From Rhodanobacter sp. C05 (GTDB lineage: Bacteria; Pseudomonadota; Gammaproteobacteria; Xanthomonadales; Rhodanobacteraceae), in assembly GCF_002001165.1 (NCBI RefSeq), contig NZ_MUNQ01000005.1:186001-250000 (forward strand): a DNA stretch of 64,000 nucleotides. The letters run 5' to 3'. The notes under the pieces were generated by a model, which saw nothing but the letters and a program-made list of their open reading frames with translations, searched no databases and was not told the DNA's origin. This document shows positions 1 to 64,000 of this stretch, in pieces. The position numbers and the translations under genes were made by a program. How positions within the stretch are numbered: position 1 is the first letter of the stretch; each line of letters begins with the position of its first letter.

Positions 1-2820
1 GATGTACATGGCCCGGCCGTACACGTTGTAGTTGGACGTGTTGTACGGCGTGCTCGAGGTGCCCGGGTAGCTGTGATCCATCGGAGGCATCTTGTTGAAC
101 ACGTTGTTCACCAGGAACGACAGGCCCAGATTCTTGATCGGGTTGTAGGTCACGCTGGCGTTGTACAGGGTCCACGCCGGCAGCTTGCCGGTGCCCGGGT
201 TCTCGTAACTATCGTAGAAGGTGGCGAGATAGTTGGGCGTACGACCGTAACGGTTGCCGTACAACGTGGCACTCCACTGGTTCAGGCTCCAGGTCAGCGA
301 CGCATTCACCTTGGTCTTGAAGTCGGTGCTGTAATACGGGTGACGCAGCAAGTCGATGGTCGGATCGGTCGGATAGTCCTGCTGCGTATGCTTCAGCACA
401 TCGCTGTAGGACGCGTGGAACGACAAGCGACCCATGGCACCAATCTCCTGCACGTAGCTGAAGTCAGCCGTGATGGCATTGACCTGCTCGTTGGACACGT
501 TGACCTTCGGTGTATAGATCTCAAGGATGTTGCCCAGATAGGTCGAACTGGTCGGCGTGCCGCGGACGATCTGGGCGTAGGCCGCTTCACAGGTTCCGGA
601 GGTCGGGCTGATCGTACCGATATTGCACAGGTACTCCGTGTTGGTCAGCTCGTTCGCGCTTTGGGCATTGACCTCGTTGTTGATGTCCCAGTGGAGGTAA
701 TCCACGCTGACCGACATCTTCGACATCGGCGCCCACACGAACCCGTAGCTCCACACCTTCGCGGTAATCGGCTTCAGGTCGGGGGTGCCCGTCTGCTGGC
801 CGAAGAACTGCACATCACCGTACTTGGCTGGGCAATCGGCGACATTCGCACCGACGTAAGGACCACCCTGGCTTGCGGGAATACGGGCACAGTTGGAGTA
901 GTCGGTCACGAAGCTGTAGTAGCCGCTCGGCCCCTGGAATTCATCAGCCAGGGTCGGCACCTTGAACGCACTGCCGTAGCGACCACGCAACAGCAGGGAA
1001 TCGAAGGGACGATACTCGAGACCCAGGTTGTAGGTACCGTGGCCGATGTCCTTGCCGAGAACCTTGTAACCATCGTAACGACCGGATACATCCAGGGTCA
1101 GCTGGCTCAACAACGGGATCTTCAGCTCCGTCGTGGCCGCGTAGCGGGAACGGTGGCCTGCACCTTGTACATCGGTGGTACCCCAAATGTCGCCATTCAG
1201 CAGACGCGGATCGGGCGTGTAGGACCAGCCCTGGTTGCCGCCTTCCAGCACCACGGCGATACCTGCATCGCCCGCCGGCATCGAGAACAGCGAAGCATTG
1301 GTCAGCTGACCGCGCAGCATGTTGTCCCAGGTCTTGGCGCGGGTGTCCGTATAACCGGTAAAACTGTCGAAATCCGACTTCGACATCGGCTGGTAGAACG
1401 CCGCATAGTTCGGTGCGAAAGCGGCGTAGGCGCCGTAATAGGGATCCAGGCCAAGTTGCGGCCCCAGTACATGCGAACGGAAATAGGCATCGATCGCACC
1501 ATCGAAGCGCTGGAAGTCATGCGCCAGCAGCTTGTCGTCCGAATGCGTGAAGCCGATGTCGTAGTCCCAGTTCGACTGGCCGAACGTACCCTTGCCACCC
1601 AGGGACAGCATGTACGAATTTTCGGTCTGCTTGTTCATGATATGCCGGTAACCGCCGACATCTTCCGGGGAGAACGCACGCTGCAGGTTGACGAAGTCGT
1701 CCAGGTTGGGATCGTAAATGTAGCCGTAATCGACCGATGTGCCCCACCAGGTGTAGCTGGAGCCCACCGCGTACTTCTGCTCTTCGTAGTTGTACAGCAG
1801 GTCGCCGTACAGCTGCAGGTTGTCGCTGACGTCGAATGTAGTGTGGGTGTAGAGGTTGACCGACTTGTCGTCGTTGGTGACCGTCTTGTAGCCAGGCGTG
1901 TAGAAAGAACCACAGTAGTCACCGGAATTGTTGCGGTGCTGCTTGGCCTCGGTACCACCGAACTGGCCGGCGACATTGGCGCAGTTGGCCGGATCCAGAA
2001 AGTAGTACGAGTTCGTGCTCTTGGTACCGCTGTTGACCAGGTAATCGCGCGAAGCCACTGGCGCACCGGTGCCTTGCGTGAAGTACTGCTTGGTCAGGTC
2101 CCGGTCGAAGCCCCAGATCGGCTGGGTCTTCTCGAACTGCAAGCCCACCAGGGCGTTGAATTTGCCGGCGCTGAAACTGTCGGCCAGGCTGATGCGACGA
2201 TCCGCACCGCCGCCGTCCTTGTGCCAGCCGTAACGCACGTCGATCGTCGGGGCATCGATGTGCTTCTTCAGCACGATGTTGATCACGCCGGCGATGGCGT
2301 CGGAACCATACAGCGAGGACTGACCGCCCGGCAGGATGTCGATGTGGTCGACCATGTCCATCGGGATGCCGCTGAGGTTGTTGAACGCATCGCCGCCGTT
2401 GTACAGAGCGGGGAAGTTGCCCATCGGGCGACCGTCGATCAGGTACTTCACGAAACCGACCGGCAGGCCGAACATGCTGAGTGTCTGCGCGCCCTGGGTG
2501 AACGACGCCGATGTTTGCGCGCCCTGCACGCTGCCGGTGGCGAACGACGACTGCTGCAGCGCCTCGGCCACCGTGGTGAAGCCACGGACCTTCATGTCCT
2601 GCGCGGTGATCGTGATGATCGGCGTGGCCGTCTCGATCTGCGTCTGCGGAATCAGCGAACCGGTCACCGTGACCGCTTCGAGCTTCTTGGCCTTGGAGCT
2701 GTCCGGCGCCTGATCGGTGCTCTGCTGGGACGTATCCGTCTGGGCAGACTGCGCATAGGCAGAGGTATAGCCAAGCGCCAGGGCCGCCACGATGGCCATC
2801 GTAATTTTCGACTTGATCAT
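1..2820 (-). CDS. TonB-dependent outer-membrane receptor (C-terminus cut by window edge)
   Basis: Outer-membrane gated channel that takes up a large substrate using TonB energy; the substrate cannot be read from sequence. The 940 visible residues begin with a signal peptide ending in AYAQ, then a Gln/Ser/Thr-rich spacer and a TonB-box-like LEAVTVTGS near residue 50. A plug domain follows (about residues 60-180, with YLIDGRPMG, GGQSSLYGSDAIAGVINI), then a long aromatic-rich beta-barrel. The last visible residues (YNVYGRAMYI) resemble the final barrel strand, so only a few residues should be missing. The ATG is preceded by a GAGGGGAG-type ribosome site. The promoter region carries an inverted repeat and the leader a strong hairpin, both listed separately. 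A long open frame on the other strand is a compositional shadow. Confidence 0.95.
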   Translation of the reverse strand, partial: MIKSKITMAIVAALALGYTSAYAQSAQTDTSQQSTDQAPDSSKAKKLEAVTVTGSLIPQTQIETATPIITITAQDMKVRGFTTVAEALQQSSFATGSVQGAQTSASFTQGAQTLSMFGLPVGFVKYLIDGRPMGNFPALYNGGDAFNNLSGIPMDMVDHIDILPGGQSSLYGSDAIAGVINIVLKKHIDAPTIDVRYGWHKDGGGADRRISLADSFSAGKFNALVGLQFEKTQPIWGFDRDLTKQYFTQGTGAPVASRDYLVNSGTKSTNSYYFLDPANCANVAGQFGGTEAKQHRNNSGDYCGSFYTPGYKTVTNDDKSVNLYTHTTFDVSDNLQLYGDLLYNYEEQKYAVGSSYTWWGTSVDYGYIYDPNLDDFVNLQRAFSPEDVGGYRHIMNKQTENSYMLSLGGKGTFGQSNWDYDIGFTHSDDKLLAHDFQRFDGAIDAYFRSHVLGPQLGLDPYYGAYAAFAPNYAAFYQPMSKSDFDSFTGYTDTRAKTWDNMLRGQLTNASLFSMPAGDAGIAVVLEGGNQGWSYTPDPRLLNGDIWGTTDVQGAGHRSRYAATTELKIPLLSQLTLDVSGRYDGYKVLGKDIGHGTYNLGLEYRPFDSLLLRGRYGSAFKVPTLADEFQGPSGYYSFVTDYSNCARIPASQGGPYVGANVADCPAKYGDVQFFGQQTGTPDLKPITAKVWSYGFVWAPMSKMSVSVDYLHWDINNEVNAQSANELTNTEYLCNIGTISPTSGTCEAAYAQIVRGTPTSSTYLGNILEIYTPKVNVSNEQVNAITADFSYVQEIGAMGRLSFHASYSDVLKHTQQDYPTDPTIDLLRHPYYSTDFKTKVNASLTWSLNQWSATLYGNRYGRTPNYLATFYDSYENPGTGKLPAWTLYNASVTYNPIKNLGLSFLVNNVFNKMPPMDHSYPGTSSTPYNTSNYNVYGRAMYI

Positions 2821-2863
2821 TTCTGCAAGAACTCCCCTCAGAGTTTTTTCAACAAGTAGGTGA

Positions 2864-2885
2864 ACCTGTCCGTGAGCGGACAGGT
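2864..2885 (-). promoter_or_regulatory. Hairpin in the leader of the TonB-dependent receptor gene
   Basis: Perfect 9-bp inverted repeat (arm ACCTGTCCG) around a 4-base loop, 44 bases upstream of the receptor ATG. No T-run follows on either strand, so it is not an obvious terminator. It may be an mRNA leader structure or a protein-binding palindrome. Confidence 0.4.
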
Positions 2886-2957
2886 GATCGGCACGAATCG
2901 GCATCCGGGATGCGAAAACCAGCATTTCCGTGCCGGTCGGTCGATTCACGACTTGTT

Positions 2958-2989
2958 AAGTTCTAGCACGTGATCGAAAGAACTTGCAA
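2958..2989 (-). promoter_or_regulatory. Putative receptor promoter overlapped by an inverted repeat
   Basis: On the minus strand TTGCAA (2984-2989) and TAGAAC (2960-2965) are 18 bases apart and could be -35/-10 boxes for the receptor gene. A 7-bp inverted repeat, AAGTTCT (2958-2964) with AGAACTT (2979-2985), covers both boxes, as an operator would. The function is inferred from position only. Confidence 0.35.
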
Positions 2990-3067
2990 CAATTTCTTCA
3001 CGCATGCGCAAAATCATGCATCACATGATCTTGCGTGCCGCGATTGAAATCGGTGGGCGAGCGGCGC

Positions 3068-4099
3068 TCAGATGAGCTTTTCCGCTTCCAGTTCGCTCTT
3101 CAGATAGGCGTAGTAGATCGGCGCGGCGATCACGCCTGGCAGGCCGAAGGCGGCCTCCATCAGCAGCATCGCGATCAGCAGCTCCCATGCACGGGCGTGG
3201 ATCTGGGTGCCGACGATGCGGGCATTGAGGAAATACTCCAGCTTGTGGATCACGATCAGGAAGCCGAGCGCGGCGACGCCGACCCCGAGCGACACCGACA
3301 ACGCGGCGATCGTGATGGCCGCGTTGGAAAGCAGGTTGCCGACCACAGGCAACAGGCCGACGACAAAGGTCAACACCACCAGGGTCTTGGCGAGTGGCAC
3401 ATGGACGCCCAGCAGCGGCAACGCGCCAAGCAGGAAAATCGCGGTGCACAGGGTATTGATCAGCGAGATCTTGATCTGTGCGAACACGATGTTGTGGAAC
3501 GCCTCGGCCAGGTGCTGGCAACGCAATCCAAGCGCCGTGGCCAGCGGGCCGACCTGATGCGCTGGACGCGCACGGCTAAGCGCGATGATCGCTCCTAGTA
3601 CCAGGCCGATGAGGATATGCACGAACAGCCGCACCGCACCCTTGCCTGCCAGTTGCAGGGTCTCTGCATGCTTGCGGGCCAGTTCGACCGTGCCCACGCG
3701 CAGATCCTCGACACTGTCCGGCAGGTGATCGACCAGCATCGCCGGCAATTGCTGACGGGCCTTTTCCACCAGCGGCATCAGTTGCTGCTGCCAGAGCAAT
3801 TCGGGATTGCCGATCTCACTGCGGAAGAAGCTGATGGCGCCGAGAATCAACAGGATCAGCAAACCCACCACGATCGCCCCCAGCGCGGCCACCACCAGCA
3901 CCCGTGCGCGATCGCCGGAGATGCGTTTGCCCAGCAGCGGCGTCATCGCCTGCACCAGTTCATAGACCAGCAGCCCGGCCAGCAGGGCCGACAGCAGGTG
4001 CAGCCCGAGGACTGACAGCAGCGCCACCGCCGACAACAAGTAGCTGGCATAACGGAGTGCCGATGAAGGCTCGCGCGATACAGGCGAAGGAGAGTTCAT
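3068..4099 (-). CDS. AI-2E family transporter (PerM/YdiK-like permease)
   Basis: Inner-membrane permease of the AI-2E/UPF0118 family, 343 residues. Two N-terminal membrane spans (about residues 20-55) are followed by a span near 70-90, an amphipathic central segment (90-150) and a C-terminal bundle of spans with the family-typical run FVVGLLPVVGNLLSN and EAAFGLPGVIAAPIYYAYLK. Members export small molecules or, in some bacteria, exchange ions, so the substrate here is open. The ATG at 4099 is preferred because GGTGG lies about 11 bases upstream; an in-frame GTG exists 12 bases earlier. The gene is alone, with a 247-bp gap to the receptor gene on the same strand that includes an imperfect hairpin near 3008-3036. 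Confidence 0.9.
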   Translation of the reverse strand: MNSPSPVSREPSSALRYASYLLSAVALLSVLGLHLLSALLAGLLVYELVQAMTPLLGKRISGDRARVLVVAALGAIVVGLLILLILGAISFFRSEIGNPELLWQQQLMPLVEKARQQLPAMLVDHLPDSVEDLRVGTVELARKHAETLQLAGKGAVRLFVHILIGLVLGAIIALSRARPAHQVGPLATALGLRCQHLAEAFHNIVFAQIKISLINTLCTAIFLLGALPLLGVHVPLAKTLVVLTFVVGLLPVVGNLLSNAAITIAALSVSLGVGVAALGFLIVIHKLEYFLNARIVGTQIHARAWELLIAMLLMEAAFGLPGVIAAPIYYAYLKSELEAEKLI

Positions 4100-4238
4100 G
4101 CAGGTCGCCACCGTGAGAATGTCGGAACGGCCAGTCTGTCAGCAGCCCGCAATGACTGCCAACCCCGCGCAGTCAGCCTTGACATGTGCCTGTCGTAAAC
4201 TCCGTCCATCGTGAAGATCTTCATCAAAGGACTCCCGC

Positions 4239-5135
4239 ATGTCTGTTCGTCTACCTCTGGTCTTGGCCATGCTCGGCCTGCTCGCCGGTTGTGCCACCGC
4301 GCCATCGCATCCTGCGGCCACGACGGCCGAGCCACCAGCTTCATCGGCGGCCGTTGTTCATGTCGCCGCCAATGACAACCTGAATGCAGTGGCCTGGAGC
4401 CAGACCGCCATCGAGCATGACCTGATCTATCTGCAGACTTACCGTGATGCCCAGTCGAGCCTGCTGGCTGCGCTGCATGACAAGCAATGGGATGCCCTGG
4501 GCAAGGCCGATCGCACCACACCGCTCAAGGGCCTGAAGCCCGCAGTGATTCTCGACATTGACGAAACCGTGCTGGACAACTCGCCGTATCAGGCACGCCT
4601 GGTGAAAAGCGGCGGCGAGTTCAATGAAGCCGACTGGGCTGCATGGTGCAAGGAAGAGCGCGCACGCGCGCTGCCTGGCGTGGTCGAATTCACCCAGTTC
4701 GCCGCCCGGCATGGCATCGCCGTGATCTACATCTCCAACCGCGCCAAGGATCTGGATGACGCCACTTTGGCCAATCTGCGCAAGGCAGGCTTGCCCGTGA
4801 CCGGACCACAGTCCTTTCTCGGCCTTGGCACCGTACTCGACGGTTGCGAGCAGGTCGGCAGCGAAAAAGGCTGCCGCCGCCAGCTGGTTGCCCGGCATTA
4901 CCGTGTGCTGATGCAGTTCGGTGACCAGATCGGCGATTTTGTCGACGTCATCGGCAATACCGATGCCGGTCGCCGCAAGGCAGTCGCCGACTATCTGCCA
5001 TGGGTTGGCGCGCGCTGGTTTGTGTTGCCGAATCCTACCTACGGATCCTGGGAGCCGGCGCTGTTCAACAACGACTGGAGTGCCCCCCTGGAACAACGGC
5101 GGCAGCAGAAGATCGACGCATTGCGATATCAATGA
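4239..5135 (+). CDS. HAD-family acid phosphatase lipoprotein, e(P4)-like
   Basis: Class C (HAD subfamily IIIB) acid phosphatase/5'-nucleotidase related to Haemophilus lipoprotein e(P4), 298 residues. A lipoprotein signal ends LLAGC with Cys18 as the lipidation site. The HAD motif I DIDET covers residues 106-110, with Asp106 the nucleophile and Asp108 the acid/base. Motif II is the Ser in VIYISNRAKD, and the late acidic motif sits in FGDQIGDFVD. The protein would dephosphorylate nucleotides or other phosphomonoesters at the cell surface. An AAAGGA ribosome site precedes the ATG. The gene is single and is followed by an AT-rich stretch holding the promoter of a separate candidate small RNA. Confidence 0.93.
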   Translation: MSVRLPLVLAMLGLLAGCATAPSHPAATTAEPPASSAAVVHVAANDNLNAVAWSQTAIEHDLIYLQTYRDAQSSLLAALHDKQWDALGKADRTTPLKGLKPAVILDIDETVLDNSPYQARLVKSGGEFNEADWAAWCKEERARALPGVVEFTQFAARHGIAVIYISNRAKDLDDATLANLRKAGLPVTGPQSFLGLGTVLDGCEQVGSEKGCRRQLVARHYRVLMQFGDQIGDFVDVIGNTDAGRRKAVADYLPWVGARWFVLPNPTYGSWEPALFNNDWSAPLEQRRQQKIDALRYQ

Positions 5136-5183
5136 TTAAGCAATTTAATCAAAATCAGTCAGTTACAACAATTTACAAAAGTA

Positions 5184-5212
5184 TTGCCTTAACTTTAACG
5201 GACAAGTAATAT
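5184..5212 (+). promoter_or_regulatory. Sigma-70-type promoter of a candidate small RNA
   Basis: TTGCCT (5184-5189) and TAATAT (5207-5212) are separated by exactly 17 bases, inside a short AT-rich patch that stands out from the GC-rich surroundings. A start near 5219 would be expected. No open frame starts behind it before the terminator at 5282-5317. Confidence 0.6.
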
Positions 5213-5218
5213 TTACCC

Positions 5219-5317
5219 GCCAACCCTGCTGACCAAAGCTTTTGCAGGCAAGGCCATTTCCCTTCCGGCTCTGCCGGATTTCCCCGTGAGGCCGCGCGCC
5301 CGCGGGGTTTTCTTTTT
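5219..5317 (+). ncRNA. Candidate small non-coding RNA, about 100 nt
   Basis: Bounded by a near-consensus promoter and an intrinsic terminator, with no plausible coding sequence between. Three hairpins can be drawn: CCTGC/GCAGG (5225-5229 with 5244-5248), TCCGGC/GCCGGA (5264-5269 with 5273-5278) and the terminator stem CCCCG/CGGGG followed by TTTTCTTTTT. The linkers between the hairpins are C-rich. A roughly 100-nt, three-hairpin layout with C-rich single strands recalls the Xanthomonas sRNA sX13, but no homology could be tested. It could alternatively be a leader that terminates before the lipoprotein gene at 5452. Confidence 0.5.
5282..5317 (+). terminator. Intrinsic terminator of the candidate small RNA
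   Basis: GC-rich stem CCCCG (5282-5286) with CGGGG (5303-5307), a GC-rich inner part that can also pair, then TTTTCTTTTT. This is the clearest rho-independent terminator on the plus strand in this window. The 5318-5451 stretch behind it holds nothing recognisable before the lipoprotein start. Confidence 0.7.
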
Positions 5318-5451
5318 GCGGCGCAATATCTGGCGTCGTGAAATCCTGCGGTGCGACCCTTGTTCCCTGCTCCCGCGCCCCTTACCCTGCCCGCTCACCG
5401 CGCCTCTCCCGGCGCGTTCCAGTCATGCCGCCCTTCAACCGAGAGCCCTTC

Positions 5452-6390
5452 ATGCGCCTGCACACCCTTCGCCACGCCCTGCTGCCGTTGTTCGCGGCAC
5501 TGCTGCTGAGTGCCTGCCACGGCAAGGACGACGCCACCCAACCCGGCGGCAGCACACCGGAGGCGGCCGTGCAGGGTTCGATCGACCTGCTCAAGGCCAG
5601 CGACATCAACGGTCTGTTGAAACACGCTCTGCCACCGGCCGACTACGCCAACCTGCGCGCCGACTGGATCCGGCACCAGCAGGATCCGCAGGCAATCACC
5701 GCCGAGGATCGCGCCAAGTTCACCGAGACCATGCAGGAGCTCACCGGACCTGACGCCGAGAACAAGCTCTACGGCGAGCTGCAACCGAAGCTCACCATGC
5801 TGGAGCAGCAATACAAGGATCAGCTGCCCGTGCTGATCAGCGTCGGCGAAGCCTTTGTGAAGAACGGTGTCGCGCAGAACAAGAGCCTGACCGAGGCGCA
5901 GAAGGCGCAAACCAGCAGCGTGCTTGACGTGCTCGGGCCGTGGGCACAACAGACCCCATGGTTCGACCAGGCCAAGGCAAAGCAGGCCGTCGGTGTGGCA
6001 GTGACCACGGCGCGCAAGCTGGATCTGAAAACCCCCGATCAGCTGCACGCGATGGATTTCGACACCGCCATGGCGAAATACTCGACCGGCATCACCGGCA
6101 TCAAGCAGCTGCTGGCGATCTACGGTCTGTCGGTGGACGACACGCTGAACTCGGTCAAGCTCTCCCCGGTATCCAACACCAATGGCCATGCCGTGGTGAA
6201 GATCGACTACACCCTGCTCGGCAAGCCGCTGTCGAACGAATCGACCCTGGTGCAGCAGGACGGTCGCTGGTACAGCGAGGACATGCTGAACAATGTGCGC
6301 AAGTCGCATCAGCAACTGGGCGCACAGCCGCGGCCGGCCAGCAGTATCGGCGCACCGGCCGCCGCCGCCACCGTCGCAACGAAAGACTAA
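5452..6390 (+). CDS. Putative lipoprotein of unknown function
   Basis: 312-residue protein with a lipoprotein signal (LLLSAC, Cys22). I do not recognise the family. The mature part is mostly helical and polar. Its last 80 residues (VVKIDYTLLGKPLSNESTLV, then a Gly-Arg-Trp-Tyr segment) look like a small alpha+beta fold of the kind seen at the end of NTF2-like or DUF4878-type lipoproteins. The start was placed at the ATG that gives a proper signal peptide; the open frame extends further upstream without one. Its stop is 25 bases before plsB, so co-transcription is possible. Confidence 0.8.
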   Translation: MRLHTLRHALLPLFAALLLSACHGKDDATQPGGSTPEAAVQGSIDLLKASDINGLLKHALPPADYANLRADWIRHQQDPQAITAEDRAKFTETMQELTGPDAENKLYGELQPKLTMLEQQYKDQLPVLISVGEAFVKNGVAQNKSLTEAQKAQTSSVLDVLGPWAQQTPWFDQAKAKQAVGVAVTTARKLDLKTPDQLHAMDFDTAMAKYSTGITGIKQLLAIYGLSVDDTLNSVKLSPVSNTNGHAVVKIDYTLLGKPLSNESTLVQQDGRWYSEDMLNNVRKSHQQLGAQPRPASSIGAPAAAATVATKD

Positions 6391-6415
6391 ACAGTGCAAC
6401 CGTTAGAATAGACGG

Positions 6416-9088
6416 ATGCAGAACATCTACACCGCCGATTCCACCGTTCACCAGCGCGCGCCCTGGTGGTTCAACCTGGCCGGACAGCTGTTGCAGCCAT
6501 GGGTGCGCATCCGCCGTGACCCGGCGGAACCTGCGGCGCTGCTGCAGGCCGGTGTGCCGGTCTGCTACGTGATCGAGCGCGACGGCTTTTCCGACGCGCT
6601 GATCCTGCAGCGTGCCTGTCGCGAGGCAGGCCTGCCCAATCCGATGCAGCCGCTGGCCGGCACCCGCCGCAAACGCTCGGTGTTTGCGCTGGTGCGTCGC
6701 GATGGCTGGCTGTTCGGGCGCATCCGCAAGCGCGCACCGAACGAACCGCTGCGGCAGCTGGTGCACTCGCTGGAAGGCATGCCCGAGCACGACGTGCAGA
6801 TCGTGCCCGTATCGATTTATGTCGGGCGTGCGCCCAGTCGCGACAGCGGCTGGTTCCGTGTGCTGTTCTCGGAAAACTGGGTGATGGTCGGCCGCTTCCG
6901 CCGGCTGCTGGCGCTGCTGCTGAACGGACGCGACACCGTGGTGCACTTCTCCGCACCAGTATCGCTGCGCAGCGTGCTGGGCGAATCCGGCGAGATCGCG
7001 CCGGAACGCTTCGCGCGCAAGATCGCGCGGGTACTGCGTACCCACTTCCAGCGCATCCGTGCCGCGGTGATCGGGCCGGATCTGTCGCACCGGCGCACCG
7101 TGGTCGATGCGGTGCTGAATGCCGAGCCGGTGCGCGCAGCCATCGCGGCCAGCGCGGCCAAGGAAAAGATCAGCCACGCCAAGGCCTGGCGCAAGGCGAA
7201 CAAGCTGGTTCTGGAGATTGCTGCCGACTACTCGCATCCGGTGGTGCGTTCGGTATCGTTCCTGCTGTCGAACTTCTGGAACAAGCTGTACGACGGTATT
7301 GCCATGCATCACTTCGACAAGGCCCGCGCCGCCGCACCCGGCTACGAAGTGGTCTACGTACCGAGCCATCGCAGCCATGCCGATTACCTGCTGCTGAGCT
7401 ATCAGCTGCATGTATCCGGCGTGGTGGTGCCGCATATCGCCGCCGGCGTGAACCTCAACCTGCCGGTGATCGGACCGATCCTGCGCCGCGGCGGTGCGTT
7501 CTTCCTGCGTCGCAGCTTCAAGGGCAATGCGTTGTACCCGGTGGTGTTCAACGAATACCTGGCGCAGCTGATCGACCGCGGCGTGCCGATCGAATACTTC
7601 ATCGAAGGCGGTCGCTCACGCACCGGCCGCCTGCTCACCCCGCGCGCCGGCATGCTGGTCATGACGATCCGTGCATTCCTGCGCGCACCGCGCCGGCCAG
7701 TGCTGTTCCAGCCCGTCTACATCGGTTACGAAAAGCTGATGGAAGGCAAGTCGTATGCAGGCGAACTCAGCGGCCAGCCGAAGGAGAAGGAATCCCTGCT
7801 CGGCCTGCTGCGCGGACTGAAGGTACTGCGCCAGCGCTATGGCCACGTCGCGCTGAACTTCGGCGAGCCGATCGAGCTGAATCCGTTGCTGGACGCCGCC
7901 AGCGCCGACTGGCGCGCGGCCACTGCCGACCCGGATGCCAAGCCCGAATGGCTCAACAGCGTGGTCGACCGGCTGGCCGGGCAGATCCAGGTCAACATCA
8001 ACCGCGCCGCCGACGTCAATCCGATCAACCTGCTGGCACTGGCCCTGCTCGCCACGCCCAAGCACGCGATGGCCGAGAGAGATCTGCTCGCCCAGCTCGA
8101 ACTGAGCAAGACCCTGCTGGAGGAGCTGCCGTATTCCGATCGCATCACGCTGACCCCGATGAACCCGGCCGGGATCATCGCCTACGGCGAGCAGATGGGC
8201 TGGATCCGCCGCGTGCAGCACCCGCTCGGCGACGTGCTGGTTGCCGACGACGAACAGGCGGTGTTGCTCAGCTACTTCCGCAACAACGTGCTGCACCTCA
8301 CCGCGACCGCTGCGTGGGTCGCCTGCTGTTTCCTCAACAACCGCCGCATGTCGCGCGCCTCGGTGCTGCGGCTGGGCCGGATCATCTACCCGTTCATCCA
8401 GGGCGAGCTGTTCCTGCCGTGGGACGAGGATGGCTTCGGTGCGCAATTGCAGGCGACCATCGACTTCTTCGTGCGCCGCGGCCTGCTTGAATCCGCTGGC
8501 GACGGGCGCGTGCTGGAACGCGCACCCGGCCAGGACGACAGCGCGTTCCAGCTCAAGGTGATCGCGCGCAGCCTGATCCAGGCGTTCGAGCGCTACTACA
8601 TCACCATCGCCGCACTGGTCAAAAACGGCCCGCACACGATGACCGGCGCGGAGCTGGAGAACGCCTGCACGCTGACCGCACAGCGGCTGAGCCTGCTCAA
8701 CGAACTGTCGGCGCCGGAGTTCTTCGACAAGGCGCTGTTCCGCGGCTTCATCCAGAAGTTGCGCGAGCGCCGCGTGGTATGGACCGACGAAGCCGGCAAG
8801 CTCGACTACGACAGCGCGCTGGAGATCATGGTGCGCGATGCCAGGGTGATCCTGTCGCGTGAAGTGCGCCATTCGATCCTCAAGATCACTCCCGGCGGCG
8901 AGAAGGAGCCGGCGGCAACGAACGAGGTTGGCGTCACGATCGCCGGTTCGCGCGATACCGTCCAGCCTGCCGAGGACGCATCCGGCACAGAGCTGCATCA
9001 GCGACATGTCGACGCCGAACATCACCGGCATGCGCATGTCGATGCGGTGACGGCAGACGACGGCTCCGCCACCACACCGCGCGAGTAA
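6416..9088 (+). CDS. plsB: Glycerol-3-phosphate 1-O-acyltransferase PlsB
   Basis: Inner-membrane enzyme that moves an acyl chain to position 1 of glycerol-3-phosphate, the first step of phospholipid synthesis. It has 890 residues against about 807 in E. coli. The acyltransferase motifs are in order: HRSHAD (H318 to D323, the HX4D motif), GAFFLRRSF, EGGRSRTGR and the later proline motif QPVYIGYEK. The N-terminal 300 and C-terminal 300 residues match PlsB layout. The extra length is mainly a C-terminal tail of about 70 residues, polar and His-rich (HQRHVDAEHHRHAHVDA), not part of the catalytic core. The neighbouring lipoprotein gene upstream may share its transcript. A 13-bp hairpin lies directly behind the stop. 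Confidence 0.96.
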   Translation: MQNIYTADSTVHQRAPWWFNLAGQLLQPWVRIRRDPAEPAALLQAGVPVCYVIERDGFSDALILQRACREAGLPNPMQPLAGTRRKRSVFALVRRDGWLFGRIRKRAPNEPLRQLVHSLEGMPEHDVQIVPVSIYVGRAPSRDSGWFRVLFSENWVMVGRFRRLLALLLNGRDTVVHFSAPVSLRSVLGESGEIAPERFARKIARVLRTHFQRIRAAVIGPDLSHRRTVVDAVLNAEPVRAAIAASAAKEKISHAKAWRKANKLVLEIAADYSHPVVRSVSFLLSNFWNKLYDGIAMHHFDKARAAAPGYEVVYVPSHRSHADYLLLSYQLHVSGVVVPHIAAGVNLNLPVIGPILRRGGAFFLRRSFKGNALYPVVFNEYLAQLIDRGVPIEYFIEGGRSRTGRLLTPRAGMLVMTIRAFLRAPRRPVLFQPVYIGYEKLMEGKSYAGELSGQPKEKESLLGLLRGLKVLRQRYGHVALNFGEPIELNPLLDAASADWRAATADPDAKPEWLNSVVDRLAGQIQVNINRAADVNPINLLALALLATPKHAMAERDLLAQLELSKTLLEELPYSDRITLTPMNPAGIIAYGEQMGWIRRVQHPLGDVLVADDEQAVLLSYFRNNVLHLTATAAWVACCFLNNRRMSRASVLRLGRIIYPFIQGELFLPWDEDGFGAQLQATIDFFVRRGLLESAGDGRVLERAPGQDDSAFQLKVIARSLIQAFERYYITIAALVKNGPHTMTGAELENACTLTAQRLSLLNELSAPEFFDKALFRGFIQKLRERRVVWTDEAGKLDYDSALEIMVRDARVILSREVRHSILKITPGGEKEPAATNEVGVTIAGSRDTVQPAEDASGTELHQRHVDAEHHRHAHVDAVTADDGSATTPRE

Positions 9089-9091
9089 CCG

Positions 9092-9121
9092 GGCACGGCG
9101 ATGCTTGTGCATCGCCGTGCC
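9092..9121 (+). terminator. Strong hairpin behind plsB
   Basis: Perfect 13-bp stem (arm GGCACGGCGATGC) with the loop TTGT, starting three bases after the plsB stop. No T-run follows, so it may act as an RNA 3'-end stabiliser or a Rho-assisted stop rather than a classical terminator. Confidence 0.5.
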
Positions 9122-9188
9122 GAACGTCACGTGACGCTGGTCAGGGTGCGCGCCTAAGATGACGGTTCACCCAGCCGGAGTCACGCCC

Positions 9189-10559
9189 ATGCCTGCCCGC
9201 CCCATGACTGCACGCCGTGCGCTGGTCAGCGCTGCCATCCTGTTGTCGCTGCCAGTTGCTGCGATGGCCACTGATGCACCGGCTCATCACGACGTCAGTG
9301 TGCTGCATTGCGCGCATCTGATCGATCCGGTGGCCGGCAAACTGCTGGGTGCCACGACCGTGATCGTGGAAGACGGCCATATCAAGGAGCTGCGCAGCGG
9401 CAGCGTGGACGGCAAGCCATATGCGGATGCCGCGCAACAAGCCGGCGCCGGCTTCCAGCAGATCGAACTCGCCGATGCCACCTGCATGCCCGGCCTGATC
9501 GATTCGCACACCCACCTCACCATGCAGTTCAGCAAGAGCACCTACAGCGATCAGTTCCGACTCAATCCCGCCGACTACGCGATCGAGGGCACGGTCTACG
9601 CCAAGCGCACCCTGCTGGCCGGCTTCACCACGGTGCGCAACGTCGGCGACGAGCACAACGAATCCATCGCGCTGCGCAATGCGATCAATGCCGGCCTCGT
9701 GCCCGGACCACGCATCTTCAGTGCCGGTCAGTTCGTCGGCACCACTGGCGGCCATGCCGATCCGACCGACGGTTATCGCTGGGACCTGCAGGGTGATCCG
9801 GATCCGAAGGACGGCATCATCAATTCACCTGAAGATGCCTGGAAGGCGGTGCGCCAGCACTACAAGGACGGCGCCGACCTGATCAAGATCATGCCGTCCG
9901 GCGGCGTGCTCGACGAAAGCAACAGCGTCGACAACGCGCAGATGACGCTGGACGAAATCAAGGCGGTGGTCGCTGCTGCGCACGATTACGGCTTCACCGT
10001 GGCCGCGCATGCGCATGGCGCCGAAGCGATCCGTCGCGCGGTGCTCGGTGGCGTCGACTCGATCGAGCACGGTACCTTCATGAATGACGAAGACATGAAA
10101 CTGATGAAGGAACACGGTACCTGGTACGTGCCGACCATCATCGCCGGCCAGTTCGTGATGGAGAAGGCGAAGGAAGGCTGGTATCCGCCGCAGGTCGCAC
10201 GCAAGGCGGAGCAGGTCGGTCCGATCATCATGGCTACCGCCGGCAAGGCCTATCGGGCGGGCGTGAAGATCGCCTTCGGCACCGACGCCGGTGTCTATCC
10301 GCATGGCGACAACGCCAAGGAGTTCGCCTACATGGTGCAGGCCGGCATCCCGCCGATGGCTGCCCTGCAGGCCGCAACCACCCATGCCGCCGAGCTGCTG
10401 CACAAACAGGACCAGCTGGGCCAGGTCGCCGTCGGCCGTCAGGCCGATGTGATCGCCGTGCCGGGCAACCCGCTGGACGACATCACCACGATGCAGCACG
10501 TCAGCTTCGTGATGAAGGATGGCGTGGTCTACAAGGAAGCCGGCAAGCCGATCCTGTAG
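9189..10559 (+). CDS. Exported metal-dependent amidohydrolase
   Basis: 456-residue member of the amidohydrolase superfamily with a signal peptide (about residues 1-26, ending AMATDA), so it acts in the periplasm or outside. The metal-site motifs appear in order: [16 protein letters not shown] with the candidate bridging Lys, VAAHAHG, SIEHGTF and [11 protein letters not shown]. Close relatives are imidazolonepropionase-like or Xaa-Pro/Xaa-Arg dipeptidases, so a peptide or cyclic-amide substrate is likely, though not shown. The start at 9189 is chosen because GGAG lies 8 bases upstream; an ATG at 9159 lacks this. Ten bases separate its stop from ubiE. Confidence 0.9.
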
Positions 10560-10569
10560 CATTGCGCGC

Positions 10570-11337
10570 ATGAACGAACAGCCCAAACCCGCCCCGGACC
10601 AGACCACCCATTTCGGCTTCCGTGACGTGCCGGTCGGCGACAAGCAAAAGCTGGTCGGCCAGGTATTCACCTCGGTCGCGCGCAGCTATGACCTGATGAA
10701 CGATCTGATGTCGTTCGGCGTGCACCGGTTGTGGAAGCGTCATTTCGTCGCCATCAGCGGCGTACGCCGTGGCGATCGCGTACTGGATCTGGCCGGCGGC
10801 ACCGGCGACATCGCCGCCCTGCTCAAGCCCATCGTCGGTGACACGGGCGAAGTGGTGGTCGGCGACATCAACGCGGCGATGCTCGGCGTCGGTCGCGATC
10901 GCATGACCGATCGCGGTCTGGTCAGCGGTCTGCGCTGGGCGCAGCTCAATGCCGAAGCGCTGCCATTTCCGGACAACTCGTTCGACGCAGTGACCATGGC
11001 GTTCGGCCTGCGCAATGTCACCGACAAGGACAAGGCGCTGGCCGACATCTGCCGCGTGCTCAAGCCCGGTGGTCGCCTGTTGGTGCTGGAATTCTCCAAG
11101 GTACAGAGCGAGCTGTTCGGCAAGCTCTACGATTTCCACTCGTTCAAGGTGCTGCCGAAACTCGGGCAATTGTTTGCCGGCGATGCCGACAGCTACCAGT
11201 ACCTCGCCGAATCGATCCGCAAGCATCCGGATCAGCAAACCCTGAAGGGCATGATGGAACGCGCTGGTTTCGGCCGCGTGGAAGTACGCAACCTCAGCAA
11301 CGGCATCGTGGCTATCCATCGGGCATACAAGCTTTAG
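10570..11337 (+). CDS. ubiE: Ubiquinone/menaquinone C-methyltransferase UbiE
   Basis: SAM-dependent C-methyltransferase that methylates the benzoquinone ring in ubiquinone synthesis, 255 residues. The SAM motif I is [12 protein letters not shown], followed by GDINAAML, and the UbiE signatures [11 protein letters not shown] and FGLRNVTDK are present, with the usual ending [11 protein letters not shown]. It starts 10 bases after the amidohydrolase gene, so it may be read from the same transcript. In E. coli ubiE heads ubiEJB; here ubiJ-ubiB lie about 33 kb away (43.6-45.9 kb), so the operon is broken up. Confidence 0.97.
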
Positions 11338-11420
11338 GACTGCAACTCCGCGACACGGCTCTCTTGCCAGATCGAATCGGCCTGATCCGATCGAGCTGGT
11401 CTCATCGAGTGATTGCGTCC

Positions 11421-12086
11421 ATGCCGAACCGCTACCGTTTGTTCGCTGCCATTGCCGCTCTACTCGGCTGGTTTACACTCGCGCTCCAGCTGTTGCTGTC
11501 GATCCAGCTGACCGTGGCGAACGGGCAAGGCGCACTGGCCGGGGTATGGACCTACTTCGGCTACTTCACGATCCTGACCAACGTGTTGGTGGCGCTGGCG
11601 CTGACCGCCGATGCGCGTGGGCCGCGCGGAGCAGTCAGCCGTTTCTTCACTCGGCCCGACGTGCATACCGCGATCGCGATGAGCATCGTCATCGTCGCGG
11701 CGATCTACAACCTGATGCTGCGCCAGCTGTGGCAGCCACACGGCTGGCAGATCGTCGCCGACAACATCCTGCATGTGGTGATGCCGGCGCTGTTCCTGCT
11801 GTACTGGTGGCTGGCGGTGCCGAAGGCGACGCTGCGCTGGCCACAGGCGATTTACTGGCAGTCGTATCCGGCCGCCTATTTCGCCTACGTGCTGGCGCGT
11901 GGCGCGGTGGATCACTGGTATCCGTATCCGTTTCTCGATGTCACCACGCTGGGTTATCTGCGCGTGCTGATCGACGCCTGCGTAGTGCTGCTGGTATTCA
12001 TCGTGGTCGCGCTGCTGCTGATCGCGCTGGGGCGCTGGCAGACGCGGCGTTCAAGCAGGATCGCCACGCAGCCGGCGCAATCCTGA
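11421..12086 (+). CDS. Pr6Pr family membrane protein
   Basis: 221-residue membrane protein with six predicted spans and the Pr6Pr layout (FAR-17a/AIG1-like). It shows YFTILTNVLVA in the second span, ILHVVMPALFLLYWW in the fourth and a conserved PYPFLDV loop before the last span. Family members are poorly characterised; eukaryotic relatives hydrolyse fatty-acid esters of hydroxy fatty acids. The ATG at 11421 is chosen because it opens directly onto the first membrane span; an earlier ATG at 11364 adds an unlikely polar stretch. It is convergent with the GST gene, only 10 bases apart. Confidence 0.8.
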   Translation: MPNRYRLFAAIAALLGWFTLALQLLLSIQLTVANGQGALAGVWTYFGYFTILTNVLVALALTADARGPRGAVSRFFTRPDVHTAIAMSIVIVAAIYNLMLRQLWQPHGWQIVADNILHVVMPALFLLYWWLAVPKATLRWPQAIYWQSYPAAYFAYVLARGAVDHWYPYPFLDVTTLGYLRVLIDACVVLLVFIVVALLLIALGRWQTRRSSRIATQPAQS

Positions 12087-12096
12087 CGCAAGCACA

Positions 12097-12795
12097 TCAG
12101 CCGGCGGATCCGCGCAGATCCGCCAGCACGGTACCGGACTGCCTTATCTCGTCCTCGTGGTCCGGATCGCGCCAGGTCTCCAGCAACGCGTCGGCATACC
12201 AGCGACGCATCGCGGGCAGCTCACGCAGACGCTCTGCGTAAGCCGCTGCCGCGTCGTCCATCACCAGGTTGTAGGTCTGGATGCGGAACGCCACCGGCGC
12301 GAAGAACGCATCGACCGCGCCGAACGCGTTGCCGGCCAGGAACGGACCGCCGAAACGACTCAGACCTTCGCCCCACAATTCATTGATGCGCGCGATGTCG
12401 GCGCGCAACGGCGCGGGTAGTTCGTCGGGCAAACGCACACGCAGGCCGCAGTTCATCCCGCAATGCGCGCGCAAGGCACCGAAGCCCGAATGCATCTCGG
12501 CAACGGCGCAGCGGGCCCACGCACGTGCCAGCGGATCGGACGGCCATACGCCGGGATGGCGCTCGGCCAGATATTCGGCGATCGCCAGCGAATCCCACGC
12601 CACCGTGTCGCCGTCGCGCAGGCACGGCACCTTGCCGTTCGGTGAAAACGCGCGAAAGGCATGCCAGCTCAATCCGCTGCCCGCCACGAACGGCACCAAC
12701 CGTTCGTGAAACGGAATGTCGAGCTCACTCAGCAATACCCATGGCCGCAACGACCACGATGAATAGTTCTTGTTGGCGATAAACAACTCGTACAT
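12097..12795 (-). CDS. Glutathione S-transferase family protein
   Basis: 232 residues with a thioredoxin-like N-terminal domain (MYELFIANKNYSSWSLRPWV, then GKVPCL and DSLAIAEYLAE) and an all-helical C-terminal domain from about residue 90. The Ser-Ser-Trp-Ser segment around residues 12-15 occupies the usual catalytic Ser/Cys position of zeta/omega-like bacterial enzymes. Probable role: conjugation or reduction with glutathione in the cytoplasm; substrate unknown. The ATG at 12795 matches the family start, and the open frame continues upstream without similarity. It lies downstream of the EamA gene on the same strand with a 73-bp gap. Confidence 0.9.
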   Translation of the reverse strand: MYELFIANKNYSSWSLRPWVLLSELDIPFHERLVPFVAGSGLSWHAFRAFSPNGKVPCLRDGDTVAWDSLAIAEYLAERHPGVWPSDPLARAWARCAVAEMHSGFGALRAHCGMNCGLRVRLPDELPAPLRADIARINELWGEGLSRFGGPFLAGNAFGAVDAFFAPVAFRIQTYNLVMDDAAAAYAERLRELPAMRRWYADALLETWRDPDHEDEIRQSGTVLADLRGSAG

Positions 12796-12868
12796 CCGCT
12801 GCACTCCCATGGATTTCGATCCGATCGATGCCAATGATTCAGCAGCGCATGAATTCTGCAGATTTGAT

Positions 12869-13789
12869 TCAACCCGGCTTGCATGCCTCGGCAACCACCG
12901 ATGATACGGGCGCGGGACGCCGGCGCGCATTCGCCAGCACCACACCGCCCACGGTGATCACGCCGCCGACCAGGGTCAGCACACCCGGCCGCTCACCCAG
13001 CCAGACCCAGCCGATCAGCACCGCGATCGGCGGCGAGAAGTAGATGAAGCTGGATACCTGCGACGCGGAGGCCCGACGCAGCGCCGCGTTCCATGCGAGG
13101 TAGCCGATGAAGGTGGGCGCGATGCCAAGCCACAGCAATGCGCTGATATGCGACCACGGCGCGGCAGCCAGCGCCTGTGGCAGACCCAGACCCAGCGGCA
13201 GCGTACCCAGCGTGCCGGCAAAGAACGTGAACGCGGTGACGCCGATCATGCTGTTGCGCGCGAACAGCGGTTTCTGGCCAACGAAATAGATCGAACAGGC
13301 GAGCACGCTGACCAGCACCAGCGCAGCCATCGGTTCAAACTTCACGTCCTTGCCGCTGGCCACCACCACCAGCACCACGCCGACAAAAGCCACACCCAGT
13401 CCCACGAGGGTGCGCGGCGACAGGCGCTCGCGCAGCCAGATCGCCGAGACCGCCGCGGTCGTCGCCGGCACCAGTGAGATCAGGATCGCTGCGGTACCGC
13501 TGGCGATGCGCGTTTCCGCATAGTTGAGGCACAGGTGGTACACGGTGAGGCCGATCACGCCCAGCAAGGCGAGCTGCGGCCAGTCGCGTCGTGCCGGCAG
13601 CGGTACCCGCTTCACCACCGACAGCGCGGCGAAACACAGCGAGCCGATCGTCAATCGCGCGAACGCCACCTCGCCCGGACTGAACGAGGCCAGCGCGTAG
13701 GCGATCGCGGCATACGCCGAGGACCAAGTGAGCAGGGCGATACCGATGTAGATCAGTGCACGCCCATCGAGGCGTTGGTGAGTATCCAT
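12869..13789 (-). CDS. EamA/DMT family transporter
   Basis: 306-residue inner-membrane exporter of the drug/metabolite transporter superfamily, with ten predicted spans in two EamA repeats (about residues 10-145 and 160-290). The first repeat ends ILISLVPATTAAVSAIWLRE and the second has FIGYLAWNAALRRASA and IAVLIGWVWLGERP. These proteins export amino acids or other small metabolites. The gene is divergent from an Lrp/AsnC regulator with 119 bp between, a common arrangement for amino-acid exporters controlled by an AsnC-type protein, so local control is inferred. Confidence 0.92.
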   Translation of the reverse strand: MDTHQRLDGRALIYIGIALLTWSSAYAAIAYALASFSPGEVAFARLTIGSLCFAALSVVKRVPLPARRDWPQLALLGVIGLTVYHLCLNYAETRIASGTAAILISLVPATTAAVSAIWLRERLSPRTLVGLGVAFVGVVLVVVASGKDVKFEPMAALVLVSVLACSIYFVGQKPLFARNSMIGVTAFTFFAGTLGTLPLGLGLPQALAAAPWSHISALLWLGIAPTFIGYLAWNAALRRASASQVSSFIYFSPPIAVLIGWVWLGERPGVLTLVGGVITVGGVVLANARRRPAPVSSVVAEACKPG

Positions 13790-13851
13790 GGGGGGAAGAT
13801 TCCGATATTGGGGATGTGCGCATCCTAATCTTGATGGCTGCACCCAGGAAT

Positions 13852-13862
13852 GATGAATCATC
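13852..13862. promoter_or_regulatory. Palindrome between the EamA and Lrp genes
   Basis: Perfect GATGA-A-TCATC palindrome in the 119-bp divergent region. It is a plausible site for the Lrp-type protein encoded next to it; this is inference from position. Confidence 0.35.
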
Positions 13863-13908
13863 GTAAAGTAGTGATGTTTCGCCATCGAACGAATCGAGAA
13901 CTATCGAT

Positions 13909-14409
13909 ATGACCTTTGAATCGAAACCCGAATTGGACAACAAGGATTGGCAGCTGCTGGAAGCGCTGCAGCAGGACGCGCGCCTCGGCTACGCCGAGCT
14001 GGGCCGCAAGGTGCGGCTGTCCGCACCGGCAGTGGCCGAACGCGTGAAACAGCTGGAGGAAGCCGGCGTGATCACTGGCTATCGCGCGGTGATCGAGCCG
14101 AAGCGGCTGGGCTTCAGCATCGATGCGATGGTGCGCCTGCGCTGCGATGGTGGCATCTGCGCGCGCATCGGCAAGATCGTGGCGGACATTCCCGAGGTGA
14201 TCGACTGCCGCCGCCTCGCCGGCGAGGATTCCGCCCTGCTGCGCGTGGTGGCGATGTCGATCGGCCATCTGGAAGCCGTGCTCGACCGTCTGCTGAAAAT
14301 CCACGCCAGCATCAGCACCACCACGCTGATCGTGCTGCAGGCGCCACACACGAACCGCCCGTTGACCCGCGCGATGTGGGACGCCGCCCGCGCGCTGTCA
14401 CGCGATTGA
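13909..14409 (+). CDS. Lrp/AsnC family transcriptional regulator
   Basis: 166-residue regulator: an N-terminal winged helix-turn-helix (about residues 10-60, LDNKDWQLLEALQQDARLGY, then LSAPAVAERVKQLEEAGVI) and a C-terminal RAM/effector domain (70-150) that binds amino acids and drives oligomerisation. It is divergent from the EamA exporter and likely senses its substrate. The ATG at 13909 gives the canonical length of the family. A 141-bp gap with no recognised element separates it from the S10 genes. Confidence 0.93.
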   Translation: MTFESKPELDNKDWQLLEALQQDARLGYAELGRKVRLSAPAVAERVKQLEEAGVITGYRAVIEPKRLGFSIDAMVRLRCDGGICARIGKIVADIPEVIDCRRLAGEDSALLRVVAMSIGHLEAVLDRLLKIHASISTTTLIVLQAPHTNRPLTRAMWDAARALSRD

Positions 14410-14550
14410 CGACCTGCCTGATGCCGACGCCGGCATACGACATACGCTCGTGTATTTAGACGTCCAACTATCCCCTAGTACTTTTGTCACGGTCGCAGAG
14501 GTGAACAGGCACGCATACTCCATGACTGGTTCGATGTGATCGGAGTCCCC

Positions 14551-16125
14551 ATGCGCCACCTGATTTCCCTGCTGCTGGTCAGCGCGTTCGTGTTTGCACC
14601 GCTGACGGCCGGCCATGCCGACGAAGCTCCCGCGGCAACCAAGGCCGGCACCGGCAAGCATGCCGAAGCCAATGATGCCAACAAGGCCACGGCAACCGAA
14701 AGCGCCACCCGCACCCAGCACAACGTCAGCATCGGCGGCCACAGCATCAAGTACACCGCCACCGCCGGCACGCTGATCATCCGCGACGACAAGAACGAGC
14801 CGCAGGCCAGCGTGTTCTACGTGGCTTATACGGTCGACACCGGCAAGCCGGAAAAGCGGCCGGTGACCTTCCTGTACAACGGCGGTCCGGGTTCTTCCAG
14901 CATGTGGCTGCATATGGGTTCGTTCGCACCGATGCGGATCGAGACGGCCAGTCCCGAGGCCACTGCTCCACCGCCGTACCACCTGGTGCCGAACAACGAC
15001 AGCCTGCTCGACAAGACCGACCTGGTCTTCGTCGATGCAGTCGGCACCGGCTACTCGCGCCCTCTGGGCAAGGCTACGGGCAAGGATTTCTGGGGTGTGG
15101 ATCAGGACATCTCGGCGTTCACCCGCGCGATCCAGCGCTATGTCAGCCTCAACAAGCGCTGGAACTCGCCAAAGTTCCTCTATGGCGAAAGCTACGGCAC
15201 CACCCGCTCCGCCGCGCTGGTCGATGCACTGCAGGACAAGGGCATGGCGTTCAACGGCGTGATCCTGATGTCGTCCATCCTCAACTACGGCATCCGCATC
15301 CCGGGTTACGACGAAAGCTACGTCGGCTACCTGCCGAGCTATGCGGCCGCCGCCTGGTACCACGACAAAACGCCTTACAAGAGCGGTCCAAACAAGCCGG
15401 CCGATCTGAAGGCTTTCCTCGACCAGGTCCGCGACTGGGCGCAGGGCCCGTATGCCGCTGCGCTGGCACAGGGACAGAATCTCCCCGACGCCGAGCTCGA
15501 TGCCGTAGCGCAGCAGCTTGCTGCCTATACCGGCCTGTCGGTGCAGTACGTCAAGGAAGCCAACCTGCGCATCGACCTCGGCCGTTTCCGCAAGGAACTG
15601 TTGCGCGACCAGCGCCTTACCCTGGGTCGCTATGACAGCCGCTTCACCGGCACCGACCCCGACGCCGCGGGCGAGACCCCGGACTACGACGCCTCCGACA
15701 CCGGCATCAGCGGCGCATTCGTCAGCGCGTTCCATGATTACATCGACAAGCAGCTCAACTACCACACCGACCTGGACTACCGGCCCACCTTTGGCGAGAT
15801 CAGCAAGGACTGGGACTGGAAGCACAAAGCGGCCGGCGTGAATCGACCGTTGCCGCTGGCCTATGTGGCTGGCGATCTCGCCCACGCGATGCGCACCAAC
15901 CCCAACCTCAAGGTGCTCTCGGTCAACGGCTACTACGACTTCGCCACGCCGTTCTTCATCACCGAATACGACCTCGCGCACATGAACCTCGATCCGTCGC
16001 TGCGCGGCAACCTGCAGTTCCTGTATTACCCCTCGGGGCACATGATCTATCTCAACACCGACGCGCTGAAACAGCTCAAGACCGACCTCGCGCCCTTCTA
16101 CGACCATGCCGCTCCGCAGCGCTGA
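14551..16125 (+). CDS. Exported S10 serine carboxypeptidase, copy 1
   Basis: 524-residue peptidase of family S10, exported by a signal peptide (about residues 1-25). The oxyanion-side motif is NGGPGSSSMWLHMG. The catalytic triad can be read as Ser214 (GESYGTT), Asp463 (NGYYDFATPF) and His497 (PSGHMIY). It would remove C-terminal residues from peptides at acidic pH. The ATG at 14551 has GGAG 6 bases upstream. A second S10 gene follows after 15 bases with the same layout, so the pair is a tandem duplication in one operon. Confidence 0.93.
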   Translation: MRHLISLLLVSAFVFAPLTAGHADEAPAATKAGTGKHAEANDANKATATESATRTQHNVSIGGHSIKYTATAGTLIIRDDKNEPQASVFYVAYTVDTGKPEKRPVTFLYNGGPGSSSMWLHMGSFAPMRIETASPEATAPPPYHLVPNNDSLLDKTDLVFVDAVGTGYSRPLGKATGKDFWGVDQDISAFTRAIQRYVSLNKRWNSPKFLYGESYGTTRSAALVDALQDKGMAFNGVILMSSILNYGIRIPGYDESYVGYLPSYAAAAWYHDKTPYKSGPNKPADLKAFLDQVRDWAQGPYAAALAQGQNLPDAELDAVAQQLAAYTGLSVQYVKEANLRIDLGRFRKELLRDQRLTLGRYDSRFTGTDPDAAGETPDYDASDTGISGAFVSAFHDYIDKQLNYHTDLDYRPTFGEISKDWDWKHKAAGVNRPLPLAYVAGDLAHAMRTNPNLKVLSVNGYYDFATPFFITEYDLAHMNLDPSLRGNLQFLYYPSGHMIYLNTDALKQLKTDLAPFYDHAAPQR

Positions 16126-16140
16126 TACGGAATCGCAATC

Positions 16141-17700
16141 ATGCCCAAATCCCCATTCGCCCCGCTCGCCCTCGCCCTGCTGCTCCTCGGCAGTCCCGTC
16201 CATGCCGACGACACGACGCCGAAGGATGCAGCCAAGACGGCACAGACCGACAAGGACAGCAAGAAGGAGGAACTGCCAATCCCGCCCGAGCACAGCGTGG
16301 TCAGCAAGCACAGCGTGCGCATCGGCAATCGCACGATCAGCTACAAGGCCACCGCCGGTACTCTGCTGATCAAGGACGACAAGGACAAGCCGACCGTAAG
16401 CGTGTTCTATGTCGCCTACACCGTCGACGACGGCAAGCCAGGCAAACGGCCGGTGACCTTCATGTACAACGGCGGTCCCGGCTCGTCGAGCATGTGGCTG
16501 CACATGGGCTCGTTCGGCCCGGTGCGCGTGGCCAACCACGGCGACCAGCCGATCCCGCCACCGCCGTACCAGATGGTGCCGAATGACGACAGCCTGCTCG
16601 ACAAGACCGACCTGGTCTTCATCGACGCACCCGGCACCGGCTACTCGCAACTGGTCGGTGCCGCCGAAGGCAAGAACTTCTACGGCGTGGACCAGGATGC
16701 CGATGCGTTCGCGAAATTCATCACCCGCTACATCGGCGACAACCATCGCTGGAACTCACCGAAATTCCTGTTCGGCGAAAGCTACGGAACCACCCGCTCG
16801 GCGGTGCTGGTGAAGCTGCTGCAGGAGCAGGGCATGGAGTTCAACGGCGTCGTGCTGATGTCCTCGATCCTCGACTTCAACGTATGGGCCAGCACCGGCA
16901 TCGACCACGCCTTCATCGTCAACCTGCCGACCGAGGCGGCGATCGCCTGGTACCACAACAAGGTTCCCAACAAGCCGGCCGACATCGCCAGTTTCCTCGC
17001 CGGCGTGCGCCATTTTGCCGACACCGACTACACGCTGGCCCTGGCCAAGGGCGATGCGCTCGACCCTGCCGAAGCCGACCGCATCGCCAACCAGTTGAGC
17101 CAGTACATCGGCCTGTCGCCGACCTATATCAAGCAGGCGAACCTGCGCATCGGCCCCAGCCGTTTCCGCAAGGAACTGCTGCGCGACCAGCGCCGTACGG
17201 TCGGCCGTCTGGACGGCCGTTTCGAAGGCATCGACCCGGATGCCGCCGGCGAAACACCCGACGGCGATGCCGCCAGCGACGCCGCCACCGGTGCCTATCT
17301 CGCCGCGTTCAACCAGTATGCCGAGAGCGAACTGAAATACACCGGTGACCACGCCTATCTGCCAAACAACTACGGCGTGATCAATACCGGTTGGGACTGG
17401 AAGCGCAAGGGTGGCCACGGCTTCACCCAGGCTCCATACGTCGGCACCGACCTGGCTGACGCGATGCGCCGCAATCCGCACCTGAAAGTGTTCTCGGCCA
17501 ATGGTTACTACGACCTCGCCACACCGTTCTACGCCACCGAGTTCGACCTCGGCCATCTCGGCCTCGACCCGGCGATCCGCAAGAACATCGAGTTCGGCTT
17601 CTACCCGTCCGGGCACATGATCTATTTCGACGTGGATGCGCTGAAGCAGGTCAAGGCGGACCTGTCGCGCTTCTATGACGAGACGGTGCCACAGTCCTAG
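16141..17700 (+). CDS. Exported S10 serine carboxypeptidase, copy 2
   Basis: 519-residue paralogue of the preceding gene. The signal peptide ends near SPVHADD and a Lys/Asp-rich spacer follows. The triad is Ser214 (GESYGTT), Asp458 (NGYYDLATPF) and His492 (PSGHMIY), and NGGPGSSSMWLHMG is identical to copy 1. The two proteins differ mainly in the N-terminal spacer and in the central lid (about residues 250-400), the part that usually shapes the substrate pocket. That suggests specialisation after duplication. It is in the same operon as copy 1, and its stop is 31 bases before the phosphoesterase gene. Confidence 0.93.
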   Translation: MPKSPFAPLALALLLLGSPVHADDTTPKDAAKTAQTDKDSKKEELPIPPEHSVVSKHSVRIGNRTISYKATAGTLLIKDDKDKPTVSVFYVAYTVDDGKPGKRPVTFMYNGGPGSSSMWLHMGSFGPVRVANHGDQPIPPPPYQMVPNDDSLLDKTDLVFIDAPGTGYSQLVGAAEGKNFYGVDQDADAFAKFITRYIGDNHRWNSPKFLFGESYGTTRSAVLVKLLQEQGMEFNGVVLMSSILDFNVWASTGIDHAFIVNLPTEAAIAWYHNKVPNKPADIASFLAGVRHFADTDYTLALAKGDALDPAEADRIANQLSQYIGLSPTYIKQANLRIGPSRFRKELLRDQRRTVGRLDGRFEGIDPDAAGETPDGDAASDAATGAYLAAFNQYAESELKYTGDHAYLPNNYGVINTGWDWKRKGGHGFTQAPYVGTDLADAMRRNPHLKVFSANGYYDLATPFYATEFDLGHLGLDPAIRKNIEFGFYPSGHMIYFDVDALKQVKADLSRFYDETVPQS

Positions 17701-17731
17701 AATCGGACGCTGATACCTGCCGACCGATCCG

Positions 17732-19426
17732 ATGACCCGCAAGCCCACTGACCAGCCGCCGATGGCGGCTGACGACGCGCCACACAATCCCGAGCGCAGA
17801 CGTCTGCTCGGCGGCATCGCACTGGCCGGTGCGGCGTTGACCCTGGGCAGCTGCCGTCCAACCGGCGGCAGCCGGCTAACGACGACTGATACGAGTTCGG
17901 ACACTCTCGACGCGCTGCTGCGCCAGCACATCCAGCAGGTTGTTGTGCTGTATGCGGAGAACCGCAGCTTCAACAACCTGTTCGCGCACTTCCCCGGACT
18001 GGCCCAGCCGCTGAAGAATCTCGACTCGCCCGAATACCGCCAGCGTGACCGTGACGGCAGCCTGTTCGACACCTTGCCGCCGATCTGGGGCGGGCTGGCG
18101 CCACATGCACAGATCGTCGATGGTCGTCACTACCAGATCGACGAACACGCGATCAGCGGCCTGCCGAACCGGCCGTTTGCCCTGCACACGCCAGAGGGTG
18201 CTCCGCTGCCGCAAGGCGTGGTCACGCGCGACCTGGTACACCGTTTCTACGAGAACCAGTTGCAGATCAATGGCGGCAGGAACGATGGTTTCGTCGCCTG
18301 GGGCAATACCGGCGCGATGGTGATGGGCCATTACGCCGACAACGCGACCAACCTGCAGTTGTGGCAGCTCGCGCAGCAGTACACCTTGTGCGACAACTTC
18401 TTCATGGGCGCGTTTGGTGGTTCGTTTCTCAACCATCAGTATCTGGTCGCCGCGCAGCCGCCGTTCTATCCGGACGCGAATCAGCGGCCTGGCAGATTCC
18501 AGCTGGCCCAGGTCGAAGGCGACGGCCCCACCGGCACCCGGCCAAAACTCGCCGACGACTCACCGGCCAGTGCGATGCAGGGCCGCGCCAAGTTCGCCGC
18601 GCCCGACGCGCTGACGCCCGACTTCTGGGCGGTGAACACGATCGGCCCGGCGTACGCACCAGCTTTCAGCCACGATGCGCACAACCCGCAACTGGCCGAT
18701 GCGGACAGCCCGACCACACTGCCACCGCAGCTGCATCAGACCATCGGCGATGCGCTGTCGAATGCCGGGGTCGACTGGGCCTGGTATGCCGGTGGCTGGC
18801 AACTCGCGCTGGATGGACATGGCGACGGCGACCATCATGTGTTTCCGGAAACCCCGAATTTCCAGATCCATCACCAGCCGTTCAACTACTTCAAGAATTT
18901 CGCACCCGGCACGCCGGCACGACAACAGCACCTTCGCGATGCCGGCATCGGCGAGAGTGCCGACAGCAATCATTTCATCGCCGCGATCGAGGCCGGCACG
19001 CTGCCACCGGTGTCGTTCTACAAGCCGCAGGGCGACCTCAATATGCATGCCGGCTATTCCAGCGTGGAAGCCGGCGACCGCCATCTCGCGCGCATCGTCC
19101 AGGCGTTGCAGAAAAGCCCGCAGTGGCCGCACATGCTGGTGGTGATCACCGTGGACGAAAACGGTGGCTGGTGGGACCACGTAGCACCGCCCAAGGGCGA
19201 TCGCTGGGGGCCCGGTTCGCGCATCCCGGCACTGGTCGTGTCGCCGTACGCAAAGAAGGGCTTCGTCGATCACACGATCTATGACACCTGCTCGATCCTG
19301 CGTTTCATCACCCGCCGCTTCGGCCTGAAAAAGCTGCCCGGCCTGCAAATGCGTGACGATGCGATGATTGCCGCTGGCGGACCGCCGCCCGGCGATCTCA
19401 CTGCGGCACTGCAATTCGATTCATAG
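17732..19426 (+). CDS. Tat-exported phosphoesterase (AcpA/phospholipase C family)
   Basis: 564-residue protein of the PF04185 phosphoesterase family (bacterial acid phosphatase AcpA and phospholipase C). The N-terminus has an RRRLLGG Tat motif followed by a hydrophobic stretch that ends in a Cys (LGSC), so it may be a Tat lipoprotein. The conserved metal-site segment is VVLYAENRSFNNLF. Later conserved blocks include CDNFFMGAFGGSFLNHQ and VITVDENGGWWDHVAPP, with metal ligands in the family. The substrate could be phosphomonoesters or phospholipid head groups. It lies 31 bases behind the second S10 gene and probably belongs to that operon. Confidence 0.88.
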   Translation: MTRKPTDQPPMAADDAPHNPERRRLLGGIALAGAALTLGSCRPTGGSRLTTTDTSSDTLDALLRQHIQQVVVLYAENRSFNNLFAHFPGLAQPLKNLDSPEYRQRDRDGSLFDTLPPIWGGLAPHAQIVDGRHYQIDEHAISGLPNRPFALHTPEGAPLPQGVVTRDLVHRFYENQLQINGGRNDGFVAWGNTGAMVMGHYADNATNLQLWQLAQQYTLCDNFFMGAFGGSFLNHQYLVAAQPPFYPDANQRPGRFQLAQVEGDGPTGTRPKLADDSPASAMQGRAKFAAPDALTPDFWAVNTIGPAYAPAFSHDAHNPQLADADSPTTLPPQLHQTIGDALSNAGVDWAWYAGGWQLALDGHGDGDHHVFPETPNFQIHHQPFNYFKNFAPGTPARQQHLRDAGIGESADSNHFIAAIEAGTLPPVSFYKPQGDLNMHAGYSSVEAGDRHLARIVQALQKSPQWPHMLVVITVDENGGWWDHVAPPKGDRWGPGSRIPALVVSPYAKKGFVDHTIYDTCSILRFITRRFGLKKLPGLQMRDDAMIAAGGPPPGDLTAALQFDS

Positions 19427-19427
19427 C

Positions 19428-19454
19428 TTCCTGCCCTGCGTGCGTGGGCAGGAA
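19428..19454 (+). terminator. Hairpin between the phosphoesterase and pip genes
   Basis: Nine-base perfect arms TTCCTGCCC (19428-19436) and GGGCAGGAA (19446-19454), one base behind the phosphoesterase stop. No T-run follows. It may attenuate read-through into pip or mark the 3' end. Confidence 0.45.
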
Positions 19455-19470
19455 ATATCCGGGACTCTCC

Positions 19471-20421
19471 ATGCGCGAGCTGTACCCCGAGATCGAGCCG
19501 TATCGCACCCATCGCCTCGCGGTCGATGCGACCCACACGCTGTACGTGGAGGAGTGCGGCAATCCCACCGGCCTGCCGGTGGTGTTTTTGCACGGCGGCC
19601 CCGGCGCGGGACTGGCGAGTTACCACCGTCGCTTCTTCGATCCGGCACGCTATCGCATCGTGCTGTTCGACCAGCGTGGCGCCGGACGCTCCAGGCCATT
19701 CGCCAACCTCACCGACAACACCACCTGGCACCTGGTCGCCGACATCGAAGCGATCCGCGAACAGCTTGTCATCGAGCGCTGGGTGGTATTCGGCGGTTCG
19801 TGGGGTTCCACCCTGGCGCTGGCCTACGCGCAGATGCATTCCGAGCGCGTGCTCGGTCTGGTGCTGCGCGGTATCTTCCTGTGCCGGCCCGAAGAGATCC
19901 GCTGGTTCTACGAGGAAGGCGGCGCGTCATGGATCCTGCCGGAGAAGTGGCAGCGCTACGCCGCCGCGATTCCTCCCGGCGAACGCGGTGAGATGATGGA
20001 AGCCTACTGGCGCCGGCTCAGTTCGACCGACGAGGTGGTGCAACTCGCCGCCGCGCAAGCATGGGGCGCCTGGGAGGGCGGCAGCATCACGCTGGAGGAA
20101 AGCCCCGGCACCGAAGCCAGCTTCGCCACACCTGACGTCGCACTGAGTCTGGCGCGCATCGAGGCACACTACTTCCGTCACCTCGGCTGGTTCGAACCCG
20201 ATCAGCTGCTGCGCGACGTGGCAAAGATCCGCCACATTCCCGCCACCATCGTGCATGGCCGCTACGACATCATCTGCCCCGCGAAAAGTGCGTGCGATCT
20301 CCATGCTGTGTGGCCGGAAGCGGACTTCCACATCGTGCTGGCCGGGCACGCCGCGTCGGAACCGGCCATTGTCGATCAGTTGGTGCAGGCCACAAACCGA
20401 TTGGCTGATCGCTATTGCTGA
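19471..20421 (+). CDS. pip: Proline iminopeptidase
   Basis: 316-residue alpha/beta hydrolase of peptidase family S33 that removes N-terminal proline from peptides. Signatures: HGGPGAGL (oxyanion), DQRGAGRS and the nucleophile elbow GGSWGS with Ser110. The late Asp/His pair lies in HGRYDIICP and LAGHAAS. There is no signal peptide, so it works in the cytoplasm, downstream of peptide uptake. The ATG at 19471 starts at the usual family N-terminus (MRELYPEIEPY). The surrounding S10 and M1 genes make a coherent peptide-degradation block. Confidence 0.96.
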   Translation: MRELYPEIEPYRTHRLAVDATHTLYVEECGNPTGLPVVFLHGGPGAGLASYHRRFFDPARYRIVLFDQRGAGRSRPFANLTDNTTWHLVADIEAIREQLVIERWVVFGGSWGSTLALAYAQMHSERVLGLVLRGIFLCRPEEIRWFYEEGGASWILPEKWQRYAAAIPPGERGEMMEAYWRRLSSTDEVVQLAAAQAWGAWEGGSITLEESPGTEASFATPDVALSLARIEAHYFRHLGWFEPDQLLRDVAKIRHIPATIVHGRYDIICPAKSACDLHAVWPEADFHIVLAGHAASEPAIVDQLVQATNRLADRYC

Positions 20422-20570
20422 CTCGCGGTATGGCTGCCAAGCCAAATGCGGCTGACGCTGGATGATGCATACGCGATGCAGGGACTGCCCCGCTGCGCGT
20501 CTTTGTCACGGGCGCCCGATGGGGTGGCGATGGCATACTCCCGGTTTCCGCAATCCCAAGGAGCCGCTGC

Positions 20571-22424
20571 ATGCGCCCGCTTTCCGCTCTCGCCCTCGGC
20601 GCGCTGGTGCTGCCACTGGCAACCTACGCTGCCGAACCGCATTCCTACGCGCAGCCCGATCAGGTAGTCGTCACCCATCTCGATCTCGACCTGAAGCTGG
20701 ACTTCCCGCACAAGCAGCTGGATGGCCAAGCCACGCTGAAGCTGGACTGGAAGAATCCGCAGGCACCATCGCTGGTGCTGGATACACGTGACCTTAAGAT
20801 CGCGAAAATCGAGGCGCTCGGCGCCGACGGCAAGACCACGCCGCTGAAATATGCGCTGGCACCGCGCGACAAGCAGCTCGGCAGCAAGCTGACCATCGCC
20901 ACACCGCAGCATCCCGCGCAGGTGCGCATCATCTACACCACGTCGCCCGACGCCTCCGGCCTGCAGTGGCTCACGCCGGCGCAGACAGCGGACAAGAAAC
21001 TTCCCTTCATGTTTTCGCAGTCCGAATCGATCCACGCGCGCTCGTGGGTGCCGCTGCAGGACTCGCCCGCGATCCGCTTCACCTACGACGCCCACGTCAG
21101 TGCGCCGAAGGACATCCGTGTAGTGATGAGCGCGCTCAACGATGCCGAGCATCCGTTGAATGGCGACTACTCGTTTGATCAGCCGCATCCGATCCCGTCC
21201 TACCTGCTGGCGATCGGCGCCGGCGACATCGCGGTGAAGGAAACCGGCCCGCGCTCGGCCGTGTATGCCGAGCCCTCGGTGGTCGGCAAGGCGGCGCACG
21301 AGTTCGAGGACACCGAGCAGATGATCGCCACGGCCGAGAAGCTGTATGGCCCATATCGCTGGGGACGCTACGACATCCTGGTGCTGCCGCCGTCGTTCCC
21401 GTACGGTGGCATGGAAAACCCGGACATGACATTTGCCACGCCGACCGTGCTGGTCGGCGACAAGAGCCTGGTCTCGCTGGTCGCGCACGAACTGGCGCAT
21501 TCGTGGTCGGGCAACCTGGTCACCGCTGCATCGTGGCGCGACATCTGGCTCAACGAGGGCGTCACCACCTACGTGCAGGGCCGCATCACCGAGGCGCTGT
21601 ACGGCAAGGGACTGGCCGACGAAGAAGCGCTGCTGTCGGCACGCGCGCTGCAGAAGGAGATCGGCTCGATGCCGACGAACTCGCAGAAGCTCGCCCCGGA
21701 CCCGCGCGGCATCGATGCCGACGATTCGTTGTCCGATGTTGCCTACGACAAGGGCTCATGGTTCCTGCGCACGCTGGAACAGCGTTTCGGCCGCGCCACC
21801 TTCGACAGCTACCTCAAGGGCTACTTCGACCACTTCGCGTTCCAGAGCATCACCACCGAGCAGATGCTCGATTACATGAAGCCGAACCTGATCGAGAAGT
21901 ATCCCGGCAAGATGAGCTGGGCCGAGGTGCAGGACTGGGTCTACGGCAGCGGCATCCCGAAGGATGCGCCATTGCCTGATTCACCGCATTTCGACACCAT
22001 CGACCAGGAGCGCAGCGCCTTCCTCGCCGGCCAGATGGCGGCCGACAAGCTCGGCGCCAAAGACTGGAACACGCAGGAATGGATGTACTTCCTCGACCGC
22101 CTGCCGGATGTCACTCCGCTGGCCAGGATCCAGCAGATCGACGCCGCCTGGCACCTCACCGGCACCCCGAACGCCGAGATCGGCATGCGCTGGTACAGCC
22201 ATGCGATCGCCGCTGGCGACAAAGCCGTGTGGCCGGCAGCCGCCGAGCACATGATCCGCATCGGCCGGCTGTATCTGACCGTGCCGCTGTACAAAGCCCT
22301 GGTCGGGACACCGGGAGGCCTGGCCTATGCCGAACAGGTCTACGCCAAGGCCAAGGCCGGCTACCACCCGTTGACTCAGCAGGTGGTGGGCGATCTCATC
22401 GCCAAGGCGAAGAAAGCGCAGTAA
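20571..22424 (+). CDS. Exported M1 family metallo-aminopeptidase (LTA4H-like)
   Basis: 617-residue zinc aminopeptidase with a signal peptide (about residues 1-20, ending TYAAE). The zinc site is HELAH (His306, Glu307, His310) with the third ligand Glu329 in WLNEGVTTY. The substrate-anchoring PYGGMENPDMTFATP precedes it. A C-terminal helical domain (about 480-610) resembles leukotriene A4 hydrolase-type M1 enzymes. It would trim N-terminal residues from peptides in the periplasm. An AAGGAG ribosome site lies 4 bases before the ATG. The 149-bp gap upstream shows no recognisable element. Confidence 0.94.
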   Translation: MRPLSALALGALVLPLATYAAEPHSYAQPDQVVVTHLDLDLKLDFPHKQLDGQATLKLDWKNPQAPSLVLDTRDLKIAKIEALGADGKTTPLKYALAPRDKQLGSKLTIATPQHPAQVRIIYTTSPDASGLQWLTPAQTADKKLPFMFSQSESIHARSWVPLQDSPAIRFTYDAHVSAPKDIRVVMSALNDAEHPLNGDYSFDQPHPIPSYLLAIGAGDIAVKETGPRSAVYAEPSVVGKAAHEFEDTEQMIATAEKLYGPYRWGRYDILVLPPSFPYGGMENPDMTFATPTVLVGDKSLVSLVAHELAHSWSGNLVTAASWRDIWLNEGVTTYVQGRITEALYGKGLADEEALLSARALQKEIGSMPTNSQKLAPDPRGIDADDSLSDVAYDKGSWFLRTLEQRFGRATFDSYLKGYFDHFAFQSITTEQMLDYMKPNLIEKYPGKMSWAEVQDWVYGSGIPKDAPLPDSPHFDTIDQERSAFLAGQMAADKLGAKDWNTQEWMYFLDRLPDVTPLARIQQIDAAWHLTGTPNAEIGMRWYSHAIAAGDKAVWPAAAEHMIRIGRLYLTVPLYKALVGTPGGLAYAEQVYAKAKAGYHPLTQQVVGDLIAKAKKAQ

Positions 22425-22430
22425 TCACAG

Positions 22431-22458
22431 CTCCTCTCCCTGCATGCAGGGGAGGGAG
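22431..22458. repeat. Intergenic palindrome, CTCCCCTGC family, copy 1
   Basis: Imperfect inverted repeat centred on TGCATGCA with arms related to CTCCCTGC/GCAGGGGAGGG. The same core recurs at 45946-45972. It lies directly behind the M1 gene and could serve as a terminator-like hairpin or a REP-type repeat. Confidence 0.5.
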
Positions 22459-22489
22459 TATTGCCAATCAGACCCATCAAGAAACCATC

Positions 22490-23479
22490 ATGCCGCCATC
22501 AACAAACGTCACTGCCACACCACTCTGGAAGCGCATGCTGCTGCGCCGGCTCAAATTCCTGGTCTGGATCGCCGCAATCCTTGTCATCGTGCTGGGCGGC
22601 AGTTACCTGTTCGCGCCGCAGCTGTTGCTGCGCGCGAACAACATGCGCCAAGCGATGGCCGCGCAGCTCGAGAAGCATTCGGTGCAGGCCGGCGATACCC
22701 GCTGGGTCTACTACGAAGGCGGTGACGGCCCGACCATCGTGCTGCTGCACGGTTTTGCCGCGAACAAGGAGGTCTGGCTACCGGTCGCCAAACTGCTCAC
22801 ACCGCACTTCCACCTGATCATTCCCGACCTGCCCGGCTGGGGTGAGTCCTCGCGCAATGCAGGTGCCAGCTACAACGTCGATGCCCAGGCCGCGCGGCTG
22901 CAGACATTCGTGCAGGCCCTCCAGCTGCAGAGCTTCGTACTGGTCGGCCATTCGCTGGGTGGTGCCGTGGCCGGCGTCTATGCGATCCAGAACCCGGAAC
23001 ATGCGCGGGAGCTGGCGCTGGTCGATGCCTACGGCCTGAAGTACCAGGAAAACGCGTTTACCCACGAGGCCATGGCCGGAAAGAACCCATTCCTGTTTGA
23101 CGACCGCGCCGGCTTTGCACGCTCCACCGCGTTGGCCTTCGAGAAACCACTCGACCTGCCGGGCCGCATCGTCGATGTGCTGGTCAAGCGCAACCAGCAG
23201 GATCGTGCCTTCATCGAAAGCAATTTCAACGAGCTGCGCGACCCGTCGCAATACCTCGCGCTGCAGAACCGGCTGGGCCAGCTCGAGATGCCGGTGCTTG
23301 GCCTGTGGTGCCATGACGACAAGATCGTCGATATCTCGGCGCTGGACAGCCTGCGCAGTGGCCTGACCCACGCCAGCTCGATCAGCACCAGCATCCTCAT
23401 CGGCTGCAACCACATGCCCATGTTGGAAAAGCCCGAGCAAACCGCGCAGATCCTGAGCGGATTCGCGCTTTCCCATTGA
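22490..23479 (+). CDS. Membrane-anchored alpha/beta hydrolase
   Basis: 329 residues: an N-terminal membrane anchor (about residues 20-45), then an alpha/beta hydrolase domain from residue 65. The oxyanion motif is LLHGFAANKE, the nucleophile elbow GHSLGG with Ser155, and the late Asp and His sit in LWCHDDKIVD and GCNHMPMLEKPE. The fold is like monoacylglycerol lipases and C-C bond hydrolases; the anchor would place it at the inner membrane. The substrate is unknown. The ATG at 22490 gives a sensible anchor; the reading frame stays open upstream into the M1 gene but is not coding there. Confidence 0.87.
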   Translation: MPPSTNVTATPLWKRMLLRRLKFLVWIAAILVIVLGGSYLFAPQLLLRANNMRQAMAAQLEKHSVQAGDTRWVYYEGGDGPTIVLLHGFAANKEVWLPVAKLLTPHFHLIIPDLPGWGESSRNAGASYNVDAQAARLQTFVQALQLQSFVLVGHSLGGAVAGVYAIQNPEHARELALVDAYGLKYQENAFTHEAMAGKNPFLFDDRAGFARSTALAFEKPLDLPGRIVDVLVKRNQQDRAFIESNFNELRDPSQYLALQNRLGQLEMPVLGLWCHDDKIVDISALDSLRSGLTHASSISTSILIGCNHMPMLEKPEQTAQILSGFALSH

Positions 23480-23601
23480 TCTGGACCCGACCGTCAGACC
23501 ATACGGTCATATGGGAGTCAGCTTGGCGGAGCACATCATTGTGAATTGCCTATGACAACATGGGAGAATGAGGGCATGGCCTCCAAGGGTGGCGCGCTTT
23601 C

Positions 23602-24216
23602 ATGCAAGAAAACGGAATCATGCAGCGACCGATGAAACGAAACCTGCTACGCACAGGCGTGGACGCCATCGTACGGATGTCCTCCACGCGTGCGAACTAC
23701 TGGGCCGAAGTAGCCTTGGACGTCACCCTGTGCCTGGTACTGCTGGTGGAGGGCTGGCTGCACCGCAGCGGCTCGCTGACTTCGCTGCTGGCGCTCGCAC
23801 TCGGCCTGCTCGCTTTCAGCTTCATCGAGTACTTCTTCCACCGCTGGATGTTCCACACCCGGATCCCGCTGTTCGAGCAGGGTCATCGCATGCACCACGC
23901 GCAGCCGCTGGGCTACGACTCGCTGCCGTTCTTCCTGCCGTCGGCGGTACTGCTGTGCCTGACCGGTCTGCTGGTGCTGGTCATGCCGCTCGGCGTCGCG
24001 CTGCTGATGGCCGGTGCGATGACCTTTGGTTACATCGCCTACGGCCTGAGTCACTTCACCATCCACCACGTACGCTTCCAGCAACCATTGCTGCGCCGCT
24101 GGGCCGCATCCCACCATGTCCATCACTATCACCCGGACAGCAACTTCGGCGTTACCACGCCGCTGTGGGATGTGTTGCTGGGTACCCGCTACGTGCGGCA
24201 GCCCCGGCAAGGCTGA
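23602..24216 (+). CDS. Fatty acid hydroxylase / sterol desaturase family protein
   Basis: 204-residue integral membrane di-iron enzyme family protein. The His clusters that bind iron are all present: EYFFHRWMFH, HRMHH, HFTIHH and HHVHHYH. Four membrane spans lie between about residues 32 and 160. It probably hydroxylates or desaturates a lipid such as a fatty acid or carotenoid. The first ATG (23602) has an AAGGGTGG site upstream; in-frame ATGs at 23620 and 23632 are alternatives. The 122-bp upstream gap shows no clear promoter. It is convergent with the methyltransferase gene (9-bp gap). Confidence 0.88.
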   Translation: MQENGIMQRPMKRNLLRTGVDAIVRMSSTRANYWAEVALDVTLCLVLLVEGWLHRSGSLTSLLALALGLLAFSFIEYFFHRWMFHTRIPLFEQGHRMHHAQPLGYDSLPFFLPSAVLLCLTGLLVLVMPLGVALLMAGAMTFGYIAYGLSHFTIHHVRFQQPLLRRWAASHHVHHYHPDSNFGVTTPLWDVLLGTRYVRQPRQG

Positions 24217-24225
24217 GGCGATCCC

Positions 24226-24804
24226 TCAGAGGATGCCGGGTATCAGCGCCTTTACCCGTCGCATGTAGTCGGCATAGACCGGGCCGAAGTGTTCGCCCAG
24301 CCAAGTTTCCTCCAGCCGCAGCTTGCGCCAGAACGACACGAACATGATGACGAAGCCCAGCACGGCGCGCCATTCGCCGAGCAGCACGACCGTGCCCAGC
24401 AACGCGAGCAGGATGCCGGTGTAGATCGGATGGCGCACCCAGCGGTAGGGCCCACGCTCGATCAGTTCGTGATCCTGCTTCAGCTGCACCTCACTGCTCC
24501 AGTTGCTGCCGAGGATGTAGCGCGCCCAGCAGGCAAACAGCACGCCGGCCACGATCAGCAGCAGACCCGTCAGCGCCACGGCATAGGTATCAGGCAGGAA
24601 ACGATCGCCGAGCGGTGTGCCGTCAAGCCAGGTTGATGGCCACATCAGCAGGATCGCCAGGATGATCGGCAACCAGTATTTGAAGAACCGCGGCAGCGCC
24701 GGTTCCGCGCGCGTGGACGGCTTCAGCCGACGCGCACTCCACAGCCAGTAGGCCAGGAAGAACAGCCACGCTGCCACCGCCAATGTCGTGAACGAGATAT
24801 CCAT
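24226..24804 (-). CDS. Isoprenylcysteine carboxyl methyltransferase family membrane protein
   Basis: 192-residue membrane protein of the ICMT/PEMT family with four or five spans. The SAM-binding C-terminal signature is clear: ELIERGPYRWVRHPIYTGI, then FWRKLRLEETWLGEHFGPVY ending with YMRRVKALIPG. Bacterial members methylate lipids or small molecules; the substrate is unknown. The ATG at 24804 starts directly before the first membrane span. Its start is 88 bp from the stop of the peptidase gene on the same strand. Confidence 0.88.
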   Translation of the reverse strand: MDISFTTLAVAAWLFFLAYWLWSARRLKPSTRAEPALPRFFKYWLPIILAILLMWPSTWLDGTPLGDRFLPDTYAVALTGLLLIVAGVLFACWARYILGSNWSSEVQLKQDHELIERGPYRWVRHPIYTGILLALLGTVVLLGEWRAVLGFVIMFVSFWRKLRLEETWLGEHFGPVYADYMRRVKALIPGIL

Positions 24805-24892
24805 GATCGCCCTTGATGCCCCTGTCGCATGAGGTGCCGGTTCAGTCGCTTTCCCGGTCCTGATACAGCTGCCAGCAGGCAAAACCTTAGCT

Positions 24893-25663
24893 TCAATCGG
24901 CGACGTCGTCGATCAACCGATCGAGTTCTCCCTTGAGCACCGCACCATGCTGGCGCAGCCAGTCGCGTTGCTCGCGCCAGTCCGGAAACAGGTTGCCCAC
25001 CTGCGCCCAGAACCGCGGCGAATGATTGCGCACCTTGAGATGACAGAGCTCGTGCACCAGCACGTAGCGCAACGCGGCTGGTGGCGCCAGCGCCAGCGCG
25101 AGATCGAGATTGATGCGGTCGCGCGTATCCAGGCTGCCCCATAGACTCTTCATCGGGCGAATCTTCAACGCCGTCGGTGCCAGCCCCAGCTGCGGCACAT
25201 AGCCAGCCAGCCAGCGCGAAACATCGCGACGGATCAGCGCTTCCAGGTGCGAGGCGAGCAGGCCGCGGGCGATCGGCAATGCTCGGGTATGCGGGCGCGG
25301 AATCACCAGGGTCAGCCCGGCCGCATGGGGTTCAATCTTCGGATAGGCACCTTCGGCCCAGTCCAGCTCCGCCATCTCGCCACGCAGCGGAAAGCTGCAG
25401 GGATAACCCAGACGCAGTGGCGGAAGCGGCTTCACGATCAGATGCAGTTCGTCGAGCTTCTGTTCCAGCCATTCGGCATGACTGCGCAGGAACGCGCTGA
25501 CCTGGGCCGGATGTGTGCCATACGGATAGGTCACCCGCGCACCCTTCGGGGTGACCGTGAGGCGCAACCGGCGCGCACGCGGATGAGCGGCCTTCAGCAC
25601 CCGGATGATGCTGCCGCCTACGGTCGCCAGTTCCAGCCAATCGCCTTCCAGATGCTGCGCCAT
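24893..25663 (-). CDS. YgjP/SprT-like zinc metallopeptidase (DUF45)
   Basis: 256-residue protein of the M48-related DUF45 (YgjP/WLM) family. The zinc motif is HELCHLKVRNHSPRFW, with HExxH and the third His in HSPRFW. The N-terminal half carries the family beta-rich region (RRLRLTVTPKG, HAEWLEQKL). Family members are probable proteases of unknown target. The start at 25663 is the ATG nearest the family N-terminus. Upstream, a perfect 8-bp hairpin at 25717-25734 sits between it and rdgC. Confidence 0.9.
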   Translation of the reverse strand: MAQHLEGDWLELATVGGSIIRVLKAAHPRARRLRLTVTPKGARVTYPYGTHPAQVSAFLRSHAEWLEQKLDELHLIVKPLPPLRLGYPCSFPLRGEMAELDWAEGAYPKIEPHAAGLTLVIPRPHTRALPIARGLLASHLEALIRRDVSRWLAGYVPQLGLAPTALKIRPMKSLWGSLDTRDRINLDLALALAPPAALRYVLVHELCHLKVRNHSPRFWAQVGNLFPDWREQRDWLRQHGAVLKGELDRLIDDVAD

Positions 25664-25716
25664 GAGCCTGCCCGTTCGTACCAAGGCCTGTTCGGATATC
25701 AGTGGGGGATTCCGCG

Positions 25717-25734
25717 CCGCCCGCAAGCGGGCGG
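25717..25734 (-). terminator. Hairpin between rdgC and the DUF45 peptidase gene
   Basis: Perfect arms CCGCCCGC and GCGGGCGG with a 2-base loop, 49 bases past the rdgC stop on the minus strand. There is no T-run, so terminator activity is uncertain. Confidence 0.35.
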
Positions 25735-25782
25735 ACGACCAGTATGGCTCCCCGACAGGTCAAACGGGAATGGTTTTTTCGT

Positions 25783-26700
25783 TCAGCTGTCGGCCGGCCG
25801 TGGCAACCCGAACCACTCCTCCAGCTTGCCCAGCAGCCGTTCCAGTTCCAGCGTCAGCAGGGCGAAACTGGCGTCCAGCTCGGCCTGGGCGTCCTGCTGG
25901 CTGTCGCCCAGCTCGTCCATCACCACGTCGAGGAATTTCAGCTTGCGGATGATCAGATCCTCGCCCAGCACGAAACTGATCCGCTCATCGAACGTGAGAC
26001 CGAGTAGAAATACCTGCTTGCCGTTGCGCAGGTGCTCCTTTACCTCTTCGGCGTCCAGATCCTGCCGACGGCAGCGGGCGATCGCGCCGGTGGCAGTGGC
26101 CGGGTCGCGGAGCTCGCATTCGTCGCCCAGGGCCAGCCCCGCCGGCAGGTTGCCCGTGGCCAGCCAGTCGGTCATCAGCACACGCGGACCTTCCTCCGGC
26201 GCCAGCGGCACCGCCGGGAAGCTGCCCAGCGCCTCGCGGACCTGGGTCAGGGCGTTCTCGGCCGACTTGCGGCTGGAGGTATCCAGCACCAGCCAGCCGT
26301 TTTTCGTATCGACATAGGCGGACATCCGCGAGTTGCGCACGAAGGCGCGCGGCAACAGCTCATTCAGCAGATCCTCCTTGATCCGCTTGCGCTCACGGCC
26401 GCCGACCTTGCGGCCTTCTTCCTCGGCGATCTTCTGCACCTTGCGATGCAGTTCCTCGTTGATCACCGCAGCCGGCAACAGCTTGTCCTCACCGCCAACG
26501 GTGAGCAGGGTGCAATGCTTGACGGTATGCGTGAGCGGTTCGCCTTCGCCGCGGCCGACCGGTGGCACGAAGCCCTTGGTGAACATTTCCAGCGGCCCGC
26601 AGGGGCGCAGTCGATGTTCGGCCAGCGCGTCATCGAGGCGCTTCAGATCGATGGCAACGGCGGGAGAAAAACGGAACAGCGTGAGATTGCGAAAGAACAT
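25783..26700 (-). CDS. rdgC: Recombination-associated protein RdgC
   Basis: 305-residue nucleoid-associated DNA-binding protein that forms a ring around duplex DNA and restrains RecA. The sequence matches along its length: MFFRNLTLFRF at the start, the GFVPPVG and KLLPAAVINEE segments, and the basic central region EEGRKVGGRERKRIKEDLL. The later DSSSRK-like block (LDTSSRKSAENAL) is also conserved. Size and order equal the E. coli protein (303 residues). Upstream (26701-26861) lies a palindromic repeat element separating it from the aminotransferase gene. Confidence 0.96.
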   Translation of the reverse strand: MFFRNLTLFRFSPAVAIDLKRLDDALAEHRLRPCGPLEMFTKGFVPPVGRGEGEPLTHTVKHCTLLTVGGEDKLLPAAVINEELHRKVQKIAEEEGRKVGGRERKRIKEDLLNELLPRAFVRNSRMSAYVDTKNGWLVLDTSSRKSAENALTQVREALGSFPAVPLAPEEGPRVLMTDWLATGNLPAGLALGDECELRDPATATGAIARCRRQDLDAEEVKEHLRNGKQVFLLGLTFDERISFVLGEDLIIRKLKFLDVVMDELGDSQQDAQAELDASFALLTLELERLLGKLEEWFGLPRPADS

Positions 26701-26743
26701 TCAAGATCCGGATGAGGTGCGGCCCGAAGGCAGGTGGTTTCGC

Positions 26744-26848
26744 CGTCATTCCGGCGAAAGCTGGAGGTGCTTTATAACAGCGAAGCTGGTCATCCAATGC
26801 CTCGCGATGGGCAAAGACACTGGATCCCGGCTTTCGCCGGGATGACGG
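26744..26848. repeat. Palindromic intergenic repeat (GTCAT..CGAAAGCTGG family), copy A
   Basis: About 105 bp with inverted ends: GTCATTCCGGCGAAAGCTGG at the left and the mirrored CCCGGCTTTCGCCGGGATGAC at the right, around an unrelated centre. Related elements occur at 60110-60193 and 60561-60658. This family of repeats is common in proteobacterial intergenic DNA, and when translated it gives the familiar VIPAKAGIQ. Confidence 0.85.
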
Positions 26849-26861
26849 TCATGAGGGGGTG

Positions 26862-28064
26862 TCAGCGGCTAACGGCAGCGACTGCCGCGGCCACCGTATC
26901 GAGGTTGGCACGATTCAACGCCGCCACGCAGATGCGACCGCTGTCGAGCGCGTAGATCGCGTACTCGTCGCGCAGCCGGTGCACCTGCGCCTTGCTCAGG
27001 CCCGAATAGGAGAACATGCCGGCCTGTTTGTTGATGAAGCCGAAATCCGGTGCACCCAGCGCGGCGAGCTTGTCGACGAAACCGGCACGCATCGCATGAA
27101 TGCGCGTGCGCATCTCGCCCAGTTCCTGCTCCCAGCGTGCACGCAGCTCGGCACTGCCGAGCACGCCGGCGACCAGGCTGGCGCCATGCGTGGACGGGCT
27201 GGAATAGTTGGCACGAATGGTCTGCTTGATCTTCGACAACAGCCGGGCCGCCTCGTCGCGATCGGCGCCGACCATCGACAGTGCGCCGACGCGCTCGCCG
27301 TAGAGCGAGAACGACTTGGAATACGAGTTGGCCACCACGAACGCCTCGATCCCAGACGCCTCCAGCAGGCGCACCGCAGTGGCGTCCTGTTCGATACCTT
27401 TGTCAAAGCCCTGATAGGCCATGTCGATGAACGGCAGCAGCCGGCGTTCCTGCAGCAGCGCAATCACTTGCTGCCACTGCGCCGCATCCAGATCGACGCC
27501 AGTCGGGTTGTGGCAGCACGCATGCAGCAGCACCACGCTGCCCGGCCCCAGCTTGCCCAGATCCTCCAGCATGCCGGCGAAATCCAGGCCATGGCTGGCC
27601 GGATCGTAATAGCGGTACTCAAGCAACTCGAAGCCGGCGGTGCGGAACACCACGTGATGGTTGCCCCAGCTCGGGTTGCTGATCGCGATCTTCGCGCCGG
27701 CACCGGCCACCTGCTTCAGCAGATCGGCCGCCACGCGCAATGCCGCGCTGCCGCCGATGGTCTGCGCGGTGGCCACCCGGCCAGCCGCCAGCAGCGGCGA
27801 TTCGGCACCGAACAGCAACTGCTGGGTGAGCTGGTTGTAAGCCGGCAGGCCGTCGATCGGCAGGTAGCCACGCGGTTTGCCCGCCGCAACCAGCGCCTGC
27901 TCCACTTCGTGCACCGTCGGCAGCAGCGGGATGCGGCCCTGCTCGTCGATGTAGATGCCCACACCCAGATTGATCTTGCCCGGACGCGGATCGGCCAGAT
28001 AGGTCTCGGTCAGGCCCAGAATCGGATCGCCCGGAGCCATTTCAACGGATGCAAAGAAGGACAC
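26862..28064 (-). CDS. tyrB: Aromatic amino acid aminotransferase
   Basis: 400-residue class I PLP aminotransferase of the aspartate/aromatic type. Signatures: NLGVGIYIDEQGRIPLLP at the start, LLHACCHNPTGVDL (substrate/PLP-phosphate loop) and the PLP lysine in NSYSKSFSLYGERVG. Arg contacts occur in YSSPSTHGA and the C-terminal SGRICVAALN. It transfers amino groups between aromatic or acidic amino acids and 2-oxoglutarate. The annotation cannot separate TyrB from AspC by eye; the active-site composition favours broad aromatic use. It is 42 bp behind ttcA on the same strand and is probably co-transcribed. Confidence 0.9.
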   Translation of the reverse strand: MSFFASVEMAPGDPILGLTETYLADPRPGKINLGVGIYIDEQGRIPLLPTVHEVEQALVAAGKPRGYLPIDGLPAYNQLTQQLLFGAESPLLAAGRVATAQTIGGSAALRVAADLLKQVAGAGAKIAISNPSWGNHHVVFRTAGFELLEYRYYDPASHGLDFAGMLEDLGKLGPGSVVLLHACCHNPTGVDLDAAQWQQVIALLQERRLLPFIDMAYQGFDKGIEQDATAVRLLEASGIEAFVVANSYSKSFSLYGERVGALSMVGADRDEAARLLSKIKQTIRANYSSPSTHGASLVAGVLGSAELRARWEQELGEMRTRIHAMRAGFVDKLAALGAPDFGFINKQAGMFSYSGLSKAQVHRLRDEYAIYALDSGRICVAALNRANLDTVAAAVAAVSR

Positions 28065-28106
28065 GGTGATTACTCGACAGGTGGTGTGAAAAGGTAGGCG
28101 AGATGT

Positions 28107-28967
28107 TCAATCTTGCACGGCCGCGGTCTCATCTGCTGCGTCGACCGCCCATGCAGATGTTTCCGCCGGCGCGCCCAGGCTGAAATCGAACAGTGTGCGG
28201 TCGGCCAGTTGCGAGGGTGACACATGACCAAGCGCGCGGAAAATGTTCTCGCTGCGACCGGGCTGCAGCTGTTCCCACTCGGCCAGCATGCGCTGCACCG
28301 CCTTGCGCTGCAGGTTGTCCTGCGAACCGCACAGGTTGCACGGAATGATCGGAAACCGCTGCTGCGCCGCATATTCGGCGATGTCGCTTTCGCGGCAATA
28401 CGCCAGCGGCCGGATCACCACATGACGGCCATCGTCCGAACGCAGCTTCGGCGGCATCGCCTTCAGCTGCGCCTGGTAGAACATGTTGAGGAAGAACGTG
28501 GCGAGGATATCGTCGCGATGATGGCCCAGGGCAATCTTCGTGATGCCATTCGCGGCGGCCCATGAGTACAGTGCGCCGCGACGCAACCGCGAACACAAGC
28601 TGCACATGGTCTTTCCGGCCGGAATCACCCGCATCACCGTGCTGTAGGTGTCCTGCTCGATAATGTGGAACGGCACGCCGCGCGCCGTGAGGTAATCCGG
28701 CAGCACCTGCTCGGGGAAGTCCGGCTGCTTCTGATCCAGGTTCACCGCGATCAGCTCGAAGCGCACCGGCGCCTTCGCCCGCAACAGCAGCAGCATCTCC
28801 AGCAAGGTGTAGGAATCCTTGCCCCCGGACAGGCACACCATCACCTTGTCGCCATCCTCGATCATGCCGAAGTCGCCAATCGCCTGCCCGACCTGGCGAC
28901 GCAGGCGCGCGACCAGTCTGTCGGCCTCGGCGGCTGGCGTACGGAAACGGTCGGGGTGGGCAGACAT
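28107..28967 (-). CDS. ttcA: tRNA 2-thiocytidine(32) synthetase TtcA
   Basis: 286-residue iron-sulfur enzyme that thiolates cytidine 32 in tRNA. The PP-loop ATP motif is [12 protein letters not shown] near residue 50. The cluster-binding cysteines lie in [10 protein letters not shown] and CNLCGSQDN, the pattern of TtcA. Also conserved are [17 protein letters not shown] and RPLAYCRE. The ATG at 28967 starts the family N-terminus; an upstream ATG at 29033 would add unrelated residues. The product acts in the cytoplasm and has no obvious regulatory link to the aminotransferase. Confidence 0.96.
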
Positions 28968-29077
28968 GACGGCCAATCGGATAAAGGAACCTCCATTGTA
29001 GCCGGCTGGCCGATCGACTTCCGGAGACGCCAAACGGCGCTAGACTAGGGCGGTTCTCCCTAGCCGTTGCCGCCGCC

Positions 29078-29284
29078 ATGCAGGTTCAGGATCACGCCGA
29101 AATCGTCCATCTGCTCGCCGAGCTGAAGATGGAACATCGCGATCTCGATGCAGCCATCGAGCAGTTGGCCTCCGCGATCGGCCGTGACGAGCTGCAGCTG
29201 ACCCGGCTTAAGAAACGCAAGCTGCTGCTGAAGGATCACATCGCCCGGCTCGAGAGCAAGCTGATCCCCGACCTCGACGCCTGA
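29078..29284 (+). CDS. YdcH family protein (DUF465)
   Basis: Small 68-residue helical protein with the family pattern: an N-terminal helix with LLAELKMEHRDLDAAIEQL and a C-terminal RLKKRKLLLKDHIARLE coiled coil. The function in bacteria is unknown; such proteins look like SlyX-type short coiled coils. It is transcribed away from ttcA, and a CTAGGG/CCCTAG inverted repeat lies at 29045-29063 just before its ATG. Confidence 0.85.
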   Translation: MQVQDHAEIVHLLAELKMEHRDLDAAIEQLASAIGRDELQLTRLKKRKLLLKDHIARLESKLIPDLDA

Positions 29285-29314
29285 GCACCGCCTGCCTTTC
29301 CCGCCGGACTATCG

Positions 29315-29950
29315 ATGAGCCCCTTGATCCCAACCTGCTTGCAGGACGAACACGTCGTGCTGGAGCCGCTGAGCCTCGATCACGTGGCCGCGCTGGAAGC
29401 CGCTGCTGCCGACGGTGAACTGTGGAATCTGTGGTTCACCAGTGCTCCGGCGCCGGGTCAGGCACGCGCCTATGTCGAGAAGGCCCTGCAAGGTCAGGCC
29501 GACGGCGTGATGCTGCCATTCGTCGTACGCGAACGCTCCAGCGGCGAAATCGTCGGCACCACCCGCTATTACGATTTCGTGCCTGAGTTGCCGCGCCTGG
29601 CGATCGGCTACACCTGGTACGCAAAGCGCTGGCAGAAGAGTCATCTCAACACCGCCTGCAAACGGTTGCTGCTCAGGCACGCGTTCGAGGTGCTGGACTG
29701 CGTGGCGGTGGAGTTCCACACCGACCATCGCAATCTCGATTCGCAGCGTGCGATCGAACGCCTCGGCGCGCAGCGTGAAGGCGTGCTGCGCGCCCACAAG
29801 CGGCGCCCCGACGGTACGCTACGCGACACCGTCTGCTATTCCATCCTCGCCCGCGAATGGCCGGATGTGGGTCGCTGGCTGGGCTTGAGGCTGGATCGTC
29901 TGAGCGGCACGCACACAATTACGACAGCCACAACTACAGCAGGCGATTGA
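29315..29950 (+). CDS. GNAT family N-acetyltransferase (RimJ/RimL-like)
   Basis: 211-residue acetyltransferase. The RimJ/RimL-like blocks are present: VLEPLSLDHVAALEAAA, GEIVGTTRYYDF, then the acetyl-CoA loop region IGYTWYAKRWQKSHLNT, VEFHTDHRNLDSQRAIERLG and the late GAQREGVLRAH. It acetylates an amino group of a protein terminus or small molecule. It starts 30 bases after the YdcH gene and its 3' end overlaps the convergent pssA gene by 17 bp. Confidence 0.9.
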   Translation: MSPLIPTCLQDEHVVLEPLSLDHVAALEAAAADGELWNLWFTSAPAPGQARAYVEKALQGQADGVMLPFVVRERSSGEIVGTTRYYDFVPELPRLAIGYTWYAKRWQKSHLNTACKRLLLRHAFEVLDCVAVEFHTDHRNLDSQRAIERLGAQREGVLRAHKRRPDGTLRDTVCYSILAREWPDVGRWLGLRLDRLSGTHTITTATTTAGD

Positions 29951-31367
29951 CCAGCCGGTCGAGGCTTGTGCGATTCAGCCGCTTCAATTGCTTGCGCACC
30001 TCCGCCGGATAATGCCGCGGACTTTCCAGCGCGAGATGGTCGGATAGCCTGGTGGCATGCCGCTTCAACGCCACCCACTCGGCCTGATGTTTTGCCTGCA
30101 GCAATCGCGCGGGATCATGCAGCAGCAATCCGTTTTCCAGATCCAGCGCCCATGCACGCGGGTTGAGGTTGTTGCCGGTCAGCATAGCCATGTCGTCGTC
30201 GACGAACAGGCCTTTCAGGTGATAGCTGTTGTCGCCGTCATGCCACAGGTGCAGGTTGAGCTGGCCGCTGGCGATCTGCCTGCGATGTGCCCGCGCGAAA
30301 CGCCGCAGATTGTTTTCATACAGATACGGCAACAGTCCGATCGTCTTGAACGGCTGCCCTGGCGGAATGTAGAAATCGTTGGCAGTCTTGTCGCCGACCA
30401 TGATGTCGATCGTGCAACCACGTCGCAGCAACTGACCGAGCACGACACGCACCGGCCGCGGCAGATTGAAATACGGCGTCAGCAGGATCACCCGCTCGCG
30501 CGTGCTGCGCAGCAGGGCCAGCAGGATGTCGTTGAGTGCGTTGTCACTGCGACCGAAGCCGAGCAGCGGCGTCACCGCCACCTCGGTTGGTCCCGGCATG
30601 TCGCGCGGCACCTCGTAGCGTGCCTGCTGCAGCACCTGGCGGAACTCGCGGATCGCTGCCTGCAACGTGCGCGTGGCGGGAACATCCGGCACGTTCAATC
30701 GACGCACCGCATCGCTCTTCGCGAAACACCGCTGCACGAAATCCGCCATCGCATCGGCCAGACCGTGATGCCGCAGCAGGTGATAACGGTCGAGCCGGTA
30801 GCGGCCCTGCCGCTGCAGATAGACATCATTGAGACTCGCACCGCTGTACAGCACGGCATCGTCGATCACGAAACCCTTCAGGTGCAGCACACCAAACAGC
30901 TCGCGGTTCTGCACCGGCACGCCGTAGATGTCGACACCGGGTCCGAGTCGCGCGGCGTACTCGCGGTACATGCCTGCGTTGCCTTCGCTCTTCTGCTTGC
31001 CGATCAGCCCGCGCTGTGCGCGATGCCAGTCGACGAACACCGAAACCCGCAGCGCCGGATGCCGCGCCTTTGCCGCATACAACGCATCCAGCACTTCACG
31101 CCCACCCTCGTCATCCTGCAGGTACAGCGTGACGATCACGATGCGACGGGTGGCCTGCGCGATTTGCTGCAGCAAAACCTGCCGGAACGCCGCAGGATCG
31201 GGCAGCACCCCGATCGCCGTGGCCGGTACCGCGTACGCAGGCAACGTCTCCAGCAACGCCTGTGCCTTCGGCCTGCGCAGCGGTGACAGCATGCGCCGCG
31301 CCAGGCGACGTGGGGTGGTCATCAACTTGTTCATGGGAGGCATGGCATCCAGATCGCCGTCCATCAT
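29934..31367 (-). CDS. pssA: CDP-diacylglycerol-serine O-phosphatidyltransferase (PLD superfamily)
   Basis: 477-residue PssA of the phospholipase D type, which makes phosphatidylserine from CDP-diacylglycerol and serine at the membrane surface. The two HKD-like motifs are HLKGFVIDDAVLYSGASLND and HLKGLFVDDDMAMLTGNNLN (His, Lys and Asp present in both). The start is ambiguous: the tandem ATGs at 31367 and 31364 have AAGGG 6 bases upstream, while later in-frame ATGs (31343, 31334) lack a ribosome site, so 31367 is used. Its stop overlaps the convergent GNAT gene by 17 bp. The 259-bp gap to the patatin gene holds nothing recognised. Confidence 0.93.
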   Translation of the reverse strand: MMDGDLDAMPPMNKLMTTPRRLARRMLSPLRRPKAQALLETLPAYAVPATAIGVLPDPAAFRQVLLQQIAQATRRIVIVTLYLQDDEGGREVLDALYAAKARHPALRVSVFVDWHRAQRGLIGKQKSEGNAGMYREYAARLGPGVDIYGVPVQNRELFGVLHLKGFVIDDAVLYSGASLNDVYLQRQGRYRLDRYHLLRHHGLADAMADFVQRCFAKSDAVRRLNVPDVPATRTLQAAIREFRQVLQQARYEVPRDMPGPTEVAVTPLLGFGRSDNALNDILLALLRSTRERVILLTPYFNLPRPVRVVLGQLLRRGCTIDIMVGDKTANDFYIPPGQPFKTIGLLPYLYENNLRRFARAHRRQIASGQLNLHLWHDGDNSYHLKGLFVDDDMAMLTGNNLNPRAWALDLENGLLLHDPARLLQAKHQAEWVALKRHATRLSDHLALESPRHYPAEVRKQLKRLNRTSLDRLVNRLL

Positions 31368-31626
31368 CGCAAACCCTTGCAGATGCGCATAGCTGCAACC
31401 CTCCTCCGCTCCATCCCGTGTGGTTGCCCATCGATCGCGGCGATCCTCCTGCGAGAATCCATGCTTCCTGTTCGTTACCAGCGCCATTCAGGCCAGTCGT
31501 GGGGTGAGCCGGACCGTCATCACTCGCGCCAGACCGGCACTTGCAGGCTGTTTTCTGCCGGCGCATAACTGCCGCCGGGGATAATCTGCGGCAGCGCATT
31601 ACCGACGCCAGACGGGAGAACCGATC

Positions 31627-34600
31627 ATGGGTCAGGGAACGGAAGCGCAATCCGCAACGGGCGCACAGCCCGCTGCGGGCGAGGAACTGGCATTCAAACA
31701 CCGACGGGAAATAGCGGGCATCCCTCCAGGCGCCCCCGGCATGGGTCTGGCCCTCTCCGGCGGCGGCATCCGCAGCGCGACCTTCAGCCTCGGCCTGTTG
31801 CGGGCGCTGGCCAGAAACGGTGTGCTGCACCGCTTCGACTATCTGTCGACGGTCTCCGGTGGAGGCTACACAGGTGCAGCGTTTGGACGGCTGTTCAACA
31901 AACAGGCGCCACCGGCAGATCCGGTGCCTCCCGCGCCCGCAACGCCACAGCCGAGCGTCGAACAAGGTTTGCGTGACGACACCTCGCTGCTGCTCTGGTG
32001 GTTGCGCAGCAACGGGCGCTATCTGACGCCTGCCGGCGCAGGCGATCTGATGCAGGCATGGGCGGCACAACTGCGGGGGTTTCTTGCCACACAGTTCGAA
32101 GTGGCCGCACTCATCGTGCTGGCATCGGCCCTGATCGTGCTGCCTCATCTGCTCGGCTATGCATCGCTGAACAACGCGTTGCCACTACCCGTCACCTTCT
32201 GGTGGCTGGCCATGCTGCTGCCCGGCTGGCTCGGTGTGTTCATGGGCTTTGCCTACTGGTGGTTGCGGGATCCTGAGGACGTTTCGGCCTCATCGGTCTT
32301 GAGCGATCTGGTCATCTGCCTTCTCACGCTCATACCTGGTCTGCGGCTGCTGGCGAAGGGCTGGCATGACGCCGCCTGGAGCCTGCTGTTGATCGCACTC
32401 GCCCTCCTGGCGGCACCACTCGCCAGGATATGGACATGGCTACGGGGAAAAGCGCTGCTGGACAATCCTGCCCAGAGCCGGATTCGTTGCACCACCGCGT
32501 TGAGCACGACGCTGCTATGCCTGTTCGGCCTGCTGGTCGCGGGTGCCGCCGATCTGCTCAGCTGGTTTCTGGCCGATCAGCTCGCACAGGGCACATTGCA
32601 CGCGCAGATCATCGGCGGGACCAGCGTGACGGCACTCCTGGTCGCCGTCGGGCGCTTCGCGCTGCCCCTGCTGCAACCACACGGCAAGCCATCACTGGGC
32701 CGGCTTCCGCTCATGCTGATCGCGAATATCAGCGGCATGGTGCTGCTGGTATTGCTGACGCTGCTCTGGTTGAGCGCGCTGCAGTATTTCATCTTCTTCG
32801 CGCAATTCTGGAGTCTGCCACTGCGCTGGATGATGCTCATCGCCACGAGCCTGCTCTATATCATCCTGACCGGACGCAACCTGCAGCAGATCAATCGCTC
32901 GTCGCTGCATCCGTTCTACCGTTCGCGGCTGGCGCGCACCTATGTCTCGGTCGGCAATAGCCCACTCACCGGCGAACCGGGGCACACCCGCTTTCCGGTA
33001 TCGCCGCTGTCCAGCAAGGCTTCCGGGATGGCGAGCGGGATCGCCAAGCTCAGCGAATTGCTGGAAGGCGACGATGTCGCCCTGCCCGACTATGCCCCAC
33101 ACGAGCATGGCGGCCCCATCCACCTGATCAACTGCTGCATCAACCAGACCATCGACGACCGCACCGATGTCTATAGCGCCGATCGCAAGGGTGTCTACCT
33201 GAGTTTGAGTTCATTGGGCATGGAAATCGGCTCCTCGCCGTTCCAGCCGGCCCAGCCTGGTCCAACACACCCGCTGTCCGGAACGACGCTGGCGGAGTGG
33301 ATCGCCATCTCGGGTGCAGCGGCCGGATCGGGCATGGGCTCGTTGACCCGAACCGGACTGGCGGCGCTGTGTTTCCTCAGTGGTTTTCGCCTCGGCTACT
33401 GGTGGCGCAATCCCGTGGGTACAGCTTCGTTCTCATGGTCGTGGCTCGGAAAATCACGTGCTGCCCTGCAAGAAATGCTGGCCCGTTTTCCCGGCGTGCG
33501 CAGCCCGGTCTGGTACTTGTCCGACGGCGGCCATTTCGACAACACCGGTGTCTATCCGCTGCTGAAGCGCAAACTCGAGCTGATCGTGCTGGCCGATTGC
33601 GGCGCCGATCCGAACTACGTGTTCGCCGACATCGAGAATCTCGTGCGCAAGGCTCGTATCGATCTGGACACCAGGATCGAGTTCATCGATCCGGCCAGCC
33701 TCTCCGTTCGCCAGGTACTTCGTAATTGCTTTGGCACACCCGACAGCATCATGCCCGGCCCCGGCTCGCAGCATCTCTTGCTTGCGCGGATCAGCTATCC
33801 GGATGGCGCTGCTGGATACCTGCTGGCGGTCAAACCCCGACTGACCTGCGAGCTGCCACTGGACGTGGCCGGTTACGCCGACCGCAACCAGGACTTTCCG
33901 CAGCAGAGTACGGCAGACCAGTTTTTCGACGAAGCCCAATGGGAGAGTTACTGCAAGCTGGGCACGGTGCTCGGTGAACCGATCGACGACGCTCTTCTGC
34001 ACATCCTGCCGGCGCTGGTCAAGAAAGGCATTGTCGTGCAGGCCAATGCCGTCAGCAGTGAGGAGCAGAAGAGCGGCTTCTCGCGACGCCAACGCATTGG
34101 CGCAACCATTGGTGCCTCGCTGAGCGCGGGCGCGCTGGTCACCGCGCTGTTTGCCGGCTGGCAGGCTTGGGATGCTCATCTCGGTGAAGTCGAATCCCAG
34201 CAGAAGGCGCTTCACCAGGACGTCGCTTCCATCCAGACCGCCATAAACAGCTTGCATACCGAGTTGGCGACCATGGACAGCAGCTCACCCTACAAACCAC
34301 TGCATGACGAGGTCTATCAACTCATGCGGAATTCCGACGGCCTGCAGATCGAGGAGAACGTGAAGATGGCCTTGATCAGTCTCTCCGCCGAGATCGGCGT
34401 GGCCTGCAGCAAGCTCCACGCGAATGATCCGCTTCTGAACGACTGCGCGCAGGACAGCCATGGACTGGCTGCCATAGCGAGCCCTCCGTCTGGCTGGGCA
34501 ACCTTGACCCATCAGTATCAGGCTTCAGCGACCACGTCTTCGGCATGGCACGACTGGATGCATGGATGGCGCCTGATGGATCAGTCATCACAGATGGCAA

Positions 34601-35136
34601 CCACTGCGTCTCCCGAACGCCCGGACAGCGCAGCTGCTGGCTCAACCTCGCTGACATCATCATCTTCGGCACCTGCTCCGGAATCGGGCATGGTCGGGCA
34701 GGCCACCGCCGCCGAGGCTCCCGCCAGTACCGTGCTTGCCGCATGCGGCAGGACCGAAGCACCACCTCCACAACGGTTTGTCCTCTACACGCAGATTTAC
34801 ACCGAGGCACAGCGCAAGAACATCAAGCCCCTGTTGCAGGAGCTCGACGGCATGGGCCTGACGACTGCAGGCATCGAGAACGTCGCGGTTACCGCCACAC
34901 GTGCTGGCCGCAAACCACCCATCGCATGGGACAGACCGGTGTTTCTCTACAGCAGTTATAGCGAACAGGGACAGGCTTGCGCGCAAGCGATGGCGATCTG
35001 GCTTGACGCACAGCCGGGCTTCGGAAAACCGGAGGCTGCGGCCATGCCTATTCCGGTGCGGCTACGTGGCCGATCCGACGTGATCGAATTCTGGATACCA
35101 CAAGCTTCGGCCATAGCTGAGTCGACACACGAGTAA
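31627..35136 (+). CDS. Giant membrane-embedded patatin-like phospholipase
   Basis: 1169-residue protein. The oxyanion loop GGGIRSATF is near residue 45, and the nucleophile region LSTVSGGGY with Ser77 is next; the classical first Gly of GxSxG is Thr. The catalytic Asp is in SDGGHFDNTGVYP near residue 633. Between the two catalytic halves lie about eight membrane spans (roughly 155-418), so the hydrolase domain is interrupted by a membrane bundle. After the catalytic part come one more span (about 822-845), a coiled coil (846-905), a Ser/Ala-rich linker and a C-terminal alpha/beta domain (about 1050-1160) resembling LytR_C/SPOR-like domains. It probably cleaves membrane lipids; the topology and the role of the tail are unknown. 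The gene stands alone, 259 bp from pssA and 39 bp from the convergent HlyD gene. Confidence 0.85.
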   Translation: MGQGTEAQSATGAQPAAGEELAFKHRREIAGIPPGAPGMGLALSGGGIRSATFSLGLLRALARNGVLHRFDYLSTVSGGGYTGAAFGRLFNKQAPPADPVPPAPATPQPSVEQGLRDDTSLLLWWLRSNGRYLTPAGAGDLMQAWAAQLRGFLATQFEVAALIVLASALIVLPHLLGYASLNNALPLPVTFWWLAMLLPGWLGVFMGFAYWWLRDPEDVSASSVLSDLVICLLTLIPGLRLLAKGWHDAAWSLLLIALALLAAPLARIWTWLRGKALLDNPAQSRIRCTTALSTTLLCLFGLLVAGAADLLSWFLADQLAQGTLHAQIIGGTSVTALLVAVGRFALPLLQPHGKPSLGRLPLMLIANISGMVLLVLLTLLWLSALQYFIFFAQFWSLPLRWMMLIATSLLYIILTGRNLQQINRSSLHPFYRSRLARTYVSVGNSPLTGEPGHTRFPVSPLSSKASGMASGIAKLSELLEGDDVALPDYAPHEHGGPIHLINCCINQTIDDRTDVYSADRKGVYLSLSSLGMEIGSSPFQPAQPGPTHPLSGTTLAEWIAISGAAAGSGMGSLTRTGLAALCFLSGFRLGYWWRNPVGTASFSWSWLGKSRAALQEMLARFPGVRSPVWYLSDGGHFDNTGVYPLLKRKLELIVLADCGADPNYVFADIENLVRKARIDLDTRIEFIDPASLSVRQVLRNCFGTPDSIMPGPGSQHLLLARISYPDGAAGYLLAVKPRLTCELPLDVAGYADRNQDFPQQSTADQFFDEAQWESYCKLGTVLGEPIDDALLHILPALVKKGIVVQANAVSSEEQKSGFSRRQRIGATIGASLSAGALVTALFAGWQAWDAHLGEVESQQKALHQDVASIQTAINSLHTELATMDSSSPYKPLHDEVYQLMRNSDGLQIEENVKMALISLSAEIGVACSKLHANDPLLNDCAQDSHGLAAIASPPSGWATLTHQYQASATTSSAWHDWMHGWRLMDQSSQMATTASPERPDSAAAGSTSLTSSSSAPAPESGMVGQATAAEAPASTVLAACGRTEAPPPQRFVLYTQIYTEAQRKNIKPLLQELDGMGLTTAGIENVAVTATRAGRKPPIAWDRPVFLYSSYSEQGQACAQAMAIWLDAQPGFGKPEAAAMPIPVRLRGRSDVIEFWIPQASAIAESTHE

Positions 35137-35175
35137 CCGCATGCGGCGGCGAACCGGGTGGGATTTCGCCAGCGT

Positions 35176-36180
35176 CTATCGCCGGTCTGTGCCCGGCTGC
35201 ACCTCGATCGTGGCGGTCATGCCGGCGGCGAGCACAAGGTCGGCCGGCACGTGATCGGTGTCGATCGCGATGCGCACAGGCACGCGCTGCGCCAGCCGCA
35301 CCCAGTTGAAGGTGGGGTTGACGTTGGAAAGCAGGTCGCTGCCGGTAGGGTTGTCACGGTCGCCGATACCGCGGGCGATGCCGGTGATGCTGCCCTTGAG
35401 GTGTACGCCACCAGCCATCAGGCGGATGTCGACCGGATCGCCGACACGCAACTGCGGCAGCTTGGTTTCCTCGAAGTAGCCGTAGATGTAGTAGCTGTGG
35501 CTGTCGATCAGCGCCAGTCGTGGACTGCCGACCGCGGCGTAATCGCCGACGCGCACGTCGAGGTTGGTGACATAGCCGTCGGCCGGCGCCCGCACATCGG
35601 TGCGGACGAGGTTGAGCCTGGCAGTATCCAGCGCGACCTGCGCCTGTTCCACCGCAGCCAGTGCCTGCTCGCGCGCGGCACTGGCCTGGCTGCCACTGGC
35701 CTGCGCTTGCTGCCAGCTGGCGCGGGCCGCTTCGGCGGCAGAGGCGGCATCGGTGCGCGTCTCCTTGGCGATCACGTCACTGAGCTGCTGGCGCCGCCTG
35801 GCCTGCTCCTGGCGCATCTCGAACTCGGTCTTGCGCGCGTTGGCGGCGGCCTGTGCAGCATTGATGCTGGCCCCGGCGGCACGTGCACTGGCTTCGGCGG
35901 CAGCGAGATTCGCCTCGGCCTGCGCCACCGCGTACTTGTAGCGATCCGGATCGATCGTGAACAACAGGTCGCCCTTGTGCACGGTCTGGTTGTCGAGCAC
36001 CGCCACCCGGGTTACCAGCCCGGACACATCCGGCGCAATGCGCACCACCTCGGCACGTACGCGACCATCGCGGGTCCACGGCGCATACAGGTAATGCTTC
36101 CACAGCGCGTGACCAAGCAGCAGCGCAATGACGACGACGACGGCAGTGATCAGGAAGCGCAACAGCGATTGGATTTTCAT
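35176..36180 (-). CDS. HlyD family periplasmic adaptor (membrane fusion) subunit
   Basis: 334-residue membrane fusion protein. One N-terminal membrane span (about residues 8-28) is followed by a biotinyl-lipoyl half motif (RIAPDVSGLVTRVAVLDNQTV) and a long alpha-hairpin (85-190, Ala/Gln-rich coiled coil). The second lipoyl half (VRAPADGYVTNLDVRVGDY) comes next, then a beta-barrel. It connects a membrane pump to the periplasm or outer membrane and resembles AaeA/EmrA. It is the last gene of the MarR-FUSC-DUF1656-HlyD operon. Confidence 0.93.
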   Translation of the reverse strand: MKIQSLLRFLITAVVVVIALLLGHALWKHYLYAPWTRDGRVRAEVVRIAPDVSGLVTRVAVLDNQTVHKGDLLFTIDPDRYKYAVAQAEANLAAAEASARAAGASINAAQAAANARKTEFEMRQEQARRRQQLSDVIAKETRTDAASAAEAARASWQQAQASGSQASAAREQALAAVEQAQVALDTARLNLVRTDVRAPADGYVTNLDVRVGDYAAVGSPRLALIDSHSYYIYGYFEETKLPQLRVGDPVDIRLMAGGVHLKGSITGIARGIGDRDNPTGSDLLSNVNPTFNWVRLAQRVPVRIAIDTDHVPADLVLAAGMTATIEVQPGTDRR

Positions 36181-36188
36181 GGAATGGC

Positions 36189-36389
36189 TCAACGGATCAG
36201 TAACAGTCCGGCGACGCCGAACAGGCAGACGAACAGGGCAAGCCGGAACAGCGAGGGATGCCAGACCTGGCGATACAGGCCCAGGCGGCCGACCACCATG
36301 TCGAGCAGCACCATCAGCAGCAGGCAAATGAGGAACACCGGCAACAGGCCCGGCACCAGCACGCCATAGATGGCGATCTCATGCGGCAT
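36189..36389 (-). CDS. DUF1656 small membrane protein (AaeX-like)
   Basis: 66-residue protein with two membrane spans and the family pattern MPHEIAIYGVLVPGLLP, then a basic loop and a C-terminal span. AaeX-type proteins occur between FUSC and HlyD genes of aromatic-acid efflux systems; their role is unclear. The ATG overlaps the end of the FUSC gene by 11 bp, so translation is probably coupled, and HlyD starts 8 bases later. Confidence 0.88.
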   Translation of the reverse strand: MPHEIAIYGVLVPGLLPVFLICLLLMVLLDMVVGRLGLYRQVWHPSLFRLALFVCLFGVAGLLLIR

Positions 36390-38496
36390 GAACGGGCTCC
36401 GGCGAAGGTGGCGGGATGTACGCGGCGAATGGCGATTCATCATCGTGCAACGCGCTGCGCAGCTGGTACAGGTGCAGGCGCACCGGTTGCTCGGCGGCAG
36501 CAGTGATGATCGCCGCCTGCACTGCGACGTCCGCTTCGCTCCAGTGCTCGGCATCCGGCTCGCGATACAAACGCGCGATCGCGTGCATCGCGATGATTGC
36601 TGCGTCGCGTACGGCCGGCGCGATCTTGCTGTCGACGGCCAGCTGCTGGCGCAACTCGATCATCGTGCGGCCGCTCTCCTGCACGGTCAGCGCCCACGCC
36701 AGCAGGCTGCGCGATTCGTCGCTGCCCGGCCGCGTATACGTCACCACCTGCTGGGACAGATCACGGACGAGGCTCTCGAAGCGCCACGTCAGACCTTCCA
36801 GCGGCGCGGTCGCCGCCAGTGCCGCCTGCTCACGCAGGCGACGGAACTGGCGCGTGCGCTGCCAGCCGCTGCCGATCACGCTTGGCAGCAGGATGAAAGC
36901 TGCGCCCGCCAGCGCGAGGCCAGCGACCTGCGCAATGCCGTCGTTGAGGAAATGCGTCGGGTCGTACACCATCGGATTCTTCAGCCCCAGGATATAGACG
37001 AAACCCAGCGTGTAGCCGGCGCCGACGCCCGGCAAGGTATCCCGTGTACTCAGGTACGGGCCGATCAACATGAATCCCGCGCTGGCACCGATCAGCGATG
37101 CGAAATCATTGCCTCCCGGCAGCAGCCCGTACACCACCACGAAGGCGGCCAGCATGCCGGACGCATACCCGGAAAAGGTGTGCGTGGCAGCACTGACCGG
37201 AGTCGGCGAGGCGGCCAGCAGGCCACTGAAGATCGTCGCCAGCAACATCGCACTGGCGCCGAAGGGCCAGCCACTGGCCAGCCAGAAAATGCTGAGCGCC
37301 ATCATCGTCAGGAAGGTACGCAGCACACCGACCAACGCGCCGGGAATGTCGTTGCCGCGCAGGAAATGCACCTTCTCCACACTACCGCGCACCTGCACCT
37401 CGCGCAGCGAACCTTCCAGCGTGGCGAAATCACGCAACTCCACCGTAAAACGCTTCAGCAGTGCTGCGCCGGTGTCGAATTCCAGCTGCGCCAGCGGCGC
37501 AGTCAGCGGCGTGCGCAAGGCCACAACCTGCGCCGGCAATTGCGCCACGTATTCGTCCAGGCGCGCTGCCAGCACGGCGGACTGATGTTGCTGCGCCGGC
37601 CCGGGCGAGAGCGCCGTGGCCAGCGGTCGGTACAGCGCAATCAATGCATCCGCCACGGTGGGACTGCCGCTGCGCTGCAAGCGGTTGATCAGGTGATGCA
37701 GCGACTGGAAGCTGGTTGCGGCAGCCATGTAGCGCTGGTTGAGCAGCCGCATGCGGGTGCTGCGCGCGTGCACCTCCGGATCCTCGAAGATCACCGATGC
37801 GCGCATGTCCTCCAGCCGCACCGCGGCGCGCGCCAGTGCGAGGTTCGTCTGCTCCATCTGTGCGCGCGGCATGCTGCCGCCGGTACTTTCGCGCACAAAG
37901 TCGATGAACAGGTTGAATTGCGCCTGCGCGCTCTGCCGCAGCAGCAGGCGCAGCCGTTCGGGCCAGACCAGGTCGCTGACCACGGCTGCCACCAGAATGC
38001 CGAGCAGGACTTCGCTGACGCGCATCACCGCCGAGTCGAACACGCCGAGCGGATTGTTGATCGCCGGCAAGGTGACGATCGCGGCGGTGTAACCGGCCAG
38101 CACGAAACCGTAGGACATGAAATTGCGGTAGAGCGTGGCACCACCGGCACACAACGCCACCCACAGCGACAGGCTCAGCAGGAATAGTTCGCGCTGCTGC
38201 GGAAACAGCGACATCAGGGCCAATCCGAACAGACTGCCGGCCAGCGTGCCGATCGCACGGTAAAAACTCTTCGCCAGCACCATGCCGCTGTGCGGATGCA
38301 TCACGATCGACACCGTGATCATGGTGGTCGATGGCTGTTCCAGCTGCAGCCACATCGCCAGCCACGCCGCCAGATAGATCGCCAGCACCGACTTGCCCAC
38401 GAAGATCCAGGCGCGCCGCTCACCGACAAGAAACTCGGCCAGCCACGGCCAGCGCGATGAGGCCGGCACGGATTCGATGGTGGAGACAATGGGCAT
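36379..38496 (-). CDS. FUSC family efflux permease (AaeB-like)
   Basis: 705-residue inner-membrane permease of the fusaric acid resistance (FUSC) family. Two sets of about five membrane spans each (roughly residues 25-180 and 365-520) are separated by cytosolic helical regions, typical of AaeB. N-terminal family blocks include WIFVGKSVLAIYLAAW and MHPHSGMVLAKSFYRAIGT. It would export aromatic carboxylic acids or similar weak acids with the HlyD subunit. It begins 3 bases after the MarR stop, so it belongs to the same transcript. Confidence 0.93.
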   Translation of the reverse strand: MPIVSTIESVPASSRWPWLAEFLVGERRAWIFVGKSVLAIYLAAWLAMWLQLEQPSTTMITVSIVMHPHSGMVLAKSFYRAIGTLAGSLFGLALMSLFPQQRELFLLSLSLWVALCAGGATLYRNFMSYGFVLAGYTAAIVTLPAINNPLGVFDSAVMRVSEVLLGILVAAVVSDLVWPERLRLLLRQSAQAQFNLFIDFVRESTGGSMPRAQMEQTNLALARAAVRLEDMRASVIFEDPEVHARSTRMRLLNQRYMAAATSFQSLHHLINRLQRSGSPTVADALIALYRPLATALSPGPAQQHQSAVLAARLDEYVAQLPAQVVALRTPLTAPLAQLEFDTGAALLKRFTVELRDFATLEGSLREVQVRGSVEKVHFLRGNDIPGALVGVLRTFLTMMALSIFWLASGWPFGASAMLLATIFSGLLAASPTPVSAATHTFSGYASGMLAAFVVVYGLLPGGNDFASLIGASAGFMLIGPYLSTRDTLPGVGAGYTLGFVYILGLKNPMVYDPTHFLNDGIAQVAGLALAGAAFILLPSVIGSGWQRTRQFRRLREQAALAATAPLEGLTWRFESLVRDLSQQVVTYTRPGSDESRSLLAWALTVQESGRTMIELRQQLAVDSKIAPAVRDAAIIAMHAIARLYREPDAEHWSEADVAVQAAIITAAAEQPVRLHLYQLRSALHDDESPFAAYIPPPSPEPVHAA

Positions 38497-38499
38497 CGC

Positions 38500-39012
38500 T
38501 CAGCCCTGCTCGAGCTGGTCCAGGAATTTCTTCAGCAGCTTTTCCAGCTGCGCCATCTCGCGTGGCTGCAGGCCGGAGGCCTGGCGCTCCAGCAAGGTAC
38601 AGATGTCGGGCAGAAAGCTCTCGATCATCGCGATGCCTGCCTTGCTAAGGGAGAGTGCAATCTTGCGACGATCCTCGTCGCTGGCGGTGCGTTCGATCAG
38701 CCCCTTGTCGCACAGCTCGTTCGTCAGCCGGGTGATATTGGCGGATTTCTCGCCAGCCGCCTCCGCCAGCTGCGAGGGGTTCAGCGTATACCCGTCGGTG
38801 CCGTACAGCATCATCAGCAGGTTGTACTCGGGATGATTGATGCCCCATGGCTTGAGCAGCGCATTCGCATCATCGTGCACGCGTTTGTAGATGTGCTTGA
38901 TCAAGCGCACCAGCACGGCCGGTTCACGCGGAAACGCGGGATGCCGTCGACGGGTAATCGCCAGGCGCTGCTCGGTGGGGTGGAAGCTGCTCATAAGTTC
39001 GATCATCGGCAT
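38500..39012 (-). CDS. MarR family transcriptional regulator of the efflux operon
   Basis: Up to 170 residues, with a winged helix in the middle (about residues 60-130: LNPSQLAEAAGEKSANITRL, then a wing with SDEDRRKIALSL) and helices at both ends for dimerisation. As the first gene of the FUSC operon it probably represses it and responds to an aromatic acid. The start is uncertain: ATGs at 39012, 39006 and 38994 all lack a good ribosome site, and the tandem operators end 2 bp before the first. AaeR, the E. coli counterpart, is LysR-type, so control here differs. Confidence 0.9.
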   Translation of the reverse strand: MPMIELMSSFHPTEQRLAITRRRHPAFPREPAVLVRLIKHIYKRVHDDANALLKPWGINHPEYNLLMMLYGTDGYTLNPSQLAEAAGEKSANITRLTNELCDKGLIERTASDEDRRKIALSLSKAGIAMIESFLPDICTLLERQASGLQPREMAQLEKLLKKFLDQLEQG

Positions 39013-39014
39013 TT

Positions 39015-39046
39015 AGTACATAAATGTACTATCTACATGTGTAGAT
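39015..39046. promoter_or_regulatory. Two abutting 16-bp palindromes, MarR operators
   Basis: AGTACAT-AA-ATGTACT (39015-39030) and ATCTACA-TG-TGTAGAT (39031-39046) touch end to end. Both have perfect 7-base arms with a 2-base centre. They lie in the AT-rich region directly before the marR start and share the core ACA..TGT. Strong candidates for autorepressor binding. Confidence 0.7.
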
Positions 39047-39092
39047 TAAACCGGCCCGCGATTGCGCACAAGCCGGCCGGTGGACAGGCAAG

Positions 39093-39114
39093 AAAAAGGC
39101 GCCCCCAGGGCGCC
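39093..39114 (-). terminator. Intrinsic terminator of the DUF4156 gene
   Basis: On the minus strand a perfect 7-bp GGCGCCC stem with a 3-base loop is followed by TTTTTCTT, 28 bases past the DUF4156 stop. It separates that gene from the marR operon. Confidence 0.8.
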
Positions 39115-39141
39115 ATTTGTTTCAGATGTCGCTATACGGGC

Positions 39142-39549
39142 TCAGCCCCCGTGTATCGGAAAGGTCTGTGCGTTGCCTGGTGCAGAAGCGGCGTGGGCAG
39201 GCGTATTTGGCGAACGCATCGGATTGATCTGACGTGTGCCGCATTGATAGGCGCCCCACGGCTGCGAGCCATCGGCCGGCTCAGCCAGTGGCTTGATCGT
39301 ATCGGCATGCATCTTGGCCGCCTCATTGCGCGCCATTACTTCCAGCTCGTCGCGCACGGTGATGTTGTTGCGGTCGACCGGGCCGACGTGATCCATCACC
39401 GACACGGTGACCTTGCCCAGATCGCGGCAACCGGAGACATCGCCGCTCCACGCGGTGCGGACGTTTCTGGCGGCATCGTCCAAAGTGATGCCCCACGTGC
39501 AGGCAGCAAGCAGCATCACGGGGGCGAGCAACAACAGGGTCTTGCGCAT
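39142..39549 (-). CDS. DUF4156 lipoprotein
   Basis: 135-residue lipoprotein: signal MRKTLLLLAPVMLLAAC with the lipid Cys at 17. The DUF4156 core contains GCRDLGKVTVSVMDHVG and VRDELEVMARNEAAKMHADT, and conserved Cys residues in SGCRDL and YQCG could form a disulfide. Fold relatives include RcsF-type periplasmic domains; the function is unknown. It has its own terminator (39093-39114) and lies behind the M16 peptidase gene, separated by a 10-bp-stem hairpin. Confidence 0.83.
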   Translation of the reverse strand: MRKTLLLLAPVMLLAACTWGITLDDAARNVRTAWSGDVSGCRDLGKVTVSVMDHVGPVDRNNITVRDELEVMARNEAAKMHADTIKPLAEPADGSQPWGAYQCGTRQINPMRSPNTPAHAASAPGNAQTFPIHGG

Positions 39550-39582
39550 GGGAGGCTCCGCAGCAGTGACTTGGATATGAAA

Positions 39583-39608
39583 GAGGCCGGGCATTCCAGC
39601 CCGGCCTC
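39583..39608 (-). terminator. Hairpin behind the M16 peptidase gene
   Basis: Perfect 10-bp stem (GAGGCCGGGC and GCCCGGCCTC) with a 6-base loop, then TTTCAT on the minus strand. It is probably a terminator between the M16 and DUF4156 genes, with a weak T-run. Confidence 0.6.
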
Positions 39609-39686
39609 CATCCTAACGCGACGAGGCCATCGCATCCCCAATGAATCCGAAACGTGCAGCGCCGCACCGACGCTGCACGCGTCGCT

Positions 39687-42614
39687 TTACTTCTTCGACT
39701 TGCCTGACTGCACCACCGGTTTTTGAACCACCGGCTTGCCGTCGGCATCAAGTACCTGTACGTCGCCCAGCTTCAGGTCACGGATCGGTGTCTCGATCTT
39801 CTTGAGGTCGCCGACGATCACCCAGGTCAGCTGGTCGGGCTTGATTACCTCGCCCGCGGCTGCCTGCACGGCGCTGTCGCTCTGCGCCTCGATCCGCGAC
39901 TTCAATGTCTGCACGTAATCGTCGGGACGGTGATACAGGGCAATACCCTGCATCGCGTTGAGTACCGCCTCGGTAGTCTGGTACTCGCCCGGCATGGCGC
40001 GGACATCGTTGTCCTTGATCTTCTGGATCTCTTCGTGGGAGAGCGGCTTCGTGCCGATGACCGCAGTGGCCTCCTTCAGCGTCTCGGCGATCGACGGTGC
40101 TGTCTGGTTGGTCTGCACCGGCGCATACAGCATGAACGGGCGCTGCCCCACGGCATTCTGCAGGAAACTGAAGGCACCATAGGCCCAATGCTTGTCCTCG
40201 CGCAGGTTCATGTTGAGGCGTGAAGTGAAGGTGCCGCCGAAGGCACCGTTCATGGTGCGGATCTCTAGGTTGTTCGGCGCCTCGGTGGGTGGCGCCACTT
40301 CACCGGCCAGGATCACCGACTGCAGCGAACCGGGGCGGTCCATGAGGTAGACACGCACCTTGCCGGGGTACTCCACCTTGGCGATGTTCTTGTGCGGCAC
40401 GGCTGTCGCCGGTGCCTTCCAGTCGCCGAACACGGTGTTGAGCTGCGGCACCAGCTTGTCCATCGCGATGTCGCCTGCCACAAGAATCCTGACGTTGTCC
40501 GGACGGATGTAGTCGCGCATGAAGTCGCGCATGTCACCCGTGTTCAACGCCTTGATCGACGTTTCGGTGCCGGAGCCGGTGAACGGGATCGCGTAGGCAT
40601 GTCCCTCGCCATACAGCAGCGGCGGCAGGGTGCGCAGTGCCATGCCGATCGGCTGGGCCTTCTCCTGTTCGATACCCGCCAGCCACTGGCTGCGCACACG
40701 TGCGACGTCGGCATCGCGGAACGCCGGGTTGCGCACGATATCGGCAAGCAATTCGAGCGACGGCACCAGCTTGTCGCTCAACGTGTCCAGCGTGGCATTG
40801 CAGTCGTCCAGTCCGCAGCCGGCATGGATGCTGCTGCCCAGGCGCTGGCGGCGCTTGTCGAGCTCGACCGAGTCCAGATCCTTGGTGCCCTCGTCCAGCA
40901 TCGACATGGTGAAGCTGGAAGTACCCAGCTTGCGGCCCTGATCGGCGGCATACCCGGCGTCGAACAGCAGCTGCGCCTGCACCAGCGGCACGTCATGGCG
41001 CTCGGCCAGCACCACCTCGATACCGTTGTCCAATTTCGCGTGCTGCAGGACCGGGAATTTGAGTTCGGGGAACGTGGTGACCTCGGGCACACCCTTGCTG
41101 CGATCGACATCGCTCTTCACCGTATGCCATGCCTGCCGCGCCGGCATCACCGGTACCGGTGCGCCCGGTGCAATCCCGAGGCCGCCGGTTTCGGCGACAT
41201 CGGCGGTGGAGGCCGTGGCGCCCTTGGCCAGCGGCGAGACGGTCAGGGTGTAGTCGCCCTTGCCGATCCACTGCTGCGCGGCAGCGCGCACCTGCTCGGG
41301 CGTGGCCGCCGTCATCGCAGCCAGATCCTTGCGCCATGCACCCGGATCGCCCTGGTACACCTGCGAGCTGGCCAGCAGGGTCGCCTTGCCGGAGAAGCCG
41401 CCGACATCTTCCAGCCGCCGCACATAAAACGCGCGATAGCGGACCTTGGCACGTTCCAGCTCATCCGCCGTGGGACCTTCTTTCAGGAAGGTGTTCCACA
41501 CGTCGGCCACGGCAGCCTCGACCTTGGCCGGATCGACGCCCTTCTTGACGTCCACCTCGAGCTCGAACTGCGACGCCAGCTCACCACTGCTCTGCTCCAG
41601 CGAGACGTCGTCGGCCAGCTTGTCCTGGTAGACCAGCCGCTGATACAGGCGCGAAGTTTTGCCAGTGCCCAGCACCATTGCCGCCAGACTGAGCAGGCCA
41701 TCGGCCTCGCTGCCGTCCTGGGGCGTGTTCCATTCCCGATAGATATGCACCTGCGGCACATCCATGCTCATGGCGCCGCGGGTCGAGCCGGTGCGCGGGA
41801 ACGACCATGGCTGCAGACGGGCCACCGGTGGGCCGGCCGGAATCTCGCCAAAGTACTTCAGCGCCTTGGCTTTGGCCTCGGCCGGAGTGATGTCGCCGAC
41901 CAACACCAGGGTGGCATTGGCCGGGCCGTAATAGGTGCGGAACCAGGTCTTGACGTCGTCCAGCGAGGCGGCGTTCAAGTCCTTCATCGAACCGATCGTG
42001 TCGTGGTGATACGGATGGTTCAATGGGTAGGCATTGGCCTCGATGTTCTCCTGCACGCGCAGGCCGTAGGGTTCGTTCTCATCCTGACGCTTCTCGTTCT
42101 GCACGACGCCGCGCTGCTGGTTCACTTCCTGCAAGTCGAGCGCATCGGGCAGGTAACCCATGCGGTCGGATTCCATCCACAAAGCCATGTCCAGGGCGGT
42201 GGTCGGGACTGTCTCGAAATAGTTGGTGCGGTCGTTGGCCGTCGTGCCGTTCATGCCGGTCGCGCCCACTTTCTCGAACGGCTGGAAGTAATTGCCGTCG
42301 TGATGACCGGAACGTTCGAACATCAGGTGTTCGAACAGGTGTGCATAGCCGCTCTTGCCGATCGGTTCGCGCGCCGAGCCCACGTGATACCACATCGCCA
42401 CCGCCACCACCGGCGCCTTGTGGTCCTCGCTCACCACCACGGTCAAGCCATTGGGCAGGGTAAAGCGGGTATAGGGAATATCCGGCAGCGCGACCTTGGT
42501 CGGGGCGGGTCCGGCGGACATCTCCGCCGGTGCGGATCCGGCCAGCGCCAGCGGCGTCCCGGCGGTCAGAGTCAACAAACCTGCGATGAGCAAGGCAAGC
42601 GGTCGCTTTGTCAC
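39687..42614 (-). CDS. Exported double-domain M16 zinc peptidase
   Basis: 975-residue peptidase of family M16 (insulinase/pitrilysin type) with a signal peptide (about residues 1-26, ending LALAG). The inverted zinc motif HLFEH is at His92 to His96, and the downstream Glu ligand falls in RGVVQNEKRQDENEP. The second M16 half (about 520-960) lacks the zinc motif, as expected for the inactive half of the clam shell. It would degrade peptides in the periplasm. Translation starts at GTG, supported by an AGGAGG site 6 bases upstream. The promoter region is shared with the sigma-54 controlled small gene on the other strand. Confidence 0.94.
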   Translation of the reverse strand: MTKRPLALLIAGLLTLTAGTPLALAGSAPAEMSAGPAPTKVALPDIPYTRFTLPNGLTVVVSEDHKAPVVAVAMWYHVGSAREPIGKSGYAHLFEHLMFERSGHHDGNYFQPFEKVGATGMNGTTANDRTNYFETVPTTALDMALWMESDRMGYLPDALDLQEVNQQRGVVQNEKRQDENEPYGLRVQENIEANAYPLNHPYHHDTIGSMKDLNAASLDDVKTWFRTYYGPANATLVLVGDITPAEAKAKALKYFGEIPAGPPVARLQPWSFPRTGSTRGAMSMDVPQVHIYREWNTPQDGSEADGLLSLAAMVLGTGKTSRLYQRLVYQDKLADDVSLEQSSGELASQFELEVDVKKGVDPAKVEAAVADVWNTFLKEGPTADELERAKVRYRAFYVRRLEDVGGFSGKATLLASSQVYQGDPGAWRKDLAAMTAATPEQVRAAAQQWIGKGDYTLTVSPLAKGATASTADVAETGGLGIAPGAPVPVMPARQAWHTVKSDVDRSKGVPEVTTFPELKFPVLQHAKLDNGIEVVLAERHDVPLVQAQLLFDAGYAADQGRKLGTSSFTMSMLDEGTKDLDSVELDKRRQRLGSSIHAGCGLDDCNATLDTLSDKLVPSLELLADIVRNPAFRDADVARVRSQWLAGIEQEKAQPIGMALRTLPPLLYGEGHAYAIPFTGSGTETSIKALNTGDMRDFMRDYIRPDNVRILVAGDIAMDKLVPQLNTVFGDWKAPATAVPHKNIAKVEYPGKVRVYLMDRPGSLQSVILAGEVAPPTEAPNNLEIRTMNGAFGGTFTSRLNMNLREDKHWAYGAFSFLQNAVGQRPFMLYAPVQTNQTAPSIAETLKEATAVIGTKPLSHEEIQKIKDNDVRAMPGEYQTTEAVLNAMQGIALYHRPDDYVQTLKSRIEAQSDSAVQAAAGEVIKPDQLTWVIVGDLKKIETPIRDLKLGDVQVLDADGKPVVQKPVVQSGKSKK

Positions 42615-42715
42615 GGTGAACCTCCTGTTCCACGGATGAATCCACGCAGGCTAGCTGAGCGTGCGAGCCCGTCGCAAATGACCTATGGCATGGCAGCAGG
42701 AGCGCTTCAGCCATG

Positions 42716-42758
42716 GTGTCCGACTGTCCGGCAGCTAGCAGCCAGCTGTCCGCGGACA
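42716..42758. promoter_or_regulatory. Cluster of TGTC motifs and a 12-bp palindrome
   Basis: GTGTC (42716), CTGTC (42724) and CTGTC (42746) lie in one direction, and TGTCCGCGGACA (42747-42758) is a perfect palindrome. The cluster sits 70-110 bp upstream of the sigma-54 promoter, where an enhancer-binding activator would bind. (C/G)TGTC repeats are what has been described for PilR at pilA promoters. Assignment to PilR is inference. Confidence 0.4.
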
Positions 42759-42797
42759 CTCCACCCCTCACCGCGCTCGTCATAGAATAATAAACAA

Positions 42798-42810
42798 AAT
42801 CAATGAATTA
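42798..42810 (+). promoter_or_regulatory. IHF-binding site
   Basis: AATCAATGAATTA matches the consensus WATCAANNNNTTR at every fixed position and lies in an AT-rich tract between the putative activator sites and the sigma-54 promoter, the standard place for the IHF bend. Confidence 0.6.
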
Positions 42811-42826
42811 AAATAAAACAGAGGCT

Positions 42827-42842
42827 TGGCACGACGATTGCT
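42827..42842 (+). promoter_or_regulatory. Sigma-54 (RpoN) promoter
   Basis: TGGCACG-N4-TTGCT matches the -24/-12 consensus, with GG (42828-42829) and GC (42840-42841) exactly 12 apart. Transcription would start near 42853, about 40 bases before the small exported protein. The AT-rich upstream DNA contains a perfect IHF site. Confidence 0.8.
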
Positions 42843-42891
42843 CTTACAGATTTAGCAGGGATACCACACACACTCAATCGGAGACATGACC

Positions 42892-43095
42892 ATGAAATTC
42901 GAAACCTTTATGTTGCGCACACTGTTCGTTGCCTGCATGGCCGTTTGCTCGCTGATCATGGGTGCCATGCTGACCGCCACTCCATCCAGCGCGCAGCTAG
43001 CCGCCAACCGGACCGTGAGTTCCATCCTGCTGTCCGCGCCGACCACCTGCGCTTTGCCGGCGGACGGCGTGGTTTGCCCGCGGCAAAACGGTTGA
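42892..43095 (+). CDS. Small exported protein under sigma-54 control
   Basis: 67-residue protein I do not recognise. It has an N-terminal signal-like helix (MLRTLFVACMAVCSLIMGAM) and a probable cleavage site after SSA, leaving a mature peptide of about 33 residues with two cysteines (CALPADGVVC). The ATG at 42892 is preferred to the one at 42886 because GGAG lies 8 bases upstream of it and only 2 from the other. The promoter is of the sigma-54 type with an IHF site. A secreted peptide, an envelope component or a signal are all possible. No toxin, bacteriocin leader or pilin motif is visible. Confidence 0.7.
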   Translation: MKFETFMLRTLFVACMAVCSLIMGAMLTATPSSAQLAANRTVSSILLSAPTTCALPADGVVCPRQNG

Positions 43096-43146
43096 GCGCA
43101 CCCCGCGAATCACCACTGCACCGTGCAGGCACGTGATAATGACCGG

Positions 43147-43617
43147 ATGCTGCATGTCATCCTGTTTCGTCCCGAGATCCCGCCGAACACCGGCAATGTG
43201 ATTCGCCTGTGCGCGAACACCGGCGCTGCGCTGCACCTGATCCGCCCGCTCGGTTTCGAGCTCGACGATGCACGGTTGCGCCGCGCCGGCCTGGATTACC
43301 ACGAGTACGCCCGCGTTGCGGTGCATGACGATCTGGCCGGATGCCTCGATGCGATTGGCACACCACGTGTGTTCGCTTTTACCACCCGCGGCCGGGTTGC
43401 CCATGTCGATGCGCAATTTGCCGATGGTGATGCACTGCTGTTCGGTTGCGAAACCGCGGGATTGCCGGCGGAGGTACTGGAGACGATCCCCGTCGAACAG
43501 CGACTGCGCCTGCCGATGCGTGCGGACAGCCGCAGCCTGAACCTGTCGAACACGGTCGCCGTAGCGGTGTACGAGGCCTGGCGCCAGCTCGGTTTCCCCG
43601 GTGCCGCGAACGTCTGA
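43147..43617 (+). CDS. trmL: tRNA (cytidine/uridine-34-2'-O)-methyltransferase TrmL
   Basis: 156-residue SPOUT-class methyltransferase that 2'-O-methylates the wobble base of tRNA-Leu. The knot signatures are [33 protein letters not shown] and the final [20 protein letters not shown]. The length and order agree with E. coli TrmL (157 residues). The ATG at 43147 is 51 bases past the stop of the small exported protein, and read-through from the sigma-54 promoter cannot be excluded. ubiJ follows after 26 bases. Confidence 0.95.
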
Positions 43618-43643
43618 CCCCGGCGGCCGGCTACAATCGCCGG

Positions 43644-44294
43644 ATGAATGCCGCCACTCCCAACTACTGGTTGCCACAGCCGCTGCGCAAGCTCGCCGGC
43701 CGTGCACTGGAAACCGCGCTGAACCACACCTTGTCGCTGGACCCGGACACGCAGCAGAGGCTCGCCGCGCTGAACGGCCGCAATGTGCAACTGCATCTGC
43801 GCGGGCCGGAAATCGCACTGGCAGTGACTGTCGAAGACGCACGCCTGAAAGTCGGGCCGCCACAGGACGACAGCCAGCTGCGCGTCGCCGCCACACCGGG
43901 CAGCCTGCTGGCGATGATGTTCCGCCGCGACGACGACGGCATCGCGCCAGGCAAGGTGGAGATCGCCGGTGACGCCGAGCTGGCACGCCGACTGGAAAAA
44001 CTCGCCAGCAAGTTCGCCCCGGATTTCGAGGAGGCGTTCGCGCGCACGTTTGGCGACGTGCTCGGCGTGCCGTTGGCGAAGGCGGTGCGCAAGGGTCTCG
44101 CTCACGCCCGCGAAACCGCGGTACATCTCACCGAAGACAGCGCCGACTGGCTGCGCGACGAAGCGCGCGTCGCGCTGGCGCCGGGCGAAGTCGAGGGTTT
44201 TCTCGATGGCGTAGACCATCTGCGCGAACGCAGCGAGCGGCTGGAGTCGCGTGTGCAGCGATTGATTCAACGCCTGCAAGGCAACGCCGCGTGA
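43644..44294 (+). CDS. ubiJ: Ubiquinone biosynthesis accessory factor UbiJ
   Basis: 216-residue protein with an SCP2-like lipid-binding N-terminal domain (about residues 15-110) and a C-terminal coiled coil (180-212). UbiJ is a scaffold/lipid carrier of the ubiquinone complex. Its C-terminal coil suits pairing with UbiK, encoded at 56.3-56.6 kb. Its TGA overlaps the GTG start of ubiB (GTGA), so the two are translationally coupled. Confidence 0.9.
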
Positions 44295-45937
44295 CGCCGC
44301 TCAAGGTGGTGCCACGACTGCTGCGGGTCGCCTCGGTCCTGTTGGCGTACCGGCTCGATGAGCTGGTCGACGCCGCACATCTGTATCGTCCGCTGAAACT
44401 GCTGCGGCCGCTGCTGGCGCGTCCGCGCGTCAACGTGGCGCAGCTGCCGCGCGGCGAACGGCTGCGACTGGCGCTGACCGAACTGGGGCCGATCTTCGTC
44501 AAGGCCGGCCAGGTGCTGTCGACCCGACGCGACCTGATACCGGCCGACATCGCCGACGAATTGTCACTGCTGCAGGATCAGGTCGCGCCGTTCCCCGGCA
44601 GCGAAGCGCGCGCAATCGTCGAGCGCGAACTGAAATCACCGGTTGGCCAGTTGTACGCCCGATTCGACGAAACGCCGCTGGCCTCCGCCTCGATCGCGCA
44701 GGTACATGCGGCCACGCTGCACGACGGTCGCGAGGTCGTGGTGAAGGTGCTGCGCCCAGGCATCGACGCACAGATCGCGCGCGATGTGAAACTGCTGCAC
44801 TCACTCGGCGAGCTGGCCCAGCGCTGGCATCCGAACGCCGACAAGATCCGTCCGCTCGACGTGGTCGCCGAAGTCGAGAAGATGCTGGAGAACGAGCTGG
44901 ACCTGCAGCGCGAAGGCGCCAGCGCCAGCCTGCTCAAGCGCAACTTCGAGAGCGGCGTGGATCTGTACGTGCCGGCCGTGCACTGGGAGCTGACCGCACA
45001 GCGCGTGCTGACGCTGGAGCGCGTGCATGGCATCAGCAGCGACGACATTGCCGCGATCGATGCCGCCGGTCTCGACCGCAAGGCACTCGCAGCAAAAGGC
45101 GTGCGGGTGTTCTACGAGCAGGTCTTTCGCGACAACTTCTTCCACGCCGATGCCCACCCCGGCAATATCTGGGTCGATCCGACACGTACCGGCGAGCCGC
45201 GTTTCATCGCGCTGGATTTCGGCATCATGGGTTCGCTGCCGGAGGCCGACCAGTACTGGCTGGCGCAGAACTTCATCGCCCTGTTCGAACGCGACTACGC
45301 ACGCATCGCGCAGCTGCATGTCGCCGCCGGCTGGATGCCGGCCGATGTGCGAATGGACGAACTCGAAGCCGCGGTGCGCACGGTGTGCGAGCCGTACTTC
45401 ACCCGTCCGCTGTCGCAGATCTCGCTGGCCGAGCTGGTAGTGAAGCTGTTCCAGACCGCGCGCCGCTTCGAGCTGACGTTGCAGCCACAGCTGATCCTGC
45501 TGCAGAAGACCCTGCTGAACATCGAAGGCGTCGGCCGCATGCTCGATCCGGACATCGACATCTGGGCAGTCGCGCATCCGGTGCTCAAACGCATCCTGCG
45601 CGAGCGCTACAGCCCGCTGCGCACCTTGCGCGACGTGCGCAAGCGGCTGCCTGAGTGGCTGCACATTGCGCCACAACTCCCGGAACTCGTGCGCGATGCG
45701 TTGCGTCAGATCGGCCGCGGCGAACAGCGCAGCGTGAGCGATCCGCAGGCACTCCAGCTGCTGCGCGAGAATGCCCAGCGTCTGCACAAGCTGCTCGCCT
45801 GCAGTCTGCTTGGGATGGCATTGCTGATCGCCTCCGCGCTCCTATGGACGAGGGCACCGCAATACGGCAGCTGGCCGCCACTGCTTGCCGGCGTCGCCGG
45901 TCTGCTGACCTTCGCCATCGGCTGGCCGCGCCGCTAA
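44291..45937 (+). CDS. ubiB: Ubiquinone biosynthesis regulatory ATPase UbiB
   Basis: 548-residue atypical kinase-like ATPase needed for ubiquinone synthesis at the inner membrane. The UbiB signatures are [19 protein letters not shown] (KxGQ), the Ala-rich [11 protein letters not shown] loop, [10 protein letters not shown] and ALDFGIMG (the DFG equivalent). Two C-terminal membrane spans (about 500-545) anchor the protein. The start is GTG at 44291, overlapping the ubiJ stop. A perfect palindrome lies 8 bases behind the stop and could end the transcript. Confidence 0.96.
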
Positions 45938-45945
45938 CTTTTTGC

Positions 45946-45972
45946 CCCTCCCCTGCTTGCAGCAGGGGAGGG
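45946..45972. repeat. Intergenic palindrome, CTCCCCTGC family, copy 2
   Basis: Perfect 11-bp arms CCCTCCCCTGC and GCAGGGGAGGG with a 5-base loop, between ubiB and truC. It shares the core with the palindrome at 22431-22458. It may work as a terminator-like hairpin for ubiB or belong to a REP-type family. Confidence 0.6.
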
Positions 45973-45990
45973 AATAAATACGGCACCGCC

Positions 45991-46740
45991 ATGACACCGA
46001 TTGAAATTCTCTACCAGGACGACGCGCTGATCGCGGTGAACAAACCGGCGAACCTCGCCGTGCATCGCTCGAAGATGGTCGGCAACGCGGAGGAATTCCT
46101 GATCGACCAGATGCGCGAGCAGATCGGCGACAGTGTGTATCTGGCGCACCGGCTCGATCGCGCCACCAGCGGCGTGCTGCTGATCGCGCGCAGCAAGGAC
46201 GTCGCCGCCGCGCTCGGCGAACAGTTCATGGGCCGTTCGGTACGCAAGCAGTATCTGGTGGTGGTGCGCGGCTGGCCCGACCCGCTGGAAGGCGTGATCG
46301 ACTATCCGCTGCCCGGCTCGCGCGAGACCGGGCCGCGGCGCGAGGCACGCACGCAGTACCAGCGACTGGCCACCATCGAAGTACCGATCGAGCTGGGCCG
46401 CTATCCGCAGCAGCGTTACGCGCTGGTGCTGGCCGAGCCGGAGAGTGGTCGCTTCCGGCAGATCCGCAAGCATCTGGCGCATATCCATCACCCGGTCATC
46501 GGTGACTGCCAGCATGGCCGCGGCGATCACAACCGGCTGTACAAGCAATGCTTCGGATGTCACCGCATGCTGCTGCATGCGTGGCGACTACATTTCGCAC
46601 ACCCGCTCAGCGGTCAGGCGATGCAGATCGAGGCACCGCTTGATCATGAATACACGGCCCTGCTCGATCGTTTCGGCTGGCCGCGACCACCCTTCGACGA
46701 GGACGCGCTTGCCTCTACAAGCCACCCGGTCGCCAGCTAG
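45991..46740 (+). CDS. truC: tRNA pseudouridine(65) synthase TruC
   Basis: 249-residue RluA-family pseudouridine synthase. The catalytic Asp is in AHRLDRATSGVLL, and the domain order (VNKPANLAVHRS, KQYLVVVRGWP, RQIRKHLAHIHHPVIGD) is that of TruC, the shorter member without an S4 domain. The HRMLLHAWRLHF block supports this assignment over RluA. The ATG at 45991 gives the family start. It converts U65 of certain tRNAs. arfB follows after 9 bases. Confidence 0.9.
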   Translation: MTPIEILYQDDALIAVNKPANLAVHRSKMVGNAEEFLIDQMREQIGDSVYLAHRLDRATSGVLLIARSKDVAAALGEQFMGRSVRKQYLVVVRGWPDPLEGVIDYPLPGSRETGPRREARTQYQRLATIEVPIELGRYPQQRYALVLAEPESGRFRQIRKHLAHIHHPVIGDCQHGRGDHNRLYKQCFGCHRMLLHAWRLHFAHPLSGQAMQIEAPLDHEYTALLDRFGWPRPPFDEDALASTSHPVAS

Positions 46741-46749
46741 ACTGCCGCC

Positions 46750-47172
46750 ATGTTGATCGTCAGCCCCAGCATCACCCTGCCCGAGTCCGAACTGGTCGAG
46801 CGCTTCCTGCGCGCGGACGGCCCCGGCGGCCAGCATGTGAACCGCACCGAGAGTGCGGTAGAGCTGCGTTTCGACGTGATCAACTCGCCGTCACTGCCGG
46901 AAGAAATCCGCACGCGGTTGCTGGCGCGGCGCGACCGCCGGTTGACCAGCGAAGGCGTGCTGGTCATCCAGGCACGCCGCTTCCGCGATCAGGCACGCAA
47001 CCGTGATGACGTGCGTGAGCGATTGGTCGAGATCATCCGCGGCGTCCTTGTCCCGCCGAAGAAACGCGTCGCCACCAAACCGACCCGCGCCTCGAAAGAA
47101 CGCAGGCTGGTCGGCAAGCAACAGCGCGGCAAGATCAAGCAGGCACGTTCGCGAAAACCGGATTTCGAATGA
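46750..47172 (+). CDS. arfB: Alternative ribosome-rescue factor ArfB (YaeJ)
   Basis: 140-residue peptidyl-tRNA hydrolase. The GGQ motif is at residues 26-28 inside RADGPGGQHVNRT. A catalytic domain of about 110 residues is followed by a basic C-terminal tail (KKRVATKPTRASKERR, KQQRGKIKQARSRK) that in ArfB enters the empty mRNA channel of stalled ribosomes. Its ATG is 9 bases from truC, and its TGA overlaps the next ATG (ATGA), so the acyltransferase is translationally coupled. Confidence 0.95.
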   Translation: MLIVSPSITLPESELVERFLRADGPGGQHVNRTESAVELRFDVINSPSLPEEIRTRLLARRDRRLTSEGVLVIQARRFRDQARNRDDVRERLVEIIRGVLVPPKKRVATKPTRASKERRLVGKQQRGKIKQARSRKPDFE

Positions 47173-47768
47173 ACGGTCATCTTCTGACGCCTACCCAACT
47201 GCCACTGCAGATGCCGTCGTTGCGCGATGGATGGCAGCGCCGCGTCTGCCGTGGCGTGCTTCGTCTAGGCGGCTGGAGTCTGGTCGGCGAGTTTCCGGAT
47301 GTACCCAAGTTGGTGCTGATCGCCGCGCCACATTCGTCCTGGTGGGACGGCGTCTGGGGCCTGTTGATCAAGGTGGCGATCGGTGCCGATGTGCACTTCA
47401 TGGCCAAGCAGGAGCTGTTCCGCTGGCCGCTCGGCGGCCTGCTGCGCCGACTAGGCGGCATGGCCATCGATCGTGGTGCCGCCAAGGGCGTGGTTGAGCA
47501 GATGATCGATCAGTTCCGCCAACGCGAAAGACTCTGGCTTGGCATCGCACCTGAAGGCACGCGCAAACCGGTGAAGCGCTGGAAGAGCGGCTTCTGGCAC
47601 ATCGCCCACGACGCCGGCGTACCGATCTTCCCGGTTGCCTTCCACTATCCCGACAAGACCATCCACCTGGGCCCATTGTTCGAGACCAGCGCCGACATGG
47701 ATTCGGACATGACGCGCCTGCATGCGTGGTACGCGCCGTTCAAGGGCAAACATCGCAACGTGGATTAG
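47169..47768 (+). CDS. Lysophospholipid acyltransferase (PlsC-like) family protein
   Basis: 199-residue acyltransferase. The HX4D motif is HSSWWD near residue 55. The second motif is the FMAKQELFRWPLGGLLRRLGG block, the third APEGTRKP and the fourth VPIFPVAFHY. It has no clear membrane span, unlike larger PlsC proteins, and could work on lysophospholipid or ornithine-lipid precursors. The ATG overlaps the arfB stop by four bases, suggesting coupled translation without an obvious functional link. Confidence 0.9.
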   Translation: MNGHLLTPTQLPLQMPSLRDGWQRRVCRGVLRLGGWSLVGEFPDVPKLVLIAAPHSSWWDGVWGLLIKVAIGADVHFMAKQELFRWPLGGLLRRLGGMAIDRGAAKGVVEQMIDQFRQRERLWLGIAPEGTRKPVKRWKSGFWHIAHDAGVPIFPVAFHYPDKTIHLGPLFETSADMDSDMTRLHAWYAPFKGKHRNVD

Positions 47769-47798
47769 ACTGGCGACATACTCAGGGACGGAAGGCTC

Positions 47799-48548
47799 AT
47801 GAAAACCATGCTGCTACATGTCTTGATGCTGGTCTTGATCCTGGTCTTGACGCCGGCCTGCATGGCCGCACAGGACTGGAAAGCCGTTGGACCACCGGTT
47901 ACCGCCTCCCTGGACGTCGATGCCCAGGGGCAAGTCGTGCACGCGCAATTCCTGGGCAAGGATGTTTTGCCGCAGCTGCAGGAACTGGTAGGCCAAACCA
48001 CCCGCAACTGGCGATTTATACCTGCAACGGCAAGCGGCAAGCCTGTGCCATCCCGCACTTACGCACTGTTTCGTGTGGAGATGGGCAAGATCGATGGCAA
48101 CCAGCAATTGCGGCTGCACTACATGATGCATGGCCCCGGCCAGGTCTTTTTCGAACCGCCCGTATATCCCCCGGAAATGCTCAAGCAGCTCGTCGGGGGG
48201 TCGGTCATCGTGGCATTCGACGTCAATGGCGACGGCAACGTATCCAATGTTCACGTTGCCACCGCCGAGACCAGTTATGGCGTAAGCGGTGCCGCGCTCT
48301 ACAAGGCATCGATCAGCGCAGCCGAGAAAGACATGTTCTTGCCGGAACTGGTCGATGGCCGGCCCGTGGTCACTCACATGCGCGTGCCATTCAACTTTGC
48401 CATTGTTGGGCATGATGCAGGCAATCTGCGCCATGCATCAGATGCCCCTCATGACAACGTTGGCAAGGACAGCATCGACGTGACTCATTTCGCCGACATC
48501 CCGGTCGCCCTGGACAGCCCCCTGAGGCTCGTGGCGATGCAACCCTAA
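47799..48548 (+). CDS. Exported protein with TonB-C-like domain
   Basis: 249-residue protein with a signal peptide (about residues 1-23, MLVLILVLTPACMA; a Cys at 21 could make it a lipoprotein). Residues 125-190 (PPVYPPEMLKQLVGGSVIVA, then FDVNGDGNVSNVHV) resemble the TonB C-terminal domain, and residues 35-85 show a weaker repeat of the same fold. Unlike true TonB it has no N-terminal anchor with a Pro-rich stretch, so energy transduction is unlikely. A role in the envelope is inferred; the partner is unknown. Confidence 0.75.
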   Translation: MKTMLLHVLMLVLILVLTPACMAAQDWKAVGPPVTASLDVDAQGQVVHAQFLGKDVLPQLQELVGQTTRNWRFIPATASGKPVPSRTYALFRVEMGKIDGNQQLRLHYMMHGPGQVFFEPPVYPPEMLKQLVGGSVIVAFDVNGDGNVSNVHVATAETSYGVSGAALYKASISAAEKDMFLPELVDGRPVVTHMRVPFNFAIVGHDAGNLRHASDAPHDNVGKDSIDVTHFADIPVALDSPLRLVAMQP

Positions 48549-48585
48549 CCGGGCGTTGCGTGATTTGCCGCCAGGAACACAGGGG

Positions 48586-49623
48586 TCACCGCCCCGAATG
48601 TCCTGGCTCGTCATAGTCCCGTGTAAGCAGACCGGGACGAATCAAGTCGATGAAGGCACGCGCCTCCGCGCTGAGGAACTTGCCCTTGCGCATCACCACG
48701 CCGTAGCTGCGCTGCGGGAAGTACTGTTTCATGTTGCGCACGGCCAGCCGGGCATGGTCGGCTTCGGTTATGCAGATGCCGGTGACGATCGAGATACCCA
48801 TGCCCATCGCCACGTATTCCTTGATCACGTCCCAGCCGCCCACCTCGATCGCCACGTGGTACGGCACCTGGCGTTGCTGGAATACCAGGTCGACCAAACG
48901 ATAGGTGGATAGCCGCTGCGGCGGCAGGATCAGCCCGTACGGCGACAGGTCCTCCAGCGTGATCTTCTCCTTCGCCGCCAGCGGATGATCTGGCGGCATG
49001 ATCAGCATCGGGTCGTAGTGATGCACCGGCGCCCAGGCGATGTCGTTCGGCACGTCCAGCATCGAGCCGACTGCAAAATCGGCATCGTCCGCGCGCAGCA
49101 GCGCCATGCCGTCCTTGCCGGTGACATTGGCCAGCTGCAGCTGCACCGCGGGAAAGCGTTCGCGAAAGCGGCGTACCAGCTCGGGCAGCAGGTACTGGAT
49201 GGTCGAGGTACCGGCCGCGATGGTCAGCCGGCCACCCTGCAGTCCCTGCACCCGACTCTGGAAATCACGGTCGAGCGTTTCCCAGCCCTCGACCAATGGC
49301 CGCGCCAGCTCATACAGCGCCTCGCCGGCATCGGTGAGGTTGATGCGGCGGCGCCGACGCTCGACCAGGCTCACGCCCAATTCCCGCTCCAGCGCCTGCA
49401 GCAGCAGGCTGATCGTGGGTTGCGACAAATACAGCGCCTCCGCGGCACGTGTCAGCGTGCCCAGTTTCACCACGCTGACGAAGGCACGCAGCTGCTTGTG
49501 ACGGTTGCCCTTGTAGTAGAAGCGACCGCCGACCTCATGCGTCGAATCACCACCGCCAGGCTTTTTTGTTGCACTGCGGCGGCTTTTTTTGGCCTTGTTC
49601 AGCGAAATGGCAGATGGTTTCAT
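48586..49623 (-). CDS. LysR family regulator divergent from the glyoxylate-shunt genes
   Basis: 345-residue LysR-type regulator. A basic N-terminal extension of about 40 residues precedes the helix-turn-helix (about 45-100: QLRAFVSVVKLGTLTRAAEA, then LYLSQPTISLLLQALERELG). The effector-binding domain runs from about 125 to 330 and looks CysB/Cbl-like (YLLPELVRRFRERFP, GMGISIVTG). The extension is Lys/Arg-rich and may start later than annotated. Divergence from aceB with 123 bp between makes it the probable regulator of aceBA. Confidence 0.9.
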   Translation of the reverse strand: MKPSAISLNKAKKSRRSATKKPGGGDSTHEVGGRFYYKGNRHKQLRAFVSVVKLGTLTRAAEALYLSQPTISLLLQALERELGVSLVERRRRRINLTDAGEALYELARPLVEGWETLDRDFQSRVQGLQGGRLTIAAGTSTIQYLLPELVRRFRERFPAVQLQLANVTGKDGMALLRADDADFAVGSMLDVPNDIAWAPVHHYDPMLIMPPDHPLAAKEKITLEDLSPYGLILPPQRLSTYRLVDLVFQQRQVPYHVAIEVGGWDVIKEYVAMGMGISIVTGICITEADHARLAVRNMKQYFPQRSYGVVMRKGKFLSAEARAFIDLIRPGLLTRDYDEPGHSGR

Positions 49624-49630
49624 TCCATCA

Positions 49631-49680
49631 TTTCAATACTTTAGGATAGTTATTGTCAATGCTCATATAAATGATTGAAA
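49631..49680. promoter_or_regulatory. AT-rich divergent promoter region with inverted repeat
   Basis: TTTCAAT (49631-49637) and ATTGAAA (49674-49680) form an inverted repeat in a strongly AT-rich patch between lysR and aceB. This is a likely LysR-type binding region; individual -10/-35 boxes are not clear. Confidence 0.35.
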
Positions 49681-49746
49681 CATTCACTTTGTCAAATAGA
49701 TGATTCATGACCTAGCTTCGAGCCACCCAGAGAACGGAGCGAAGTC

Positions 49747-51375
49747 ATGGCAGTACCCAGGGAACGACTCGACACAGGCACGGTTGAAATCCATGCCGAT
49801 CGCAGCGGTTACGAAAGCATCCTGACGCCCGCTGCACTGGGTTTTCTGGCGCAGCTGCATCGTCAGTTCGAGTCCACGCGGCAGCGCCTGCTGCAGGCCC
49901 GACGCGTCCGCCAGGCCAGCTACGATGCCGGCGCACTGCCGGACTTCCGCGTCGATACCACCGCGATCCGCGAGTCGGACTGGCACGTGGCGCCGATTCC
50001 GGCTGCACTGCAGGATCGCCGCGTCGAGATCACCGGCCCGGTCGAGCGCAAGATGATCATCAACGCGCTGAACTCCGGCGCGAAGGTGTTCATGGCCGAC
50101 TTCGAGGATTCCTCGGCACCGACGTTCGCGAATCAGCTCGACGGCCAGCTCAACCTGCGCGACGCGGTGAACGGCACCATCGAACTCACTACGGCCGAAG
50201 GCAAGCAGTACCGCGTCAATGCCAATCCCGCCGTGCTGGTGGTGCGTCCACGCGGCTGGCACCTGCACGACAAGTTCTTCAGCGTAGATGGCGAGCCGGT
50301 GGCCGGCGCGCTGGTCGACTTCGGCCTGTTCGTGTTCCACAACGCCCGTGCGTTGCATACCCGCGATCGCGGCCCGTACTTCTACCTGCCCAAGCTGGAG
50401 GCGATGGAAGAGGCCGCGCTGTGGGACGAGGTGATGGCGCTGGCAGAAAGTGAATTGAACCTGCCGACCGGTTGCATGAAAGCCACCGTGCTGATCGAGA
50501 CCTTGCCGGCGGCGTTCCAGATGCACGAGATCCTGCACGCGTTGCGTGGCCGCATCGTCGGCCTCAACTGCGGTCGCTGGGATTACATCTTCTCGTATCT
50601 GAAAACCCTGCGCGGCCATCGCGACCGCCTGCTGCCGGAACGCGGCCAGGTGCTGATGACCGTGCCGTTCCTGAAGGCCTATTCGGAGCTGCTGATCCAG
50701 ACCTGCCACCGCCGCGGCGCGTTCGCGATGGGCGGCATGGCGGCGCAAATCCCGATCAAGGGTGATGACGCCGCCAACGAAGCCGCACTGGCCAAGGTGC
50801 GCAGCGACAAGCTGCGCGAGGTGCAGGCCGGCCATGACGGTACCTGGGTGGCACACCCCGCGCTGGTGCCGGTGGCGCAGCAGATTTTCGACCAGTACAT
50901 GCCCGCGCCAAACCAGCTCGACGTACTGCGCACGGATGTGCAGGTGAGCCGCGAGCAACTGCTCGCCGCGCCGAACGGCACCATCAGCCGCGCCGGTTTC
51001 GACAACAACGTCGAGGTCTGCCTGCGCTACACCGCGGCATGGTTGGGCGGCCTCGGCTGCGTACCGATCCATCACTTGATGGAAGACGCCGCCACCGCCG
51101 AGATCGCCCGCGCGCAGCTGTGGCAATGGCTGCACCATGCCGATGTTCCGGACGACGGGACGTCGGCCGGGGGTGCGCTGGAGTTTCCCGACCACGCACC
51201 GATCGACTTCGCCCTGTTCGATCACGCACTCGCTGCACATGCCCATCGCCTGCGCGACAGCCAGCACCCCGGCGCCGCACGCGCCGATGCCGCCGCCGCC
51301 CTGCTTTCCGCCCTGACACATGCCGACCAGCTCGGCAACTTCCTCACCCTGCCGGCCTACGACCAGCTCGGCTGA
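49747..51375 (+). CDS. aceB: Malate synthase A
   Basis: 542-residue malate synthase that condenses glyoxylate with acetyl-CoA, the second step of the glyoxylate shunt. Signatures: [30 protein letters not shown] with the catalytic Arg, [13 protein letters not shown], and [14 protein letters not shown]. The late [15 protein letters not shown] is typical of form A. It is in the cytoplasm and co-directional with aceA (49-bp gap). The divergent LysR gene probably controls the pair. Confidence 0.97.
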
Positions 51376-51424
51376 CGCCTACCTGCCGAGCCTCGCACCA
51401 TCTTCGATTCCACGGAGCCACGCC

Positions 51425-52726
51425 ATGAAAAACACCACGCTGCCCACCGCCGAACAGATCACCCTGGATTGGAACAACAACACCCGCTGGACCGGCATCC
51501 AGCGCAACTACTCCGCCGAGGACGTGGTGCGTCTGCGCGGCACCGTCGCGGTCGAGCACTCGCTGGCCCGTCGCGGTGCCGAGCGGCTGTGGAAGTCGCT
51601 GCACAAGGAAGACTTCGTCAATGCGCTGGGTGCGCTGACCGGCAACCAGGCGATGCAGCAGGTCAAGGCCGGCCTGCAGGCGATTTACCTCAGCGGCTGG
51701 CAGGTCGCCGCCGACGCCAACGTGGCCGGCGAGATGTATCCCGACCAGTCGCTGTATCCGGCGAACTCGGTGCCGCTGGTGGTCAAGCGCATCAACAACA
51801 CCTTGCTGCGCGCCGACCAGCTGCACCATGCCGAAGGCAAGGACGATACCGACTGGCTGGTACCGATCGTGGCCGATGCCGAGGCCGGCTTCGGCGGTGT
51901 GCTGAATGCGTTCGAGCTGATGAAGGCGATGATCGAGGCCGGCGCTGCCGGTGTGCATTTCGAGGACCAGCTGGCCTCGGTGAAGAAGTGCGGCCACATG
52001 GGCGGCAAGGTGCTGGTGCCGACGCGCGAAGCGGTGGACAAGTTGAACGCTGCACGCCTCGCCGCCGACGTCGCCGGCGTGCCGACCCTGCTGGTAGCGC
52101 GCACCGATGCCGACGCGGCCGACCTGCTCACTTCGGACATCGACGACAACGACAAGGCATTCATCACCGGCGAGCGCACCGTGGAAGGTTTCTACCGCGT
52201 ACGCCCGGGCCTGGACCAGGCGATCAGCCGCGGCCTCGCCTACGCGCCATACGCTGACCTGATCTGGTGCGAGACGAGCAAGCCGAACCTGGAGGACGCA
52301 CGCAAGTTCGCCGAAGCGATCCACGCCAAGTTCCCGGGCAAGCTGCTCGCCTACAACTGCTCGCCCAGCTTCAACTGGAAGAAGAACCTGGACGACGCCA
52401 CCATCGCCCGCTTCCAGTGCGAACTGGGCGCAATGGGCTACAAGTTCCAGTTCATCACCCTGGCCGGTTTCCACAGCCTGAACTACGGCATGTTCGAACT
52501 TGCCCGTGGCTACGCGCGCCGCCAGATGACGGCCTTCGTCGAATTGCAGGAAAAGGAGTTCGCTGCCGCCGAGCACGGCTTCACCGCGGTGAAGCATCAG
52601 CGCGAAGTGGGTACGGGCTACTTCGATGCCGTGACGCAGACGATCCAGCAGGGCCAGTCTTCGACCACCGCACTGAAGGGGTCGACCGAGGAAGCGCAGT
52701 TCGCACCGCGCCACGCGGCTGCCTGA
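51425..52726 (+). CDS. aceA: Isocitrate lyase
   Basis: 433-residue isocitrate lyase that splits isocitrate into succinate and glyoxylate. The catalytic motif KKCGHMGGK places the active Cys at 189. Also conserved are [10 protein letters not shown] and [12 protein letters not shown], and the length matches the E. coli enzyme (434). Together with aceB it allows growth on acetate or fatty acids. The aceB stop is 49 bases upstream, and an 11-bp-stem hairpin follows the stop by 6 bases. Confidence 0.97.
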
Positions 52727-52732
52727 AGCCAA

Positions 52733-52758
52733 GCGCTGCCCTGCACACAGGGCAGCGC
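52733..52758. terminator. Terminator hairpin between convergent aceA and antiporter genes
   Basis: Perfect 11-bp stem (arm GCGCTGCCCTG) with a CACA loop. It sits 6 bases behind aceA and 2 bases before the antiporter stop, so it can serve both directions. There is no long T-run on the plus strand. Confidence 0.65.
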
Positions 52759-52760
52759 GT

Positions 52761-54578
52761 TCACACGGAAGTGGGCGTCTTGGCGCCCGCTTCCTGCGGG
52801 GCTGGCGGCACCAACGCGATCACCAGCCAGCCCGGTCGCGGTTCCAGTCCACGCTTGGTCGATGCCACCCGCAAAGCACCTTTTTCCTCCACACCGAACA
52901 TCAGCACGGCATTCAAGCCGTATTGCTCGATGAAATGCGACCAGTCGAACGTGTTGCTCAATCGGGTCGACTTGATCCGCCAGCCCTGTCCGAGCATCTC
53001 GGCAAAACGGCCATGGGTCATCTCGTCATCGAACAGCGGCGGCGCCAACAGGCTGCCCGACAAGGCCGCGCGATCGGTATTCTCCTGCGGCGTCAGGTTA
53101 CGCAATCGGTAGATCTTGTCACGGCCGAACTCCTGCCGGTAATGCACGCAGGCCAGTGAATTGCGCTCCCGATGGGTAGATACCGCCAGCAAGCGACCGA
53201 TGCCGGTGAGATCCAGATGACGCTCGGCATGCGGCGACGCCGGATTGCCGTAGAACGTGGGCAAGCCGTCCATGCGCGCCTGACGGATGCCTTCCCAGTC
53301 ATCGTCGGCCAGCATCACGCGAAATCCGGCTTCGTCCAACGCCTTGCCGATTGCACGGGCTACCTCGTCGGAGCCGAAAATCAACAGGCCGCGCGGCTCC
53401 GGCTCCGCCACCTTCAGCCAGATCGCCAACGGTCGTGCAGTCGCACTCTGCAACACCACCGTGCCGATGATCAGGATGAATACCAGCGGCACGAGCGCCT
53501 CAGCCCCGGTCACGCCCAGCGCGTCCAGCCGCAGGGCAAACAGCGCCGATACCGATGCAGCCACGATGCCACGTGGCGCCACCCAGCCGATCAGGGCGCG
53601 CTCGCGCCAGGTCAGCGCACTGCCCAGACTCGACAGCAGCACCGTCAACGGCCGCACCACCAACTGCGCGATCAGGAACAGCGCGATGCCCGCACCCAGC
53701 ATGCCGTCGGGCAGCGGCCAGTGCAGCCGTGCAGCCAGCAGGATGAACAGTACCGACACCAGCACCGTGGTCAGGCTTTCCTTGAAGTCGAGGATGTCGT
53801 CGATGTGCACGCCGCGCATGTTGCCCAGCGCGATGCCCATGATGGTCACCGCCAGCAATCCCGATTCATGCGTTATCACGTTGGAGACACTGAAGGCGAA
53901 CAGCACCGCCGCCAGCACCGCGTAGTTCTGCAGGTATTCGGGAATCATCTGTCGGCGCAGCAGGGATCCTGTCAGCCATGCGCTTAGTGCGCCGGTCACT
54001 GCGCCACAGCCGATCGTGGCGACGAAGATGCCGATGGTGTGACCTTCCTGCCGCGACACGATCGCCTCGAAGATCAACACGGCGAACAGCGCGCCCAGCG
54101 GATCGATCACGATGCCTTCCCAGCGCAACGTGTTGGCGATACGCGCGTTCGGCCGCAGCGTCCGCAGCATCGGTGCAATCACCGTCGGCCCGGTCACGCA
54201 GGCCAGTGCACCGAACAGCAAGGCGATCGACCAGCTCAGCCCAGCCACGATGTGCGCCGCCAGCGCCAGCAACAGCAACGCGGTCACCGCACCGTAACTG
54301 ACCAGGCCACGCACCACGTGACCGATACCCGGCAACTCGTGGAAGCGCAAAGTGAGACTGCCTTCGAACAGGATCAATGCCACCGCCAGCGACACGATCG
54401 GGAACAGCAGATCGCCCAGCAATTTGTCTGGGTCGAGCAAGCCGCTGACCGGTCCGAGCAAAATTCCGGCCAGCAACAAGAACAGGATTGCCGGCAACTT
54501 CACCCGCCACGCCAGCCACTGCGACAGGAAGCCGATCATCAGCATGCCAGCGAGCATCAGGCCGAGTTCGATAGTCAT
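52761..54578 (-). CDS. CPA1-type cation:proton antiporter with TrkA-N domain
   Basis: 605-residue protein: 12-13 membrane spans over residues 5-385 of the Na+/H+ exchanger type (WEGIVIDPLGALFAVLIFEA carries the conserved ion-site Asp; LIGWVAPRGIVAA is late). A Rossmann TrkA-N/KTN-like domain (about 395-520, LLIFGSDEVARAIGKAL) and a C-terminal part of about 80 residues follow. The nucleotide-binding domain suggests gating by NAD(H) or a related ligand. It probably exchanges Na+ or K+ for protons for pH and salt balance. It is a single gene with its own terminator. Confidence 0.93.
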   Translation of the reverse strand: MTIELGLMLAGMLMIGFLSQWLAWRVKLPAILFLLLAGILLGPVSGLLDPDKLLGDLLFPIVSLAVALILFEGSLTLRFHELPGIGHVVRGLVSYGAVTALLLLALAAHIVAGLSWSIALLFGALACVTGPTVIAPMLRTLRPNARIANTLRWEGIVIDPLGALFAVLIFEAIVSRQEGHTIGIFVATIGCGAVTGALSAWLTGSLLRRQMIPEYLQNYAVLAAVLFAFSVSNVITHESGLLAVTIMGIALGNMRGVHIDDILDFKESLTTVLVSVLFILLAARLHWPLPDGMLGAGIALFLIAQLVVRPLTVLLSSLGSALTWRERALIGWVAPRGIVAASVSALFALRLDALGVTGAEALVPLVFILIIGTVVLQSATARPLAIWLKVAEPEPRGLLIFGSDEVARAIGKALDEAGFRVMLADDDWEGIRQARMDGLPTFYGNPASPHAERHLDLTGIGRLLAVSTHRERNSLACVHYRQEFGRDKIYRLRNLTPQENTDRAALSGSLLAPPLFDDEMTHGRFAEMLGQGWRIKSTRLSNTFDWSHFIEQYGLNAVLMFGVEEKGALRVASTKRGLEPRPGWLVIALVPPAPQEAGAKTPTSV

Positions 54579-54660
54579 CGCTGTCCCTGGGCCAAGGTCG
54601 GAGCGCTATCGGAGCACGCGCCATGTACACGCGTCCAGCCGACACGCCACGGAGCCTGAC

Positions 54661-56160
54661 TCAGAATCGCCGGTACTGCAGTGCTTCGGCCAGATGCTCA
54701 CGCTCGAGCAAGGCCGCACCACCATCAAGGTCGGCAATCGTGCGGGCAACCCGAAGCACCCGATGATAGGCACGCGCGGACAGACCCAGCCGTTCCAGCG
54801 CGGCTTCGAACCAGTGCCGTTCGGCCGGGCCCAGTGCGCAGTCGCGTTCCAGCTCGCGCGTGCTGATTTCCGCGTTTGGCCGTCCGGCCCGCATCAGCGA
54901 CTGCCGCCGTGCCTTGAGTACCCGCGCGCGCACCGTGGCGGAATCCTCATCACGCTTGCTGCGCGGCGAGCCGAGGTCGGCCAGTGGCACCTGCGGCACT
55001 TCCACGCAGAGATCGATACGATCAAGCAGCGGCCCCGAGATGCGCGAGCGATAGCGCTGGATCTGGTCCGGTGTGCAATGGCAACGCTGGCGCGGATCGC
55101 CGACGTAGCCGCATGGGCACGGATTCATCGCCGCCACCAGCTGGAACTGGGCCGGAAATGTCGACTGCCGTGCAGCTCGCGAGATCACGATATGACCGGA
55201 CTCCATCGGCTCGCGCAGCACTTCCAGCACGTGCCGGCTGAACTCCGGCAACTCGTCCAGGAACAGCACTCCGTTGTGCGCCAGCGAAATCTCGCCTGGC
55301 CGCGGATACGAACCACCGCCCACCAGCGCCACTGCCGACGCGGTGTGATGCGGCGCGCGGAACGGGCGCCGACGCCATTGCGCCAGATCGGCGTTCTGCC
55401 CGGCCACCGAAAGCACCGCGCAGGTTTCCAGCGCCTCCGACTCCGACAACGGCGGCAGGATGCCAGGCAGGCGCTCAGCGAGCATGGTCTTGCCAGTGCC
55501 GGGTGGCCCCATCAGCAGCAGGTGATGGCCGCCGACGGCGGTGATTTCCAGTGCACGTCGCGCCTGCAACTGACCGCGCACGTCGCTCAGATCCGGTCCA
55601 CTGTCGGCACCACCATCGCTGGGAATGCCGATCGGCGCGGACAACTCCTGCGCGCCACGCAGCCAACCACATACCTCGGCCAGCGTGTCGGCCACCCGTA
55701 CATCCACATCCGGCACCAAGGCGGCCTCGGCGGCGTTCTCGCGCGGCACCACCATCCTGCGCCCACGTGCCCGCGCGCGCAGCAGTGCCGGCAGCACGCC
55801 GGAGACGCTGCGCAGCGAGCCGGTCAGCGCCAGTTCGCCGAGGAATTCGCAATCGTCCAGTTTTTCGCGCGGCACCTGACCGCTGGCCGCGAGGATGCCC
55901 AGCGCAATCGACAGGTCGAAGCGACCTCCATCCTTGGGCAGTTCGGCCGGCGCCAGGTTCACGGTGACCCGGCGATTGGGGTATTCGAACGCGGTGTTCT
56001 GGATCGCCACGCGCACGCGATCACGCGCTTCGCGTACCGCAGCCTCGGGCAAGCCGACAATATTGGTGGCGGGCAGGCCACCGGAGAGATGCACCTCGAC
56101 CATCACCTGCGGTGCGGCGATGCCTTCCTGTGCGCGGCTGAGGGTGACGGCAAGGCTCAT
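54661..56160 (-). CDS. comM: ComM / YifB family Mg-chelatase-like AAA ATPase
   Basis: 499-residue hexameric helicase that drives branch migration during natural transformation. An N-terminal ChlI-like domain (about 1-165, ending in VRVADTLAEVCGWL) is followed by the AAA core: Walker A GPPGTGKT near 220, Walker B with FLDELPEF near 300, and a zinc-like CPCGYVGDPRQRCHC insert. A C-terminal helical lid comes last. The ATG at 56160 gives the canonical start MSLAVTLSRAQEG; a frame extending to 56229 is not needed. Its presence hints at, but does not prove, natural competence. Confidence 0.95.
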   Translation of the reverse strand: MSLAVTLSRAQEGIAAPQVMVEVHLSGGLPATNIVGLPEAAVREARDRVRVAIQNTAFEYPNRRVTVNLAPAELPKDGGRFDLSIALGILAASGQVPREKLDDCEFLGELALTGSLRSVSGVLPALLRARARGRRMVVPRENAAEAALVPDVDVRVADTLAEVCGWLRGAQELSAPIGIPSDGGADSGPDLSDVRGQLQARRALEITAVGGHHLLLMGPPGTGKTMLAERLPGILPPLSESEALETCAVLSVAGQNADLAQWRRRPFRAPHHTASAVALVGGGSYPRPGEISLAHNGVLFLDELPEFSRHVLEVLREPMESGHIVISRAARQSTFPAQFQLVAAMNPCPCGYVGDPRQRCHCTPDQIQRYRSRISGPLLDRIDLCVEVPQVPLADLGSPRSKRDEDSATVRARVLKARRQSLMRAGRPNAEISTRELERDCALGPAERHWFEAALERLGLSARAYHRVLRVARTIADLDGGAALLEREHLAEALQYRRF

Positions 56161-56241
56161 GCGGCCGAGGGTCGCTGCTGCACGGAAGGGTCGCTGCCAT
56201 GCAGGGACATCGGGCGACTCCATCCGCATTTGAATAAATAA

Positions 56242-56286
56242 CCGCCCCCGATCACTCTCGGGGTGAGGGTGACGGATCGGGGGCGG
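56242..56286 (-). terminator. Terminator of ubiK
   Basis: Perfect 12-bp arms CCGCCCCCGATC (56242-56253) and GATCGGGGGCGG (56275-56286) with a 21-base loop, then TTATTTATTC on the minus strand. It lies between the ubiK stop (56308) and the comM start. Confidence 0.7.
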
Positions 56287-56307
56287 CTCCCGGGAGGTTG
56301 GTTGTTG

Positions 56308-56565
56308 CTAGCCCCCGCGGGCAGCCACGGCAGCCTCGAGTTCGGCCACGCGTCGCTCCAATTCGTCGACCTTGGCGCGCGTACGCGCCAGCACTTGCGT
56401 CTGGACTTCGAATTCCTCGCGGGTGACCAGGTCGAGGCGGCGCAATCCTTGCGCCAGAACATCCTGGAAGTTGGCTCGCAAATCCTGTTGCGCCTGTGCC
56501 AGTCCTGGCGGTACCAACGACACAAGTCGCAGGGCAATCTGGTCGATATCCTGCCTATCCATCAT
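56308..56565 (-). CDS. ubiK: Ubiquinone biosynthesis accessory factor UbiK
   Basis: 85-residue helical protein of the UbiK/YqiC (BMFP) family: LVSLVPPGLAQAQQDLRANF, LDLVTREEFEVQTQVL and a C-terminal coiled coil (RTRAKVDELERRVAELEA). UbiK pairs with UbiJ to help deliver lipid intermediates of ubiquinone under aerobic conditions. Two adjacent ATGs (56565 and 56562) are equally plausible; a GAGG lies 8 bases before the first. It is divergent from the P-II gene (183 bp apart). Confidence 0.9.
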   Translation of the reverse strand: MMDRQDIDQIALRLVSLVPPGLAQAQQDLRANFQDVLAQGLRRLDLVTREEFEVQTQVLARTRAKVDELERRVAELEAAVAARGG

Positions 56566-56745
56566 GGATAGCGCCTCGAACTCGTCGGAATGAAGTCTAG
56601 GTGAATGGAATTTGGGTACACCATCGGTATGCTCCATCAATAAACGTAAGGATTGTCCTACACGAGCCTCCCTCAGGCGACAACACACCAAGAGGCAGGC
56701 AGAATGCGGGTTTATCGTGTCGATATCCGTCGATTCAAGGAATAA

Positions 56746-57087
<342 letters not shown>

Positions 57088-57167
57088 TCCCTGTCGACGC
57101 ACCCTGACCGCGCCGGAGTGTTCCAGCCCCACAGCAACCCCGGGCACGAAAAAGGTAAGCCCGTGGC

Positions 57168-57198
57168 AACCCGCGCTGCACCTTGCCGCACGCGGGTT
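57168..57198 (+). terminator. Hairpin behind the P-II gene
   Basis: Arms AACCCGCG (57168-57175) and CGCGGGTT (57191-57198) with a 15-base loop, followed by ATCCCCC rather than T's. Terminator function is uncertain. Confidence 0.4.
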
Positions 57199-57227
57199 AT
57201 CCCCCGACTTGTGCACAACTTGTTGGG

Positions 57228-57256
57228 TTGACCCTGCTTGGCGCACCCGATATGTT
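57228..57256 (+). promoter_or_regulatory. Promoter of the nrd transcript
   Basis: TTGACC (57228-57233) and TATGTT (57251-57256) are 17 bases apart. The predicted start lies near 57263, exactly where the riboswitch begins. Confidence 0.6.
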
Positions 57257-57263
57257 GTGTCCG

Positions 57264-57470
57264 TCGGTGCCCGTCCAGACGCGATCGTCGGTCGGGCTTA
57301 AAAGGGAATCCGGTGTAAATCCGGAACTGCCCCGCAGCGGTAAAGCGGAAACGAACGTCACCACATGCACTGGTCGTCCACGACTGGGAAGCGGGGACAA
57401 GTAGGCGGATCGCAAGATCCATGTCCGCAAGTCCGAAGACCTGCCGGCACATCGGGACGAACGTGTCCCG
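57264..57470 (+). promoter_or_regulatory. Cobalamin (B12) riboswitch with expression-platform hairpin
   Basis: The aptamer core is clear: AAAAGGGAATCCGGTG with AAATCCGGAACTGCCCCGC and GCGGTAAAGC (B12-box region), later GGGAAGCGGGGACAAGTAGG and AGTCCGAAGACCTGCC. The closing stem pairs GTGCC near 57268 with GGCAC near 57446. A hairpin CGGGAC/GTCCCG (57453-57470) follows as part of the platform. With about 145 bases more to the nrdA ATG, translation or transcription of nrdA should fall when adenosylcobalamin is available. Confidence 0.92.
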
Positions 57471-57616
57471 GTGCGTAGTGACGGCTTCCGCGGGGAGGCA
57501 CGTCGCAGTGCAGTAGGCCGCATGGCGCCTGCATTGTGACCCGTTCCCGGAATCCATCGCTTCAGGCCCTGCGCGCGGGAGCAGGTGTTTGATGTCCATG
57601 CCGGGAGCCCACAGCC

Positions 57617-60100
57617 ATGCAACCTCAGAATACCGCTACCCGCGAGCGCACCACCGCGCGCGTCGATTCACCCGCTGATGCCGCCACCGAGGCGGCGTCA
57701 CCCGACGACTCATTCACCTTGACCCCGCCGCACAACCCCGGCCAGATGCGTGTGACCAAGCGCAACGGCGGCCAGGAAACCGTCGACGTCAACAAGATCG
57801 TGCGCGCGGTGACCCGCAGCAGCGAAGGCCTGCATGGCGTCGACCCGCTGCGCGTGGCGCTGAAGACCATCGGCGGCCTGTACGACGGCGCCACCACCCA
57901 GGAGCTGGACCAGCTTTCCATCCGCACCGCCGCGGCACTGACGGCTGAAGAGCCAGAGTACGGCCAGCTTGCCGCACGCCTGCTCGGTGCCTACATCGAC
58001 AAGGAAGTGAGCGGCCAGGAAATCCAGAGTTTCTCGCAGTCGATCGCGCGCGGCGCGGAACTGGGCATCCTCAACGCGCGCCTGCGCGACTTCGTCGCCA
58101 TCAACGCACGCAAGTTGAACGACGCAATCGATCCGCTGGCCACACGCCGCTTCGAATACTTCGGCCTGCGCACGGTGTACGACCGCTACCTGCTGCGCCA
58201 TCCGCAGCTGCGTTTCGTGATCGAGACGCCGCAGCATTTCTTCATGCGCATCGCCTGCGCGCTCGGTGGCAACGAGATCGGCGAAACGCTGGAACTCTAT
58301 CGGCTGCTGTCCTCGCTGGAATACATCGCCAGCTCGCCCACTCTGTTCAACGCCGGCACCGCACACGAACAGCTGAGCTCGTGCTACCTGCTCGACTCGC
58401 CGCTCGACTCGCTGGAGTCGATCTACGACAAGTACGCCGACGTCGCCAAGCTCAGCAAGTTCGCCGGCGGCATCGGCCTGGCTTATTCGCGGGTACGTTC
58501 GCGCGGCTCGCTGATCAAGGGCACCAACGGGCATTCCAATGGCCTGCTGCCATGGCTGAAGACGCTGGATGCCTCGGTCGCCGCGGTGAACCAGGGCGGC
58601 AAGCGCAAGGGCGCGGCCTGCGTGTACCTGGAATCGTGGCACGCCGACATCGAGGATTTTCTCGCGCTGCGCGACAACACCGGCGACGACGCGCGCCGCG
58701 CGCACAACCTCAACATCGCGAACTGGATCCCCGACGAATTCATGCGCCGCGTCGAAAGCGATGGCGACTGGTCGCTGTTCGATCCGAAGGTGATGCCGCA
58801 TCTGGTCGACAGCTGGGGCGAAACCTTCGATCGCGCCTATCGCGAAGCCGAGGCGAATGGCCTCGCCGTGAAGACGGTGAAGGCACGCGAGTTGTATGCC
58901 CGCATGATGCGCACGCTGGCGCAGACCGGCAACGGCTGGATGACGTTCAAGGATCGCTGCAACGCCACCAGCAACCAGACCGCCCATCCCGACAATGTGA
59001 TCCACCTGTCCAACCTGTGCACCGAGATCCTCGAAGTGAGCTCGGCCAGCGAGACGGCCGTGTGCAATCTGGGCTCGGTGAACCTGGCGCGGCACGTGGT
59101 CCGCGCCGCTGATGAAAGCTACGCGTTCGATTTCGAGCAGCTCGCCTCGACCGTGCGTACCGCCGTGCGCCAGCTCAACCGGGTGATCGACCTCAACTTC
59201 TATCCGATCGACACCGCGCGCACCGCCAACATGAAGTGGCGTCCGGTCGGTCTCGGCGTGATGGGCCTGCAGGACGTGTTCTTCAAACTTCGCCTGCCGT
59301 TCGATTCAACCGAAGCGCTGGCACTGTCCACCCGCATCGCCGAGGAGATCTATTTCCACGCGCTGTCGATGTCGACCGAACTGGCCGCAGTCGAAGGCAC
59401 ACACCCGGGCTTCGCCGAGAGCCGCGCCGCGAACGGTGAATTGCAGTTCGACTACTGGCCGAATGCCACGCCACAAGACCGCGCGCGCTGGGAAGCGCTG
59501 CGCGAACGCATCAAGCAGCACGGCCTGCGCAACTCGCTGCTGATCGCGATCGCGCCGACCGCCACGATCGCCTCGATCGCCGGCTGCTACGAGTGCATCG
59601 AGCCGCAGGTCAGCAACCTGTTCAAGCGCGAGACGCTGTCGGGCGATTTCCTGCAGGTCAATCGTTACCTTGCCGACGAACTGAAGACACTCGGCCTGTG
59701 GACCTCTGAAATCCGCGACGCGATCAAGCTGGCGGAAGGCTCGATCCAGGGTATAGCGGCGATTCCGGAACGCCTGCGTGCGATCTATCGCACGGTGTGG
59801 GAGCTGCCGCAGAAGGCACTGATCGAACTCGGTGCCGCGCGTGGCGCCTATATCGATCAGAGCCAGTCGCTGAACCTGTTCATGGAAAACCCGAACATCG
59901 GCCAGCTCAGCTCGATGTACATGTACGCATGGAAGGCCGGCATCAAGACCACCTACTACCTGCGCTCGCGCCCGGCCACCAGGATCACCAAGACCACCGT
60001 GTCGACGGACAAGACCGTGCTGGTCGTGGATCAGGTGCAGGCCAATGCCGCGGTGTTCTGCTCGCTGGAAAATCCCGAGTACTGCGAGGCTTGTCAGTAG
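57617..60100 (+). CDS. nrdA: Ribonucleotide reductase class Ia, alpha subunit
   Basis: 827-residue catalytic subunit that reduces ribonucleotides to deoxyribonucleotides. An N-terminal extension of about 40 residues precedes an ATP-cone (about 43-135, VTKRNGGQETVDVNKIVRAV). The catalytic cysteines are in SSCYLLDS and HLSNLCTEILE, and the thiyl chemistry is completed by the redox pair in the final CEAC. It needs NrdB for the radical. A cobalamin riboswitch in its leader implies that a B12-dependent class II enzyme is also encoded elsewhere. nrdB follows only after 606 bp occupied by two repeats and an antisense gene. Confidence 0.97.
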   Translation: MQPQNTATRERTTARVDSPADAATEAASPDDSFTLTPPHNPGQMRVTKRNGGQETVDVNKIVRAVTRSSEGLHGVDPLRVALKTIGGLYDGATTQELDQLSIRTAAALTAEEPEYGQLAARLLGAYIDKEVSGQEIQSFSQSIARGAELGILNARLRDFVAINARKLNDAIDPLATRRFEYFGLRTVYDRYLLRHPQLRFVIETPQHFFMRIACALGGNEIGETLELYRLLSSLEYIASSPTLFNAGTAHEQLSSCYLLDSPLDSLESIYDKYADVAKLSKFAGGIGLAYSRVRSRGSLIKGTNGHSNGLLPWLKTLDASVAAVNQGGKRKGAACVYLESWHADIEDFLALRDNTGDDARRAHNLNIANWIPDEFMRRVESDGDWSLFDPKVMPHLVDSWGETFDRAYREAEANGLAVKTVKARELYARMMRTLAQTGNGWMTFKDRCNATSNQTAHPDNVIHLSNLCTEILEVSSASETAVCNLGSVNLARHVVRAADESYAFDFEQLASTVRTAVRQLNRVIDLNFYPIDTARTANMKWRPVGLGVMGLQDVFFKLRLPFDSTEALALSTRIAEEIYFHALSMSTELAAVEGTHPGFAESRAANGELQFDYWPNATPQDRARWEALRERIKQHGLRNSLLIAIAPTATIASIAGCYECIEPQVSNLFKRETLSGDFLQVNRYLADELKTLGLWTSEIRDAIKLAEGSIQGIAAIPERLRAIYRTVWELPQKALIELGAARGAYIDQSQSLNLFMENPNIGQLSSMYMYAWKAGIKTTYYLRSRPATRITKTTVSTDKTVLVVDQVQANAAVFCSLENPEYCEACQ

Positions 60101-60109
60101 CGCCATGCT

Positions 60110-60193
60110 CGTCATCCCAGCGAAAGCTGGGATCCAGCGTCTTTCGCTCAAACAAAGCATGGGCGCTGGATTCCAGCTTTCGCTGGAATGACG
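60110..60193. repeat. Palindromic intergenic repeat, copy B
   Basis: 84 bp with inverted ends GTCATCCCAGCGAAAGCTGG and the mirrored CCAGCTTTCGCTGGAATGAC, nine bases behind nrdA. It belongs to the same family as copies A and C and flanks the GIY-YIG gene on the left. Confidence 0.9.
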
Positions 60194-60209
60194 GTGAGGG
60201 AGTGGGAAT

Positions 60210-60506
60210 TCAGTCGCAAACCTCCGCATACAAATCCCGCCAATACGGATTGGACTTCTCGATGAGCTCGATCTTCCATGCACGCTTCCATGCCTTGATC
60301 GCCTTCTCGCGGGTGATCGCGGAATCCATCGTCTCGTGCAACTCGAACCAGACAAGGTTGTGTACGTGATGACGTTGGGTGAAGCCATCGACCACATTGT
60401 TCCGGTGCTGCCAGATACGTGCCGGCAGACTGGAAGTTACGCCGACATACAGTGTGCCGTTGCGACCACTGGCGAGAAGGTAAACGCAAGGTGAGCGCGC
60501 TCGCAT
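60210..60506 (-). CDS. GIY-YIG family small endonuclease-like protein
   Basis: 98-residue single-domain GIY-YIG protein (UPF0213/YhbQ-like). The pair of motifs is CVYLL and LYVGVT, the catalytic Arg is in ARIWQH and the metal-binding Glu in ITREKAIKAWKR; the length is typical. It lies antisense between nrdA and nrdB, boxed in by two copies of the same palindromic repeat, which points to a mobile or repeat-associated origin. The ATG at 60506 is chosen to start just before the fold; an earlier ATG at 60566 reads into the repeat. Confidence 0.85.
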   Translation of the reverse strand: MRARSPCVYLLASGRNGTLYVGVTSSLPARIWQHRNNVVDGFTQRHHVHNLVWFELHETMDSAITREKAIKAWKRAWKIELIEKSNPYWRDLYAEVCD

Positions 60507-60560
60507 TAGGCAAATCCATTCCCGCAGCTCAAGTGTCTGGAAACCTATCAATGAAACACC

Positions 60561-60658
60561 CGTCATCCCAGCGAAAGCTGGGATCCAGAGCCTTTGGCCT
60601 ACATGGCAGCGCGATGAAAACTGAAGTCACTGGGCCCCAGCTTTCGCTGGGATGACGA
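60561..60658. repeat. Palindromic intergenic repeat, copy C
   Basis: About 98 bp with ends GTCATCCCAGCGAAAGCTGG (left) and CCAGCTTTCGCTGGGATGAC (right). It lies between the GIY-YIG gene and nrdB. Its outer arms are nearly identical to copy B, while the centre differs. Confidence 0.9.
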
Positions 60659-60706
60659 GCCAAAGCACCCGCGCCTCACTGGCTGCGAACCACACAAGGA
60701 AAACCC

Positions 60707-61732
60707 ATGTCCGCCCAACCCATCCGCAACGCCCACATCCTCGACCCGGGATTCGAGCTCACCCTGCGCCCGATGCGCTACCCCGGCTTCTACGAGATGT
60801 ACCGCAACGCGATCAAGAACACCTGGACGGTCGAGGAAGTGGATTTCTCGATGGACACGGCGGACCTCTCGTCGAAGATGTCCGCCGCCGATCGCCACCT
60901 GATCCATCGCCTGGTGGCGTTCTTCGCCACAGGCGACACCATCGTGTCGAACAACCTGGTGCTGAATCTGTATCAGCACATCAATTCGCCCGAAGCGCGT
61001 ATGTACCTATCGCGCCAGCTGTACGAGGAAGCGCTGCACGTGCAGTTCTATCTCACCCTGCTCGACACCTACATTCCTGATCCGGCCGAACGCAACATGG
61101 CGTTCGCGGCGATCGAGAACATCCCCTCGATCCGCGCCAAGGGCGAGTTCTGCTTCAAGTGGATCGACTCGGTGCAGGACCTGCGTCGGCTGGAGACGCG
61201 CGAGCAGAGGCGGCAGTTCCTGCTCAACCTGATCTGCTTCGCCGCCTGCATCGAAGGCCTGTTCTTCTACGCCGCGTTCGCCTATGTCTACTACCTGCGC
61301 TCGCGCGGTCTGCTGCACGGCCTCGCCGCGGGCACCAACTGGGTGTTCCGCGACGAGAGCGGCCACATGGCGTTCGCGTTCGATGTCGTGCGCACGGTGC
61401 GCGAGCAGGAACCCGAGCTGTTCGACGACGCCATGCGCGCGCAGGTCGAGCAGATGATGGAAGACGCGATCGCCTGCGAGACCCTGTTCGCCGAGGACGT
61501 GCTCTCCGGCGGCGTGGTCGGTCTGTCGGTGAAGGACATGCGCCAGTACCTCGAATACTGCGCCGACCAGCGCCTGGCCCAGCTGGACATGCCGAAGAAG
61601 TATGGCGCGAAGAACCCGTTCGACTTCATGGACCTGCAGGACGTGCAGGAAGTGACCAATTTCTTCGAGCGCCGGGTGTCGGCGTATCAGGTTGGCGTGC
61701 AGGGTGAAGTGGCGTTCGATATGGCGTTCTGA
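60707..61732 (+). CDS. nrdB: Ribonucleotide reductase class Ia, beta subunit
   Basis: 341-residue radical-generating subunit. The di-iron ligands are present: Asp in FATGDTIVSNN, Glu and His in YEEALHVQFY (with the radical Tyr four residues after the His), Glu in ACIEGLFFYAAF, and Glu and His in RDESGHMAF. AAGGA lies 7 bases before the ATG. It must act with NrdA but is separated from it by an antisense gene and two palindromes; no separate promoter is evident, so read-through from nrdA is probable. Confidence 0.96.
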   Translation: MSAQPIRNAHILDPGFELTLRPMRYPGFYEMYRNAIKNTWTVEEVDFSMDTADLSSKMSAADRHLIHRLVAFFATGDTIVSNNLVLNLYQHINSPEARMYLSRQLYEEALHVQFYLTLLDTYIPDPAERNMAFAAIENIPSIRAKGEFCFKWIDSVQDLRRLETREQRRQFLLNLICFAACIEGLFFYAAFAYVYYLRSRGLLHGLAAGTNWVFRDESGHMAFAFDVVRTVREQEPELFDDAMRAQVEQMMEDAIACETLFAEDVLSGGVVGLSVKDMRQYLEYCADQRLAQLDMPKKYGAKNPFDFMDLQDVQEVTNFFERRVSAYQVGVQGEVAFDMAF

Positions 61733-61801
61733 CACGCCCTTTTCGTTGATCGGCCCCGTTGTGTCGCGCAGCGAGCGTTGGGGTATCGTCCGGCCTATTG
61801 A

Positions 61802-61842
61802 CTACACGTGTAGGCATGGCGTAGCGTAACTACATCTGTAGT
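61802..61842. promoter_or_regulatory. Pair of BlaI-type operators and candidate -35 box
   Basis: CTACACGTGTAG (61802-61813) and ACTACA-TC-TGTAGT (61829-61842) are palindromes with the TACA..TGTA core known for BlaI/MecI repressors, with centres about 28 bp apart. TTGACT at 61798-61803 could be the -35 box and overlaps the first operator. The second ends 17 bases before the blaI start. Confidence 0.7.
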
Positions 61843-61859
61843 CACGCGAACCATCAGCC

Positions 61860-62246
61860 ATGCGCAAATCCACCATCGGCGACCAGGAACTGGCGCTACT
61901 GCATCACATCGACGAATGCGGTCACGCCTCGGTCGGTGAAGTGGCCGTCGGCTACGGCGAGCCGCGCGGACTGGCGCGCTCCACCGTGCTGACCATGATG
62001 GAACGCTTGCGCGGCAAGGGCTATCTCAAGCGCCGGCAGGTCAAGGGCATGTATCGCTACAGCACCGCCACCGGACCCGGCGAGGCAATGCGCAGCGCCG
62101 TCGGCAGCTTTGTCGAGAAGACACTGAGCGGCTCGGTCTCGCCGTTCGTGGCGTGGATGTCCGAGCACGCCGAGGTCTCCGACACCGAACTGGCGCAGCT
62201 GGAAGCGCTGGTCACGCAGCTGCAGTCCAAGCGCAAGGAGTCGTGA
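61860..62246 (+). CDS. BlaI/MecI/CopY family repressor
   Basis: 128-residue repressor with an N-terminal winged helix (about residues 5-75, IGDQELALLHHIDECGHASV, then LARSTVLTMMERLRGKGYL) and a C-terminal dimerisation helix region. It should bind the two TACA/TGTA palindromes just upstream and repress its own operon. The M56 gene starts one base after its stop (TGAG then ATG), so the pair is co-translated. Confidence 0.92.
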   Translation: MRKSTIGDQELALLHHIDECGHASVGEVAVGYGEPRGLARSTVLTMMERLRGKGYLKRRQVKGMYRYSTATGPGEAMRSAVGSFVEKTLSGSVSPFVAWMSEHAEVSDTELAQLEALVTQLQSKRKES

Positions 62247-62247
62247 G

Positions 62248-64000
62248 ATGAACGCGATTCACACCCTGACCGATACCTTGCTCATCCGCCTCGCCTGGAC
62301 ATCCGCACAGGCGATATTGCTGATTGGCGCGCTATGGCTGCTGGGTCGCTGGATGCCGCGATTGTCACCGGCGATCCGCTGCATGCTGTGGTGGATACTC
62401 AGCGTGCAGTTGATCGTCGGCCTGGTCGCCGGCACGCCGATAGAACTTCGGTTGCTGTCGCCGGCATCGCCCCCCGCATCCATCGCAGCAACGGCCAGCC
62501 CGCAGGTCACCGCGATCGCGCCATCGGACGAATCCGCCACACCCTCGGAGATCGCCGCGCCGTCCTTGCCCATCGCTTCGACGATGACGACCGCGCAGAC
62601 CACAGCGCCTGCGTCGATGCCGACGCGACCGTTCCCCTGGCCTTCGTTCGTGGTGAGCTTGTGGCTCGCCGGCCTGCTTGCGCAGCTGCTGCTGGTCGCG
62701 CGGCAATGGCGGAAAACGCACCAGGCGCTACGCGAATCCACGCCACTGCACGATGCAACGCTGCAGGCAGCATGCTCGCAGCAGGCCCGCACGCTCGGCT
62801 TGCGCCACTGTCCTCAATTGCGCATGTCACATGCGATTACGTCGCCCCAGGTAACCGGTCTGTGGCACCCCTGCATCCTGCTGCCAGCCAACGAGGTACT
62901 GACGCCGGAAGAATCATCGATGGCGCTCGCCCACGAACTGGCCCATCTGCGTCGCGGCGACCTCTGGCTCGGTTGGGCACCGGCGATTGCGCAACGGCTG
63001 TTCTTTTTCCATCCACTGGTGGCGTGGGCGATGCGCGAGTACGCACTTCATCGCGAAGCCGCCTGTGATGCGCAGGTGCTGCAGCAGCATAGTGCGGCGC
63101 CGCAGGACTACGGGCGCCTGCTGTTGCGCCTCGGCGTGGCCCATCCCATGCACTCCGGTCTCGCCGGTGCATCTCCAACATTCCAGAACCTGAAGAGGCG
63201 ACTGATCATGCTGCAGCAAAACACCAACGCCATGTCGCGTACGCGCGGCTGGGTACTCGTCGCACTCGTCGCATTTGCCGGCGTGCTTCCTTATCGCGTC
63301 ACCGCAGGCAGCACGGATCAGGCACAGGCAAGTCCGGACACGGCTGTGACAGCAGCTCCTGCTGCTCACCCTGCTCCGGCTCCTGCAGCACTCCCCGCCA
63401 TGCCATCGTTACCGGGCACCTTGCCGACTCCTCTGGCTCCGCCACCACCACCGCTTCCGCCGCTTCCGCCTATGGCGCCACCCGCACCACCACCTCCTCC
63501 CGTTCCACCGAGCTTCGGCGACTTCTCGGCCCGGCACATCGACATCGACACCCGCGCCAACGCCAGCGATGGCTTTGCACTGTTTGATGGCGACACCATC
63601 ACGATCAACGGTTCGGATACCGACCTCGCCGCGGTCAAGGATCTGCACCAGGCGAACAAGGGCCCCATGTTGTGGTTCCGCCACGGCAGCGCTGCCTACA
63701 TCATTCGCGACAAGGCATTCCTCGAACACGCCAGGAACATTTATGCACCGTTGACCGAACTGGCCCGCCAACAAGGTCAGCTTGCAGGCGAACAGGGCCG
63801 GCTTGCCGGCCAGCAGGCCGGCCTGGCCGCGCGTGATGCCGGCTTCGCCCAGGAGCAGGCCGAGCTTGCACAGCAACAGGCGCAATTCTCGGCACAAGAG
63901 GCAGTGCAAACGACCGACGACAAGCGAGCGCTCGACGCGCAACGGCGAGCACTCGAGGCAGAGCAGGCACGGCTCGAGCAACGCCACGCGGCATTGCGGG
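62248..64000 (+). CDS. M56 family (BlaR1-like) membrane metallopeptidase, C-terminus cut by window edge
   Basis: At least 584 residues visible. Membrane spans (roughly residues 15-65 and 130-150) surround a cytosolic zinc domain with HELAH (His229, Glu230, His233) and a downstream Glu270 in HREAACDA; a further span lies near 330. By analogy it cleaves the BlaI repressor upon a signal. After that span there is no recognisable penicillin-binding sensor. Instead come a Pro-rich linker (about 380-420), a beta-rich stretch and a Gln/Ala/Leu-rich coiled coil with repeating LAxQQ units that continues to the window edge. The signal is unknown. Confidence 0.9.
   Translation, partial: MNAIHTLTDTLLIRLAWTSAQAILLIGALWLLGRWMPRLSPAIRCMLWWILSVQLIVGLVAGTPIELRLLSPASPPASIAATASPQVTAIAPSDESATPSEIAAPSLPIASTMTTAQTTAPASMPTRPFPWPSFVVSLWLAGLLAQLLLVARQWRKTHQALRESTPLHDATLQAACSQQARTLGLRHCPQLRMSHAITSPQVTGLWHPCILLPANEVLTPEESSMALAHELAHLRRGDLWLGWAPAIAQRLFFFHPLVAWAMREYALHREAACDAQVLQQHSAAPQDYGRLLLRLGVAHPMHSGLAGASPTFQNLKRRLIMLQQNTNAMSRTRGWVLVALVAFAGVLPYRVTAGSTDQAQASPDTAVTAAPAAHPAPAPAALPAMPSLPGTLPTPLAPPPPPLPPLPPMAPPAPPPPPVPPSFGDFSARHIDIDTRANASDGFALFDGDTITINGSDTDLAAVKDLHQANKGPMLWFRHGSAAYIIRDKAFLEHARNIYAPLTELARQQGQLAGEQGRLAGQQAGLAARDAGFAQEQAELAQQQAQFSAQEAVQTTDDKRALDAQRRALEAEQARLEQRHAALR

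Follow-up and report, generated by a model that had tools for sequence, protein, structure and literature searches.

A family of predicted small membrane proteins sharing a sigma-54 enhancer-promoter unit with an exporter gene run

Between an M16 peptidase gene and a SpoU-family methylase gene, the window (the whole 64,000-nucleotide stretch of DNA analyzed here) contains a short open reading frame (ORF) with its own control region (Table 1). The first-pass annotation described a complete sigma-54 architecture in front of this ORF, and direct reading of the sequence confirmed it: the half-sites, the palindrome, the IHF consensus, and the promoter all lie where they were reported within positions 42717 to 43095. 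The TGTC cluster consists of copies at 42717, 42725, and 42747, and the GG and GC of the promoter are 10 bp apart in a TGGCAC-N5-TTGC context. An alternative in-frame ATG is present at 42886, upstream of the ORF start, while relatives begin at MKFE. The methylase, presumably TrmL-like as judged by recognition, adjoins 42 of the 78 members of the protein family described below; the remaining 36 are paralogues located elsewhere.

Table 1. Features of the small-protein locus and the candidate regulator (positions are those of the window unless a contig is named)
Feature	Position	Strand	Evidence or remark
M16 peptidase, divergent flanking gene (synteny marker)	39687..42614	-	Pfam PF00675/PF05193
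Enhancer half-site TGTCCG (1)	42717..42722	+	Sequence read
Enhancer half-site TGTCCG (2)	42725..42730	+	Sequence read
Enhancer palindrome TGTCCGCGGACA	42747..42758	.	Inner GTCCGCGGAC in 76/78 members
IHF consensus AATCAATGAATTA	42798..42810	+	16 bp before promoter
Sigma-54 promoter TGGCACGACGATTGCT, -24 GG and -12 GC	42827..42842	+	Own TGGCA-N8-GC in 77/78 members
Ribosome-binding site GGAGA	42880..42884	+	Sequence read; partly conserved in start-aligned consensus
ORF, 67 codons plus stop; predicted MKFE-family small membrane protein (trmL-linked subtype)	42892..43095	+	
Predicted N-terminal transmembrane helix, codons 2 to 28, with C15 and C19	42895..42975	+	pN/pS 0.30; AlphaFold2 helix 2 to 28
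Tail loop C-x8-C-P, codons 52 to 64	43045..43083	+	pN/pS 0.25 versus 0.71 for linker
SpoU-family methylase, flanking gene (synteny marker)	43123..43617	+	Pfam PF00588
P0001, sigma-54 response regulator	C29:135778-137130		Neighbor of kinase P0002

The protein encoded by the ORF gave no match in Pfam or NCBIfam at an E value of 0.001, and a profile of its family (alignment A1) matched no PDB sequence at an E value of 1 or better. When 22 methylase-linked genes, each 67 codons long, were compared, pN/pS was 0.45 for the whole ORF, with values of 0.30 for codons 2 to 28, 0.71 for the linker, and 0.25 for the cysteine loop. At the sequence level, the ORF is under purifying selection and is conserved beside the trmL-like gene, and the segmental pN/pS values make it very likely that the protein is real and has two parts under constraint. 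If the ORF were incidental and the conserved element were a regulatory RNA, or no more than a control region, the shortness of the ORF and the strong conservation of the noncoding sequence upstream would be accounted for, but this is very improbable given the segmental constraint and the finding that paralogues share protein sequence beginning at the start codon. All 22 orthologues also keep the reading frame open, although openness alone says little, another frame being open in 19.

A search at the protein level located the ORF in 33 of 60 related genomes, all of the window's genus. When alignment A1 (34 members) served as the query and the best 24 candidates were scored in each genome, family matches were obtained in 44 of 250 genomes of the order. 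All 44 were among the 52 genomes sampled from the window's family (probably Rhodanobacteraceae; 12 genera), and under the same scoring of the best 24 candidates none of the 198 genomes from the rest of the order gave a match; the small proteins appear so far to occur in one bacterial family only. Named records with a family protein belong to Rhodanobacter, Dyella, and Frateuria and to one Lysobacterales MAG. Each positive genome contained between 1 and 10 matches among the 24 best candidates scored, so that true copy numbers may be higher, and both tandem and dispersed copies of the genes occur in some genomes. In one of them (G224), seven nearly identical units of enhancer, promoter, and 43-aa small ORF (L261, L262, and L264 to L268) lie inside a dispersed repeat of ∼0.8 to 1.2 kb, 80 to 86% identical to the L261 copy; an eighth unit (L263) has diverged and is without the repeat. 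Seventy-nine protein similarity hits were read in detail, of which 78, chosen by protein similarity alone, were kept as members. The one that was dropped (L055, genome G010) matches the family in its tail but not in its N-terminal part, and no promoter was found for it; it may be a decayed copy or an assembly fault.

The 78 members are 28 to 73 residues long, and all contain an 18-residue hydrophobic stretch that starts at residue 6 to 13. The AlphaFold2 model of the window protein has a helix at residues 2 to 28 (pLDDT of 79, 91, and 72 in the first three blocks of 10 residues); its mean pLDDT is 63.2, and it is poor beyond residue 30, with low confidence at the tail loop. Within the helix, C15 is present in 75 and C19 in 74 of the 78 members, and E4, L11, and M26 are invariant in all 34 aligned members, including paralogues with different tails. 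A tail follows in 74 members, the other four (28 to 31 residues) having none. In the tail loop, C53 and D58 to P63 are invariant in 14/14 sequences. Two tail cysteines are found in 51 members, none in 26, and one in a single member, and their pairing suggests a predicted disulfide; it does not amount to 51 independent events, because 41 of the 51 are trmL-linked (methylase-linked) orthologues, the other 10 being other paralogues.

The product was originally described as an exported protein with a signal peptide. An N-terminal hydrophobic segment is indeed present, but it is better explained as a membrane anchor than as a signal peptide that is cleaved off, because it is the most widely conserved part of the family and a mature part after it is missing from the four tailless members. 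A single hydrophobic segment and short length, the properties of a small inner-membrane protein, are common to all 78 members. The product looks, on the evidence of sequence comparison, membrane anchored rather than freely secreted, probably as an anchor with an optional periplasmic tail, and cleavage could still take place in the tailed members. A secreted protein or a ligand would likewise be compatible with the strong constraint on the cysteine loop.

Small size and a single hydrophobic segment would also be expected of a membrane-active stress peptide, produced under envelope stress and lowering the membrane potential and slowing metabolism, as is reported for YohP of Escherichia coli, or acting in the manner of Hok-like type I toxins. 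The members of 28 to 31 residues are close in size to YohP (27 aa; PMC12719787), and the dispersed and tandem copies seen in some genomes would be in keeping with such an element. However, the specific conservation of the helix (E4, C15, and C19) and of the tail loop points to a protein partner, and we consider a stress peptide unlikely.

The control region is conserved together with the protein. A TGGCA-N8-GC promoter lies 57 to 65 bp before the start codon in 77 of the 78 members, and GTCCGCGGAC is present in 76, always 75 to 80 bp before the promoter TGG; the 12-mer TGTCCGCGGACA is exact in 53. One member (L067), a second tandem copy behind the L015 gene, has neither promoter nor palindrome of its own, its sole promoter match, 308 bp away, being the promoter of the first copy, and another (L080) has a palindrome with one changed base. 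At least one extra TGTCCG is found in 74 of the 76 palindrome-bearing members, and across the family these further copies are mostly 20 to 23 and 29 to 33 bp upstream of the palindrome. The IHF consensus is more restricted: it occurs in 25 of 41 trmL-linked members (shuffle expectation, 0.5%), beginning 28 to 29 bp before the TGG (29 bp in 24 of them), but in only 2 of 35 other members, most other paralogues being without an IHF site. In the comparison with relatives that was originally recommended, promoter, enhancer, and ORF are thus conserved according to these counts and pN/pS. A chance promoter or a chance ORF was rejected on the same grounds, i.e., conservation of the promoter and enhancer across members and the constraint seen in pN/pS.

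On its own, the palindrome is not enriched, GTCCGCGGAC having 7 sites in the window's genome compared to 11 for a reversed control. Palindrome and promoter together are enriched, with 6 sites versus 0 for the reversed control in that genome and 173 versus 2 when the 52 family genomes are summed (47 genomes contain the site); because the palindrome-promoter gap was set to 57 to 80 bp after the members had been read, spacing in these genome counts is not independent of the members. An earlier enhancer pattern with a gap of 35 to 65 bp matched in 9 of 60 genomes and missed nearly all family sites. A promoter-to-start pattern, which also matched many coding places, was left out of the counts.

The six palindromes with a promoter at the right distance, of the seven in the window's genome, precede the window gene, two paralogues, a pair of stand-alone MacB/FtsX-type permease genes (C22; L125, 6507 to 9048, minus strand), an alpha/beta hydrolase ORF (C28; L126, 8786 to 10207, plus strand), and a long gene run on contig C29. 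One of the C22 permeases is weakly ADOP-like, and the promoter of the pair has a weaker −12 element; the hydrolase behind the C28 enhancer-promoter unit is proline iminopeptidase-like but below the cutoff. The C29 run, which was read except for ∼6.5 kb in the middle, has the order HlyD, ABC ATPase, TolC, several FtsX permeases, a DUF885 protein, the regulator P0001, and the kinase P0002, and it may be transcribed as one unit over ∼24 kb. Control of this kind was initially considered to be dedicated to one tiny product; it is instead common to a regulon.

In total, 148 listed sites from 39 genomes were classified (eight further family genomes have sites outside this list): 90 are followed within 420 bp by a small-protein gene, 37 have a P0001 orthologue 6 to 28 kb downstream in the same orientation (chance per site, ∼0.4%), and 21 belong to neither class. 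By number of listed sites, therefore, the commonest output is the predicted small membrane proteins rather than the pump. P0001 is present in 38 of the listed genomes, and in 37 of them its own gene run shares the enhancer-promoter unit; in the sole exception (G258) the site and P0001 are on different contigs. HlyD, ABC, and FtsX genes lie between the site and P0001 in all runs that were read, four of them from these genomes (G000, with a gap of 6.5 kb, G135, G095, and G266) and one from G047. TolC lies between site and regulator only in G000; the runs of G135 and G095 are compact (HlyD, ABC, FtsX, P0001, and kinase, without TolC between), and G266 has a TolC-like gene on the other side of the site. 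Membership of the small-protein genes in the exporter regulon is well supported by this shared unit.

The exporter unit looks older than the small proteins, because the enhancer also heads HlyD-ABC genes in families without a small-protein match. This is the case in three genomes of three other families (G047, G055, and G038; L275, L276, and L277), in which the enhancer and promoter are 53 to 64 bp apart, compared to 75 to 80 bp above, and in which no small-protein match was found. The run continues to P0001 and the kinase in G047, and the regulator of G038 lies elsewhere. Half-sites persist at the HlyD gene in a genome without the palindrome (L273). Small proteins seem to have been recruited to the exporter unit, and they would not be needed for the pump, since P0001 occurs in eight genomes of the window's family in which none of the best 24 candidates scored was a small-protein match; of these genomes, five (G066, G088, G144, G183, and G243) are also without an exact enhancer-promoter site.

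Co-regulation with an HlyD/ABC/FtsX exporter through a common enhancer could mean that the small proteins are themselves exported: a conserved leader with a variable tail, e.g., a peptide signal or bacteriocin, would be released from the periplasm by the MacB-type pump. Tails vary while the leader is conserved, cysteine-bearing tails mostly have two cysteines, the cysteine loop is strongly constrained in the trmL-linked type, and the adaptor is weakly similar to DarC, the darobactin export adaptor (80 bits versus a cutoff of 450), all of which accord with a role as cargo. Against this, 4 of the 78 members are tailless, and the leader is kept across paralogues with different tails, its E4, L11, and M26 being unchanged in 34/34 aligned members. 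Cargo is, in our judgment, improbable, and we favor a small protein that remains in the membrane as a member of the exporter regulon.

As to which protein activates this regulon, the window's genome has seven sigma-54 activator domain matches, four of them strong: a PilR-like protein, an NtrC-like protein, P0001, and a 501-residue protein (L119). The first two are presumably what their names suggest, having been named by recognition and gene order, and each adjoins a kinase, that of the PilR-like protein (L116) being PilS-like. PilR sites contain TGTC, and the TGTC cluster led the first-pass annotation to suggest a link to PilR and pili, which found no support. Contig C24, with three pilin hits, carries none of the seven GTCCGCGGAC sites in the genome. 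The one plausible sigma-54 site there, TGGCACACAACCTGCT, lies between the two strong pilin hits and may be the pilin promoter; the 200 bp preceding it contain no TGTCCG. The regulator that the enhancer does precede, in 37/38 listed P0001-bearing genomes, is P0001. On these three grounds, PilR was set aside as an unsupported candidate for the activator.

P0001, and not PilR, is the likely candidate activator on sequence grounds. It is present in 43 of the 44 genomes with small proteins, and the 30 family orthologues read show almost no variation in the HTH. The exception, G125, keeps the small gene beside the methylase, its enhancer and promoter intact (L272, 2433 to 2800), and has no P0001 orthologue among its enhancer-binding proteins (EBPs), its four strong activators matching PilR, NtrC, and two others. 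A gene and enhancer without P0001 would be explained if the same gene and regulon were driven by another EBP, i.e., the 501-residue L119 protein, PilR, or several proteins together, but the placement of the enhancer before P0001, the near-invariance of the P0001 HTH, and the lack of the motif at the site near the pilin genes make this decidedly unlikely, and P0001 is retained as the candidate below.

Two further matches to the 16-mer sigma-54 pattern were recorded in the window's genome. One is ∼50 bp upstream of a glnA-like gene (L131, about 7210, minus strand); we recognized this gene by eye, and since glnA would be expected to be under NtrC control, the match can serve as a positive control. 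The other is between nusG-like and rplK-like genes (L130, about 7282, minus strand) and is possibly due to chance. In X. oryzae, a figure legend lists three NtrC-family proteins beside FleQ, PilR, and PrpR (PMC8657755).

Taking these findings together, we propose the following. (i) Kinase P0002 would phosphorylate its neighbor P0001, phosphorylated P0001 would bind the TGTCCG half-sites, IHF would bend the DNA at the window copy, and the small gene would be transcribed by sigma-54 RNA polymerase. (ii) The product would be a single-pass inner-membrane protein with a cytoplasmic N terminus and a periplasmic tail containing a probable C-x8-C disulfide loop. (iii) The same enhancer-promoter heads the gene run that encodes the HlyD/ABC/FtsX exporter (with TolC in the window's genome) and ends with P0001 and P0002, and because it is common to the small genes and the exporter run, kinase, regulator, pump, and small proteins would constitute one regulon, probably an envelope response. 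(iv) From within the membrane, the small protein would modulate the pump or the kinase, as an accessory factor or by feedback. In P0002, a loop of some 20 to 30 residues separates two hydrophobic stretches, and this short-loop layout is known from kinases that sense via membrane partners. We give the explanation as a whole, i.e., an anchored small protein in a P0001-driven sigma-54 regulon that modulates the pump or kinase, an even chance of being correct; the modulator role, considered alone, is tentative and somewhat doubtful.

A more speculative reading, which we think improbable, is that lineage-specific membrane-tethered peptides are private ligands of a sigma-54 two-component exporter. 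The fixed helix would dock on the kinase or permease, and the swappable tail, which is a disulfide loop in one subtype, would tune or amplify signaling. If this is true, duplication of the enhancer-promoter-ORF unit (at least 10 matches in one genome) would diversify the response.

What had been an isolated curiosity becomes part of a putative regulon whose candidate components (activator, kinase, enhancer, and pump) are all approachable by gene removal in a soil bacterium. The trmL-linked layout, with its constrained helix, free linker, and constrained loop, offers a clean route to the role of very small membrane proteins.

The enhancer sequence TGTCCGCGGACA was not found in the open-licence PMC literature, and nothing was found there, by titles and abstract beginnings, on a Rhodanobacter sigma-54 EBP or a sigma-54 regulon of small membrane proteins. 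The parts are nevertheless of known kinds, and what may be new, in that we did not find it in print, is the use of lineage-specific small membrane proteins as the commonest output of a sigma-54 exporter regulon. In ZraP/ZraSR and PspF-type responses, a sigma-54 activator has a small envelope protein as an output. The system described here is similar in combining such an activator with a predicted small envelope protein, but the output protein is another one, and P0001 scores 272 bits against a ZraR cutoff of 760 and 247 against a PspF cutoff of 444. The PilR/pilA regulon likewise has sigma-54 and TGTC-containing sites, with a different regulator and enhancer. YohP of Escherichia coli resembles the small proteins in being a tiny, stress-linked membrane protein (PMC12719787), but in this comparison by description it has 27 aa, whereas 74/78 members here are tailed and 51/78 have two tail cysteines.

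The exporter run resembles MacAB-TolC in containing an HlyD adaptor, an ABC ATPase, and MacB_PCD/FtsX permeases, together with a regulator and kinase, in one run, with TolC in the window's genome, and its adaptor and TolC pass the generic subfamily cutoffs (TIGR01730 and TIGR01844). It differs from MacAB-TolC in that the ATPase is separate from several permeases and the sigma-54 regulator has its own enhancer; moreover, the adaptor is below the MacA cutoff, and the C22 permease, on which the permease scan was made, is below the MacB cutoff. AcrZ, MgrB, and similar small inner-membrane modulators are short, span the membrane once, are controlled by stress, and bind either a pump or a sensor kinase. 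The small proteins described here are likewise short, predicted to be single pass, and apparently co-regulated with a pump and a kinase; they differ from AcrZ and MgrB in being under predicted sigma-54 control, multicopy, and variable in their tails.
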